Part shown: piece after piece, positions 1 through 35,575 of the stretch | How positions within the stretch are numbered: position 1 is the stretch's first letter | Layout: the number at the start of each line of letters is the position of its first letter | Notes under the pieces: model-generated | The model's input: only the letters and a program-made list of their open reading frames with translations | Told to the model about the DNA's origin: nothing | Databases searched by the model: none | Position numbers and translations under genes: made by a program | Source: a virus | IMG/VR virus record: IMGVR_UViG_3300037481_000188 | Span: 1 to 35,575 of that record | DNA: 35,575 bases | Strand: one strand, 5' to 3'

Positions 1-127
1 CATAAAGAATCTCTTGATTTACTTGATAAATGCTACTACTATTACTCCGATGCTAATTGGACAAACAGAGATGGCAAAAAAGTCAAGGACTGGAAACGAA
101 CTATAAAAACAAACTGGTTCGGTAAAA
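1..127. repeat. Terminal direct repeat, copy 1 (circularisation overlap)
   Basis: Bases 1-127 are identical to 35449-35575. The length equals a k-mer size commonly used by short-read assemblers, and the repeat cuts through the middle of a coding gene. It is therefore most simply an assembly overlap of a circular or circularly permuted molecule, not a biological terminal repeat. Unique genome length would be 35,448 bp. Confidence 0.93.
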
Positions 128-207
128 ACAAAAAAGAGGCCTCCACATTTATTCCGGCCGAAAGTAGGTCAATCAGAGTTCACGAATCTTACCAAACAAA
201 CCTATGA
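1..207 (+). CDS. Replication protein, C-terminal part (gene continues from 35026-35575)
   Basis: This is the 3' end of a gene whose 5' end lies at the other edge of the window. The reading frame is open from base 1 and stops with TGA at 205-207. Joined through the 127-base terminal repeat, the protein carries an aromatic and basic C-terminal domain (YYYYSDANW, then KDWKRTIKTNWF). That pattern is typical of the C-terminal domain of phage replication initiators and helicase loaders of the DnaT/O type, which contact the replicative helicase. The stop overlaps the DnaB start (ATGA), so the two are probably translationally coupled. The helicase-loader role is inferred from the domain pattern and from the adjacent helicase. 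Confidence 0.75.
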   Translation, partial: HKESLDLLDKCYYYYSDANWTNRDGKKVKDWKRTIKTNWFGKNKKEASTFIPAESRSIRVHESYQTNL

Positions 208-1532
208 ATTTTACAAACGAAGAGTTAGAGAGGCAAGTCCTTTCAGCTATGATGATGTATGATGAAGAGAGGCTAACTGCCTTCTCAATCATTCCAAGTG
301 TTGATGTGTTTCAACTTGAGGCTAACAAGGTAATTGCTAAAGCTATCCAAGCCCAACAAGATGCCGGTGAGCCTGTGAACCTTGAGACTATTGCCATGAC
401 CTTGAAACGATCAGGATTACTCAAGGAAGCTGGAGGCTTAAAATATATTACATCGGTTTTCACAAGCCTAAAGAATCCTGGGCATATTGAAATCCATTGC
501 CGGATGTTAGTTGAGCAGTACATGAGGCAAAAGTTTCTTTATATCGCAACCGAGATGCTAACCAAGGCAAACTCTGACTCAGGTGATATTTTTGAACTAA
601 TCACTGAAATGCAAGGCAAGACTGATGGCCTGCTGACTTCAACCGTAAATAAGTCAGATGATAACTTTCAAACTCAGCTTGATATTTCCGCAGAGATGTG
701 GTTTAACAAAGCTGCCGGAACAATTGCAGGCTATTCAACTGGCATCTCATCACTTGACAAACTTTGCGGAGGTCTTACAGATTCTGAATTGACTGTTGTA
801 GGTGCAAGACCAGGTCAAGGAAAGACTGCACTTGTGGTAAGTTTAATGCGTAACTTAGTCAAGCAAGGCATTGGATGTGGCCTATTTTCACTTGAGATGA
901 GCAAACACGAACTTTGCCAAAGGCTTGCCAGCCAAGAGTCTCAGGTGTATGCTTTCAAAATAAAGCAGGGAGATATGAACACCTTGGACAAGGATGCTCT
1001 AAGGCAAGCTGTGAGCCGGATGAAAGACTGGAATATTAAGATTTGCGATGAGGGCAACATGAACATCCGCAAAATCAGAACTAAGGCAACCATGTGGAAA
1101 AACAAGTACAACATCAAGGTCATCTTTGTTGATTACATTGGCCTGATTGAGTCTGTTAATCCTAAAGAGACAAACAGAGTGAACATTGTTGGCGAAATCT
1201 CAAGAGGGCTGAAACTGCTTGCAAAAGAACTTCAGATTCCAGTTGTTGCCTTGAGTCAGTTATCCAGGCGAGTTGATGAGAGGCCTGATAAGATGCCTCT
1301 GATGTCTGACCTTAGAGAGTCGGGTTCTGTTGAGCAGGATGCTGATGTCATTTGGATGATGATGAGGCCAGCATTTTATTTCGACCCATCTGCCAGCACT
1401 AAAGTTGGTAATCTTGAATTATCAAACCAAGACCTTTGCCTAATTGATCAAGTCAAGATGCGTTCAGGTTCAACAGGAGTAATACCTTTGCGTTTCGATG
1501 GGGCATTAATGAGACTCAGGAACTATGAATAA
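204..1532 (+). CDS. dnaB: DnaB-type replicative DNA helicase
   Basis: A 442-residue hexameric replicative helicase that would unwind DNA ahead of the phage replisome. The N-terminal helical domain (about 1-150) has the DnaB N-domain pattern (QVLSAMM... AGGLKYI). The RecA-like ATPase domain follows, with Walker A GARPGQGKT at 200-208, the LFSLEMSK segment, Walker B VIFVDYIGL around D310, the LSQLSRR segment, and SDLRESGSVEQDAD, all diagnostic of DnaB. Length is close to bacterial DnaB (about 440-470), so it looks complete. The start ATG overlaps the stop of the replication protein by ATGA. The leader TACCAAACAAACCT before the ATG resembles the CCAA-rich leaders of other genes here. No primase domain is visible. 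Confidence 0.97.
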   Translation: MNFTNEELERQVLSAMMMYDEERLTAFSIIPSVDVFQLEANKVIAKAIQAQQDAGEPVNLETIAMTLKRSGLLKEAGGLKYITSVFTSLKNPGHIEIHCRMLVEQYMRQKFLYIATEMLTKANSDSGDIFELITEMQGKTDGLLTSTVNKSDDNFQTQLDISAEMWFNKAAGTIAGYSTGISSLDKLCGGLTDSELTVVGARPGQGKTALVVSLMRNLVKQGIGCGLFSLEMSKHELCQRLASQESQVYAFKIKQGDMNTLDKDALRQAVSRMKDWNIKICDEGNMNIRKIRTKATMWKNKYNIKVIFVDYIGLIESVNPKETNRVNIVGEISRGLKLLAKELQIPVVALSQLSRRVDERPDKMPLMSDLRESGSVEQDADVIWMMMRPAFYFDPSASTKVGNLELSNQDLCLIDQVKMRSGSTGVIPLRFDGALMRLRNYE

Positions 1533-1770
1533 CATCAATATCAGCCAAGTGCCATGCATGTGGGAAGGCATTGCAACCTATTCACAAGATTTATTTTACA
1601 CTCAAGAACCCAAAATTATGGAGTTGCAAGACATTCGATTTATGCTAAAACGCAAGTGCAAGGCACTTAGAGCCAAACTTGAAACCAATCTTACTCCTGG
1701 TTACCAATCAAGATGGCAGAATCAACTTGACCTCTATGAGTCAATTCTAAAACACTTACCTTTGCAGTAA
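1525..1770 (+). CDS. Hypothetical protein, 81 aa
   Basis: An 81-residue protein of unknown function that starts inside the last 8 bases of the helicase gene, which suggests co-translation. The N-terminal half has no recognisable motif. The C-terminal half (about 35-81) is basic and probably helical, with MLKRKCKALRAKLE followed by a predicted amphipathic helix ending in LYESILKHL. No signal peptide or membrane segment is seen. Its position between helicase and terminase genes does not settle its job. It is likely real, because it fills the space between genes and has the same codon habits as its neighbours. Confidence 0.7.
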   Translation: MNNINISQVPCMWEGIATYSQDLFYTQEPKIMELQDIRFMLKRKCKALRAKLETNLTPGYQSRWQNQLDLYESILKHLPLQ

Positions 1771-1782
1771 ACTATTAAAGCT

Positions 1783-1929
1783 ATGCCATTGAAAAAGGGA
1801 TATTCAGCTAAAACAATTAGCAAGAACATAAAGACAGAAATGAAGTCAGGCAAGCCTCAGAAGCAAGCCGTAGCAATTGCTCTCTCTGTGGCTAAGAAGG
1901 CCAAGAAGACAGCTAAAAAAATGAAATAA
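1783..1929 (+). CDS. Small lysine-rich DUF6496-like protein
   Basis: A 48-residue, very basic protein. The core KTEMKSGKPQKQAVAIALS matches the pattern I know from DUF6496-type small phage proteins, followed by a KKAKKTAKKMK tail. Function is unknown for the family. The charge suggests nucleic-acid binding or a small virion component. Start ATG at 1783 follows a TACCTTTG sequence (1757-1764) that matches the Bacteroidota -7 box, so a local promoter is possible. The stop is 36 bases before the small terminase gene. Confidence 0.75.
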   Translation: MPLKKGYSAKTISKNIKTEMKSGKPQKQAVAIALSVAKKAKKTAKKMK

Positions 1930-1965
1930 TCAACCACAAACTAAGGCTGAAAGGCCGGTACAATT

Positions 1966-2436
1966 ATGGCAGCACCGAAAGGAAATCAATGTTGGATGTT
2001 AAGGCTAAAGCATGGCCTTGATGGTAAGTTTAAAACACCTGAAGAAATACTTGAGAACTTTGAACAGTATGTTCAGTGGGCAGAAGAGACTCCACTAATC
2101 GAAGTGGACTTTAGAGGTAAGGATGCAACTGAGGTAAGATTGCCAAAGATGCGACTGCTTACCAAGGAAGGTTTTGCGCTTGCCTGTGGCTTCTCATGCT
2201 GGACTAAGCTTTCAGAGTATAAGAACAAATCAAAAGACTTCGGTAGTGTCTTTACACGCATAGAGCAGGCCATCTACACAAGCAAGCTAGAAGGTGCTGC
2301 AAGTGGATTCTTCAATCACAACATCATTGCAAGGGATTTGGGCCTAATGAACCAGGAGCAAGTGAATATGCAGGTCAGTGAGGTGATTAAACCTACAAGC
2401 CTTAAGAAGAGAAAATCGGAGGACAGAATTGGCTAA
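1966..2436 (+). CDS. terS: Terminase small subunit
   Basis: A 156-residue DNA-packaging protein that recognises phage DNA and feeds it to the large terminase. The N-terminal MAAPKGNQCWMLRLKHG with FKTPEEI and the C-terminal FFNHNIIARDLGL are typical of the P22 gp3-like small terminase family. The protein ends in a basic tail (SLKKRKSEDR). It directly precedes and overlaps the large terminase gene by 8 bases. P22-type small terminases generally go with headful packaging from a pac site, which would fit a circularly permuted genome. That link is inference. Confidence 0.9.
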   Translation: MAAPKGNQCWMLRLKHGLDGKFKTPEEILENFEQYVQWAEETPLIEVDFRGKDATEVRLPKMRLLTKEGFALACGFSCWTKLSEYKNKSKDFGSVFTRIEQAIYTSKLEGAASGFFNHNIIARDLGLMNQEQVNMQVSEVIKPTSLKKRKSEDRIG

Positions 2437-3763
2437 GCTTGACTTGTCAGATGCTGACCTTTGGCAGCCAAAGTACTTAGATGCAGTAACTGACCCAAAG
2501 ACCTATAACATCCTTTGGGGTGGTGCAGGAAGTGGCAAGAGTCAGACAATGATTCAGCTTCTGCTTGCTGAGATATGCGACCATAAGGCCAATCAGTTTC
2601 AAACTTATTTTGTGATTCGCAAAGTAGCCTCAACCCTTAGAAACTCAGTCTTTGCTGACTTTCAAAACAAGATAACTGAGTGGGGCTTGAATAAGCTTTG
2701 CCGGACTAAGACTGGATATCTTGAGATTCAATCAGCAGGCAACAAGATTGTTTTCTTAGGCTGTGATGATCCTGAGAAGCTGAAGTCATTAAGCCAAGCC
2801 AAATACATTTGGATTGAAGAGGCCACTGAGCTTACACTTGAGGACTTTACGCAAATTACTTTGAGGCTTAGAGGCAAGTCAGAGCATCCAAAGAGGTTCT
2901 TTCTTACTTTCAATCCGGTGTCAGATAGTCACTGGATTAAAAAGAGATTCTTTGATGATGTGCCAGCAAAAGAGGCAGATGATGTCTTAAGGCTTCACGG
3001 CACTTACTTAGATGCCTTAGATTTCTTAGATGACCAATACCCAATCAGGATGGAGGCACTTAAGGAAGTATCTCAGACTTACTATGAGGTCTATGCCTTG
3101 GGGCAATGGGGCATTTGGGATAGAGAGAGCTTATTTGCCACTTCATTTGATTTTAGCAAGCATGTTTATCAAGGCTACATCAAAGCCTCTCCTAGTCACA
3201 ATATTTATCTTGCATTTGACTTCAATGTTACTAACACATGCGTTGTAAGTCAGTACATCAAGAACTCATCTGAGGGCTTATTTTATGCCACAATCAATGT
3301 CATTAAAGTTTATCGGGTTGGAGATTTAGCTGCTTTGTGCCAAATAATCAAGCAAGAGTTTCCTGATATGACTTACATAATCAATGGTGATGCATCCGGT
3401 GCAAGCAGAAACGCATTCACGCAGGACAACATATCTGCCTATGCTCTCATCAAGAATTATCTTGGCATCTCTGACATGCAGATTCAAGTTCCAAGGTCTA
3501 ACCCAAGCCACATAGCAAGCAGGCTTGTGACCATCTTAGTGCTTCAAAAGGCCAAGGTGCAGATATCAGGGAAAAGGTGTGATGAGTTAGTCATTGACCT
3601 GAAGGAAGCCAAGGTGAGCAGGCAGGGAAGCCTCGACCCTTGGAAGAACAAGAACCCCGATAAGTCTCACGCATTAGATGCCTTCCGTTATTTTATTTTC
3701 TCTAATTTTGCAGAGATCACTTCGAACTTTAATTTAGAAAAGTATGGCACAATGTTGCAGTAA
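2429..3763 (+). CDS. terL: Terminase large subunit (TTG start)
   Basis: A 444-residue packaging motor: ATPase plus headful nuclease. Walker A GGAGSGKS is at 31-38, Walker B is YIWIEEATEL, and the coupling segment TFNPVS follows. The C-terminal RNase-H-like nuclease starts at YLAFDFNV, has NGDASG in the middle, and ends with HALDAFRYF. This is the PBSX-type large terminase layout and full length. The only sensible start is TTG at 2429, preceded by GGAGG at 2418-2422, one of the few Shine-Dalgarno-like sites in the window. The next in-frame ATG would remove Walker A. The start lies inside the small-subunit gene. Confidence 0.96.
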   Translation: MAKLDLSDADLWQPKYLDAVTDPKTYNILWGGAGSGKSQTMIQLLLAEICDHKANQFQTYFVIRKVASTLRNSVFADFQNKITEWGLNKLCRTKTGYLEIQSAGNKIVFLGCDDPEKLKSLSQAKYIWIEEATELTLEDFTQITLRLRGKSEHPKRFFLTFNPVSDSHWIKKRFFDDVPAKEADDVLRLHGTYLDALDFLDDQYPIRMEALKEVSQTYYEVYALGQWGIWDRESLFATSFDFSKHVYQGYIKASPSHNIYLAFDFNVTNTCVVSQYIKNSSEGLFYATINVIKVYRVGDLAALCQIIKQEFPDMTYIINGDASGASRNAFTQDNISAYALIKNYLGISDMQIQVPRSNPSHIASRLVTILVLQKAKVQISGKRCDELVIDLKEAKVSRQGSLDPWKNKNPDKSHALDAFRYFIFSNFAEITSNFNLEKYGTMLQ

Positions 3764-4157
3764 TTGTTTCAAAGCCTGTGAGCCACTCAACAGTTGCCCT
3801 GATGCTTTCTTGATTCTTGTGCCTCCTGCTTACCCCGAAGATTCAATTATCCTTAACATCAATAAGCCAGGAGTGAATGCTCGAATTACTCAGCAGCTTG
3901 AGATTGATTACTTGGGATATGTTGAGATTGACTTAGCAGGCTGTCCTGATGGATTTTTCAATCCTTATGGCGGACAATATGAGTTAGTGTTCATAAATCC
4001 CACCAATCAAAAGGTTTATGAGTTCACTGCTGTTGATGGCTTAATCTACTCAAGCATTTGCTTTAGTTTTGCCCCTACTTATCGAAATGATGAAGGCATC
4101 AATGAGGTAATTCTAAACATATTCAACGATTTAATCCCTGACCCATATTATGTATGA
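3744..4157 (+). CDS. Hypothetical cysteine-rich-start protein, 137 aa
   Basis: A 137-residue protein of unknown function, starting 20 bases inside the terL end. The N-terminus contains five cysteines within about 18 residues (MAQCCSNCFKACEPLNSC). The rest is predicted beta-rich (ILNINKPG, YVEIDLAGC, YELVFINP), as in small virion or tail-associated proteins. No signal peptide is seen. A TAATTTTG box at 3703-3710, inside terL, could drive it. Its stop overlaps the start of the following membrane-protein gene. A structural role is suggested only by location. Confidence 0.75.
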   Translation: MAQCCSNCFKACEPLNSCPDAFLILVPPAYPEDSIILNINKPGVNARITQQLEIDYLGYVEIDLAGCPDGFFNPYGGQYELVFINPTNQKVYEFTAVDGLIYSSICFSFAPTYRNDEGINEVILNIFNDLIPDPYYV

Positions 4158-4540
4158 TGAACTCACTGCTTCCTGTGGTGGCAAGCGCAGAGGCTGTTGC
4201 CTTATCGAGCTGCCTAAGCCTGCTGACATTGACAATGATTGCTCTGATCAGTGCAGCTTTTTCCTTGTTCTTGGATTATCTGCTGGACGATCATCCACTT
4301 GGGCAGTGGTATCTGTTCCAAATTCAGAAGTTGCCGACTTTGTGGGCCAAGCCACTTGGTGAATGTCCTTACTGCTCAGGAGCATGGCAGTTCCTCGTTA
4401 TCTCTTGTCTAATCTTTAACCAACCGTTTTATCTATGTTCAATTTTCTTAGGCGCAAACCATCTGTTTCTGCTCCTCCTGTCCCTGATGCAGAAACGAAT
4501 GTTGTCTCTCATCCGGAAAAACCAAGGTATCAGGGAGTAG
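4154..4540 (+). CDS. Membrane protein with CPYC motif
   Basis: A 128-residue membrane protein. Hydrophobic segments cover about 15-45 and 78-115. Between them lies a soluble stretch with KPLGECPYCSGAW, a pattern recalling DUF1360-type membrane proteins (GE-CPYC-x-G-x-W). Similar small membrane proteins are common between terminase and tail genes in Bacteroidota phages. That is from general knowledge, not a search. The two starts (ATG ATG) overlap the previous stop, and the 3' end overlaps the next gene by 106 bases. A second open frame (4150-4362) runs in parallel. I prefer this one because of the hydrophobic pattern and the motif. Confidence 0.65.
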   Translation: MMNSLLPVVASAEAVALSSCLSLLTLTMIALISAAFSLFLDYLLDDHPLGQWYLFQIQKLPTLWAKPLGECPYCSGAWQFLVISCLIFNQPFYLCSIFLGANHLFLLLLSLMQKRMLSLIRKNQGIRE

Positions 4541-5184
4541 CCCCGAAAGACAGATGGGATCAGATTGAGTATGCCTTCACTTCAGGAGGTGTCAAATACT
4601 TTAAATTCGTATCTGAGGTTAATGTGCCTTTTCAACGGGCAGTAGCTGCCAGGGATATTTTTACCGAGGAACTTTGGCAGATTAATCCTGACTACCTAAG
4701 AGGCTGGAACAATGGCCTTATCAATCTTCTGATGGACAAGAAGAAGAAGGATGATAAAAAGCTTTATGAGGTTGGTGTGATGGCCTCAAGGCTGAAGGAG
4801 CAGATGGAGATGTCTGTGAGCCTGCTCAGGCAGTTAAAGCTTGCAACAGTTGTGTACTTCGATGAGATTGAGAACCCACTTGACTACCAGTACCCATACA
4901 ACAAGAGCAAGCTTGAGCATTGGATGAAGTCCAATGATGTAGAAGGTTTTTTTTTGAATCTGCCGGAGTACGCTTATCTGCCCTCTTTGACAGAATACAG
5001 CATGAATTTTCCGACCTATTTGCAAGCAGAAACTCTCCAAAGCCTAAACAACCTGAAGCACATTATTGGACTTCAATTATCAGACAGCACAGACAGCGAT
5101 TTGCTGAAGTCCTTAGAATCGCAAGTGGAGATGCTTACAGAGCTAAATTCCTGGTCGAAAGGCCAATCTATGAGTACTATCTAA
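4435..5184 (+). CDS. Tail assembly chaperone-like protein, 0-frame product
   Basis: A 249-residue protein directly upstream of the tape measure gene, the usual place for tail assembly chaperones. After a proline-rich start it has APKDRWDQIEYAFTSGG and a helical centre rich in Lys and Glu. At codons 171-174 the gene runs through nine consecutive T (4947-4955). After this point the same bases can be read in the -1 frame as a 92-codon extension with no start codon of its own. The 0-frame product continues 77 codons past the slip site, longer than usual for such short forms. Which product is functional, or whether both are, is not decided by sequence. It overlaps the membrane-protein gene by 106 bases. 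Confidence 0.7.
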   Translation: MFNFLRRKPSVSAPPVPDAETNVVSHPEKPRYQGVAPKDRWDQIEYAFTSGGVKYFKFVSEVNVPFQRAVAARDIFTEELWQINPDYLRGWNNGLINLLMDKKKKDDKKLYEVGVMASRLKEQMEMSVSLLRQLKLATVVYFDEIENPLDYQYPYNKSKLEHWMKSNDVEGFFLNLPEYAYLPSLTEYSMNFPTYLQAETLQSLNNLKHIIGLQLSDSTDSDLLKSLESQVEMLTELNSWSKGQSMSTI

Positions 5185-5231
5185 TATATTCGACTTGGAT
5201 AACTGAGCAGAAGTCTAAAAGAGCTAAGTAG
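4953..5231 (+). CDS. -1 frameshift extension of the tail chaperone (fusion product about 265 aa)
   Basis: This open frame is -1 relative to the gene starting at 4435. It is open from 4938 and ends with TAG at 5229-5231. It contains no ATG, GTG or TTG codon, so it can only be reached by a ribosome coming from upstream. The run of nine T at 4947-4955 gives a T TTT TTT slippery heptamer in the correct phase. The extension reads like real protein, with FDRIQHEFSDLF, HYWTSIIRQHR and FLVERPIYEYYLIYSTW. The last element resembles C-terminal parts of tail chaperone G-T products. The expected fusion is 173 + 92 residues. An alternative is a one-base length error in the T run, which would make the extension the only 3' part. 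Confidence 0.65.
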   Translation, partial: FESAGVRLSALFDRIQHEFSDLFASRNSPKPKQPEAHYWTSIIRQHRQRFAEVLRIASGDAYRAKFLVERPIYEYYLIYSTWITEQKSKRAK

Positions 5232-5264
5232 TAGTTATTTTTTTTGTGTTTCATTTTTACAGAG

Positions 5265-5293
5265 AAAGAGCCTCCCAAATTGGGGGGCTTTTT
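5265..5293 (+). terminator. Rho-independent terminator after the chaperone gene
   Basis: The arm AGCCTCCC (5269-5276), loop AAATT and arm GGGGGGCT (5282-5289) form a GC-rich stem with one G-T pair. It extends by flanking A-T pairs into a TTTTT tail. It lies between the frameshift extension stop and the tape measure gene. Confidence 0.88.
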
Positions 5294-5297
5294 ATAT

Positions 5298-5305
5298 TAA
5301 CTTTG
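5298..5305 (+). promoter_or_regulatory. Putative -7 box for the tape measure gene
   Basis: TAACTTTG matches the Bacteroidota -7 consensus TAnnTTTG exactly. It sits right after a terminator and 16 bases before the tape measure ATG. The -33 box is weak: the closest TTG is only 15 bases upstream. Confidence 0.42.
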
Positions 5306-5321
5306 CGAGAAATAGAAGAAC

Positions 5322-7790
5322 ATGGCAACCATTTCCAATAATGATATTAAGATTCGGTATGTTGTTGAGACATCCAATCTTGAAGCTGCTGCACAGGCCT
5401 TTGATAAGTTAAGCAATGAAGAGAAGCAAGCACTTGCCGACTTAAAGAAGTTTAATCAGGAGAGCCAAAGCACTAACAAGTCAATGGGCGAACTTGGTAG
5501 CATTGCTGGGAAAGTTGGCGGTGTTCTTGGTGGTCTATTTGCAGTCGGTCAAATCAAGCAGTTTGCTTCTGCCGTGCTTGAAACAACCATCAAGTTTGAA
5601 TCAATGCGAAAGGCTATTGACTTTGCATCAGGATCAATGGAGGCAGGGGCTAAGAACTTTGAATTTATTAGAGACTTAGCCAACAGACTTGGGCTTGATT
5701 TAAAAGCAACAGCAGAAGGCTACAAGACATTTGCATCTGCTTCTAACTTAGCCGGGCAAAGCAGTCAAGAAACCAATAGACAATTTGCAGCAGTTGCTAA
5801 AGCTGCTCAGGTAATGGGCTTGTCTGCTGAAGATACTAAGGGAGCATTCTTGGCTCTTGGACAAATGATGTCCAAAGGAAATGTTCAGGCTGAAGAACTT
5901 AGAGGGCAATTAGGAGAGAGGCTTGTAGGTGCATTCGGTATTGCTGCAAAGGCAATGGGAGTAACTACTGGAGAACTTAACAAGATGCTTCAGAAAGGCC
6001 AAGTCTTAGCTTCCGACTTCTTGCCAAAGTTTGCCACCGAACTTGAAAACACATTTGGCAAAGGCAACACTCAGGTTACTTCACTTGCTGCCTCTCAAAA
6101 CAGATTTAACTCAAGCATTGACCAGCTTATTCTTGCGATTGGAAACAAGCTTAATCCATTCCTTAAAGGTGCTTATGATTTGGCTGCTGGAATTGCAAAA
6201 GAACTTGCCAAGGCTGGAGGAGAAACAGCAGCAGAAAAGCAAGCTAAGTTTAATGCTGAAGCTGTGGCATCAAAAAGAATTGAGGTTGAACTGGCAAAGG
6301 AGACATTTAAATTAGACCAGCAGAACACCATCAAGATAACTGCTGCTAACCTTGAGGGCATAAGAAGGCAGATAGCCAGGAATCAATTGATGGGCATGGA
6401 GGAAAAGATAAATGCTCAGATGAACAAGTTGGCAGATGCAAGAATTGCAGCAGCTGGGACATTAAGCACTAAACTTAAAAACAATGTACAACAACAAGAG
6501 AATGAACTTGCAGTATTAAAGGCTCAAGAAGATCAGTATGCAAAGATTGCAGGAGCAATTATTAATACTCCTCCTCCTCCTCCAATTGAGGATGAGAAAG
6601 CAAAAGCCAAACTATTAAAGCAAGAATATGATGACAGATTAAGATTGCTTGAACTACTTAAGCAACAGCGCATACTTACCGGAGAGTTATATGATGACCC
6701 ATTGGCTAAGATTGGTGCAGAAAAAGCTTTTTTTGATGCTAAATTAAAATTGCAACAGGAATATGCTGCCAAAGGTCTTAAAATTACTAAAAATGAATTA
6801 AAAGTTACAGTTCTTGAAAGTGCAAATGCTGAAAAAGAATTAAATCAGAAATGGAAAGCACTTAGGATGGAAAACTATAAGGATATAGTCAAGACTGAGG
6901 AGGAGATAAGGAAGGAAAGAGAGAAGACTATGAAAGAGGGGGTCAAGAATGCAATTGACTACAATAAAAAAATTGAGGACAATAATGCAGAGATGCTTCG
7001 AATCATTAAAAGAGATGAGAAAGAGGCTCAAGATGAAAAAGAGAGAAGGCTTTTAAAAACATTTGAAATCACTCAAATAATTTCTGATGCATCTTTTGAT
7101 ATTTATCAGAAAAGACTCAACAATGAGATGAAATTACTAAACAAAAGGTTTGATGAAGAAATTAGGCTTGCTGATGGTAATAAGCAAAAGATTGATGAGA
7201 TTGAGCAAAGAAGGGCAGAAAAGCAAAGAGAAATACAATTAAAGCAGTTTAAGGCAGAACAAGCAGCAGCTATTGCAAGAGTAATTTTTGAAACTGCATC
7301 AATGGTTGCTAAATGGGCTTCAAATCCAGTAACAGCACCACTTGCTGCATTAACCTTATTTGCTCAGGCTGCTCAAATTGGAGCAATCCTTGCTCAACCT
7401 GTGCCTGAGTTTGCAGAAGGTACTAAAGGCAAGCCATTTAAAGGAGGTAAGGCAATGGTGGGTGAGAGAGGAGTTGAGAAGGTTGTGACTGAATCGGGCA
7501 AGGTTTACTTTACTCCGGCAACAGCTACCCTGGTTGATTTGCCTAAAGGCTCTCAAGTAATTCCTAACCACGCTCTGAGCAAGCAGGAAATCTATTGGGG
7601 CAGTATGCAATACGGAAGGCAAGCAGGCAGTGGCAGTCCTGTTGTAGGCGAAATAAGGGAACTTGGAAGCATCCTAAAAGGCTTGCCCATTACTCAGCTA
7701 AACATGGATGAGAGAGGCTTTGAGAAGTTCATTAGAACACCCCGAAGGACAACTAAGATTTTAAACAATAGATTTAGGACTGAGAATTAA
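5322..7790 (+). CDS. Tail tape measure protein
   Basis: An 822-residue protein that sets tail length and fills the tail tube. Residues about 60-270 carry the tape-measure N-terminal domain: a glycine-rich amphipathic start, then FESMRKAIDFASGS, YKTFASASNLAGQSSQETNR, MSKGNVQAEELRGQLGERL and LASDFLPKFA. The middle is long charged coiled coil (about 300-660) with a proline run INTPPPPPIEDEK separating two halves. A hydrophobic segment lies at about 670-710 (AAIARVIFETASMVAKW and APLAALTLFAQAAQIGAILA). At about 0.15 nm per residue, length alone suggests a tail of roughly 120 nm, which is inference. Start ATG at 5322, A-rich leader. Confidence 0.95.
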   Translation: MATISNNDIKIRYVVETSNLEAAAQAFDKLSNEEKQALADLKKFNQESQSTNKSMGELGSIAGKVGGVLGGLFAVGQIKQFASAVLETTIKFESMRKAIDFASGSMEAGAKNFEFIRDLANRLGLDLKATAEGYKTFASASNLAGQSSQETNRQFAAVAKAAQVMGLSAEDTKGAFLALGQMMSKGNVQAEELRGQLGERLVGAFGIAAKAMGVTTGELNKMLQKGQVLASDFLPKFATELENTFGKGNTQVTSLAASQNRFNSSIDQLILAIGNKLNPFLKGAYDLAAGIAKELAKAGGETAAEKQAKFNAEAVASKRIEVELAKETFKLDQQNTIKITAANLEGIRRQIARNQLMGMEEKINAQMNKLADARIAAAGTLSTKLKNNVQQQENELAVLKAQEDQYAKIAGAIINTPPPPPIEDEKAKAKLLKQEYDDRLRLLELLKQQRILTGELYDDPLAKIGAEKAFFDAKLKLQQEYAAKGLKITKNELKVTVLESANAEKELNQKWKALRMENYKDIVKTEEEIRKEREKTMKEGVKNAIDYNKKIEDNNAEMLRIIKRDEKEAQDEKERRLLKTFEITQIISDASFDIYQKRLNNEMKLLNKRFDEEIRLADGNKQKIDEIEQRRAEKQREIQLKQFKAEQAAAIARVIFETASMVAKWASNPVTAPLAALTLFAQAAQIGAILAQPVPEFAEGTKGKPFKGGKAMVGERGVEKVVTESGKVYFTPATATLVDLPKGSQVIPNHALSKQEIYWGSMQYGRQAGSGSPVVGEIRELGSILKGLPITQLNMDERGFEKFIRTPRRTTKILNNRFRTEN

Positions 7791-7808
7791 TGTTTGGTTT
7801 AGATTAGT

Positions 7809-7841
7809 AAAAAGGGGGTGGCATTGCTATCCCTTTTTTTT
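7809..7841 (+). terminator. Rho-independent terminator after tape measure
   Basis: The left arm AAAAAGGGGGTGGC (7809-7822) pairs with GCTATCCC plus T run (7826-7839) across an ATT loop. The stem is about 14 bp with three or four G-T pairs, followed directly by T residues. Very strong hairpin between tape measure and the next tail gene. Confidence 0.88.
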
Positions 7842-7852
7842 GGCTAATTTTG
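7824..7852 (+). promoter_or_regulatory. Putative promoter overlapping the terminator
   Basis: TTG at 7824-7826, an 18-base spacer and TAATTTTG at 7845-7852 fit a Bacteroidota promoter. The ATG at 7857 is only 4 bases beyond the -7 box, so the transcript would be almost leaderless. The -33 part lies in the loop and 3' arm of the terminator. Confidence 0.4.
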
Positions 7853-7856
7853 GAGC

Positions 7857-10142
7857 ATGGCAGGATGGAAATTTTTTCTTAATGGCACTGAGGTAGAAGA
7901 ACCAATAGGCTGGGATGCAATTGAGTTCACAGCCATCAGGATGGAATCGCATGGCATAGATCAGCCATTCTCAACCGAGATGCGATTCTATGAGAGAGGG
8001 GCTAAATTAATCAAGGCACTTTATGACCAATATTTCATTAATGCCGAGATAACCATCCAAATTACTTCAGATGTCGGCTATGGTGGAGAGCCTTATGAGT
8101 TCAATGGCATGCTTAACCTGGCAATCTATCAGGAGCATAATGTATGCGACACTGACTCTTGGGAGATAACTGTCGGCATCATTGATGATAACTTTAGAGA
8201 GCAGTTCAAGGCTCGGCAGGATGTAGAGATTGATTTAACATCAACCAAAGACCTTAATGGTGCTACTATTGCTGCACTTACTGAGAAAGAAATAAGACTG
8301 CATAGGCAGGATTTATACCTGCAAGCCAATGGTAAGAACTTGGCTGATAGTAGTACATACTTAACAAGAGGCTCACTTGGGCCAGGTGCTAATAGATATG
8401 CAATTGTGCCAACTTATTGGCAACAAAAAGACTTTACGGAAAATTATGGTAGTGTATTTGACACGAATGTCATTTTTGTGGTGGGAGATGGAAATCTACC
8501 AGGCTCTCCAATTTTCAAGAATAATCAAAGTGTTACAAGAACATTGAGCTATGAAATAACTATAGATTTTACTCTTACAAATAATGATGTAACAGGGCCA
8601 ATTGATGTTGAATTTGATTTAGTTCAATTTAATGGGAACATTCCTCAAACATATCCTCCAAGCATAGTTCTCTACAACACGACTTTAGCAGCAGGGGCTT
8701 CAGTAAATATAAGCAACACCTACACAGGCTCATTTACAATTGCCACAGGGATTACACTTGCTCTGCTTTTTGCACAGACATCATTCAGCACAGTTACTGC
8801 TGCTGTTACTGTTGATATTGAAAAAGGCTACACAATCAACCTTAATGAAATCAATTCAGGAGAGTATGCATCAACTGCTAACTGCCTGACCATTGAGCAA
8901 TGGCTTAATAGAGCAATCTACCTAATGACTGGGAGCAACAACAAGCTGCTATCAGATGTGTTCAGTGAGGCAGATGGTGGATGTTATTGGAACAATGCTC
9001 TAACCAATGGCCTGCGGATTAGGCAGGCAGATTTGCAGGATGATCTTGGCGCACTTAAGACATCTTGGAAAAAGACCTTTGAAGCACTCGATAGAATCTT
9101 CTGCCTTGGTTGGGCATTTGAGTGGACAGGCACAGAATGGAAGATAAGAGTTGAGCCAAGGGAGTACTTTTACCAAAATAGCATAAGTCAAACTTTCAAC
9201 AACATCGGGGAGGTTACAACAATGGCTAAGGTTGATATGCTTGCCAATACTATCCAGTTGGGCTTTGATACGAAATGGAAGAACATTCAGCTTTCAGGGA
9301 TATTTGCCATTCACACTGATCGCAATTATTATGTTGCTAATCGGGCAATGGCTGAAAACTCATCAGCTAAATTAGATATAAGGACAGAGATAATAGGTGA
9401 AGGTTATGCAATTGAGTTTAGCAGAAGGTTATCTGAAATAAGCTATGGAGGTGCTACATCAGACAGGCCTAATGACTATGAAACATTTATCATTTGGTTA
9501 AATAGGCAAACAATTGAATTAGAGGCTGTAGAAGATACTACTTTTAATCTCTTTCAAGAATCAGGAGCAGTTACATTCCTTCCTGGCACTGTAAGCCTGC
9601 CAAGCAACTTGATAAACTTCTCAAGCAGTCCTCTGAACAACCTCTACAACATCTTTCATACTCCTGCCCGAATAGCACTAAGGTGGTGGAAAGTTCTTGG
9701 GATGCACACTTATGGAGTTACTAATCCGAAGCTTCAATTTCAGGTAGGCGAATATCAGACAACTTATAGCAGTTACATCTCTGATTCCTTAGAGCCTTGC
9801 CAGCAATATTGCGATGGATGCACTTTATTTGAGAATGGAGATATTGACCCTGACTTTATCAGGCCATCGGAAGCAGTTTACTTATTCAAGCCTATTGGAG
9901 TTGAATTTAGCTATCCTCAAAGTCTCTGCGATTTCTTAACTTTGAGCCAAGATGAGCAATACCGGAAAGTCAGGCTCACTTCAGGCAGTTTGGACATTCA
10001 AGGCTTCATCATGGAGGCTACCAATCAGCCGGAGGATGCTTCCGGAGGTACGACAAAGTTCACACTTCTTCAGGCTAATCAACTTGCTCCAACTATGGGA
10101 GCTTTTGACACAGGCTTTGATGATGGATATGAAATAGGTTAA
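7857..10142 (+). CDS. Tail tip / distal tail structural protein (putative)
   Basis: A 761-residue protein after the tape measure gene, where distal tail and baseplate hub proteins are usually coded. No catalytic motif is recognised. Residues 1-120 look like a beta-rich tail-tip domain (MAGWKFFLNGTEVEEPIGWDA). Residues about 200-320 are Thr- and Asn-rich, like a carbohydrate-binding or jelly-roll insertion. The C-terminal part has a paired-cysteine stretch (CQQYCDGCTLF at about 646-656). The Tail-tip role rests on size, position and composition. It is followed after one base by the fibre gene. Confidence 0.65.
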   Translation: MAGWKFFLNGTEVEEPIGWDAIEFTAIRMESHGIDQPFSTEMRFYERGAKLIKALYDQYFINAEITIQITSDVGYGGEPYEFNGMLNLAIYQEHNVCDTDSWEITVGIIDDNFREQFKARQDVEIDLTSTKDLNGATIAALTEKEIRLHRQDLYLQANGKNLADSSTYLTRGSLGPGANRYAIVPTYWQQKDFTENYGSVFDTNVIFVVGDGNLPGSPIFKNNQSVTRTLSYEITIDFTLTNNDVTGPIDVEFDLVQFNGNIPQTYPPSIVLYNTTLAAGASVNISNTYTGSFTIATGITLALLFAQTSFSTVTAAVTVDIEKGYTINLNEINSGEYASTANCLTIEQWLNRAIYLMTGSNNKLLSDVFSEADGGCYWNNALTNGLRIRQADLQDDLGALKTSWKKTFEALDRIFCLGWAFEWTGTEWKIRVEPREYFYQNSISQTFNNIGEVTTMAKVDMLANTIQLGFDTKWKNIQLSGIFAIHTDRNYYVANRAMAENSSAKLDIRTEIIGEGYAIEFSRRLSEISYGGATSDRPNDYETFIIWLNRQTIELEAVEDTTFNLFQESGAVTFLPGTVSLPSNLINFSSSPLNNLYNIFHTPARIALRWWKVLGMHTYGVTNPKLQFQVGEYQTTYSSYISDSLEPCQQYCDGCTLFENGDIDPDFIRPSEAVYLFKPIGVEFSYPQSLCDFLTLSQDEQYRKVRLTSGSLDIQGFIMEATNQPEDASGGTTKFTLLQANQLAPTMGAFDTGFDDGYEIG

Positions 10143-10143
10143 T

Positions 10144-11820
10144 ATGCCAACTAATAGAAACAGATCCAATCTAATCACGGAGAGTTCAACACTCTTTCCT
10201 AACAATAATAGCCAACTTATTTCTCCTGCGGATTTAAGGTCATGGCTTGAGGATGGCACAACAAGCTTTGTAACTCAAAAGGATAAATCCACCCTTGAGA
10301 ATGCAATCTTTGAGAACAAAGGCACGACATTGCCTTCGGCAGGAGTAGTTAATCTCAATAGTGCTACTGGTAACTACTTGCATATTTCAGGGAGTGTAGC
10401 AATAAATTCCTTTGGAACTTGTCCGGCAGGGGCAAGGTTTGTCCTAATGTTTGAAGGGACTCCAACATTGACCTATAATGCCACAAGCCTAATCATTCCA
10501 GGAGGAACTAATAAGACAGTTGTTGCCGGAGATTGTTGCATGATAGTCTCTGAGGGTTCAGGCAATTGGAGGATTGTTGGATACTTTGTCGCAGCCGGAG
10601 CAGGAGCAGGAACTGTTACAAGCATAACTGCTGGGACAGGGTTAACTGGAGGAACAATTACAAGTTCAGGAACTATTGACCTTGCCAATACTGCGGTTAC
10701 TCCTGCTGCTTATACCAATGCAGACATAACAGTAGATGCACAAGGCAGAATTACTGCTGCTGCAAATGGTTCATCAGGTAGTCCAGGAGGGGCAAATGGA
10801 GATTTTCAATATAAAAGTGGAGGTTCATTTGCCGGATCAGGATTATTAAGATTGGTAAGTTCTTTTGTCGTTGCTCACAGTCCTAAAATTGGAGATAGCA
10901 ATACCACTGGGCATTTCCACATGCACTCAGCCAACTCTGCTCCTACTGGTATTAATAATTACCTAACAATGTTTTGGCAGGTGGCTGCAAAAGCTTTGGG
11001 ATTTAGGTCAGAAACTGACACATTCACAAGCAACATTGCATTAACTACACCGACTGCTGATAGGACTTACACTTTGCCTGATGCAACTGGCAATGTGGTT
11101 CTTGATTCTGCAACTCAGAGTTTAAGCAACAAGACCTTAACAACTCCATCCATTAGTGGGGTCGCAACTTTTGGCAATGGCACAAGTGCCGGAGAGATAA
11201 GGCTTCTTGAAGGAACTGGAAGTGGAGGAAATTCAGTAGGCATCAAGGCTCAGGCAATTGGTGCTAATTATGACTTGACTTTGCCAATTGATGCAGGAAC
11301 GGCAGGGTTTTCATTGATTACAGATGGTAGTGGAGTTTTAAGTTGGTTCAAAAATGGAGGATTAGTTGTAGGGCAATTTTTAAAAAATACGACTGCCACA
11401 ACCATACCAAGTCCTATAACAGTTACTACAATTATTGATACATTACTAATCCCAGCAGGAACATTTACTGGCAATAATTCATTTACCGTAACTCATAAAA
11501 ATACAAGTGCAACTGCCACAACATCATATTTCATTAATATTGGTATTAACACAAGTGCAGCATTGGGAGGGGTTTCAATAGTAAATCAAAGTGTAGGAGC
11601 AGGGGTATCTGCTCAACATTTACTTATTGGAATTAATCTATATGGAGGAGGTGCAGGGAATACAACAAGATATTTGTACAACCCCTTTACATCAGCAAAT
11701 AGTGTTGGGTCATCAACTACTGCTATTAATTGGTCAGTTGATCAATACATCGTAGTTTCTGCAACTGCATCAGCAACAAGAAGTATTACAAATCTGTTAA
11801 TTGGCTTAACACCTACATAA
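10144..11820 (+). CDS. Tail fibre / receptor-binding protein (putative)
   Basis: A 558-residue Gly-, Thr- and Ser-rich protein with short beta repeats typical of trimeric tail fibres. The stretch GTVTSITAGTGLTGGTITSSG followed by DADGRI-like turns is a widely shared fibre repeat. ATGNVVLDSATQSLSNKTL and the TLTTPSISG module are also common in fibre shafts. The last about 120 residues (SITNLLIGLTP end) probably form the tip. No chaperone or peptidase domain is visible. It would contact the host surface. Starts 1 base after the previous stop. Confidence 0.8.
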   Translation: MPTNRNRSNLITESSTLFPNNNSQLISPADLRSWLEDGTTSFVTQKDKSTLENAIFENKGTTLPSAGVVNLNSATGNYLHISGSVAINSFGTCPAGARFVLMFEGTPTLTYNATSLIIPGGTNKTVVAGDCCMIVSEGSGNWRIVGYFVAAGAGAGTVTSITAGTGLTGGTITSSGTIDLANTAVTPAAYTNADITVDAQGRITAAANGSSGSPGGANGDFQYKSGGSFAGSGLLRLVSSFVVAHSPKIGDSNTTGHFHMHSANSAPTGINNYLTMFWQVAAKALGFRSETDTFTSNIALTTPTADRTYTLPDATGNVVLDSATQSLSNKTLTTPSISGVATFGNGTSAGEIRLLEGTGSGGNSVGIKAQAIGANYDLTLPIDAGTAGFSLITDGSGVLSWFKNGGLVVGQFLKNTTATTIPSPITVTTIIDTLLIPAGTFTGNNSFTVTHKNTSATATTSYFINIGINTSAALGGVSIVNQSVGAGVSAQHLLIGINLYGGGAGNTTRYLYNPFTSANSVGSSTTAINWSVDQYIVVSATASATRSITNLLIGLTPT

Positions 11821-12030
11821 ATGGAAGAACTAATATACATAGACAATAAACTTAATTACAGAGGGCAATTTTTCCAAATTGGAGAATCCGTTAATTTAGA
11901 AGATACAGTTCTTTTAAATCTTTATGATTCTGAAAGTAATTTCAATATTATTTTAGTTGCCAACGATACCACAATCAACGGAGTCATTCAGACATCTGCT
12001 CAAATGATTATTGACACACTCAATGCCTAA
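11821..12030 (+). CDS. Hypothetical 69-aa protein after the fibre gene
   Basis: A 69-residue protein whose ATG follows the fibre stop TAA with no gap, and whose 3' end overlaps the next gene by 8 bases. It appears beta-rich and acidic (NKLNYRGQFFQIGESVNLEDTV), with no signal peptide. Small proteins in this position are often fibre accessory proteins or assembly chaperones. That is a guess from position alone. Confidence 0.7.
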   Translation: MEELIYIDNKLNYRGQFFQIGESVNLEDTVLLNLYDSESNFNIILVANDTTINGVIQTSAQMIIDTLNA

Positions 12031-14596
12031 TTCATTCTACCGATTTCAACCTGCTTGGAATGCCGGGTTTTACCCTGACAACCAAATCACTTCCAATCTG
12101 CTTAATGCTTTACATGGTAATGTTTCTGCATGGTTGCCTGGGTTTTATCCCGGTACAACTGTTAGTCAATTGGTTCAGGGAGTTAGAGCGCAGATGGATA
12201 ACTTTAATGTGTCTCCTTACTTTGGGAATCTTGAGATAGTATTCACAACTGCGCCAGATCCACCATTTGTAGAATATTACATCTATGTCAGGAATAAAAG
12301 CCTCTATGCAGTTGATAATACTCAGGACTTCTTAGTTTCAGGTCTTTACAATCCTACGAGTAATTTAGTTATCAATGCCACAATAAGTCCCTTTACTGTC
12401 GGCAGTTACTCAGGCACATTTGACCCATCAGCAATTGCAGTAGAGTCTGAGGTTGATCGGGCATTGCAGATTGTAGAGCAGAATGGTTCTGCTTTCTTCC
12501 CGCTGACTTATTCTTATAATGCTACAAGTGGCATTGCCACAAGTGGACTTGCAAGAGGCAAGAACTGGCAACTTGATTCATCAGGCAATCCGGTAAGGCT
12601 TCCTTTTGATACTTTGCCTAAACAGAACTCAAGGACATTCAATGTTGCTCCTCAGACTGCGGAGGATAGGTACTGCATCAGCCTGATGGAGAAGGTTATC
12701 AATTATAGCTTTACCGAGACTGATGAGACCTTGATTCAGGCATACTTTAACACATTTAGTGTGCCTGATGGTTGGACTGCATCCTTTGCAATCAGCATTG
12801 ATACCTACACAAGGGTTTTCTGCCTGATTTACAGAGATGACAGAAGCTTGCTAATGATTGGCAGGCTTGATACGACATGGCTTTGGCAGAGATTTATTAA
12901 TGAAGCCGGTAGCAGTGACTTTAGCTACTTTTCAGGCTATACATCAACAACACCTTTGCCTTACTTGCCAACAATAAGCTATCAGTGGCTCTATGGTGAT
13001 TGGTATGATATGGAATTTGTAAACTTCACAGATAGCTGCTATGTAAGTCCTGAGTTCTATGCCATGCCTGCAATACCTGGGGACAATTGGCAATTCAATG
13101 TGCCATCAGATTCAGGCAATCTAACAGGCCTCACAACAGCCTCAGTAGGATTGTTTACTCAGGATGGGCAATTCATTCAGCAGATAGGTGATGCAGTCAG
13201 AAACTGCTGCTATGAGGCTTATTTTCCTTATGTAATAGTTGATGGCTCTACACCTGCTTTTGATGATTGGGTAAGCTTTGTGGACACCTACTTAGTCACT
13301 TCACCACTGCAATTCTTCTTTAGCAATCAGACTCTAAACTTTACAGGTCTAACTGCCGGAACAGAAACAGGAGATCAGATTGGTGCAATTGCTGCTACTC
13401 TTCCAGCCGGAACAGTTACAACTTATGACAAGCAGGACTTTATTGATGCAGTTGCAGCCTTATCTTGGCCTGCTGGCATTGAGGTTACAGGAAGCATAGT
13501 AAACTTCTCAGGCAATGAAGTCGTAGAACTTAAGTTCTGCAATTACTTGGCAAGTGAATACCCATCAATTCAAGCTAAGGCAATAGTAGAAGAAACATCC
13601 TTTTATTTTGCCTATGTCAAATCTCTATGCTGTGAGCCAACTCAATTTCAATGCACATCATTGATTCCAGCAGTTTCTTCGGGGTGTTACAGGCTTGGGA
13701 TTTACAACATTCAAGAAACAGGAGGCTCTAACACTTGCCAATTGACATTTGAGTATATTATTGATAGCCCCGAAACTTATGTTGATGATATTAACTTCTA
13801 CTCGCCTAAGTGGCTTGCCTTTGCTCTTTATGATGGAGCTAATCTATCACAGATTTACACTGAGCAAATCCCATCTACTTCTCCTCCTTCAACAGGGTTT
13901 GACCTTGCTCAAATTATAGACTTTGCCAATGGCATCCCAGGCATGGTTGCCACTTATGATGAAGAGACTGCTTACTTGACTTACAATTGGACAGTAACAG
14001 TGCCGTGCAATCAGGAGTTTAGTTTTAGGCATCTTGTTTTAAATGAGGATGATAGTGTAGTTGATTTAATTTTCTCAACAGAAACACAACTCTGCACATG
14101 TGAAGTGGTAGACTTGGATGCTTATTCGCTCTATTCACTCAGCAACATCATCAACATTGATGGCTCAGATTGCTTTTCCACCATCATTGAATTTTGGGCA
14201 AATGATAAATCAATTGCTCAGGGATTTGAGTACTTCAACGGATGGAAGCAGAGAGTAAGAATTGGCCTAAATGGTGGAGGAGCAAAGCCTGTGATTGAGG
14301 AAAACTTATACAGGCAATCCAATGGAGTTCACAAAAGGCCTCAAAACAAGCAGGATTTATCATTAGATTTGCATTCAGACTTTATTGATGAACAGACTCA
14401 GCTTGCGCTTGTTGATGCCACTCGACATCCGTACTTAGTTTGGAACAATAAGTCAATTTTTGTGAAGGGAGACATAGATGTTGCCACCATCCAAGACTTT
14501 ACGACACAATCCTCTTTTGAAACTTTGGCTCAGGTCAAATTTTCGGCACTCGTTCAGGGCTTTCAGCCTAAAAACTCAAGTTGTTTAACTTGCTAA
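12023..14596 (+). CDS. Large tail-associated structural protein
   Basis: An 857-residue protein of unknown family in the tail block. I chose ATG at 12023 (MPNSFYRFQPAWNAGFYPD) over an upstream TTG at 12011. The sequence is rich in aromatic, Asn and Thr residues, predicted almost all beta, with several paired cysteines (FCSL-like, VKSLCCEP, CTSLIPAVSSGCY, QLCTCEVVD), suggesting disulfides or metal sites. It contains repeated segments such as NPTSNLVINATI that look like fibre or baseplate domains. The acidic C-terminus ends in NSSCLTC. A receptor-binding or baseplate role is inferred. Confidence 0.65.
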   Translation: MPNSFYRFQPAWNAGFYPDNQITSNLLNALHGNVSAWLPGFYPGTTVSQLVQGVRAQMDNFNVSPYFGNLEIVFTTAPDPPFVEYYIYVRNKSLYAVDNTQDFLVSGLYNPTSNLVINATISPFTVGSYSGTFDPSAIAVESEVDRALQIVEQNGSAFFPLTYSYNATSGIATSGLARGKNWQLDSSGNPVRLPFDTLPKQNSRTFNVAPQTAEDRYCISLMEKVINYSFTETDETLIQAYFNTFSVPDGWTASFAISIDTYTRVFCLIYRDDRSLLMIGRLDTTWLWQRFINEAGSSDFSYFSGYTSTTPLPYLPTISYQWLYGDWYDMEFVNFTDSCYVSPEFYAMPAIPGDNWQFNVPSDSGNLTGLTTASVGLFTQDGQFIQQIGDAVRNCCYEAYFPYVIVDGSTPAFDDWVSFVDTYLVTSPLQFFFSNQTLNFTGLTAGTETGDQIGAIAATLPAGTVTTYDKQDFIDAVAALSWPAGIEVTGSIVNFSGNEVVELKFCNYLASEYPSIQAKAIVEETSFYFAYVKSLCCEPTQFQCTSLIPAVSSGCYRLGIYNIQETGGSNTCQLTFEYIIDSPETYVDDINFYSPKWLAFALYDGANLSQIYTEQIPSTSPPSTGFDLAQIIDFANGIPGMVATYDEETAYLTYNWTVTVPCNQEFSFRHLVLNEDDSVVDLIFSTETQLCTCEVVDLDAYSLYSLSNIINIDGSDCFSTIIEFWANDKSIAQGFEYFNGWKQRVRIGLNGGGAKPVIEENLYRQSNGVHKRPQNKQDLSLDLHSDFIDEQTQLALVDATRHPYLVWNNKSIFVKGDIDVATIQDFTTQSSFETLAQVKFSALVQGFQPKNSSCLTC

Positions 14597-14600
14597 TACT

Positions 14601-15500
14601 ATGTCAATATTTTCTTTAACATGTCCGGATGTAGGATGCTATCAGAATTTCCTCTGTGATCCTGAGTTCCAAAATAAAATCGTTGCAGTGGCTTATGTAA
14701 AGAAGTCTGCTGCTCTTACTTCCGTTGAGAAAGCTACTGCTGACTCATGGATTGGTGCTCTCTATGAGAGATACCTTGATGGTGAAGGCTACCTTGTGCT
14801 TAACACATCAGGAGAGAAGCCAAAGCCTGAAACTGCTACCACTGCTGGTAGAGGAATGCAGAACACTAAGGCTCTTGCAAAGACTCACACTCTGACCTAT
14901 CAGGACATGCAAGGAGTTGTACAAAATAATGTACAATTCTACAATGATATTCTTGCGTCGGCTCAGAATTATGACTTCTACTACTTCACTCCTGGTAGAA
15001 TTTGGGATGCTTCAGGCTATTATGTGACTGTAATTGGTGACCCAATTATCACAGCTGAACTTAACACCTATCAGATGGCTGAGGTAACTGTGAACTGGGT
15101 TTCTAAAGTCAATCCGTTGCCTTATGAGTTTGATACTGATAGCTTCTTAGAGGGCTTGTATTACATCATCAGCTTCACTGGAGGTTCAGGTAGCACTTAC
15201 ATTGGCAACACTATTACAAGTGGATGCACAGACCCACAGACTGTTACTTTTTCAGCTGTTCTTAATATCGGGGCTATTTCAGGCGCACCAGCGCAGAGTT
15301 GGTCAATTGATGAAGTAAGTGGAAGTGATCCAATTGGTGATATTGCTCTTGGAATGGATGCAACAACTGGTATTCTAAGCTGGACTCCTGGAGATGGTAG
15401 TGTTGATGGTACATACATTTTCACGGTTACTGTGACCAACGAATACGGATGCGTATTTGGTCAGGAGACAATCACTCTTAATGTTGCTTGCGCAGTTTAA
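14601..15500 (+). CDS. Structural protein with C-terminal Ig-like domain
   Basis: A 299-residue protein. Residues 1-190 form an unrecognised virion-type domain (DPEFQNKIVAVAYVKK, EKATADSWIGALYERYL). From about 200 on there is an Ig/cadherin-like domain with the typical putative-Ig (He_PIG) sequence DATTGILSWTPGDG and GTYIFTVTVTN. Such domains decorate tail-tube, capsid or fibre proteins and may bind carbohydrate. The size and modular layout would suit a major tail protein, which is otherwise not identified in this genome. This is a hypothesis. It lies between the tail-tip block and the portal. Confidence 0.7.
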   Translation: MSIFSLTCPDVGCYQNFLCDPEFQNKIVAVAYVKKSAALTSVEKATADSWIGALYERYLDGEGYLVLNTSGEKPKPETATTAGRGMQNTKALAKTHTLTYQDMQGVVQNNVQFYNDILASAQNYDFYYFTPGRIWDASGYYVTVIGDPIITAELNTYQMAEVTVNWVSKVNPLPYEFDTDSFLEGLYYIISFTGGSGSTYIGNTITSGCTDPQTVTFSAVLNIGAISGAPAQSWSIDEVSGSDPIGDIALGMDATTGILSWTPGDGSVDGTYIFTVTVTNEYGCVFGQETITLNVACAV

Positions 15501-15510
15501 TTAATTAGGG

Positions 15511-17316
15511 ATGGAGGAGTTAATTGGACAACTATTTTCAACCCTCATGGACAGACAAATCCGTGAGGGCAAACTTGAGTACATTGAATGTGCGAGAGAA
15601 AAGGCTGAGGAGCTTGAGTATCACTTCGAAAATGAGTATCCAACTAAACTCCTCCATACTCAACATCCTTCTGAAGAGCCTTGGATGAAGGACTATAGAA
15701 GGCAGAGATGGCAAGCACCAACAACCACAGCCACAGGCAGAGTCTTTAACTTCTTGCAGAAGATTCAGCAGGCTGATGACTTTAAGATAAGCTTTGAAAG
15801 TGACTATCAGAAGACAGGAGTTGCTGAGAGGATAGGCTTGCAGGATAACACATTGCAATTCTATGTTGAAAATAATCTGCCAAAGTTTGGCAGCCTTGAG
15901 ACATGGTCTTTCAATGTTTTTCTTAAGACCTACCTTCAGGATGCAAATGCAATTGTTGCAGTTCTGCCTAATTATGATGAGTTCATCAAGAACCCAGCAG
16001 GGGTTACAACCTTAGACTGGCTAAAGCCTTACCCTCAGACAATCTTCTCAGAAGACTTGATTTTTGAGGAGGAGACTTTTGTCATCATAAAAGTTGAGGA
16101 TTATGAGGACATGAATCGCAAGAAATGGGATCAGTTTCTCTGCATCACAATGGAGGGCTTAGTCCTATTCAGGCAAGTCAATCAGTACACTTATGACAAT
16201 CCTTTTCAGATATTCATTCTGCCTTACATCTTCACCTATCTGCCTGTCATCAAGGTTGGCTCTGTAATCTATGAGGAAGAAGATGGACATTTGGTTTTTG
16301 ATTCAGTTCTTGCTCCTTGTCTGCCTGCTTGGAATGAAGTATTATTTCGGACAGATGACCTAAACATCTTATGGGCTACTCATGCTCTGCCTCAGAAGTG
16401 GGCATTAAAGATGAGTCCTTGTAAGACCTGTAATGGCACAGGACAGAGGACAAATCGCAAGGAGGAGAGAGTTGGCTGTAATGATTGCCAAGGCTCAGGA
16501 AGAGCCTCAAGCAGTCCATTTGGCCTGATGGAGATTAACATTGACAGAGTTTCAGCTGTTAATCCTAATCCACTTGTTCCACCAGTGCCTCCGGCTGGAT
16601 ATATTGAAAGACCTACTGAGACAGTAAGACTATTCCAGGAGGACATCCTTCAGAAAGAATTTCAAGGCTTTAAAGCCATTGGCTTGGAATTGCTTGGTCA
16701 GATTCCAGCTTCTCAATCAGGGATTGCTAAGGAGTATGATAGAAAGGAACTAAACACCTTCTGCTATTCAGTGACTGTTCACTTGGCTCAGGTTTACAAT
16801 AAGGTTTGCTTTCACATCCTTTATCAAAGGTACAACAGCCTCTTTGCTTCCTCTTTGATGGACAGCGACAAAGTCAAAGCAGCATTGCCACAGATTACTG
16901 TGCCTACTGACTTTGATGTCATGACCACAGACATGATTGGTGAGATGCTGACCAAGGCAAGACAGGGTAATTTTGACCCTCTGATTATCTCAGGCATTGA
17001 AGATGATTATGTTGAGAAGCTTTATGGCGAGAACTCAATCCAGCAGATTTACCTAAAGATATTGAAGCAGCTTGATCCATTGCCATACAAGACAATTGAT
17101 GAAAAGACACTTCTGCTCAATAGCCAAGGATGCACACTGCAAGATTATGTTTTAAGTGCTAACCTTCCGGCCTTTGTGATGCAGCTTGTGGACAATGATG
17201 CTACCTGGTACGATAAGCCATTCAACATCCAACGCATGCAAGTAGATGCAATGGCAGCTGCCAAGGTTGCTCAGATTAGGGTTGCCTCTGTTCCAATCAT
17301 GCCTGAAGGAATGTAA
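15511..17316 (+). CDS. Portal protein with embedded DnaJ-type zinc finger
   Basis: A 601-residue protein assigned as portal from its size, overall helical and acidic pattern, and the MuF gene directly after it. The clip/wing region contains two CxxCxGxG motifs: CKTCNGTG (Cys304, Cys307) and CNDCQGSG (Cys323, Cys326). These are the same repeats found in the DnaJ central zinc domain, enough to bind one zinc. Downstream are a proline-rich linker (NPLVPPVPPAG) and a long helical stem-like segment (QEDILQKEFQGFKAIGLELLGQ). The stop overlaps the MuF start (TAATG). No Walker or nuclease motif is present. Confidence 0.75.
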   Translation: MEELIGQLFSTLMDRQIREGKLEYIECAREKAEELEYHFENEYPTKLLHTQHPSEEPWMKDYRRQRWQAPTTTATGRVFNFLQKIQQADDFKISFESDYQKTGVAERIGLQDNTLQFYVENNLPKFGSLETWSFNVFLKTYLQDANAIVAVLPNYDEFIKNPAGVTTLDWLKPYPQTIFSEDLIFEEETFVIIKVEDYEDMNRKKWDQFLCITMEGLVLFRQVNQYTYDNPFQIFILPYIFTYLPVIKVGSVIYEEEDGHLVFDSVLAPCLPAWNEVLFRTDDLNILWATHALPQKWALKMSPCKTCNGTGQRTNRKEERVGCNDCQGSGRASSSPFGLMEINIDRVSAVNPNPLVPPVPPAGYIERPTETVRLFQEDILQKEFQGFKAIGLELLGQIPASQSGIAKEYDRKELNTFCYSVTVHLAQVYNKVCFHILYQRYNSLFASSLMDSDKVKAALPQITVPTDFDVMTTDMIGEMLTKARQGNFDPLIISGIEDDYVEKLYGENSIQQIYLKILKQLDPLPYKTIDEKTLLLNSQGCTLQDYVLSANLPAFVMQLVDNDATWYDKPFNIQRMQVDAMAAAKVAQIRVASVPIMPEGM

Positions 17317-18185
17317 TGCCAACAGAGAAGCAATTAGCCATTATCCGGAAAATCCAGCAGATTCAGCTGGATATTGAGAATAAGATGGCTGATTCTTTGC
17401 CAAAAGTATTTAAGACCTTAAGCAATGAAGTAATTGATTTAGCCTCTGAACTTAGTCTTAACCCAAAGGATCGGGCTAAGACTTTAAGAGAGATGGTTAA
17501 GCTTAAGAAGGACATTGCTGATACAATTGTCAATAATGCAGCCTATCAGACTGAGGTTGTGGCTGTCATCAATGGATACAAGGCTCTTGCAGAAGCATCC
17601 AATGAATATTTAAGTTTGATTCTAGATGACTTTTCCCCAAAGACTGAACTTTATAAAGCCATTCTTGAGACTAATATTGAAATTACTAAGGATGCTCTTA
17701 TAGGTTCAGGCATCAGAAACAACTTCAGCAATGCGATTCAGGAAGTACTAAAGAGCAACATTGCCGGAGTGAGCAACAGGGCAGAACTTAATAAGACTCT
17801 AAGGCAGTTTATTGAAGGCACACCTGAAGATTTGCCATTCTTGAACAGATACATTAAGCAGACAACTAATGATTCTGTAATGGCATTTAATGCAGAGTAC
17901 ATTCAGACAGTTAGCGAGGACTTAGGTGTTGAGTATTATCTGTATGCCGGAACAATCATAGAAGACTCAAGGCCATTTTGTAAGGCAAGGACTGGTAGAT
18001 TCTTCACTACTGACCAGGTAAAGGATTGGGCAAGCCTTAAAGGATGGCAAGGAAGGATGGCAGGCACTAATGCCAACACAATCTTTATTTATAGAGGAGG
18101 ATATAATTGCAGGCATCAGCTATGGCCTGTAAGCAAAGAGCAATATGATGCAGCTTCAGAAGATGGCAGAACCGGAGTAAAATAA
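17316..18185 (+). CDS. MuF-type phage head morphogenesis protein
   Basis: A 289-residue minor head protein. The N-terminal two-thirds is helical. The C-terminal part (about 205-285) shows the Mu gpF-like domain: YLYAGTIIEDSRPFC, RTGRFFTTDQV, and GGYNCRHQLWPVS. The SRPFC...NCRH combination is the family signature. MuF proteins usually follow portal genes and act in head assembly or are ejected with DNA. The ATG overlaps the portal stop. No C-terminal toxin fusion is visible: the protein ends shortly after the domain. Confidence 0.9.
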   Translation: MPTEKQLAIIRKIQQIQLDIENKMADSLPKVFKTLSNEVIDLASELSLNPKDRAKTLREMVKLKKDIADTIVNNAAYQTEVVAVINGYKALAEASNEYLSLILDDFSPKTELYKAILETNIEITKDALIGSGIRNNFSNAIQEVLKSNIAGVSNRAELNKTLRQFIEGTPEDLPFLNRYIKQTTNDSVMAFNAEYIQTVSEDLGVEYYLYAGTIIEDSRPFCKARTGRFFTTDQVKDWASLKGWQGRMAGTNANTIFIYRGGYNCRHQLWPVSKEQYDAASEDGRTGVK

Positions 18186-18207
18186 AAAAAGCCCAGAAGG
18201 GCTTATT
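18184..18207. terminator. Bidirectional terminator between convergent genes
   Basis: AAGCCC (18189-18194), loop AGAA and GGGCTT (18199-18204) form a perfect 6-bp stem. Leftward transcription meets TTTTTTT after the stem, and rightward meets TTATTTTA. It separates MuF and the helicase-methyltransferase gene. Confidence 0.9.
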
Positions 18208-20406
18208 TTAAAACAGAGTTAATTGAGATTTAAGACTTACAGCTGATTTGATGTTTGCTTTTGCTAAATCAAAATAGCTTTCTTTCAATTCAAACCCTAT
18301 GCCTTTCCTTTCCATTTTAACAGCTTGAAAAACCTCGCTACCAATCCCCATGAATGGAGTAAAAACAGTATCTCCTTTATTCGAATATAAATGAATCAAT
18401 CTCTCAATTGTATCAAGTTGAAGTGGGCATATATGTTTTTCATCATTATCTTCTCTGCCATTCCTATATCCTTGCAATGTGTTTCCATAGTTAATATCCA
18501 TCCATACAGGGGATGCGTATTTCTGCCATAAATCAACTGATAACTCAGTATTATTAACTGGGTTTTCTCTTTCCCCATCTTTTCTAAAGACCATTACATA
18601 ATCAGGGATGCCTACTCTGCTCATTGTTGAGTCCTTCTTAATTTGTTTATGAAGTAATCCGAGAGCCTTAGTCCTTTGCATTTCAACTACTGGATCTTTC
18701 CATATTGTTATCCTGCTGTGATAAATAAATCCAGCATCTTGAAAAGCAGAAAGAATCATTCCTGAAAAGTCACGAAGGCCAATAAAACCTTCTTTGCCTT
18801 TTTGAATTGGTAAGTCCATGCAATGAACAGCCACATTTCTGCCTGACATTGTTATTCTATATAATTCCTTGATAAGAAATCCGAATTGAGTAAGAAACTC
18901 ATTATAGTCTTTTGAATTTCCCATATCCTCAATATGGTTTGAATATGTATAAAGTTCAGCAAATGGAGGGCTAAATACAGAAAGACCAACTGATTCATCA
19001 GGTACAGATTGAATTAGTTGTACAGAATCACCTCTCTTGATTTGATACCATTCTGTATTTTCTGATTCAGTATCAAATACGGATTCAGATATAAAACTAT
19101 TATTTAAGTTTTCATTTATGGCTTTGCTCATTTCTTCTTGCATGGTTAAAAATTGTTTTTGTTTTAAGTCTATTGCTGTTTTAACATTTGCCATTGTATC
19201 AGTAGTGATAAGGTAAATGTTTACTTCATTCTTTTGCCCAAATCTATAAGACCTTCTGATGGACTGATATAATCCTTCAAAGCTAAAATCTAATGAAGCA
19301 AATACCTGGTTTCGGCAATTCTGATAGTTCATTCCAAATGATGCAATCTTTGTCTTAGTTATTAAGACTCTAAATTCATTATTGGCAAATCCTATAAGTT
19401 TAGACTTTTTCCATTCATTTGAATCAGACCCTGAAACCTCAATGGCATCCGGAATAAGTTTTTTCAAAAGTTCGCCTTCCTCATTCTGTTTTATCCAAAT
19501 AATAAAGTTTTCATCTGAATCATTCACAATCTTAGCAACTTGATCAAGCCTTTCAACTTTAGTAATTCTAAGTTCATGATTAAAGTTAGTAGCTGAAATT
19601 ATAGCATCATTGAATATGCGACCATTCTCTCTTTTAGGGGTTTTAATTTCTTTTTCAATAAGATTCAATGAAGGCAAGGAATATCCATCCATCTGAAAAC
19701 CTATATCCTGTGGCTTATTAAGCATAATAGCCCATGAGCCAATAAACTGATAAAACATTTTAACAGCATGTCCTTTTAGCCTCCATTTGGCTGTCTCGCC
19801 TCCATCATGAACAAAGTACATTGCAAGCATTTCATTTCTGCTCATTATATCTAAAAACTCAGAATGGTTACCAAGCTCCATTGGATCATTTGGAGATGGT
19901 GTTGCTGTGCATGCTAATTTATATGGAGTCTTAGCAAATGATTCTAAAATTAGCTTTTTAGTAGCACCTTCAAAATTTTTCAATATTGAACTCTCATCCA
20001 ATAGAACTCCTGAATAAATAGAACAGTCTATATTGTCTAGTTGCTCATAATTTTGAACATCTATATTAATCAAAGGAATGTTGAAATTAGATGCTTCATT
20101 AATGGTCTGTTCTACAACAGCAAGAGGAGCAAGTATGAGTACCTTTCCATTTGTTCGCATTGTTACTTGATATGCCCATTCAAGCTGCATGAATGTTTTA
20201 CCAAGGCCACAGTCAGCAAAAACAGCGTACTTTCCAGCCTTTAATGCTCGCTTTACTATAAATCGCTGAAATGTGAAAAGTAAAGGATTTAATTCTGACT
20301 CATCAATCTCAAAGCCTGAATTGATATGTTTTTTTTGTTTTTGATTTAAAAAATCAAGGTAGGCATCTACATCAATAGATGATTTTGTTTGGTTATCTTT
20401 TTTCAT
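18208..20406 (-). CDS. SNF2-family helicase / DNA methyltransferase fusion
   Basis: A 732-residue two-part enzyme. The N-terminal SNF2-type ATPase has Walker A ADCGLGKT (64-71), the DEAD-box equivalent LLDESS (about 135-140), TATPSPNDP, and motif VI SIRRSYRFGQKN (about 382-393). The C-terminal DNA methyltransferase has SPPF (479-482) as motif IV and TPFMGIGS (about 683-690) as the SAM-binding motif I. Motif IV before motif I indicates the beta class, N4-cytosine or N6-adenine. It would methylate phage DNA, most simply as protection against restriction, with the ATPase moving along DNA. The leader contains TCTAACCAAC just before ATG. Alone on its transcript. Confidence 0.9.
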   Translation of the reverse strand: MKKDNQTKSSIDVDAYLDFLNQKQKKHINSGFEIDESELNPLLFTFQRFIVKRALKAGKYAVFADCGLGKTFMQLEWAYQVTMRTNGKVLILAPLAVVEQTINEASNFNIPLINIDVQNYEQLDNIDCSIYSGVLLDESSILKNFEGATKKLILESFAKTPYKLACTATPSPNDPMELGNHSEFLDIMSRNEMLAMYFVHDGGETAKWRLKGHAVKMFYQFIGSWAIMLNKPQDIGFQMDGYSLPSLNLIEKEIKTPKRENGRIFNDAIISATNFNHELRITKVERLDQVAKIVNDSDENFIIWIKQNEEGELLKKLIPDAIEVSGSDSNEWKKSKLIGFANNEFRVLITKTKIASFGMNYQNCRNQVFASLDFSFEGLYQSIRRSYRFGQKNEVNIYLITTDTMANVKTAIDLKQKQFLTMQEEMSKAINENLNNSFISESVFDTESENTEWYQIKRGDSVQLIQSVPDESVGLSVFSPPFAELYTYSNHIEDMGNSKDYNEFLTQFGFLIKELYRITMSGRNVAVHCMDLPIQKGKEGFIGLRDFSGMILSAFQDAGFIYHSRITIWKDPVVEMQRTKALGLLHKQIKKDSTMSRVGIPDYVMVFRKDGERENPVNNTELSVDLWQKYASPVWMDINYGNTLQGYRNGREDNDEKHICPLQLDTIERLIHLYSNKGDTVFTPFMGIGSEVFQAVKMERKGIGFELKESYFDLAKANIKSAVSLKSQLTLF

Positions 20407-20429
20407 GTTGGTTAGATTTTTAACTCCTG

Positions 20430-20471
20430 CAAACCAAATAGAAAAAAAGTATTTTACAAAATATCTGCAAA
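20430..20471 (-). promoter_or_regulatory. Putative promoter of the helicase-methyltransferase gene
   Basis: Reading leftward, ATTTGCAGATA (20462-20472) is followed by a TTTG (20457-20460), a 19-base spacer and TTGGTTTG (20430-20437), one mismatch from TAnnTTTG. The ATTTGCAGATA core also occurs upstream of the minus-strand genes starting at 26795 and 32597. Confidence 0.45.
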
Positions 20472-20474
20472 TAT

Positions 20475-20663
20475 TTATTCTAACTTAAGCATCTTATAAA
20501 AAGGAGCAGGCACATGCTTTGCCTTAGTTGGATGCTTCTTGCTCCTGAATGGTCTGCCTATGCCGATATAGGTATCCCACTTTTGAGTTTTGTGGTCAAA
20601 GACAAATCTGCGGTAACAACTGGAGAGCAGTAGGCACAATGTAAGCACAGTAAGTAGCCTCAT
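20475..20663 (-). CDS. Small putative lipoprotein, 62 aa
   Basis: A 62-residue protein with a signal peptide (MRLLTVLTLCLLL) followed by the lipobox LLSSC (cysteine at 16), then a short basic, Pro- and Lys-rich mature part. Its start overlaps the nuclease stop (ATGA), so it is the second gene of that operon. Size and type would suit an outer-membrane spanin, although the lysis genes are on the opposite strand about 1 kb away. Surface exclusion is another possibility. Confidence 0.7.
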   Translation of the reverse strand: MRLLTVLTLCLLLSSCYRRFVFDHKTQKWDTYIGIGRPFRSKKHPTKAKHVPAPFYKMLKLE

Positions 20664-21166
20664 AGTGACTTGTCAAATTCTGTCAAGTCTGCAATTGGCA
20701 ATAGATGCCTCTGCTCCACAACTATTCTAAGACCATAGCCTAAGTCTTTAAGTTCGGAAACATCTTTAATTGCCTCCTTCTTGATATAGCCTAATATCTG
20801 CACAAGCATCTCAGGCTCTGAGCAGTAGCAAAGGACAAACAAATCTGCAATAATTTCTTTCAAGTTATTGAAAACAAGCCTGCCAGTCTTATACTTGGTG
20901 GACTTGACTTGGATATTGTAAGAGCCAAGCATAAGGTCAGTCTCTCCTCCATCACCATCAAGGTTTATTGATGTGTCAAATGGCAAGCCTAAGTACTTAG
21001 CAACGGCATATTCACCCATCACACCCAACATATCTGCCTGTTCTTGGGTGTTTCCCCATCGAGCAACAGATTGTCTATTGGGTTTTACTATATCCTTTAG
21101 ATAATGTCTACCTGATGCTAATACCTTGAGAAACTTGATTTCTCTATCCGTAAAGTTGATTGACAC
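20660..21166 (-). CDS. PD-(D/E)XK nuclease-like protein (GTG start)
   Basis: A 168-residue putative nuclease. GEYAVAKYL (Glu52), ETDLML (Asp77) and QVKST (Gln86-Lys88) fit the PD-(D/E)XK core, with Gln in the third acidic position as in several restriction-type families. I chose GTG at 21166, giving MSINFTDREIKFLKVL. An upstream start would run into the divergent small gene at 21215 and yields a non-conserved-looking N-terminus. Recombination, Holliday-junction or host DNA degradation roles are all possible. The substrate cannot be read from sequence. Confidence 0.75.
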   Translation of the reverse strand: MSINFTDREIKFLKVLASGRHYLKDIVKPNRQSVARWGNTQEQADMLGVMGEYAVAKYLGLPFDTSINLDGDGGETDLMLGSYNIQVKSTKYKTGRLVFNNLKEIIADLFVLCYCSEPEMLVQILGYIKKEAIKDVSELKDLGYGLRIVVEQRHLLPIADLTEFDKSL

Positions 21167-21178
21167 TTCATAAATCAG

Positions 21179-21211
21179 TTTGCAATAATAAGCGAAAAAA
21201 AAGGATATTTG
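21179..21211 (+). promoter_or_regulatory. Putative promoter of the lysis block
   Basis: TTTG (21179-21182), a 21-base spacer and GATATTTG (21204-21211), one mismatch from the -7 consensus. The first ATG is at 21215, giving an almost leaderless transcript. The site lies in the divergent gap with the nuclease gene. Confidence 0.4.
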
Positions 21212-21214
21212 GGT

Positions 21215-21346
21215 ATGAAAAAAGGCAAAACCTCTACTAATTCGGTTGCTAAAATCACATTTGGCAAGCGCAGAGAGGGCAAGCATAAGAAGGCCAAAAA
21301 GCCTAAAGCTGGCAGAGCCAAGAAGTACATTGGACAAGGAAGATAA
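21215..21346 (+). CDS. Small very basic protein, 43 aa
   Basis: A 43-residue protein dominated by Lys and Arg (KRREGKHKKAKKPKAGRAKK), ending GQGR. The stop overlaps the next ATG (TAATG). Composition points to DNA or RNA binding or a small virion component. No family is recognised. Likely real, from the exact coupling with its neighbour and the upstream promoter-like sequence. Confidence 0.65.
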   Translation: MKKGKTSTNSVAKITFGKRREGKHKKAKKPKAGRAKKYIGQGR

Positions 21347-21579
21347 TGGCAGACAAGAAGTTTAAAACCAAGGTCAATGGTAAGACTGTCAAGTTCGGGG
21401 CAAAGGGTTACTCCATTGCACCAGGCACTGCCAAGGGAGACAGCTATTGTGCAAGATCAGCAGGCATTAAGAAGTGTGCAAAGCCACCTTGTGCCAATGA
21501 TTTAAGCCGTAAAGCTTGGGGTTGTGTTGGCAAGAAGTCGGTCAAAAGTGCTGCTAAAAAGTTCACTCGGATTAAGTAA
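21346..21579 (+). CDS. Small basic cysteine-containing protein (DUF6321-like)
   Basis: A 77-residue basic protein with the core PGTAKGDSYCARSAGIKKC, followed by CAKPPCANDLSRKAWGC. The KGDSYCARS stretch recalls DUF6321-type small phage proteins, whose function is not known. Five cysteines suggest metal binding or disulfides. Begins within the stop of the preceding basic gene and ends 9 bases before the endolysin, so it belongs to that transcript. Confidence 0.75.
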   Translation: MADKKFKTKVNGKTVKFGAKGYSIAPGTAKGDSYCARSAGIKKCAKPPCANDLSRKAWGCVGKKSVKSAAKKFTRIK

Positions 21580-21588
21580 TTTTACAAA

Positions 21589-21948
21589 ATGCAACTCAAG
21601 CACTTTACACTTTCAGAGTTTGATTCTCCTGATGCTCCTGGTTCAGGTGCAAAGATGAAACCTGAGTTTCTGCAAAGGCTTGACAATGCTCGGTCAATTG
21701 CTAAGATTCCATTTGGCATCAATTCGGGGTTTAGAACACTTGCTCATAATGCTAAAGTTGGTGGTGTTGATTCAAGCAGTCACACCCAAGGATGGGCAGC
21801 AGACATTGCTTGTAAGGATGGGGCTAAGAGATGGGTAATTATTAATGCTCTTCTCAAATCCGGTATAAACAGAATAGGGGTTTCAAGCAGCTTCATTCAT
21901 GCAGATTGTGATCCTTCAAAGCCAGCAAATGTGATTTGGACATACTAA
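21589..21948 (+). CDS. Endolysin, M15-family peptidase
   Basis: A 119-residue zinc D-Ala-D-Ala carboxypeptidase-like enzyme, expected to cut peptidoglycan cross-links at lysis. Zinc ligands are visible as His65 (SSHTQGWAAD), Asp72 and His104 (SFIHAD). The NSGFRTLAHN segment is also typical of the M15_3 family. It is a single catalytic domain with no signal peptide, so export would need a holin. The gene overlaps the next by TAATG. Membrane-protein genes that could form the rest of the lysis cassette follow. Confidence 0.92.
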   Translation: MQLKHFTLSEFDSPDAPGSGAKMKPEFLQRLDNARSIAKIPFGINSGFRTLAHNAKVGGVDSSSHTQGWAADIACKDGAKRWVIINALLKSGINRIGVSSSFIHADCDPSKPANVIWTY

Positions 21949-22238
21949 TGACAGCAGAACTAAAGGAAGAGTTGATTAAGTTTGGGTTTGACTTACCTGC
22001 TTATGGAGCAATAATGCTCGCAAAGATTGCTGACATCAATACCAGCAATTATTCAGACTTGGAGAAGTATATGTATGAGCATGGTTGGCTTTGGCTTCTT
22101 GTCCTCCGGTTTGGCAATGTGATTTGGGATTTACATCATAAGTTATCAAAGACTGTAACCATCTATGAAGCTGGAGAGTCTATTAAGATTACTGGATATG
22201 GAAAAATATATAGAGAAATCAAAAAATTACTGAAATGA
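21948..22238 (+). CDS. Hypothetical 96-aa protein in lysis block
   Basis: A 96-residue protein. ATG at 21948 overlaps the endolysin stop and is preferred over an upstream TTG (21936). A moderately hydrophobic segment around 45-65 (YEHGWLWLLVLRFGNVIW) might contact the membrane. The C-terminus is basic (GYGKIYREIKKLLK). No family is recognised. Overlaps the following gene by ATGA. Role in lysis suggested by position only. Confidence 0.7.
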   Translation: MTAELKEELIKFGFDLPAYGAIMLAKIADINTSNYSDLEKYMYEHGWLWLLVLRFGNVIWDLHHKLSKTVTIYEAGESIKITGYGKIYREIKKLLK

Positions 22239-22552
22239 GAAAATTTGAAACCATATGGCTATTTGCCTTTTTTATGATTTATATTGCCTATGATAGATTC
22301 CATGCCTATGATGTTGAATCAAAAATTAGTGATGATGTTCAGTACCTCGCAAAGAGTTGCATCACTTCAGGGATTGACTTGGCGAACATTAATTACAGGG
22401 TGGACACGGTTCACAAGCAAAATATGGCTTTGGCTAAGACTGTCTTATATTTGGATTCATGCAACCAGGTCAAGACACAAAAAGCAGACAAAGCGGAGAG
22501 AAGAGGCAAGTTCGTGGGAGGGCTAATCAAAGGTCTCTTCCCGGGCATTTGA
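22235..22552 (+). CDS. Single-pass membrane protein, spanin-like
   Basis: A 105-residue protein with one N-terminal membrane segment (IWLFAFFMIYIAY, about 8-20) and a periplasmic-type helical remainder ending in a basic stretch and GGLIKGLFPGI. One N-terminal anchor plus helical body is the layout of inner-membrane spanins (Rz type). No sequence match is claimed. It lies between endolysin and holin candidates. Confidence 0.6.
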   Translation: MRKFETIWLFAFFMIYIAYDRFHAYDVESKISDDVQYLAKSCITSGIDLANINYRVDTVHKQNMALAKTVLYLDSCNQVKTQKADKAERRGKFVGGLIKGLFPGI

Positions 22553-22575
22553 ATCAGCATCTGTATTCAAAAAGA

Positions 22576-22776
22576 ATGCAGGTCTACGCATACACATGCA
22601 CTTCTGTTGTGCTTGTTGGAATGCTCCTCGGCACTGGGTACTTATATCAAGTAGAGAAAGTAAGTGCATCTGACAGCGTGCTGATGTTCATACTTGGTCA
22701 AGTACTCGGTGCGTGGGTAGCATTGACAAACAAAATATTCCGAATTACTGCTCCAGTAATTTCTCAAGATAACTAA
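22576..22776 (+). CDS. Putative holin, two membrane segments
   Basis: A 66-residue protein. ATG at 22576 gives MQVYAYTCTSVVLVGMLLG. The longer frame upstream overlaps the previous gene and looks non-coding. Two hydrophobic segments (about 8-24 and 33-52) are separated by a short polar turn (QVEKVSASDS). This two-segment shape next to an endolysin fits a class II holin. It would release or trigger the endolysin. Identity rests on topology and context. Confidence 0.6.
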   Translation: MQVYAYTCTSVVLVGMLLGTGYLYQVEKVSASDSVLMFILGQVLGAWVALTNKIFRITAPVISQDN

Positions 22777-22789
22777 CTAAATTGCGTTC

Positions 22790-23827
22790 ATGAATTGCTT
22801 GCAGAATTACATCGGTCTTCAGGGTTGCTCGGCAGAATTGCCATTGTCAGGAGTCTATATTAATGATTATCCTGGTATGTCTTCAGAACTTATGGAGAAG
22901 ATTGCCACTCCTGAGCAAGCCTCTTATATTGGAATGTGGAACTCAGCTCAGGCTGTGTCTTACTTAAGAATTAAGAGAGACATTCAGCTTGCATTATTCG
23001 AATCAGCAGAGGCACAACTTGATCAGGTGCTATTTCAGACAAGTAAGAACTTTGTTCAGCAATGGCAACAGATTCAGGTTGTGCCTGAAGAGGCAATATT
23101 AAAGGGAGCATTTGTAAGCATTCAAGGGAGTAAATATCTAAGCCTCCGCATTAAGCAATTGCTTGTTTATAATGCAGGGAGTGAAACCGTGACAGATTGT
23201 CCTTGGTTCGTTTTCCAAACTCAAGATGGGAGCATTCTTGACCAAGGGACTTATAACCTTGTCCCAGGCATGAACTACATTCCTATCAACAATGAATTTT
23301 ATTCAGACTTCGATAAGATAAACATCATGGCTGCTGTTGATTGCACCAACTTAGCAACAACCACAGGCATGTTTATTGATTGGGGTTGGAATCAGATGGA
23401 GTTGGAGTGTGCCACAAGATTCACCTACCTATGGCGCAATGGCTGGAGCATCTTTCCAGTTACTGCTCCTTTAGACTATGGCTTTGGGGATAGTTGGAGT
23501 CAGGACAATAGCCAATCAGGAGTCTATATGGATGCTCAATTGCTCTGCTCACTTGATAGCTTCATCTGTCAGCAGAAAGAGTTTCTTGTTGATGCTTGGG
23601 CAAACCTTCTTTGCTATCAGATTCTTTGGGCTAAGGTTGCATCACCAAGGGCTAACTACTTTAGTCAAGGAAACAGAGAGTTTACTGAGAGAGCAATGGC
23701 TACCTTCCTTGAAGGTTATCAGCAGTCGCTTGCTATTTGGGCAAGACAGCTGAACCTTAGAGGTGAAGGCCTCTGCTTTAATTGTGACAATGCCGGGCTT
23801 ATCCAGCAGGGCTTTGTTAGGCCATAA
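22790..23827 (+). CDS. Structural protein of unknown function, 345 aa
   Basis: A 345-residue protein ending the lysis-region transcript. It has no signal peptide. The N-terminal half is helical (PEQASYIGMWNSAQAVSYLRIKRDI), the middle is beta-rich, and the C-terminus is aromatic and helical with LNLRGEGLCFNC. Proteins with this general make-up are common virion components in Bacteroidota phages, but I cannot name the family. Its place after the lysis genes is unusual for a tail or neck protein. Confidence 0.7.
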   Translation: MNCLQNYIGLQGCSAELPLSGVYINDYPGMSSELMEKIATPEQASYIGMWNSAQAVSYLRIKRDIQLALFESAEAQLDQVLFQTSKNFVQQWQQIQVVPEEAILKGAFVSIQGSKYLSLRIKQLLVYNAGSETVTDCPWFVFQTQDGSILDQGTYNLVPGMNYIPINNEFYSDFDKINIMAAVDCTNLATTTGMFIDWGWNQMELECATRFTYLWRNGWSIFPVTAPLDYGFGDSWSQDNSQSGVYMDAQLLCSLDSFICQQKEFLVDAWANLLCYQILWAKVASPRANYFSQGNREFTERAMATFLEGYQQSLAIWARQLNLRGEGLCFNCDNAGLIQQGFVRP

Positions 23828-23846
23828 CAGCTTGCAATTATATTCG

Positions 23847-23888
23847 AAAGGGTATAATTTGTGAGATTATGCTCAAACTATATCCTTT
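23847..23888. terminator. Long inverted repeat between convergent genes
   Basis: AAAGGGTATA (23847-23856) pairs with TATATCCTTT (23879-23888), with one G-T pair. TTTGTGAG and CTCAAA add an inner stem around an ATTATG loop. It separates two convergent genes and lacks a long T run. GGGTATAAT occurs twice (at about 23850 and 23890). It could be a terminator for both strands or a protein-binding site. Confidence 0.5.
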
Positions 23889-23897
23889 AGGGTATAA

Positions 23898-24164
23898 TCA
23901 GAACTTCTCTGCTTGCTCAATTGCTCGGTTCATATACCACTGAGCCTTCTTTAAGTCTTCCATCTTACTTCCTTTCTTACCTGCCCTATTGATGTACTTG
24001 ATTACATTGCCAAGGGCAAAGTCAAGATTCCAAGCTTCAATTACTTTGATTGCCTCATAAGGATTCTCCTCTCCTCCGTAGTGCTGAGGATGGTCAATTA
24101 AGATGTTTGCTTGTTTCTTATCTAACTCCGCGAAATAGTCTGTGATTGCTCCCATAGTTACCAT
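23898..24164 (-). CDS. DUF3310 protein
   Basis: An 88-residue protein with the DUF3310 pattern: HPQHYGG, YEAIKVIEAWNLDFALGNVIKY, RAGKKG, and EDLKKAQWYMNRAIE. This is a very common early phage protein, often labelled nucleotide-kinase-like, though its activity is not established. The first ATG overlaps the preceding gene's stop (ATGGTAA). Last gene of the minus-strand operon that begins at 26795. Confidence 0.92.
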   Translation of the reverse strand: MVTMGAITDYFAELDKKQANILIDHPQHYGGEENPYEAIKVIEAWNLDFALGNVIKYINRAGKKGSKMEDLKKAQWYMNRAIEQAEKF

Positions 24165-24382
24165 GAATAATAAAGTGTCTTTGGCTCATCAACTTCGTTC
24201 ATTGTAGTAAGCCTGAAGTCATCAATTGATTTGTAAAGTTTTCCGTTGTAAAGATAGCCTGCAATCTTAGGTCTTGATCGCATATTAATCAGTTCAGCTT
24301 TTATCAAAACATCATTGCAGTCAATGTGACCTTCATGGTCAATTATCCAGTCAATTAGTTCCTGAAGCTGAGTCTTATCCAT
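24158..24382 (-). CDS. Hypothetical 74-aa protein
   Basis: A 74-residue acidic protein with a helical start (DKTQLQELIDWIIDHEG) and a C-terminal half containing GYLYNGKLYKSIDDF. No membrane segment or known motif. It overlaps the DUF3310 gene start and follows the coiled-coil membrane-protein gene. Compact, coupled spacing supports it being real. Confidence 0.72.
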   Translation of the reverse strand: MDKTQLQELIDWIIDHEGHIDCNDVLIKAELINMRSRPKIAGYLYNGKLYKSIDDFRLTTMNEVDEPKTLYYSW

Positions 24383-24394
24383 AGGGCAAAAGTA

Positions 24395-24667
24395 TTATTT
24401 ATCATCATCTTTAAAAAGAGACATCACCAAAGCACCAATTGCAGCAGATGCAACAGCAATGGTTTTCCAAACTGACTTAGATGCTACTTCCTCTACCTTG
24501 ATTGATTCAATCTCTTTGACTCTGTCTCTATAATGATTGATGTCTTTCTCGAGGTCTTGAATCCTTCGGAGTAAGTCTTTATTGAGGTCAAGCAATTCGA
24601 TAATCTCTTGCTCATTGATGAGCCTTAGCTCCTCAAGTTCTTCAATGCTTATGTAAGGTTTACTCAT
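24395..24667 (-). CDS. Coiled-coil membrane protein, 90 aa
   Basis: A 90-residue protein. ATG at 24667 overlaps the lipoprotein stop (ATGA) and is preferred to the upstream TTG. Residues 8-58 form a long charged coiled coil with Leu and Ile heptads (LEELRLINEQEIIELLDL). One membrane segment lies near the C-terminus (AVASAAIGALVMSLF), followed by DDDK. The layout of cytoplasmic coiled coil plus tail anchor is seen in small phage membrane proteins of unknown role. Confidence 0.72.
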   Translation of the reverse strand: MSKPYISIEELEELRLINEQEIIELLDLNKDLLRRIQDLEKDINHYRDRVKEIESIKVEEVASKSVWKTIAVASAAIGALVMSLFKDDDK

Positions 24668-24948
24668 TTGCAATCGACTGAAAGTATTTTAGTGACTAAT
24701 GTGTCATTAAGAATGAACCGTTGCACATTAACCTGATTACCTATCCAGCCATTATTATTGCCACAAGAGTAGTAACTGCTTGAGGTTGTCTTTGGGTATC
24801 CAGTTCTTGCCGGATAGTAATCTTCTGAGAGCATCTGTGTGCAGGTTTGGCAATCATTCTTTTTGCAGCTTAATAGAATAGGGGCAATTAAAGCAAGAAT
24901 CAAGCATAAAGTAAGGGCATTACTAAACTTAAACATTGCCTTTGCCAT
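24664..24948 (-). CDS. Putative lipoprotein, 94 aa
   Basis: A 94-residue protein with a signal peptide (ALTLCLILALIAPI) and lipobox LLSC, lipidated cysteine at about 28. The mature part has several cysteines (CKKNDCQTCTQ, YYSCGNNN, SVDCK). Bacteroidota lipoproteins with acidic or Lys-rich starts often reach the outer surface. A superinfection-exclusion role is one possibility. It overlaps the start of the coiled-coil gene and the end of the 72-residue gene. Confidence 0.75.
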   Translation of the reverse strand: MAKAMFKFSNALTLCLILALIAPILLSCKKNDCQTCTQMLSEDYYPARTGYPKTTSSSYYSCGNNNGWIGNQVNVQRFILNDTLVTKILSVDCK

Positions 24949-25147
24949 TTACAATGTCTTTAAGTTGATTCATAATCCTTTCTTGAGGCACACCCCAAAA
25001 CATCTCACAGCTAAACTTGCCATCATAATGCTTGCCAGGAACAGTCACAAAGTAAGACTGCCTATATTCATTAGGCTTGGCTGTGAACCTCTCACACTGC
25101 TCTTTGATTGGGCAATCAGTGCCTTCACACATTGCTATGTCTGCCAT
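24929..25147 (-). CDS. Small cysteine-containing protein, 72 aa
   Basis: A 72-residue protein with four cysteines, three in the first 20 residues (MCEGTDCPIKEQC) and one at SCEMFWG, consistent with a small zinc- or iron-sulfur-type fold. Leader ACTAAACAAAAAAACA before ATG is A-rich. The gene starts 15 bases after the 3' end of the second tRNA, suggesting they share a transcript. No family is recognised. Confidence 0.75.
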   Translation of the reverse strand: MADIAMCEGTDCPIKEQCERFTAKPNEYRQSYFVTVPGKHYDGKFSCEMFWGVPQERIMNQLKDIVNGKGNV

Positions 25148-25162
25148 TGTTTTTTTGTTTAG

Positions 25163-25244
25163 TAGTCAAGATAAGATTCGAACTTATGACAATGCAACCC
25201 TTAAGGATGTGATAGGCCTCTTCCACATTACGCATTACTTGACT
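25163..25244 (-). tRNA. tRNA-like gene, irregular, anticodon uncertain (possibly UAA)
   Basis: On the minus strand the acceptor strands AGTCAAG and CTTGACT pair perfectly, and the T arm ATAAG-TTCGAAT-CTTAT is perfect, with discriminator A. The D-loop motif TGTGGAAGAG is recognisable. The total is 82 bases, about nine more than usual, and no clean 5-bp anticodon stem with a 7-base loop exists. The best candidate loop is CTTAAGG, which would give anticodon TAA (Leu) but with only three of five stem pairs. No CCA is encoded. It could be a diverged tRNA, one with an insertion, or a tRNA mimic. Confidence 0.6.
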
Positions 25245-25247
25245 ATG

Positions 25248-25337
25248 TTGCTGGTGGAGGATTCGAACCTCCATCTGCCGATTATGAGTCAGCCTGTTAC
25301 CCAAGGTGCTATTTATTCGCACTTACACCAACCAGCA
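25248..25337 (-). tRNA. tRNA-Met (anticodon CAT) with hairpin insertion in the D-loop
   Basis: On the minus strand: acceptor TGCTGGT with ACCAGCA, anticodon arm GCTGA-CTCATAA-TCGGC (one G-T pair, anticodon CAT), variable loop AGAT, T arm GGAGG-TTCGAAT-CCTCC, and discriminator A. The 37 bases between acceptor and anticodon arm are about 18 more than normal. They are explained if GTGCGAATAAATAGCAC (25306-25322, self-complementary ends GTGC/GCAC) is inserted into an otherwise normal D-loop AACTTGGGTA. CAT also serves Ile when modified. CCA not encoded. Three bases separate it from the next tRNA. Confidence 0.8.
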
Positions 25338-25343
25338 TGTGGT

Positions 25344-25505
25344 TTATTTCTCGTTGATTATTGCAAGGATTATGTGCCTAAGATACTTGAGTTTTGCTAA
25401 TGCCCCTCGATAGTAATCCTGATTCAATTTATCATTGGCTTGCATCCAAAGAATCTGCTTGACCTCCTTATCAATAATTATGACCACTTGTTTGAGTTGA
25501 TCCAT
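25344..25505 (-). CDS. Small hypothetical protein, 53 aa
   Basis: A 53-residue, mostly helical protein (MDQLKQVVIIIDKEVKQILW then LKYLRHIILAIINEK). It overlaps the preceding gene by 35 bases if ATG at 25505 is used. A GTG at 25487 would reduce this. The stop is 6 bases before the tRNA-Met 5' end. No known motif. Confidence 0.55.
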   Translation of the reverse strand: MDQLKQVVIIIDKEVKQILWMQANDKLNQDYYRGALAKLKYLRHIILAIINEK

Positions 25506-25680
25506 TGAGATTAAGTTTTTTGAGTTCCTCTTTCATCATCTCCTGTTCAATGCAGTACTCTCTGATAATTCTCCTCAAAACTATTGAGGCATTCTGCTGG
25601 CCTACTGCAACAAGCCATCTGTCCTTCTCCTCATCCGTGCATGATGCAGTTATCTTGTTGTAAAGTCTTTCCTTCGCCAT
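25471..25680 (-). CDS. Ribbon-helix-helix-like protein, 69 aa
   Basis: A 69-residue protein with a short basic strand (ERLYNKITASCT) followed by two helices (DEEKDRWLVAVGQ and NASIVLRRIIREYCIEQ), the layout of small ribbon-helix-helix DNA-binding proteins. If correct, it may regulate early phage genes. The possible palindromic operators are discussed in the findings. Starts 2 bases after the glycosyltransferase stop. Confidence 0.65.
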   Translation of the reverse strand: MAKERLYNKITASCTDEEKDRWLVAVGQQNASIVLRRIIREYCIEQEMMKEELKKLNLNGSTQTSGHNY

Positions 25681-25682
25681 TA

Positions 25683-26381
25683 TTACTTAAATTTGGATGT
25701 TGAATTTTTTCCTCCAATGTGTCTTACATAGCCTCGGAGTAATGAAGCTGCCCTAAAGCCATGCTCTAAATACTTAGCATTGGCATCAATCTCAGACTTA
25801 CATGGGTTGTTTGGAATGAAATAAGTAAAGTTGCTGAATGCTCCTACCTCTTTATAATCCTTAAGCCTACGAAGACCAGGATTCCAAGTGAACCCATGCC
25901 AAGTGGATCGGTAATTAAGTTTTAGCAGGATGTATTTAGTGCCTTTGTTTGTGGACAAAGGATGTCCAATTACTGGATGACCATTGCGGTCAGCAGGATA
26001 CCTGAGCCAAACACAAGAAATAGAGGCATTGTCCTTGAGAACTTCTTTAGATGCTTGTATAAAGCCATAGCAATCAAACTCCCAATCATCCTCGCAATGA
26101 AAAATGTATTCAGTCTCAACAAGTGCATACATCTTGTCAATGGCTACAACTTGCCCTACATTCTCACTAAACAACCAAATTGGCATAAGCTTCCATGCCT
26201 CATAAACTGATTGATCAAGCAACCTTCTAAACTCCATAGGCACAGAGCCTGAATCCTCATGAATAATAAACTCATATGGTGGGACATCATCCCAAAATTG
26301 GAGAAGGCTTGTGACTGTCCTTTCAAGAAGGTCAAACCTCTTATAAGAGGTCAGGCAGATGGTTACATTACTTGAAGACAT
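25683..26381 (-). CDS. GT2-like glycosyltransferase
   Basis: A 232-residue protein with the GT-A fold pattern: start VTICLTSYKRFDLLERTVTS, then FSENVGQVVAIDKMYAL, and the metal-binding acidic motif HCEDDWEF (97-99 EDD). It probably transfers a sugar to phage DNA, a virion protein or a host surface glycan. The sugar and acceptor cannot be told. No membrane segment. It overlaps the 39-residue membrane-protein gene by 14 bases. A second, different glycosyltransferase lies at 27874. Confidence 0.85.
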   Translation of the reverse strand: MSSSNVTICLTSYKRFDLLERTVTSLLQFWDDVPPYEFIIHEDSGSVPMEFRRLLDQSVYEAWKLMPIWLFSENVGQVVAIDKMYALVETEYIFHCEDDWEFDCYGFIQASKEVLKDNASISCVWLRYPADRNGHPVIGHPLSTNKGTKYILLKLNYRSTWHGFTWNPGLRRLKDYKEVGAFSNFTYFIPNNPCKSEIDANAKYLEHGFRAASLLRGYVRHIGGKNSTSKFK

Positions 26382-26487
26382 AAGCCACGAATTTAATTAT
26401 CAGCAATGATGCTAAGATTAAGTAGACTGAATAAGTAAAGCCTACTATTACTGCTTTTTTTAGCAATTCTTTAATTTCTCTGTTCAT
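26368..26487 (-). CDS. Small membrane protein, 39 aa
   Basis: A 39-residue protein with a basic start (MNREIKELLKKA) and one membrane segment (VIVGFTYSVYLILASLLII). The ATG overlaps the stop of the upstream gene by ATGA, and the 3' end overlaps the glycosyltransferase start. Such tight coupling supports translation. Confidence 0.65.
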   Translation of the reverse strand: MNREIKELLKKAVIVGFTYSVYLILASLLIIKFVAYVFK

Positions 26488-26795
26488 AATCTTACAAAAT
26501 ATAGGTTGTCGATTAAGGTAAGTTTATCACCTTTTTGAAATTGCTTTAGCTGACCTCCAAAGGCCTTGACTTGCAAATCATATTGCTGTTGGGTAATGTG
26601 AATGCCATAAATCATCATGCTAAATGGATGAGCATTCAATGTATATGAGATGCGCCATTCATCTGCCAATTCATATACTACAATGTTGCCACCATAGCGA
26701 TAGACAGCTTCTTGAATCTCTTTCAAGTCTTCTGTGAATAGGTCAATGAATATCCCATCCATGACATCAATTACCTTTGCTTTTTCTGTATTCAT
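26484..26795 (-). CDS. Hypothetical 103-aa protein, first gene of the minus operon
   Basis: A 103-residue protein. ATG at 26795 (MNTEKAKVIDVMDG) is chosen because it follows the TCTAACCAAAAA leader shared with other genes. Upstream in-frame codons fall in the promoter. Mixed alpha/beta, no membrane segment, and no family recognised. First in the transcript that includes the glycosyltransferase and both tRNAs. Confidence 0.75.
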   Translation of the reverse strand: MNTEKAKVIDVMDGIFIDLFTEDLKEIQEAVYRYGGNIVVYELADEWRISYTLNAHPFSMMIYGIHITQQQYDLQVKAFGGQLKQFQKGDKLTLIDNLYFVRL

Positions 26796-26815
26796 TTTTT
26801 GGTTAGATTTGAATG

Positions 26816-26847
26816 CAATACTAAAACATTGGTTTTTTATCTGCAAA
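26816..26847 (-). promoter_or_regulatory. Putative promoter of the 26795 operon
   Basis: Reading leftward: TTTG (26844-26847) within ATTTGCAGATA, a 20-base spacer, TAGTATTG (26816-26823, one mismatch from TAnnTTTG), then a leader ending TCTAACCAAAAA-ATG. Confidence 0.6.
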
Positions 26848-26855
26848 TATATTTG
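26844..26855 (+). promoter_or_regulatory. Palindrome CAAATATATTTG with -7 box of the capsid block
   Basis: CAAATATATTTG is a perfect 12-base palindrome. Its right part, TATATTTG (26848-26855), is an exact -7 box for the plus-strand gene starting 11 bases later at 26866. Its left part holds the -33 box of the divergent minus operon. One protein could block both promoters. Confidence 0.5.
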
Positions 26856-26865
26856 TAAAATATTT

Positions 26866-27405
26866 ATGCCTGTCTATGATTCAACATCTGCCTTCCTGAA
26901 GCAACAGCTAAGGAACTTTAGTGATGCTTCTAAAGCTGCTAAGGTCTTAAGGGCAGCTGCTGTCTATGCTGCTCCGGCAGTGCAGGCAAGAGTCCAGCAG
27001 GAAGGCAAGAAATCAGATGGCACAAGCTTGCCTCCTTATGACTCAGGTAAATCTTTTAGCACATCAAGCCCAATAGGTAAGAGGTTTGGTGATGTTGCCA
27101 ACAAGAGACAACAAAAAGCCTTTGGCAGTGGTGATTCATTTGGAAGCTATAAAGAATTCAGGGAGAAGTTAGGCAGGCAGACTGCATACATGGACTTGAC
27201 ATTAACCGGAGACATGTGGGCAAGCTGGAGACCTATTCCTATTTCAGATCAAGCTTATGGTGTTACCTTTGTCTCAGCCGAACAAAATAAGATTGCAGGC
27301 TACCTGGAGGAAAGATTTGGGGCTATCTTTGAACTTACTGATAAAGAACTTGAGCAAAGCCTGCAAACCATTAACAGACTGGCAATCGAATATCTCAAAA
27401 GATGA
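26866..27405 (+). CDS. Head-tail joining / virion morphogenesis protein (gp10-like)
   Basis: A 179-residue protein. ATG at 26866 is used: the longer frame overlaps the divergent promoter. The C-terminal IAGYLEERFGAIFELTDKELE resembles HK97 gp10-like and phage virion-morphogenesis proteins, where this segment is conserved. The N-terminal half is basic with Ala and Lys. First gene of the capsid block, overlapping the next by 4 bases. Role in joining head and tail is inferred from the family resemblance. Confidence 0.7.
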   Translation: MPVYDSTSAFLKQQLRNFSDASKAAKVLRAAAVYAAPAVQARVQQEGKKSDGTSLPPYDSGKSFSTSSPIGKRFGDVANKRQQKAFGSGDSFGSYKEFREKLGRQTAYMDLTLTGDMWASWRPIPISDQAYGVTFVSAEQNKIAGYLEERFGAIFELTDKELEQSLQTINRLAIEYLKR

Positions 27406-27890
27406 AGCTTACTAAAGTAACCGTAGAGAGTGCCATTGCAGACTTGTGCAATAATCTGTCTGCCACTTATCCTGGCAATCAGATGCTCAACTATGGTGAG
27501 GCAGTTGAAAGCATCATTGAAAATCAGGCAGGCAATTATGTGACCAAGGATGGTGTAACTTATTGCGCTGTAAATGATGGCTACAAGCTTGTTTTATTCT
27601 TAGTGAGGGAATCAGCCTCAGTAGAGCAACAGCCAGCCGGAGGCAGAGCCAATAGCCTTCTTAGGACAGTCAGAATTAAGCTTGTTGCAAACACAACTTT
27701 AGAAAGTGCAGAATTCGCACTAACTTCAATTATAAACCGGACAAAAGGAATAAATTACGAATCTACAGACTATGATTCAAAGGCGATCGCAAGACAATAC
27801 TTCGGACTCGAGGAAAGGAATTTCGAGACATCGTTTTTTTCCATCAACCTCTCAATTACCGAAAGGATCAATTGTGAAGTTGCCTGTTGA
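27402..27890 (+). CDS. Head-tail connector or tail-terminator-like protein (putative)
   Basis: A 162-residue protein following the gp10-like gene. It is alpha/beta with no catalytic motif. Regions such as GYKLVLFLVRESAS and LLRTVRIKLVAN look like the strands of small tail-terminator or connector proteins. Assignment is from order and size. The GTG start of the GT25 gene falls in its last 17 bases. Confidence 0.6.
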   Translation: MKLTKVTVESAIADLCNNLSATYPGNQMLNYGEAVESIIENQAGNYVTKDGVTYCAVNDGYKLVLFLVRESASVEQQPAGGRANSLLRTVRIKLVANTTLESAEFALTSIINRTKGINYESTDYDSKAIARQYFGLEERNFETSFFSINLSITERINCEVAC

Positions 27891-28539
27891 TGCAATCTAT
27901 TACATAAGCCTGAAGAAAACACCCATCAGGAAGGTCAAGATGATTGAACATTTCAATTCTATTGGCTTAACTGATAAGCATGGCAATGATCCTATTCTTG
28001 AGGTTGCAAGTGATGGCAATAATATCAAGCATCGTGTAGACAATAGTCTTAAGATTAAGAATAAGAGGTGTAAGATGAGCATGTCAGAGATTGGATGCTG
28101 TGCCTCTCATCGGGAAGTTTGGAAGAAGCAAATTGACCAGGGGCATGAATATGTATTGGTATTAGAAGATGATGCTCGCTTTGATTTAGATAAACTTATT
28201 CAGCTGACTACAAATTGGAGTCATCTGCCTGAGTTTGAATTGTTGCATTTAGGTTGGGAGTATTATGCAGGCTATAAAGTGCAAACAATTGAACAGGTAG
28301 AGATTGAAGGCCATCCTAACCTTTGGAAAGGAGATGGCATGTGGCTAACGCATGCCTACATTTTAAGCCTATCAGGTGCAAAGATTTATGAGGAAAGGAC
28401 AAGGGTGCAAAACAATGGGCTTGATGGAATGACCTCGGTTATTCAGTCAGACATGATTGCTTATGGCTTTAAACCAGGGATTGCAAGCCAAGAGACAGTA
28501 ACAGGTAAAATGCAAACCACTATTCATCATACAGGGTAA
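27874..28539 (+). CDS. GT25-family glycosyltransferase (GTG start)
   Basis: A 221-residue protein. GTG at 27874 gives the natural start MKLPVDAIYYISLKK: the longer upstream frame is only a shadow of the preceding gene. The GT25 (LPS-type) signature is clear: IGCCASHREVWK, then EYVLVLEDDARF (98-100 EDD), and GWLTHAYILS-like residues. It would add a sugar, possibly to a capsid or tail protein, since it sits inside the head gene block. The acceptor is unknown. Confidence 0.85.
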   Translation: MKLPVDAIYYISLKKTPIRKVKMIEHFNSIGLTDKHGNDPILEVASDGNNIKHRVDNSLKIKNKRCKMSMSEIGCCASHREVWKKQIDQGHEYVLVLEDDARFDLDKLIQLTTNWSHLPEFELLHLGWEYYAGYKVQTIEQVEIEGHPNLWKGDGMWLTHAYILSLSGAKIYEERTRVQNNGLDGMTSVIQSDMIAYGFKPGIASQETVTGKMQTTIHHTG

Positions 28540-28558
28540 TCATTTAAACAATTAATAA

Positions 28559-29008
28559 ATGGATAATTTACAGTACATTAAGGATGCCATCAGAGAAAAA
28601 GGCTCTAATGCACAAATTACAGTTGTGCGTTGGGAACTAAACCCAACTACAGGGGCGCAAGACCATGCATTTGAATTTCAAGTTAATGCTCGCATTGCAC
28701 TTCGTGAACTTCAAAAGCCAATCAATAAAAGAGGGTACAGCTGGTCTAAGGTTAGACCTTTGGGAGATGTGATTGTTGGCAGGACAACCTCAGCCGGAGG
28801 AGACATGAACAGCCTAAGCAACCCCGAACTTCTTAGTAAGCTAAAGGAAGAACTTAAGGCACAAGTGAGGGCTGAACTTGAGGCTGAATTGGCTGCTGAT
28901 GCTGAAGAGAAACCTAAGCGCAAAAAGAAAGTAGTTGAGGAGTTAGGTGATGAGCCTACTTTAGATGGTGCTGCTTTATTCGAATCATTTAGCAATCCAC
29001 AAATATGA
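28559..29008 (+). CDS. Hypothetical head-region protein, 149 aa
   Basis: A 149-residue protein. The N-terminal half is a mixed fold (MDNLQYIKDAIREKGSNAQ, GYSWSKVRPLGD). The C-terminal half is an alanine-, glutamate- and lysine-rich helix (LKEELKAQVRAELEAEL) followed by a KRKKKVVEE tail. Such helical acidic/basic tails occur in scaffold and head-completion proteins. It is four bases into the scaffold-like gene. Confidence 0.72.
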   Translation: MDNLQYIKDAIREKGSNAQITVVRWELNPTTGAQDHAFEFQVNARIALRELQKPINKRGYSWSKVRPLGDVIVGRTTSAGGDMNSLSNPELLSKLKEELKAQVRAELEAELAADAEEKPKRKKKVVEELGDEPTLDGAALFESFSNPQI

Positions 29009-29910
29009 GCATGAACATTAAAGAGTTTTTGATTTCTCAGGCTAAGAGAGCCGGAGTATCTGATGATCCTGAGTTCAACTTAATGATTTCAGCATCTGTT
29101 CTCAATGACATTCAAGTGCCGGAGGCAGTAAGCAATAAGTTCAATACCAATCTGTATGACTTTGAACTTGCCAAGACAAGCCTTGACCTAAAAAAGCACT
29201 TCATCAGTAATTACATGATGGGCTATGATGAGGAGATTGTTCGCATGGCTAAAGAGTATGGGCTTGATGGCAATGCTGTGGAAGAGTTGAAGGTAACTAA
29301 GAACTCAGGGGACAAGATTAAGCTTGCCCTAAAGAAGATGAAGGAACTAGAAGAGAAGGCTAAAAACTCTGTCAATTCTAATCAGTCTGAGGAGTTCCTG
29401 AAAAAGATGTCTGAGGCTCAATATAAGTATGATGAACTGGTTAGTAAGGCTGAAGCCGACAAGTCCCTAATTGAGCAAAGATATGTTTCTAAAATGAAGC
29501 AACTTTGGGAACAGACTCAGCTTAATGGCATTCAATGGAATGATCAGATACCGGAGGCTGCTCGGATTCCTGCTTACCAGGCAGTACTTGATCGCAAGCT
29601 TCATCAATTAGATGGTCAAATAATTTATGATGCAGAAAGGAATGCAGCTAAGTTAGTTAATGCTAAAGACCCATCTTTGCCGTTAGTACATAATGGAAGA
29701 GAGTTTTCGTATTCTGACCTTTCTGCATTAGTTTTGCAGGAGAATAAGCTGTTGAAGGAGCAAGGTCAAGGTGGCACTAACCATGTTCAATTCGCAGCAG
29801 GCACACCAACTATACCGACAATCCCTACACAGGGTAGTCAAGGCACTACACTTCCTGCTTCAGTTCGGTCAGCTTTAGCTGATATTGGGAACTTAGCAGC
29901 TAAACTTTAG
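29005..29910 (+). CDS. Scaffold-like protein upstream of capsid
   Basis: A 301-residue, mostly helical and charged protein (about 90-170 coiled coil, e.g. LKKMKELEEKAKNSVN), with a Pro-, Thr- and Gly-rich C-terminal linker (TPTIPTIPTQG) and a short terminal helix. Helical make-up, size and position directly before the capsid gene fit a prohead scaffolding protein. No protease motif is seen in it or nearby. Confidence 0.7.
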   Translation: MSMNIKEFLISQAKRAGVSDDPEFNLMISASVLNDIQVPEAVSNKFNTNLYDFELAKTSLDLKKHFISNYMMGYDEEIVRMAKEYGLDGNAVEELKVTKNSGDKIKLALKKMKELEEKAKNSVNSNQSEEFLKKMSEAQYKYDELVSKAEADKSLIEQRYVSKMKQLWEQTQLNGIQWNDQIPEAARIPAYQAVLDRKLHQLDGQIIYDAERNAAKLVNAKDPSLPLVHNGREFSYSDLSALVLQENKLLKEQGQGGTNHVQFAAGTPTIPTIPTQGSQGTTLPASVRSALADIGNLAAKL

Positions 29911-29918
29911 TAAAAAAA

Positions 29919-31040
29919 ATGTCATTATCAACAGCTAATGTCTGCCCAGCGATATTAACCTCACTGGCAGACAACCTAATAAACAATCCAGGCAATGTGC
30001 AGCTTCAAGGCGGCATGCTTGCTGCACTAACCAGCCAATCAAATCTTTCTGCTGGTCAAATCATTCGCCAAGCAAATGACAATGGAACAGGTCAGCTTAA
30101 AGAAGTTCGTGTTGTGTACAAGCAGCGCAAGCTTGCTTCTTCTGCTACGGACACTAAAGATTGCGTGGCAGATGGTCAGATGAACTACATCGAGGAGACA
30201 GTTCCAATCAACAATTATCGTGGTGTATCCTTCACAATGTCTGAGGCTCAGATTCGTACATACTGCGATGCTTATCTTCAATTGACTGAACTTACGGGTT
30301 CGGTTCAACCGGGACAAATCGTGGAGAGAGCCAATGGAATTGGTGCTGCTCAAGGGGCTTTATCAGTAGTTCGTGAGATGTTCATGGACTTCCAACTTTC
30401 TGCCAATGCTCTTGTGCAGGCAATCAATGATGACTTGATTACTGCTGCACTTGGTGGTGTAGGTGCATGGTTTGGTAATGTTGCTAACCCAACTTACACA
30501 GTTGAGAACACTTCAGATGGTTCGGTTAAGGCTAAAGGTCTTTTCGAAATGAAGCAGTCATACATGAACACCGGATTCAATGGTGCACCTATCATTGTAG
30601 GTGGTGCTGGTGCGCTTCAGAGAGTATGGATGAACGATTCTCGTTACTTCGGTCAAGGTGCTAATGGTATCAATTTCGCAACTGTTCGTGATAACACTGG
30701 CATTGCTGATTTCTACTTTGATCCTAACATTGCAAGCAACATGACCAATGCGGATTCAGCCATCGTGTTTGCTCCTGGTTCTCTCCTGTATCTGCCATAC
30801 CTTAACTATGTTGGCAACTATGGTCAGATTGGAACAATGAATCGCTTCACAATGCCGATTCCAGGCTTACCTTCTGTACGCCAAGACATAAGAATTTTGC
30901 CTGATGAGTGCCTAGAGACATATCAGGTCTTCTGCGAAGCAGCCTTCGATTTGTTTGCAGCTCCTACGGCTATGTTCCCTGCTGGAGATCAAAACGAAGG
31001 TGTAAACGGTGTCTTCAAGGCTCAGTTCGTTGCTGGTTAA
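29919..31040 (+). CDS. Major capsid protein
   Basis: A 373-residue protein assigned as HK97-fold capsid from length, position after a scaffold-like gene and before a strong terminator, and sequence typical of these capsids: SFTMSEAQIRTYCDAYL near residues 107-123 and the C-terminal EAAFDLFAAPTAMFPAG. Codon use is richer in C- and G-ending codons than its neighbours (e.g. CGT, TTC, AAC), as expected for the most expressed gene. Start has an A-rich leader (GTAAAAAAA-ATG). Confidence 0.88.
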   Translation: MSLSTANVCPAILTSLADNLINNPGNVQLQGGMLAALTSQSNLSAGQIIRQANDNGTGQLKEVRVVYKQRKLASSATDTKDCVADGQMNYIEETVPINNYRGVSFTMSEAQIRTYCDAYLQLTELTGSVQPGQIVERANGIGAAQGALSVVREMFMDFQLSANALVQAINDDLITAALGGVGAWFGNVANPTYTVENTSDGSVKAKGLFEMKQSYMNTGFNGAPIIVGGAGALQRVWMNDSRYFGQGANGINFATVRDNTGIADFYFDPNIASNMTNADSAIVFAPGSLLYLPYLNYVGNYGQIGTMNRFTMPIPGLPSVRQDIRILPDECLETYQVFCEAAFDLFAAPTAMFPAGDQNEGVNGVFKAQFVAG

Positions 31041-31060
31041 TTAACCACACTGCTTAAAGA

Positions 31061-31090
31061 AAGAGGGAGGCCAAAAGCCTCCCTTTTTTT
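31061..31090. terminator. Strong terminator after the capsid gene
   Basis: GGGAGGC (31065-31071), loop CAAAA and GCCTCCC (31077-31083) form a perfect stem, followed by seven T. It also serves as a hairpin for the convergent minus-strand gene. Confidence 0.93.
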
Positions 31091-31126
31091 GTCGAAAAAC
31101 TGTTCATTACTAACCAAATTAACACA

Positions 31127-31630
31127 CTATCGAATACTAAGGCTTAAGTTCTCACGCATCTGCGCTCCTGGTACATGCTCACCATCTTTAATAGCCTTGC
31201 CTATCTCTGCCTTCCAAGGCTCTTTCTTAATTAGCCAAAAGCCTGGAGGGATTGAATCCTCATCAAGTATCTCAACTGAAACACTCTTGCGAGTTGATAG
31301 CTTGGCTAAGGTTGTTTCAAATCTTTTGACTCCTTTGCTATCCTCTTGCCCAAAGAGCATCAAAGCAGCAAGCAGGTTCTCTCTAAGCCTCTCAACAGTC
31401 TTATCCTTTGCCTTCTTGATGGCTTGGATGCGCTTAAGTTCAGCAGCTGCCTGATCTGATTCAGATTCAAGCTTAAGAATGAACTTAGCATAGGCCTCAG
31501 CCTTGTGGCTGAAGTTCTCTCTCCTAATGGCTAATTCTTCCATTAGTTCATCGGTGACCTCACCACCGTTCTCCTCCATCAAGCTGATGAAGGAGAGTTC
31601 TTCTTGAGTTAATTGCCAAAGTGATGCCAT
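31127..31630 (-). CDS. Siphovirus Gp157-like protein
   Basis: A 167-residue protein with the Gp157 family pattern: LWQLTQEELSFISLMEENGG at the start, central coiled coil (KLESESDQAAAELKRIQ, NLLAALMLFGQ), and a beta C-terminus with TTLAKLSTRKSVSVEI and PPGFWLIKKEP. Gp157-type proteins accompany phage ssDNA-annealing and recombination genes. The gene lies 3 bases after the SSB-like stop, fitting that. Confidence 0.88.
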   Translation of the reverse strand: MASLWQLTQEELSFISLMEENGGEVTDELMEELAIRRENFSHKAEAYAKFILKLESESDQAAAELKRIQAIKKAKDKTVERLRENLLAALMLFGQEDSKGVKRFETTLAKLSTRKSVSVEILDEDSIPPGFWLIKKEPWKAEIGKAIKDGEHVPGAQMRENLSLSIR

Positions 31631-31633
31631 GAC

Positions 31634-32290
31634 TTAGAAAGGAAGATCATCAAATGAATCATCAATGCTCACTGGTGCTGCTTGTGCCACTTGTGCCACT
31701 TGTGCCACAGGCTTAGGCTGAAGAAGTTGCTGAAACTCCTTAGAGCCTCTTACCATCTCCTTAATAAACTCCGGCATTGAGTCGAACTTATCCTGGTTAT
31801 AATCAAGGACTGAGAACTCAAAGGTCGGGTTGATTTGCGCAGGGCATTCCATGCCTTTCATCACTGGTGATATGCTTGCAATCCTTTCATAAACCTTCTC
31901 AGGATTAGACTTAGAAGCCTGATGGAAGATAGAAATCATACAAGGCTTTGTGAGCAGCTTGGCTACATCAAACTCCTTTGCTTCATCCTCTGAGAATGCT
32001 TTGCCTCTCCAGCCTGTGAGCAATGCTCTAAGAGTGCTTTTCTCATTCATGCTTAGTGTGACCTCTTTGCTAATGACACAAGGCTGCTCTCCCTTGTCTG
32101 CATTGAAGCATCTAAGTTCTGTTGGAAGTTCCCAAGTTATGCGGACAAGATTTGTCCACTTGTCTTCACCTAAGTAAGACTGCTTTACAGTGCCAAGGTG
32201 AACCATTGAATAGCACCTTGCTAAGTAAGTGCCTGCTGGGATTAACTCTCTCTGAGTAGTCTCTCCGGATGATTTTGCGATAATTGCCAT
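31634..32290 (-). CDS. ssDNA-binding-like protein with acidic DDLPF tail
   Basis: A 218-residue protein. The N-terminal pattern with PAGTYLARCYSMVHLGT fits the NGO0469-type phage replication proteins found near single-strand DNA functions. The C-terminus VSIDDSFDDLPF has the acidic-plus-aromatic end of bacterial SSB, which recruits partner proteins. A Ala/Gln/Val linker (VAQVAQVAQAAPV) precedes it. Leader TAACCAAAC-ATG matches several early genes. ssDNA binding is inferred from the tail, family and neighbour. Confidence 0.78.
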   Translation of the reverse strand: MAIIAKSSGETTQRELIPAGTYLARCYSMVHLGTVKQSYLGEDKWTNLVRITWELPTELRCFNADKGEQPCVISKEVTLSMNEKSTLRALLTGWRGKAFSEDEAKEFDVAKLLTKPCMISIFHQASKSNPEKVYERIASISPVMKGMECPAQINPTFEFSVLDYNQDKFDSMPEFIKEMVRGSKEFQQLLQPKPVAQVAQVAQAAPVSIDDSFDDLPF

Positions 32291-32310
32291 GTTTGGTTAT
32301 AGATTAAAAA

Positions 32311-32406
32311 TTAAAAACTTGTTAGTGCCATTGAGGCTAAAAGGAAGGCGAAGAATCTCAAAAGATGATATAGATTCTCTTTGAAAGGGGTTTCAGGAAG
32401 TTGCAT
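32311..32406 (-). CDS. Possible small membrane peptide, 31 aa
   Basis: A 31-residue reading frame, MQLPETPFKENLYHLL then RFFAFLLASMALTSF, with a hydrophobic end. It lies between the hairpin at 32423-32440 and the SSB-like gene. No start signal stands out. Reported with low confidence because it fills a gene gap and has a plausible short membrane segment. Confidence 0.35.
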   Translation of the reverse strand: MQLPETPFKENLYHLLRFFAFLLASMALTSF

Positions 32407-32418
32407 AATGGTAGGTAA

Positions 32419-32445
32419 AAATGGGAGGTGTTACCCTCCCTTGTT
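32419..32445 (-). terminator. Terminator after the 49-aa gene
   Basis: GGGAGG (32423-32428) and CCTCCC (32435-32440) form a 6-bp GC stem with a short loop. Leftward transcripts then read ATTTTTA. It lies just after the stop of the 49-aa gene. Confidence 0.7.
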
Positions 32446-32447
32446 AT

Positions 32448-32597
32448 TTATTTAATGCTGTTTGCAAAATTTTGAATCATTAAATATGTCCATCCAGATG
32501 TTTCAATTTCTTTTTGTTCTGATTCAATATCAAAAATTTGATTGAATGCTTCACTGTTTAAAATTTCCTGAAGCTCTTTTTCTTGTGCTGTTGTCAT
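32448..32597 (-). CDS. Small acidic protein, 49 aa
   Basis: A 49-residue acidic protein (MTTAQEKELQEILNSEAFNQ and IFDIESEQKEIE), helical, with no membrane segment. It has the best-formed promoter in the window and the TAACCAAACAAAAAA leader before its ATG, and its own terminator. The combination of promoter, leader and terminator suggests a monocistronic, strongly expressed early protein, possibly an anti-host or regulatory factor. Function unknown. Confidence 0.7.
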   Translation of the reverse strand: MTTAQEKELQEILNSEAFNQIFDIESEQKEIETSGWTYLMIQNFANSIK

Positions 32598-32646
32598 TTT
32601 TTTGTTTGGTTATTTTTTGAACTTGTGCTGCTCCGTTGCAGTGAGA

Positions 32647-32677
32647 CAAATGTAATACTTGTTTTTTTATCTGCAAA
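32647..32677 (-). promoter_or_regulatory. Promoter of the 49-aa gene (exact Bacteroidota consensus)
   Basis: Reading leftward: TTTG (32674-32677), exactly 19 bases of spacer, TACATTTG (32647-32654), both boxes perfect. It lies about 45 bases upstream of the ATG. The -33 box is inside ATTTGCAGATA, shared with two other minus-strand promoters. Confidence 0.75.
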
Positions 32678-32694
32678 TATTTCTGAAAAAATAA

Positions 32695-33057
32695 TTAAAT
32701 TTTTTTTCGGTATAGCCTCCCATGCTTCAATAGCACATGATTTTGCTTGCTATCAACTATCATCATCTTGCCATCCTGCTCCTCTAAGTGAAGCCTGTGC
32801 CACACCTTCTGAAAGTGATCAACAGTCAGATTGTACTTTGACTTGTAAGCCTCATAAGTCAGCCTCTCCTTCTTTGGCCTTGTGCCTTTGATGGATAGAA
32901 TCTCCTTAACCATTGCCTCATTATATTCATTCACAAGCACCCAGGGCTTGCTATATCCTTCCATTGGGATCATGGCAAAGCAATCCTTGTATCTGCTAAA
33001 TCGATGCTGAGGGATGTTGAATTTGCGACAGAAGTCACTCATTTTTAAAAAATTCAT
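32695..33057 (-). CDS. Hypothetical 120-aa DNA-binding-like protein
   Basis: A 120-residue basic protein. The start MNFLKMSDFCRKFNIPQHRFSRYKD looks like a small winged-helix or HTH region, and KKERLTYEAYKSKYN continues as a helical, basic part. A second ATG lies five codons in. It could be an early transcription or replication regulator. Its stop lies just upstream of the 49-aa gene promoter. Family not recognised. Confidence 0.7.
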   Translation of the reverse strand: MNFLKMSDFCRKFNIPQHRFSRYKDCFAMIPMEGYSKPWVLVNEYNEAMVKEILSIKGTRPKKERLTYEAYKSKYNLTVDHFQKVWHRLHLEEQDGKMMIVDSKQNHVLLKHGRLYRKKI

Positions 33058-33075
33058 ACTTAATTCTAATTGGCT

Positions 33076-33091
33076 TAGGTTTGCAAATGTA
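33076..33091. promoter_or_regulatory. Back-to-back divergent -7 boxes TAGGTTTGCAAATGTA
   Basis: TAGGTTTG (33076-33083) is an exact rightward -7 box for the nuclease gene at 33106. Its neighbour CAAATGTA (33084-33091) is an exact leftward -7 box (TACATTTG) for the gene at 33057. The centre TTTGCAAA is a perfect 8-base palindrome. Good -33 boxes are not seen for either. Confidence 0.45.
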
Positions 33092-33105
33092 AGTGCAACA
33101 AATTT

Positions 33106-33555
33106 ATGGCAGGATTCTATTTTGAATATTTAGTTAATAAACCACTCATTGACCTATCCGGTGATTTCAAAAAGTATGTTGGCAAGGAGGATGATTTTCA
33201 AAAGTCAGTTGCCAAATATCTCGACAATATTCAGGCCACTTGGTTTCATTGCCCGAATGGAGGCAGTAGAAATGCCATAGAGGCAAGCAAGCTGAAAGGC
33301 ATGGGAGTTAAACCAGGAGTGCCGGATTGCCTCATTCTTGACCACCTTAAAGGCTTCTCCGGTTTAGCCATAGAACTTAAGGTAGGATATAATAAACCAT
33401 CAGAGCAACAATTGGCTTTCTTAGATAAATTAGTGGCTCAGAATTGGCTGGTAATTGTATCTTGGTCACTTGATGAAGTAATAACTGTGCTTGATTGGTA
33501 CTACAACATAAATCAAAAAAATGAAGATAAATCAGAAAGGCTTTTGGGAAAATAA
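33106..33555 (+). CDS. VRR-NUC domain nuclease
   Basis: A 149-residue nuclease. FHCPNGGSRNAIEASKLKGMG, then GVKPGVPDCLIL (Asp74) and LAIELKVG (Glu90, Lys92) with KPSEQQ are the VRR-NUC signature. These stand-alone phage enzymes probably process replication or recombination intermediates. The C-terminal stretch overlaps the start of the methyltransferase gene by 35 bases. Confidence 0.92.
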   Translation: MAGFYFEYLVNKPLIDLSGDFKKYVGKEDDFQKSVAKYLDNIQATWFHCPNGGSRNAIEASKLKGMGVKPGVPDCLILDHLKGFSGLAIELKVGYNKPSEQQLAFLDKLVAQNWLVIVSWSLDEVITVLDWYYNINQKNEDKSERLLGK

Positions 33556-34072
33556 TACTGCTGAAGGGCATCATCATGATAAAAGTCTAGCAACAGCTAT
33601 TCTTGACATGCTCAAGAAGGATGAGTGCAAAACACTTGTAGATTTTGGATGTGGCATGGGTTACTATCCTGAGCAGTTCAGGCTTGCTGGAATCTATTGT
33701 CAGGCTTATGATGGCAATCCTAACACCTATGCACTCACATTAGGCACAGGCAGAACGCAGGATCTATCGGTTGAGTTTGACCTTCAGGAGAAGTTTGATT
33801 GTGTCTTGTCTCTTGAGGTAGGTGAGCATATTCCGGCAGAGTTTGAGAGCATCTATTTGGACAACATTGCCAAGCATGCAAAAGGCATGATCATCATATC
33901 ATGGGCAGTGCCTGGGCAGGATGGTGATGGGCATGTCAATTGCCAAACCAATGAATACATTATTGATCAGATGCACCTAAGAGCCTACACACTTGATGAG
34001 GTAGCTACCAAGGCACTCCGCAATGCCTCAAGCCTGTGGTGGTTTAAAAACACCATTATGGTTTTCAAATAA
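33521..34072 (+). CDS. Class I SAM-dependent methyltransferase
   Basis: A 183-residue methyltransferase. Motif I VDFGCGMGYYP is at about 40-50, acidic YDGNP follows at motif II, FDCVLSLEVGEHIP is motif IV-like, and a HVNCQTNEYIIDQM segment lies before the C-terminus. No DNA-methyltransferase target motif (DPPY/SPPF) is present, so a small molecule, glycan or peptide substrate is likelier. Together with the two glycosyltransferases it might modify a sugar. This is speculation. It overlaps the nuclease gene by 35 bases. Confidence 0.85.
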   Translation: MKINQKGFWENNTAEGHHHDKSLATAILDMLKKDECKTLVDFGCGMGYYPEQFRLAGIYCQAYDGNPNTYALTLGTGRTQDLSVEFDLQEKFDCVLSLEVGEHIPAEFESIYLDNIAKHAKGMIIISWAVPGQDGDGHVNCQTNEYIIDQMHLRAYTLDEVATKALRNASSLWWFKNTIMVFK

Positions 34073-34077
34073 TTTAT

Positions 34078-34109
34078 TTTGATTGTTGCCTAAATTGGTT
34101 TTTTATTTG
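34078..34109 (+). promoter_or_regulatory. Putative promoter of the 34129 operon
   Basis: TTTG (34078-34081), a 20-base spacer and TTTATTTG (34102-34109), one mismatch from TAnnTTTG. The leader then ends TCTAACCA-ATG, like other early genes. Confidence 0.5.
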
Positions 34110-34128
34110 CAAAAAAATAATCTAACCA

Positions 34129-34386
34129 ATGAGTCAAGAACTATTAAAAAAGCTTGCAGAGTGCAAGAGAATTGCTGACAATCACCGGAGGGCAAGGGAT
34201 TATCATAAGGAGAAGAATGCTGAGATAAAGCAGTTGAACCAAATTAATCTCATGAAGCTAAACAATGCGAACCAAAATTACATGAAGCTTCAGAAGGAGT
34301 ATTACTACTGGAGATCTGTCACCTTTGCCATCACCATTTTTGCTCTTGCAATGACTGTTCTATTCTTTAATTGCTTAAGGAAATGA
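34129..34386 (+). CDS. Coiled-coil membrane protein, 85 aa
   Basis: An 85-residue protein with a charged coiled coil at 1-58 (MSQELLKKLAECKRIADNH) and one C-terminal membrane segment (about 62-80, VTFAITIFALAMTVLFF). This is the same general plan as the 24395 gene. Function unknown. Stop overlaps the next ATG (ATGA). Confidence 0.75.
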   Translation: MSQELLKKLAECKRIADNHRRARDYHKEKNAEIKQLNQINLMKLNNANQNYMKLQKEYYYWRSVTFAITIFALAMTVLFFNCLRK

Positions 34387-34697
34387 AAAACGACTTCAGC
34401 AAGTTCACCTGCTTTGTTCGGGGCATAATTGAGACAGGATTTGTCATTAAGCATTCTGACAAGGCTCTAAGGCATGATGTCAAGCTTCACTTCAATAGGC
34501 TGCTTCATCACTCTGTTGAGTTTGAGAAGTTCCTGCACCAGCAACTTGGGCAAGACATGGCAGAGGCAGAAGATACAATCAACAGTTCAATCATTAATCT
34601 TGTTTGGCAGATATTTGACATGGAGGAGGATGAGGTTAATAGGTTCATTGAATACATCAATAATTTTGATGACCATGAAAGACAAAAAAATAATTGA
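34383..34697 (+). CDS. Hypothetical 104-aa protein
   Basis: A 104-residue helical, acidic protein. ATG at 34383 overlaps the previous stop and is preferred to the earlier in-frame ATG at 34371. The first half is basic and histidine-containing (LHFNRLLHHSVEFEKFLHQQL), the second acidic (DMEEDEVNRFIEYINN). No family recognised. Confidence 0.72.
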   Translation: MKNDFSKFTCFVRGIIETGFVIKHSDKALRHDVKLHFNRLLHHSVEFEKFLHQQLGQDMAEAEDTINSSIINLVWQIFDMEEDEVNRFIEYINNFDDHERQKNN

Positions 34698-34884
34698 GGT
34701 TTTTAAAGCCACTACTCGTGAAGTAGAAAAGGCTAAGACTGGGAAGACTTGTCAAATGTGTTCAGATGGAGGCAAGAAAAAGCACACCATGAATGATTGG
34801 GTTTGTGGCAGATGTCACATTGTAAGAACTGCCTACAATAAAAGTTTAAAAGGAGAAGTTGCCATAGTGTATAAACTTTTTTAG
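34669..34884 (+). CDS. Small zinc-ribbon-like protein, 71 aa
   Basis: A 71-residue protein with two CxxC pairs (CQMC and CGRC) and flanking basic residues (GGKKKH), the usual form of a small zinc ribbon. ATG at 34669 or 34675 is likely; the longer upstream frame overlaps the preceding gene and looks non-coding. Might bind nucleic acid. It ends just inside the promoter of the replication leader. Confidence 0.7.
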   Translation: MTMKDKKIIEVFKATTREVEKAKTGKTCQMCSDGGKKKHTMNDWVCGRCHIVRTAYNKSLKGEVAIVYKLF

Positions 34885-34889
34885 ATTTG
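34858..34889 (+). promoter_or_regulatory. Promoter of the replication operon
   Basis: GTTG (34858-34861), a 20-base spacer and TAGATTTG (34882-34889), an exact -7 box. A transcript would start near 34896 and carry about 130 bases of structured leader before the replication gene. Confidence 0.6.
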
Positions 34890-34933
34890 CATGTCGAAAG
34901 ACCCCGATTGAGACCCGGGATAAATAAAGAGCA

Positions 34934-35029
34934 ATGAAAAATATTAAAGCCCCATTCGGTCAGTACTTAGCAGCCTTACTCTTGGCTGGTCTCACTAAGG
35001 AAAACCGGATGGGGTTTTTTGTTTTATGA
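34934..35029 (+). CDS. Possible leader peptide, 31 aa
   Basis: A 31-codon frame starting MKNIKAPFGQYLAALLLAGL and ending MGFFVL. It is leucine- and alanine-rich and its stop overlaps the replication gene ATG (ATGA). The reading frame runs through the terminator-like hairpin, so translating ribosomes would open that hairpin. It may be a true leader peptide or chance. Confidence 0.4.
   Translation: MKNIKAPFGQYLAALLLAGLTKENRMGFFVL
34946..35020 (+). terminator. Terminator-like hairpin in the replication leader (possible attenuator)
   Basis: CCCCATTCGGT (34950-34960) pairs with ACCGGATGGGG (35004-35014), one G-T pair. It extends by AAAG/TTTT to about 15 bp and is followed by a T run. Inner stems CTTAG/CTAAG and CAGCC/GGCTG fill the loop. 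An upstream segment can pair with parts of this hairpin instead (see findings). Confidence 0.75.
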
Positions 35030-35575
35030 AAAAGTCATTTTTAATTCATCTTGATAGCCTTGAGATTTTAGATGAGCTAACTGATGAGCAAATTGGCAAA
35101 TTGCTTAAAGCATTTCGTTCATATCATTTAGGTTTAGAGCCTAAACTTGACCAAATTTTAAGGATAGCTTTTAAGCCATTTCAATTACAATTTGATAGAG
35201 ATTCTGAAAAATATAAAGAAACATCAGATCGTAACTCATTGAATGGCAGTAAAGGAGGTAGACCTAAAAAGCAAAAAAACCCAGTCGCTTTTTTGGGTTT
35301 AGATGAAAACCAACCTAAAGCGAAAAAAGCCGATAGTGATAATGATAGTGATAATGATAATGATAATGTAAATGATAGTGTTAAAAAGAAAATTATAAAA
35401 GAGTTTATTGCTCCATCTTTTGAAGAAGTTAAAGCTTACTTTCTTGAGCATAAAGAATCTCTTGATTTACTTGATAAATGCTACTACTATTACTCCGATG
35501 CTAATTGGACAAACAGAGATGGCAAAAAAGTCAAGGACTGGAAACGAACTATAAAAACAAACTGGTTCGGTAAAA
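35026..35575 (+). CDS. Replication protein, N-terminal part (DUF6291-like; continues at 1-207)
   Basis: The start ATG is at 35026; the frame is open to the window end and continues at base 1. The N-terminal domain (MKKSFLIHLDSLEILDELTD, then IGKLLKAF, FKPFQLQFDRDSEKY, NGSKGGRPKKQ) has the DUF6291 pattern of phage replication-associated proteins. A low-complexity Asp-Asn linker coded by GATAAT/GATAGT repeats (35332-35382) leads to the C-terminal domain seen at 1-207. Full protein is about 250 residues. It is followed by the helicase and probably loads it. Confidence 0.85.
   Translation, partial: MKKSFLIHLDSLEILDELTDEQIGKLLKAFRSYHLGLEPKLDQILRIAFKPFQLQFDRDSEKYKETSDRNSLNGSKGGRPKKQKNPVAFLGLDENQPKAKKADSDNDSDNDNDNVNDSVKKKIIKEFIAPSFEEVKAYFLEHKESLDLLDKCYYYYSDANWTNRDGKKVKDWKRTIKTNWFGK
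35449..35575. repeat. Terminal direct repeat, copy 2
   Basis: Identical to bases 1-127; see the first copy. It lies within the replication gene. Confidence 0.93.

Follow-up and report, generated by a model that had tools for sequence, protein, structure and literature searches.

The window analysed here is a 35,575-nucleotide stretch of viral DNA. On its plus strand lies a gene for a putative tail assembly chaperone, whose 0-frame product has homologues over its full length (74–94%; 51–92% in a wider set), and directly downstream lies the gene for a tape measure protein (Table 1). Within the first gene is a run of nine T's, read in frame 0 as GGT TTT TTT TTG, and two reading frames stay open beyond it. 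Frame 0 continues for 76 codons to a stop at 5182–5184. The −1 frame, whose product includes the peptide FLVERPIYEYYLIY, continues for 92 codons (4953–5228) and contains no ATG, GTG or TTG; upstream, its openness reaches back only to 4938. A slip after the second TTT would give a protein of 173 + 92 = 265 aa that has its front 173 aa in common with the 249-aa product.

Table 1. Coordinates of features at the frameshift gene and its downstream neighbour.
Feature	Position	Strand	Remarks
0-frame gene, 249 aa, putative tail assembly chaperone (G-like isoform)	4435–5184	+	homologues over full length
T9 run	4947–4955	+	last two T's encode Leu (frame 0) and Phe (frame −1)
Slippery heptamer T_TTT_TTT	4947–4953	+	in phase with frame 0; TTT in both P and A sites
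Tail in frame −1 (92 aa), accessible only through the slip	4953–5231	+	stop TAG 5229–5231; purifying selection
Dual-coding region, 76 codons	4954–5181	+	purifying selection on both frames
Possible hairpin after the slip, weak (TCTGCCGGAG...CTCTTTGACAGA)	4957–4994	+	lacks conservation; strong form confined to a minority clade
Intrinsic-terminator-like hairpin and T run, after the −1 stop	5269–5293	+	from sequence; same arrangement in relatives
TAACTTTG, promoter-like TAnnTTTG element	5298–5305	+	24 nt upstream of the ATG of the tape measure gene
Tape measure protein, 822 aa	5322–7790	+	phrog_18891 E 1.2e-59; Pfam TMP_3 E 9e-31

The first-pass annotation had proposed a programmed −1 frameshift at this T run, giving a 249-aa and a roughly 265-aa protein with two long C-termini encoded by one stretch of DNA. 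The phase of the run, the 92-codon frame without a start codon ending at 5231 and the two predicted sizes are all borne out by the sequence. Moreover, comparative genomics strongly supports both the programmed recoding and the two overlapping C-termini.

Given the 0-frame peptide and the codon usage of the phage, the −1 frame was open in 8e-5 of simulations, in which 7.7 stops were expected on average. Because it is also open in all 130 distinct relatives, chance openness of the −1 frame is excluded. Codon-usage likelihoods are about the same in the two frames (−4.11 and −4.07), against −4.82 in the third.

The relatives, all of them metagenomic contigs, were gathered by peptide-pattern scans of IMG/VR, and the family is present in many metagenomes. 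Several of the scans queried the pre-slip part only, so that the state of the two tails was not selected for in those. With duplicates removed there were 131 distinct slip contexts, with identities in the common part as low as 58% and falling into 32 groups at 85% nucleotide identity. We found no DNA or protein match among 50,697 records of named phages, and no relative in the bacterial genome collection.

Both frames remain long across this set. After the slip, none of eight consecutive 10-codon blocks contains a −1 stop in any of 130 sequences; the 10-codon block just before it contains 171. The nearest upstream −1 stop lies 2–6 codons from the slip in 126 of these 130, and a −1 start codon is absent in 127, on which ground internal initiation in the −1 frame was rejected. 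The comparative data have likewise already refuted the idea that the overlap is a product of sequencing or assembly error, and together these two readings retain practically no weight. Single-base indels near the site do occur in two contigs (L172/L225 and L384), but T9 and both open frames recur in well over 100 independent assemblies, and the indels themselves look like assembly faults. L384 carries a one-base deletion upstream of an unchanged T9. An extra base after the slip in L172/L225 (around 938–981) switches which frame is continuous; we considered a natural in-frame fusion here and rejected it, as L226/L327 has an identical tail without the extra base and a chimeric assembly is the most likely origin.

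To measure constraint, substitutions were reconstructed by parsimony on 91 gap-free sequences. In the overlap, changes that are silent in both frames had a relative rate of 12.4, those silent in frame 0 alone 1.42, those silent in frame −1 alone 1.15 and those silent in neither 0.35. Before the slip, the same classes gave 3.65, 3.42, 0.12 and 0.23, as expected where only frame 0 is coding. Binomial tests after the slip indicated purifying selection on frame 0 (p ~1e-38) and on frame −1 (p ~1e-25), values that are generous in that events in related sequences were treated as independent; the same tests gave no signal of purifying selection on the −1 frame before the slip. On these sequence comparisons, both protein ends are preserved by evolution in a large group of uncultured phages.

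These rates bear on the proposal that only one tail is functional, either because a lambda-like chaperone carries a non-functional 0-frame extension or because the −1 frame is spurious. Such a proposal would agree with the measured known cases, in which the 0-frame extension after the slip is short. However, the substitution classes show each frame to be constrained given the other, and the 0-frame tail, counted from the Gly codon, is 79 codons long in 104 of 131 contexts and 70–88 in the other intact ones. A single functional tail is therefore already disfavoured, and we regard it as very unlikely.

At the slip site, independent assemblies support nine T's as the length of the run: the 131 contexts read GGTTTTTTTTTGA in 125 cases, GATTTTTTTTTAC in 2 and GATTTTTTTATTC in 3, the remaining one being L384. 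Neither a run of eight or ten T's nor a homologue that uses one frame without a slip site, the outcomes that would have told against the first-pass annotation, was found, the two indel contigs being the only irregularities. Seven T's are present in 131/131 contexts and are in phase in all but L384. T9 is present in 127 of the 130 intact contexts and T7 followed by A in the other 3 (L330, L419/L333 and L450/L343; three sequences, one group); the feature common to all 130 is T_TTT_TTT in the 0-frame phase. The heptamer is constrained beyond the amino acids it encodes. Among the first 73 sequences the slip codons are invariant (4/4), against 2 of 81 upstream degenerate codons with invariant residues, and the heptamer outlasts codon changes: where Gly GGT has become Asp GAT at the slip, the silent third-base T is retained. 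Because one clade has T7 only, the functional unit is probably the heptamer T_TTT_TTT and not nine T's as such; dual coding suffices to explain the final two T's of the run.

Nine T's also raise the question of which machine slips. RNA polymerase could add or drop T's on the run, and ordinary translation of the altered messages would then yield the −1 tail. In bacteria, RNA polymerase does slip on stretches of 9 A or T, so that T9 is of classical length for this (PMC5009743), and all nine T's are kept in 127 of 130 intact contexts. A stimulator of ribosomal slippage, moreover, was searched for and none was found: RNAalifold, applied to pseudoknot-free pairing, gave no consensus pairs after the slip, no structure peak was found at the slip, and a strong hairpin is present only in a subclade (L227, z −3.07). 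Against polymerase slippage, the three T7-then-A contexts retain both long frames and the in-phase heptamer, dual coding explains the last two T's, and messages one T shorter would meet a stop at once. T9 itself suits either machine. Ribosomal slippage is favoured because the T7 clade keeps both long frames, and we judge slippage by the polymerase to be distinctly unlikely.

The neighbourhood of the gene points to its probable function. The Pfam TMP_3 match of the downstream product scores 107.5 bits against a cut-off of 41, and a tape measure homologue lies directly downstream of the frameshift gene in 115/115 testable relatives (those with enough sequence). Between the terminator-like hairpin and the tape measure gene sits TAACTTTG. 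The TAnnTTTG element, which we take to be the −7 element of Bacteroidota promoters, occurs within 80 nt upstream of the tape measure start in 102 of 113 relatives (5 of 113 when shuffled), mostly at a distance of 24–27, or 12. Because this element is conserved before the tape measure start, a Bacteroidota host is likely for these phages.

The identification of the gene as the phage's tail assembly chaperone, also proposed in the first-pass annotation, stands in part. What we infer from position and recoding agrees with chaperones of the lambda G/GT type: its immediate downstream neighbour is the tape measure gene, and an in-phase slip (130/130 intact contexts) joins a 0-frame ORF to an overlapping ORF that lacks a −1 start in 127 of 130. 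Similarity searches gave no such agreement. Neither product has a Pfam, PHROG or PDB match, and a Foldseek search covering the protein apart from the −1 tail found none either. A first AlphaFold model was poor (pLDDT 40); a model from a wider alignment reached pLDDT 69.6 and is mainly helical, without a fold match. Known tail assembly chaperones share little sequence among themselves.

The two-tail recoding could accordingly be real and the protein something other than a tail assembly chaperone, an option that gains from the lack of any family, PDB or fold match and from the unusual order of the genome (1966–18185, plus strand), which runs from terminase genes to tape measure and tail genes with a portal-like gene only at 15511, downstream of the tail genes. 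We consider it unlikely, as the gene is always directly before the tape measure gene, like the frameshifted chaperones of lambda, P2 and HK97.

We propose, and think it probable, that ribosomes shift by −1 within this gene and so produce two isoforms of a tail assembly chaperone that differ in their C-termini. From one start at 4435, two proteins would be made. Most ribosomes would stay in frame 0 to 5184 and produce 249 aa; a minority, with tRNA-Phe occupying both the P and the A site, would slip back by one base on U_UUU_UUU and continue in the −1 frame as far as 5231, producing 265 aa. Residues 1–173 would be common to both, and C-terminal tails of 76 and 92 residues would come from the same DNA. 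Against this, a review reports U_UUU_UUU to be much less shift-prone in E. coli than A_AAA_AAG (Atkins et al., PMC5009743). With the chaperone role assigned by position before the tape measure gene, the isoforms would function in the manner of lambda gpG and gpGT. In that phage, it is the shared part to which the tape measure protein binds, while the tail tube protein binds to the −1 part (PMC5009743). By analogy, a similar division is likely here: handling of the tape measure protein would fall to the common part, and recruitment of the tail tube protein to the −1 tail, the less abundant of the two.

Comparison with the three phages for which the distance was measured (lambda, P2 and HK97) shows where this gene departs from known chaperones. 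Lambda G/GT also lies directly before the tape measure gene and uses a −1 slip to make a minor, longer isoform, but its GGGAAAG slip site is 5 codons before the G stop, so that GT is G plus an extension. P2 E/E+E′ also slips by −1 on a U-rich heptamer (TTTTTTG) before its tape measure gene T, but only 6 codons separate the slip from the E stop, and we detected no sequence similarity to the gene described here. In HK97, the chaperone gp13/gp14 is likewise made with a −1 frameshift and encoded ahead of the tape measure gene, from which a small moron separates it; about 6 codons lie between its putative slip and the gp13 stop. In our gene, by contrast, dual coding is conserved over 76 codons beyond the slip. 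With 76 codons instead of 5–6 between slip and stop, the frameshift would replace one tail by another, and not add one as in gpGT.

This long, conserved dual-coding stretch is what appears to be new here. Recoded tail chaperones are widely conserved. We found no paper on a long dual-coding chaperone overlap in the open-access literature, a scope in which a similar published phage could be missed, and none there on frameshifted tail chaperones in Flavobacterium phages. There is a parallel with transframe overlaps of the potyvirus P3N-PIPO type in eukaryotic RNA viruses, in which a slip opens a second frame inside a coding region that continues, giving dual coding (PMC5009743); viruses and machinery are different, however, and the overlapped frame there is part of a polyprotein.

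How the two tails arose can be considered from the simulations. With the −1 peptide fixed, the chance of an open frame 0 is 0.078, higher than the 8e-5 for an open −1 frame with the 0-frame peptide fixed; this hints weakly at the −1 tail having come first and the 0-frame tail having been overprinted later. A tentative scenario, which we hold to be possible but somewhat short of probable, is that of a tail-swapping frameshift: an ancestral stop just past the slip would have been lost, the 0-frame tail overprinted, and both tails would now be essential, so that a single dual-coded stretch yields two similarly sized chaperone isoforms in phages whose hosts are Bacteroidota, which use little Shine–Dalgarno signalling.

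The conserved stretch of 70–88 dual-coding codons offers a natural test of how a single DNA sequence can accommodate the evolution of two protein domains, and of whether a frameshift may select one of two tails instead of appending one. In addition, it provides a −1 recoding site from phages whose hosts are probably Bacteroidota, a group in which signals of this kind have received little study. Gene callers would call frame 0 only, and the −1 tail is therefore probably absent from the annotations of these genomes.

A second long dual-coding pair lies upstream on the same strand. A 70-aa ORF (4150–4362), which carries an SCGGKRRGCC motif, is overlapped in another frame by a 128-aa ORF (4154–4540). 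Both are conserved, and parsimony counts show both frames to be constrained (p 1.6e-15 and 6e-73). The 128-aa ORF also extends 106 bases into the frameshift gene (4435–4540), where the upstream ORF is clearly constrained and the start of the frameshift gene weakly so (p 0.02).

Follow-up and report, generated by a model that had tools for sequence, protein, structure and literature searches.

A pseudoknot serves as the switch of repZ/repA in IncI-complex plasmids, and the loop–loop partners of the phi29 pRNA, the HK022 put antiterminator RNAs and the RNAs of type III toxin–antitoxin systems are further points of comparison for the RNA described here. In the leaders of IncI-complex plasmids, a short reading frame (repY/repB) is described as lying at the initiator gene (repZ/repA), whose expression needs translation of that frame (PMC10286972). 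The IsrK/orf45/anrP locus of Gifsy-1 is described as a phage leader that bears a terminator, yields RNAs of short and long form and has an upstream open reading frame (ORF) translationally coupled to the next gene, and premature termination ahead of replication genes is described for the P4 CI RNA and seqA–seqC (PMC4825925). HMP-PP (thiS) riboswitches are described as holding a pseudoknotted aptamer within a terminator stem, sometimes in tandem arrangements (PMC6478431), and the motifs of Weinberg et al. (2010) as covarying RNAs found by comparison, some of them in phages (manA, wcaG and c4; PMC2864571). The locus analysed below resembles, or is predicted to resemble, the systems of these papers in the traits just named.

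The window, by which we mean the whole stretch of DNA that was analysed, is a virus record of 35575 nt. An exact 127-nt repeat is present at its two ends (1–127 and 35449–35575), and the record is cut within the replication gene. A Terminase_3-type terminase and a DnaB helicase are also encoded in the window, and the host group is presumably of Bacteroidetes type, judged only by the type of promoter. At 18208–20406 on the minus strand we observed a gene for a 732-aa protein that, by reading, joins a helicase to a DNA methyltransferase. The DNA ahead of the replication gene almost certainly encodes a structured RNA of ~125 nt next to a promoter, in which three hairpins (P1, P2 and P3) and two loop pairings (PK1 and PK2), predicted from an alignment of relatives, are mutually compatible. 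The features are as follows.

34859–34889, + strand: Bacteroidetes-type promoter, with TTG at 34859–34861 and the −7 box TAGATTTG at 34882–34889.
34893–34902, + strand: P1, GUC-GAAA-GAC, a hairpin of 3 bp where the RNA is expected to begin; paired in 100% of cells across 65 relatives.
34903–34919, + strand: P2, a hairpin CCCG/CGGG with the loop AUUGAGACC; 99.6% paired, with both sides changed in 3 of 4 pairs.
34909–34914, + strand: PK1, 5′ strand UGAGAC in the P2 loop (partner 34989–34994); 100% paired in 65 relatives.
34927–34933, + strand: PK2, 5′ strand just 5′ of the leader AUG (partner 34977–34983 in the end loop of P3).
34934–35029, + strand: 31-codon leader ORF spanning P3, with a TGA that overlaps the downstream ATG (35026).
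34948–35016, + strand: P3, the putative terminator hairpin, made of P3a (34948–34960/35004–35016), P3b (34966–34970/34995–34999) and P3c (34971–34975/34984–34988).
34961–34965, + strand: 5′ side (CAGUA) of a conserved internal loop, opposite GAAA at 35000–35003; read from alignments.
34989–34994, + strand: PK1, 3′ strand GUCUCA, which is the bulge of P3; identified by covariation.
35015–35020, + strand: terminator U run, with the gene ATG (35026) 5 nt on.
35026–35575, then on via the 127-nt end repeat into window 1–207, + strand: replication gene encoding a DUF6291 protein (Pfam PF19808, E 9e-22).

An earlier annotation made from the letters of the window, here called the sequence-only reading, had noted an exact promoter box, and both the TTG and the −7 box are indeed present. 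The window + strand holds three TAGATTTG-type sites, the leader's included. With the numbering T−12 to G−5 of PMC6847099, transcription is expected to start near 34894. TAnnTTTG, described as the promoter type of Bacteroidetes (PMC6847099), was found upstream in 59 of 65 relatives; a caveat for the window promoter is that G at −10 is described in the same source as nearly absent from promoters of F. johnsoniae. The middle pair of P1 varies among the relatives (GC in 37, UA in 15 and CG in 13). We also observed P1 without the remainder of the RNA, in the order TAnnTTTG, GNC-GAAA-GNC hairpin, A-rich leader and ATG (L216:1139, L218, L229, L238, L240, L244 and L246), and such phages may use this hairpin generally at mRNA 5′ ends. 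On the other side of the promoter, positions 34675–34884 encode a 69-aa protein that reads as zinc-ribbon-like, having two CxxC pairs; its gene ends at the promoter of the RNA.

Relatives were collected by two routes. The replication protein, used as a query, returned 33 loci, nine of which held leader-like DNA, and 75 stretches of viral contigs matched a pattern drawn from the hairpin's 3′ arm, with more from further patterns. Once copies cut off by contig ends (L069, L074, L090, L099, L050 and L147) and 16 sets of exact duplicates, many of them a single contig represented twice, had been removed, the aligned set comprised 65 distinct leaders of viral contigs, here called type A. Because the 3′-arm pattern itself specifies some of the P3a 3′ arm and the U run, their conservation is in part built in by the search; the pattern leaves P1, P2, PK1, PK2, P3b and P3c free.

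The alignment bore out the fold. Standard pairs occupied 97.4% of 2778 cells over 43 pairs, 23 of which had changed on both sides (415 cells), and the covariation score was 0.422, compared with 0.139 ± 0.006 for shuffled alignments and at most 0.078 for slid versions of the model. In a structure-blind covariation scan of 5261 column pairs, ranks 1–16 all belonged to the model. On a FastTree tree we counted 98 compensatory double changes (12 in P1, 8 in P2, 16 in PK1, 31 in PK2, 8 in P3a, 19 in P3b and 4 in P3c). Both sides had changed in 4 of the 6 PK1 pairs and in all 7 PK2 pairs. PK2 was paired in 85.2% of cells, with another 47 changes to or from the unpaired state on the tree; its last two pairs are weak (unpaired in 14 and 36 of the 65), and in the window itself six of the seven form, C34932–A34978 being unpaired. 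PK2 begins 5–8 nt 5′ of the leader AUG in 64 of 64 sequences.

P3 was paired in 99.2% (P3a), 100% (P3b) and 100% (P3c) of cells in the relatives, with the PK1 bulge splitting P3b from P3c on the 3′ side. The internal loop CAGUA/GAAA is one that we take to resemble the sarcin–ricin/loop-E motif. As in intrinsic terminators, a GC-rich hairpin is followed by a U run; the first T run was 4–8 long in 65 of 65 relatives, partly by construction as the search pattern demanded five T. The next gene's ATG lies 3–6 nt past this run in 63 of 65, which leaves no room for another promoter. The minimum free energy of 34896–35025 was −43 kcal/mol, compared with −28.8 ± 3.8 for 200 shuffles, one of which was as good (z = −3.7). 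The hairpin was missing from a simple terminator scan, which accepts loops of 3–8 nt only. The sequence-only reading had already pointed to a strong hairpin and T run before the replication gene (arms 34946–34960/35004–35018), and the compensatory arm changes that it had asked of relatives were found in P3a, P3b and P3c; P1, P2, PK2, the compensatory changes themselves and the family of relatives are additions to it.

The 31-codon frame that the same reading had seen over the hairpin, ending at the start of the replication gene, is likewise present and is kept open in relatives. A leader ATG was found in 64 of 65 (absent from L045). The frame was open through P3 in 64 of 64 for frame 0, compared with 49 for frame 1 and 24 for frame 2, whereas shuffles that keep the pairs predict 38%. 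The P3 sequences form 12 clusters when grouped at 85% identity and 6 when grouped at 80%, and the independent evidence for an open frame is therefore smaller than 64. In two groups (L092/L108/L078 and L039/L057/L066) P3 is read wholly or partly in another frame, yet it is open. The peptide thus changes while the frame remains open, so that selection appears, from these comparisons, to act on the passage of ribosomes through the leader frame, with the peptide free to vary. A leader that senses a peptide or amino acids, of the trp type or with stalling peptides, was rejected, as we found no conserved peptide or test codons.

As in translation-coupled leaders, the type A frame is open up to the next start and stops at it. 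In 35 of 64 the stop codon shares bases with the gene ATG, and in 27 it falls 4–61 nt inside the gene; in L078 it is 16 nt 5′ of the gene, and the remaining sequence, L061, is truncated. Among more distant relatives the frame was open in 6 of 7, the exception being L207 with an early stop. The leader ORF is not universal, L045 and L053 being without an AUG. A at −3, described as a positive factor in Flavobacterium, was found at the leader AUG in just 9 of 64, and structure around the start codon is described as reducing initiation there (PMC6847099).

A diverged form, type B, occupies the same site in close relatives of the window. It has the same promoter and P1, a 5-bp P2 with an 8-nt loop pairing into P3, and a U run; an ATG was read in the linker of only some rows. 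For type B with its close forms (24 sequences, 22 distinct), 95.8% of 616 cells were paired, both sides had changed in 12 of 28 pairs, and the covariation score was 0.246, compared with 0.095 when shuffled. Of 31 loci retrieved with DnaB as the query, 22 carry type A or B 5′ of dnaB; the remaining nine hold at most 818 nt upstream. In the close relatives L184 and L178, both flanks were 86–90% identical to the window and the RNA was of type B; between the flanks, the promoter/P1 stretch was the sole match of L184 to the window, and L178 had none. Conversely, the RNA of L182 was 97% identical to that of the window, with different genes on both sides. We also noted that the genes flanking the RNA in the window (34677–34880 and 35040–35400) are exchanged among close relatives with the RNA and outer flanks retained, a recombination hot spot.

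The promoter+P1 pattern gave 83 distinct segments, 21 of which scored as type A and 16 as type B. By reading, the same plan was found in more than 20 others, comprising further type A forms and about six more types; types C–H were grouped by eye, and the alignment counts cover only A, and B with close forms. In the rest, P1 precedes a plain A-rich leader or the match is due to chance. Across 22 records the pattern occurred once in 14 and twice, in tandem, in 2, and was absent from 6. The tandem RNAs are of different types, ~366 nt apart, with a gene behind each (L228:7392 and 7757; L234:4311 and 4678). Over 127 sites with an ORF, some of them P1-only or chance, the first gene behind the RNA fell into ~30 clusters, among them replication initiators, small unknown proteins and an HNH endonuclease.

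We found no match to this RNA family in the RNA catalogue, phage records and papers searched. No Rfam 15 family reached its gathering score in the window, the best weak match of the element being 21.9 bits against a cut-off of 65. Phage records gave no match to two type A queries, nor to type C or D. A type B match in seven E. coli phage records, a 40-nt terminator stretch at 85% identity (E 3e-3), was taken as chance. The 29 exact-pattern matches in bacterial genome contigs were without the P3 5′ arm by reading. In 395 Bacteroidota genomes an RNA-model search gave weak matches in 15, the best 8 of which proved to be ordinary terminators that lack PK1 and have no proper P1/P2, and the promoter+P1 pattern gave none. 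Literature searches for such an RNA returned analogues and no description.

What the RNA does we infer from sequence comparison. On balance we think it probable that it is a premature terminator acting in cis at the head of an operon of replication and accessory genes, coupled in type A to translation of the leader. The position, stem and U run of P3 favour premature termination, and in type A the frame kept open suggests that P3 is traversed by ribosomes. While the fold is closed, PK2 would cover the region of the leader start, P3 would stop transcription in most cases, and the gene's own start, which is weak and U-rich, would see little use. A ribosome loading first on the leader would unfold P3 and deliver ribosomes to the overlapping gene start, and one close behind the polymerase may also suppress termination; what the type A leader would sense is thus the passing of a ribosome rather than a peptide or any test codons. 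Ribosomes are described as able to repress terminators, and terminators as working efficiently in E. coli when they lie within 100 bp of the start of a coding region (PMC4824070). The terminator here lies ~80–90 nt into the leader, so that translation may act too late for termination and perhaps serves to couple translation only.

We more tentatively suggest, and would not rate it as the likelier outcome, that these RNAs form a modular phage class (A and B well supported, about six more by reading) consisting of a promoter, a 5′ GNRA-type hairpin, a second hairpin with a loop pairing into a terminator hairpin, and a gene, with types swapped like cassettes where the replication operon begins and sometimes placed in tandem. 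Type A, with its open frame through the knot and its free peptide, would then be a ribosome-gated pseudoknot terminator, signalled by ribosome passage itself, that times replication genes.

Other explanations fit part of these data. The RNA could be mainly a stable small RNA gene that acts in trans, on host factors or other phages, with the downstream genes reached by leaky read-through. We regard this as unlikely, although it suits the compact pseudoknotted fold that runs from the promoter on, through a small stable P1, to a terminator end, as it does the single, tandem or missing copies in the 22 records, the exchange of allelic types among close relatives and the precedent of IsrK, described as a phage RNA of Gifsy-1 with short and read-through forms (PMC4825925). 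A co-directional gene lies right behind the RNA, however, and the type A ORF is maintained through it, which trans action would not need; elsewhere in the window the PK1 words occur as scattered extra copies only.

Less likely again is a riboswitch, or an attenuator that binds a protein, in which the fold inside the terminator recognizes the ligand. HMP-PP riboswitches are described as having such an architecture, tandem copies included (PMC6478431), and the AGUA/GAA internal loop is conserved in types A and B. By reading, however, other types lack this motif or carry something else in its place (for example, L225, L237 and L239), which argues against a common pocket; no competitor pairing covaried among the 45 strongest column pairs of the structure-blind scan, and the downstream genes are diverse. 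We consider it improbable that the RNA is a 5′ element for stability and translation control, with a non-terminating P3 and a pseudoknot that adjusts how the leader and gene are translated, in the manner of IncI repY/repZ. The overlap of the leader frame with the replication gene recalls the leader translation that the initiator of I-complex plasmids is described as needing (PMC10286972), and other contigs have P1 by itself at the head of ordinary A-rich leaders, but in types A and B a long GC-rich stem leads directly into U runs; types C and G have an interrupted tract that is still U-rich.

The sequence-only reading had proposed that ACCCC (34901–34905) with GGGGT (35011–35015), and GAGACC (34910–34915) with GGTCTC (34988–34993), compete with the terminator, which is very doubtful even though all four words and both complementarities occur in the window: the first pairing did not covary (73.8% paired, 73.5% when shuffled), and the second is PK1, which covaries in the same sequences as P3 and, by joining the hairpin bulge, is compatible with it. 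The structure-blind scan gave no competing pairing among its 45 strongest column pairs, and a classical antiterminator attenuator was rejected for want of a conserved pairing that excludes the terminator. The broader proposal of attenuation of the replication operon thus retains its conserved structured leader, promoter-proximal terminator hairpin and kept-open frame, and loses its mutually exclusive pairings.

Should the cis-acting terminator prove correct, it would represent a large unrecorded family of RNA control elements heading replication genes in phages of Bacteroidetes-type hosts, and a rare case of selection for an open frame through a structured terminator regardless of the peptide. 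It would make the onset of replication, and transcription–translation coupling in such hosts, testable with a 150-nt cassette, and would be a source of natural pseudoknotted terminators of several types.

The IncI, IsrK/P4 and HMP-PP systems introduced at the outset also differ from the window RNA. IncI-complex plasmids use an antisense RNA and are not known to use a terminator there, whereas the window RNA has a putative terminator stem, two different loop pairings, no known antisense RNA and a free peptide; membership of the repY/repZ group was rejected, the window gene encoding a DUF6291 protein and not a homologous initiator. IsrK and the P4 RNA have a different structure and have been shown to pair in trans, whereas the complementary strands of the window RNA pair within one molecule. 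In the description of the HMP-PP riboswitch (PMC6478431) the pseudoknot disrupts the stem; in the window RNA the pairings add to an intact stem, and the loops covary without conservation of their sequence.
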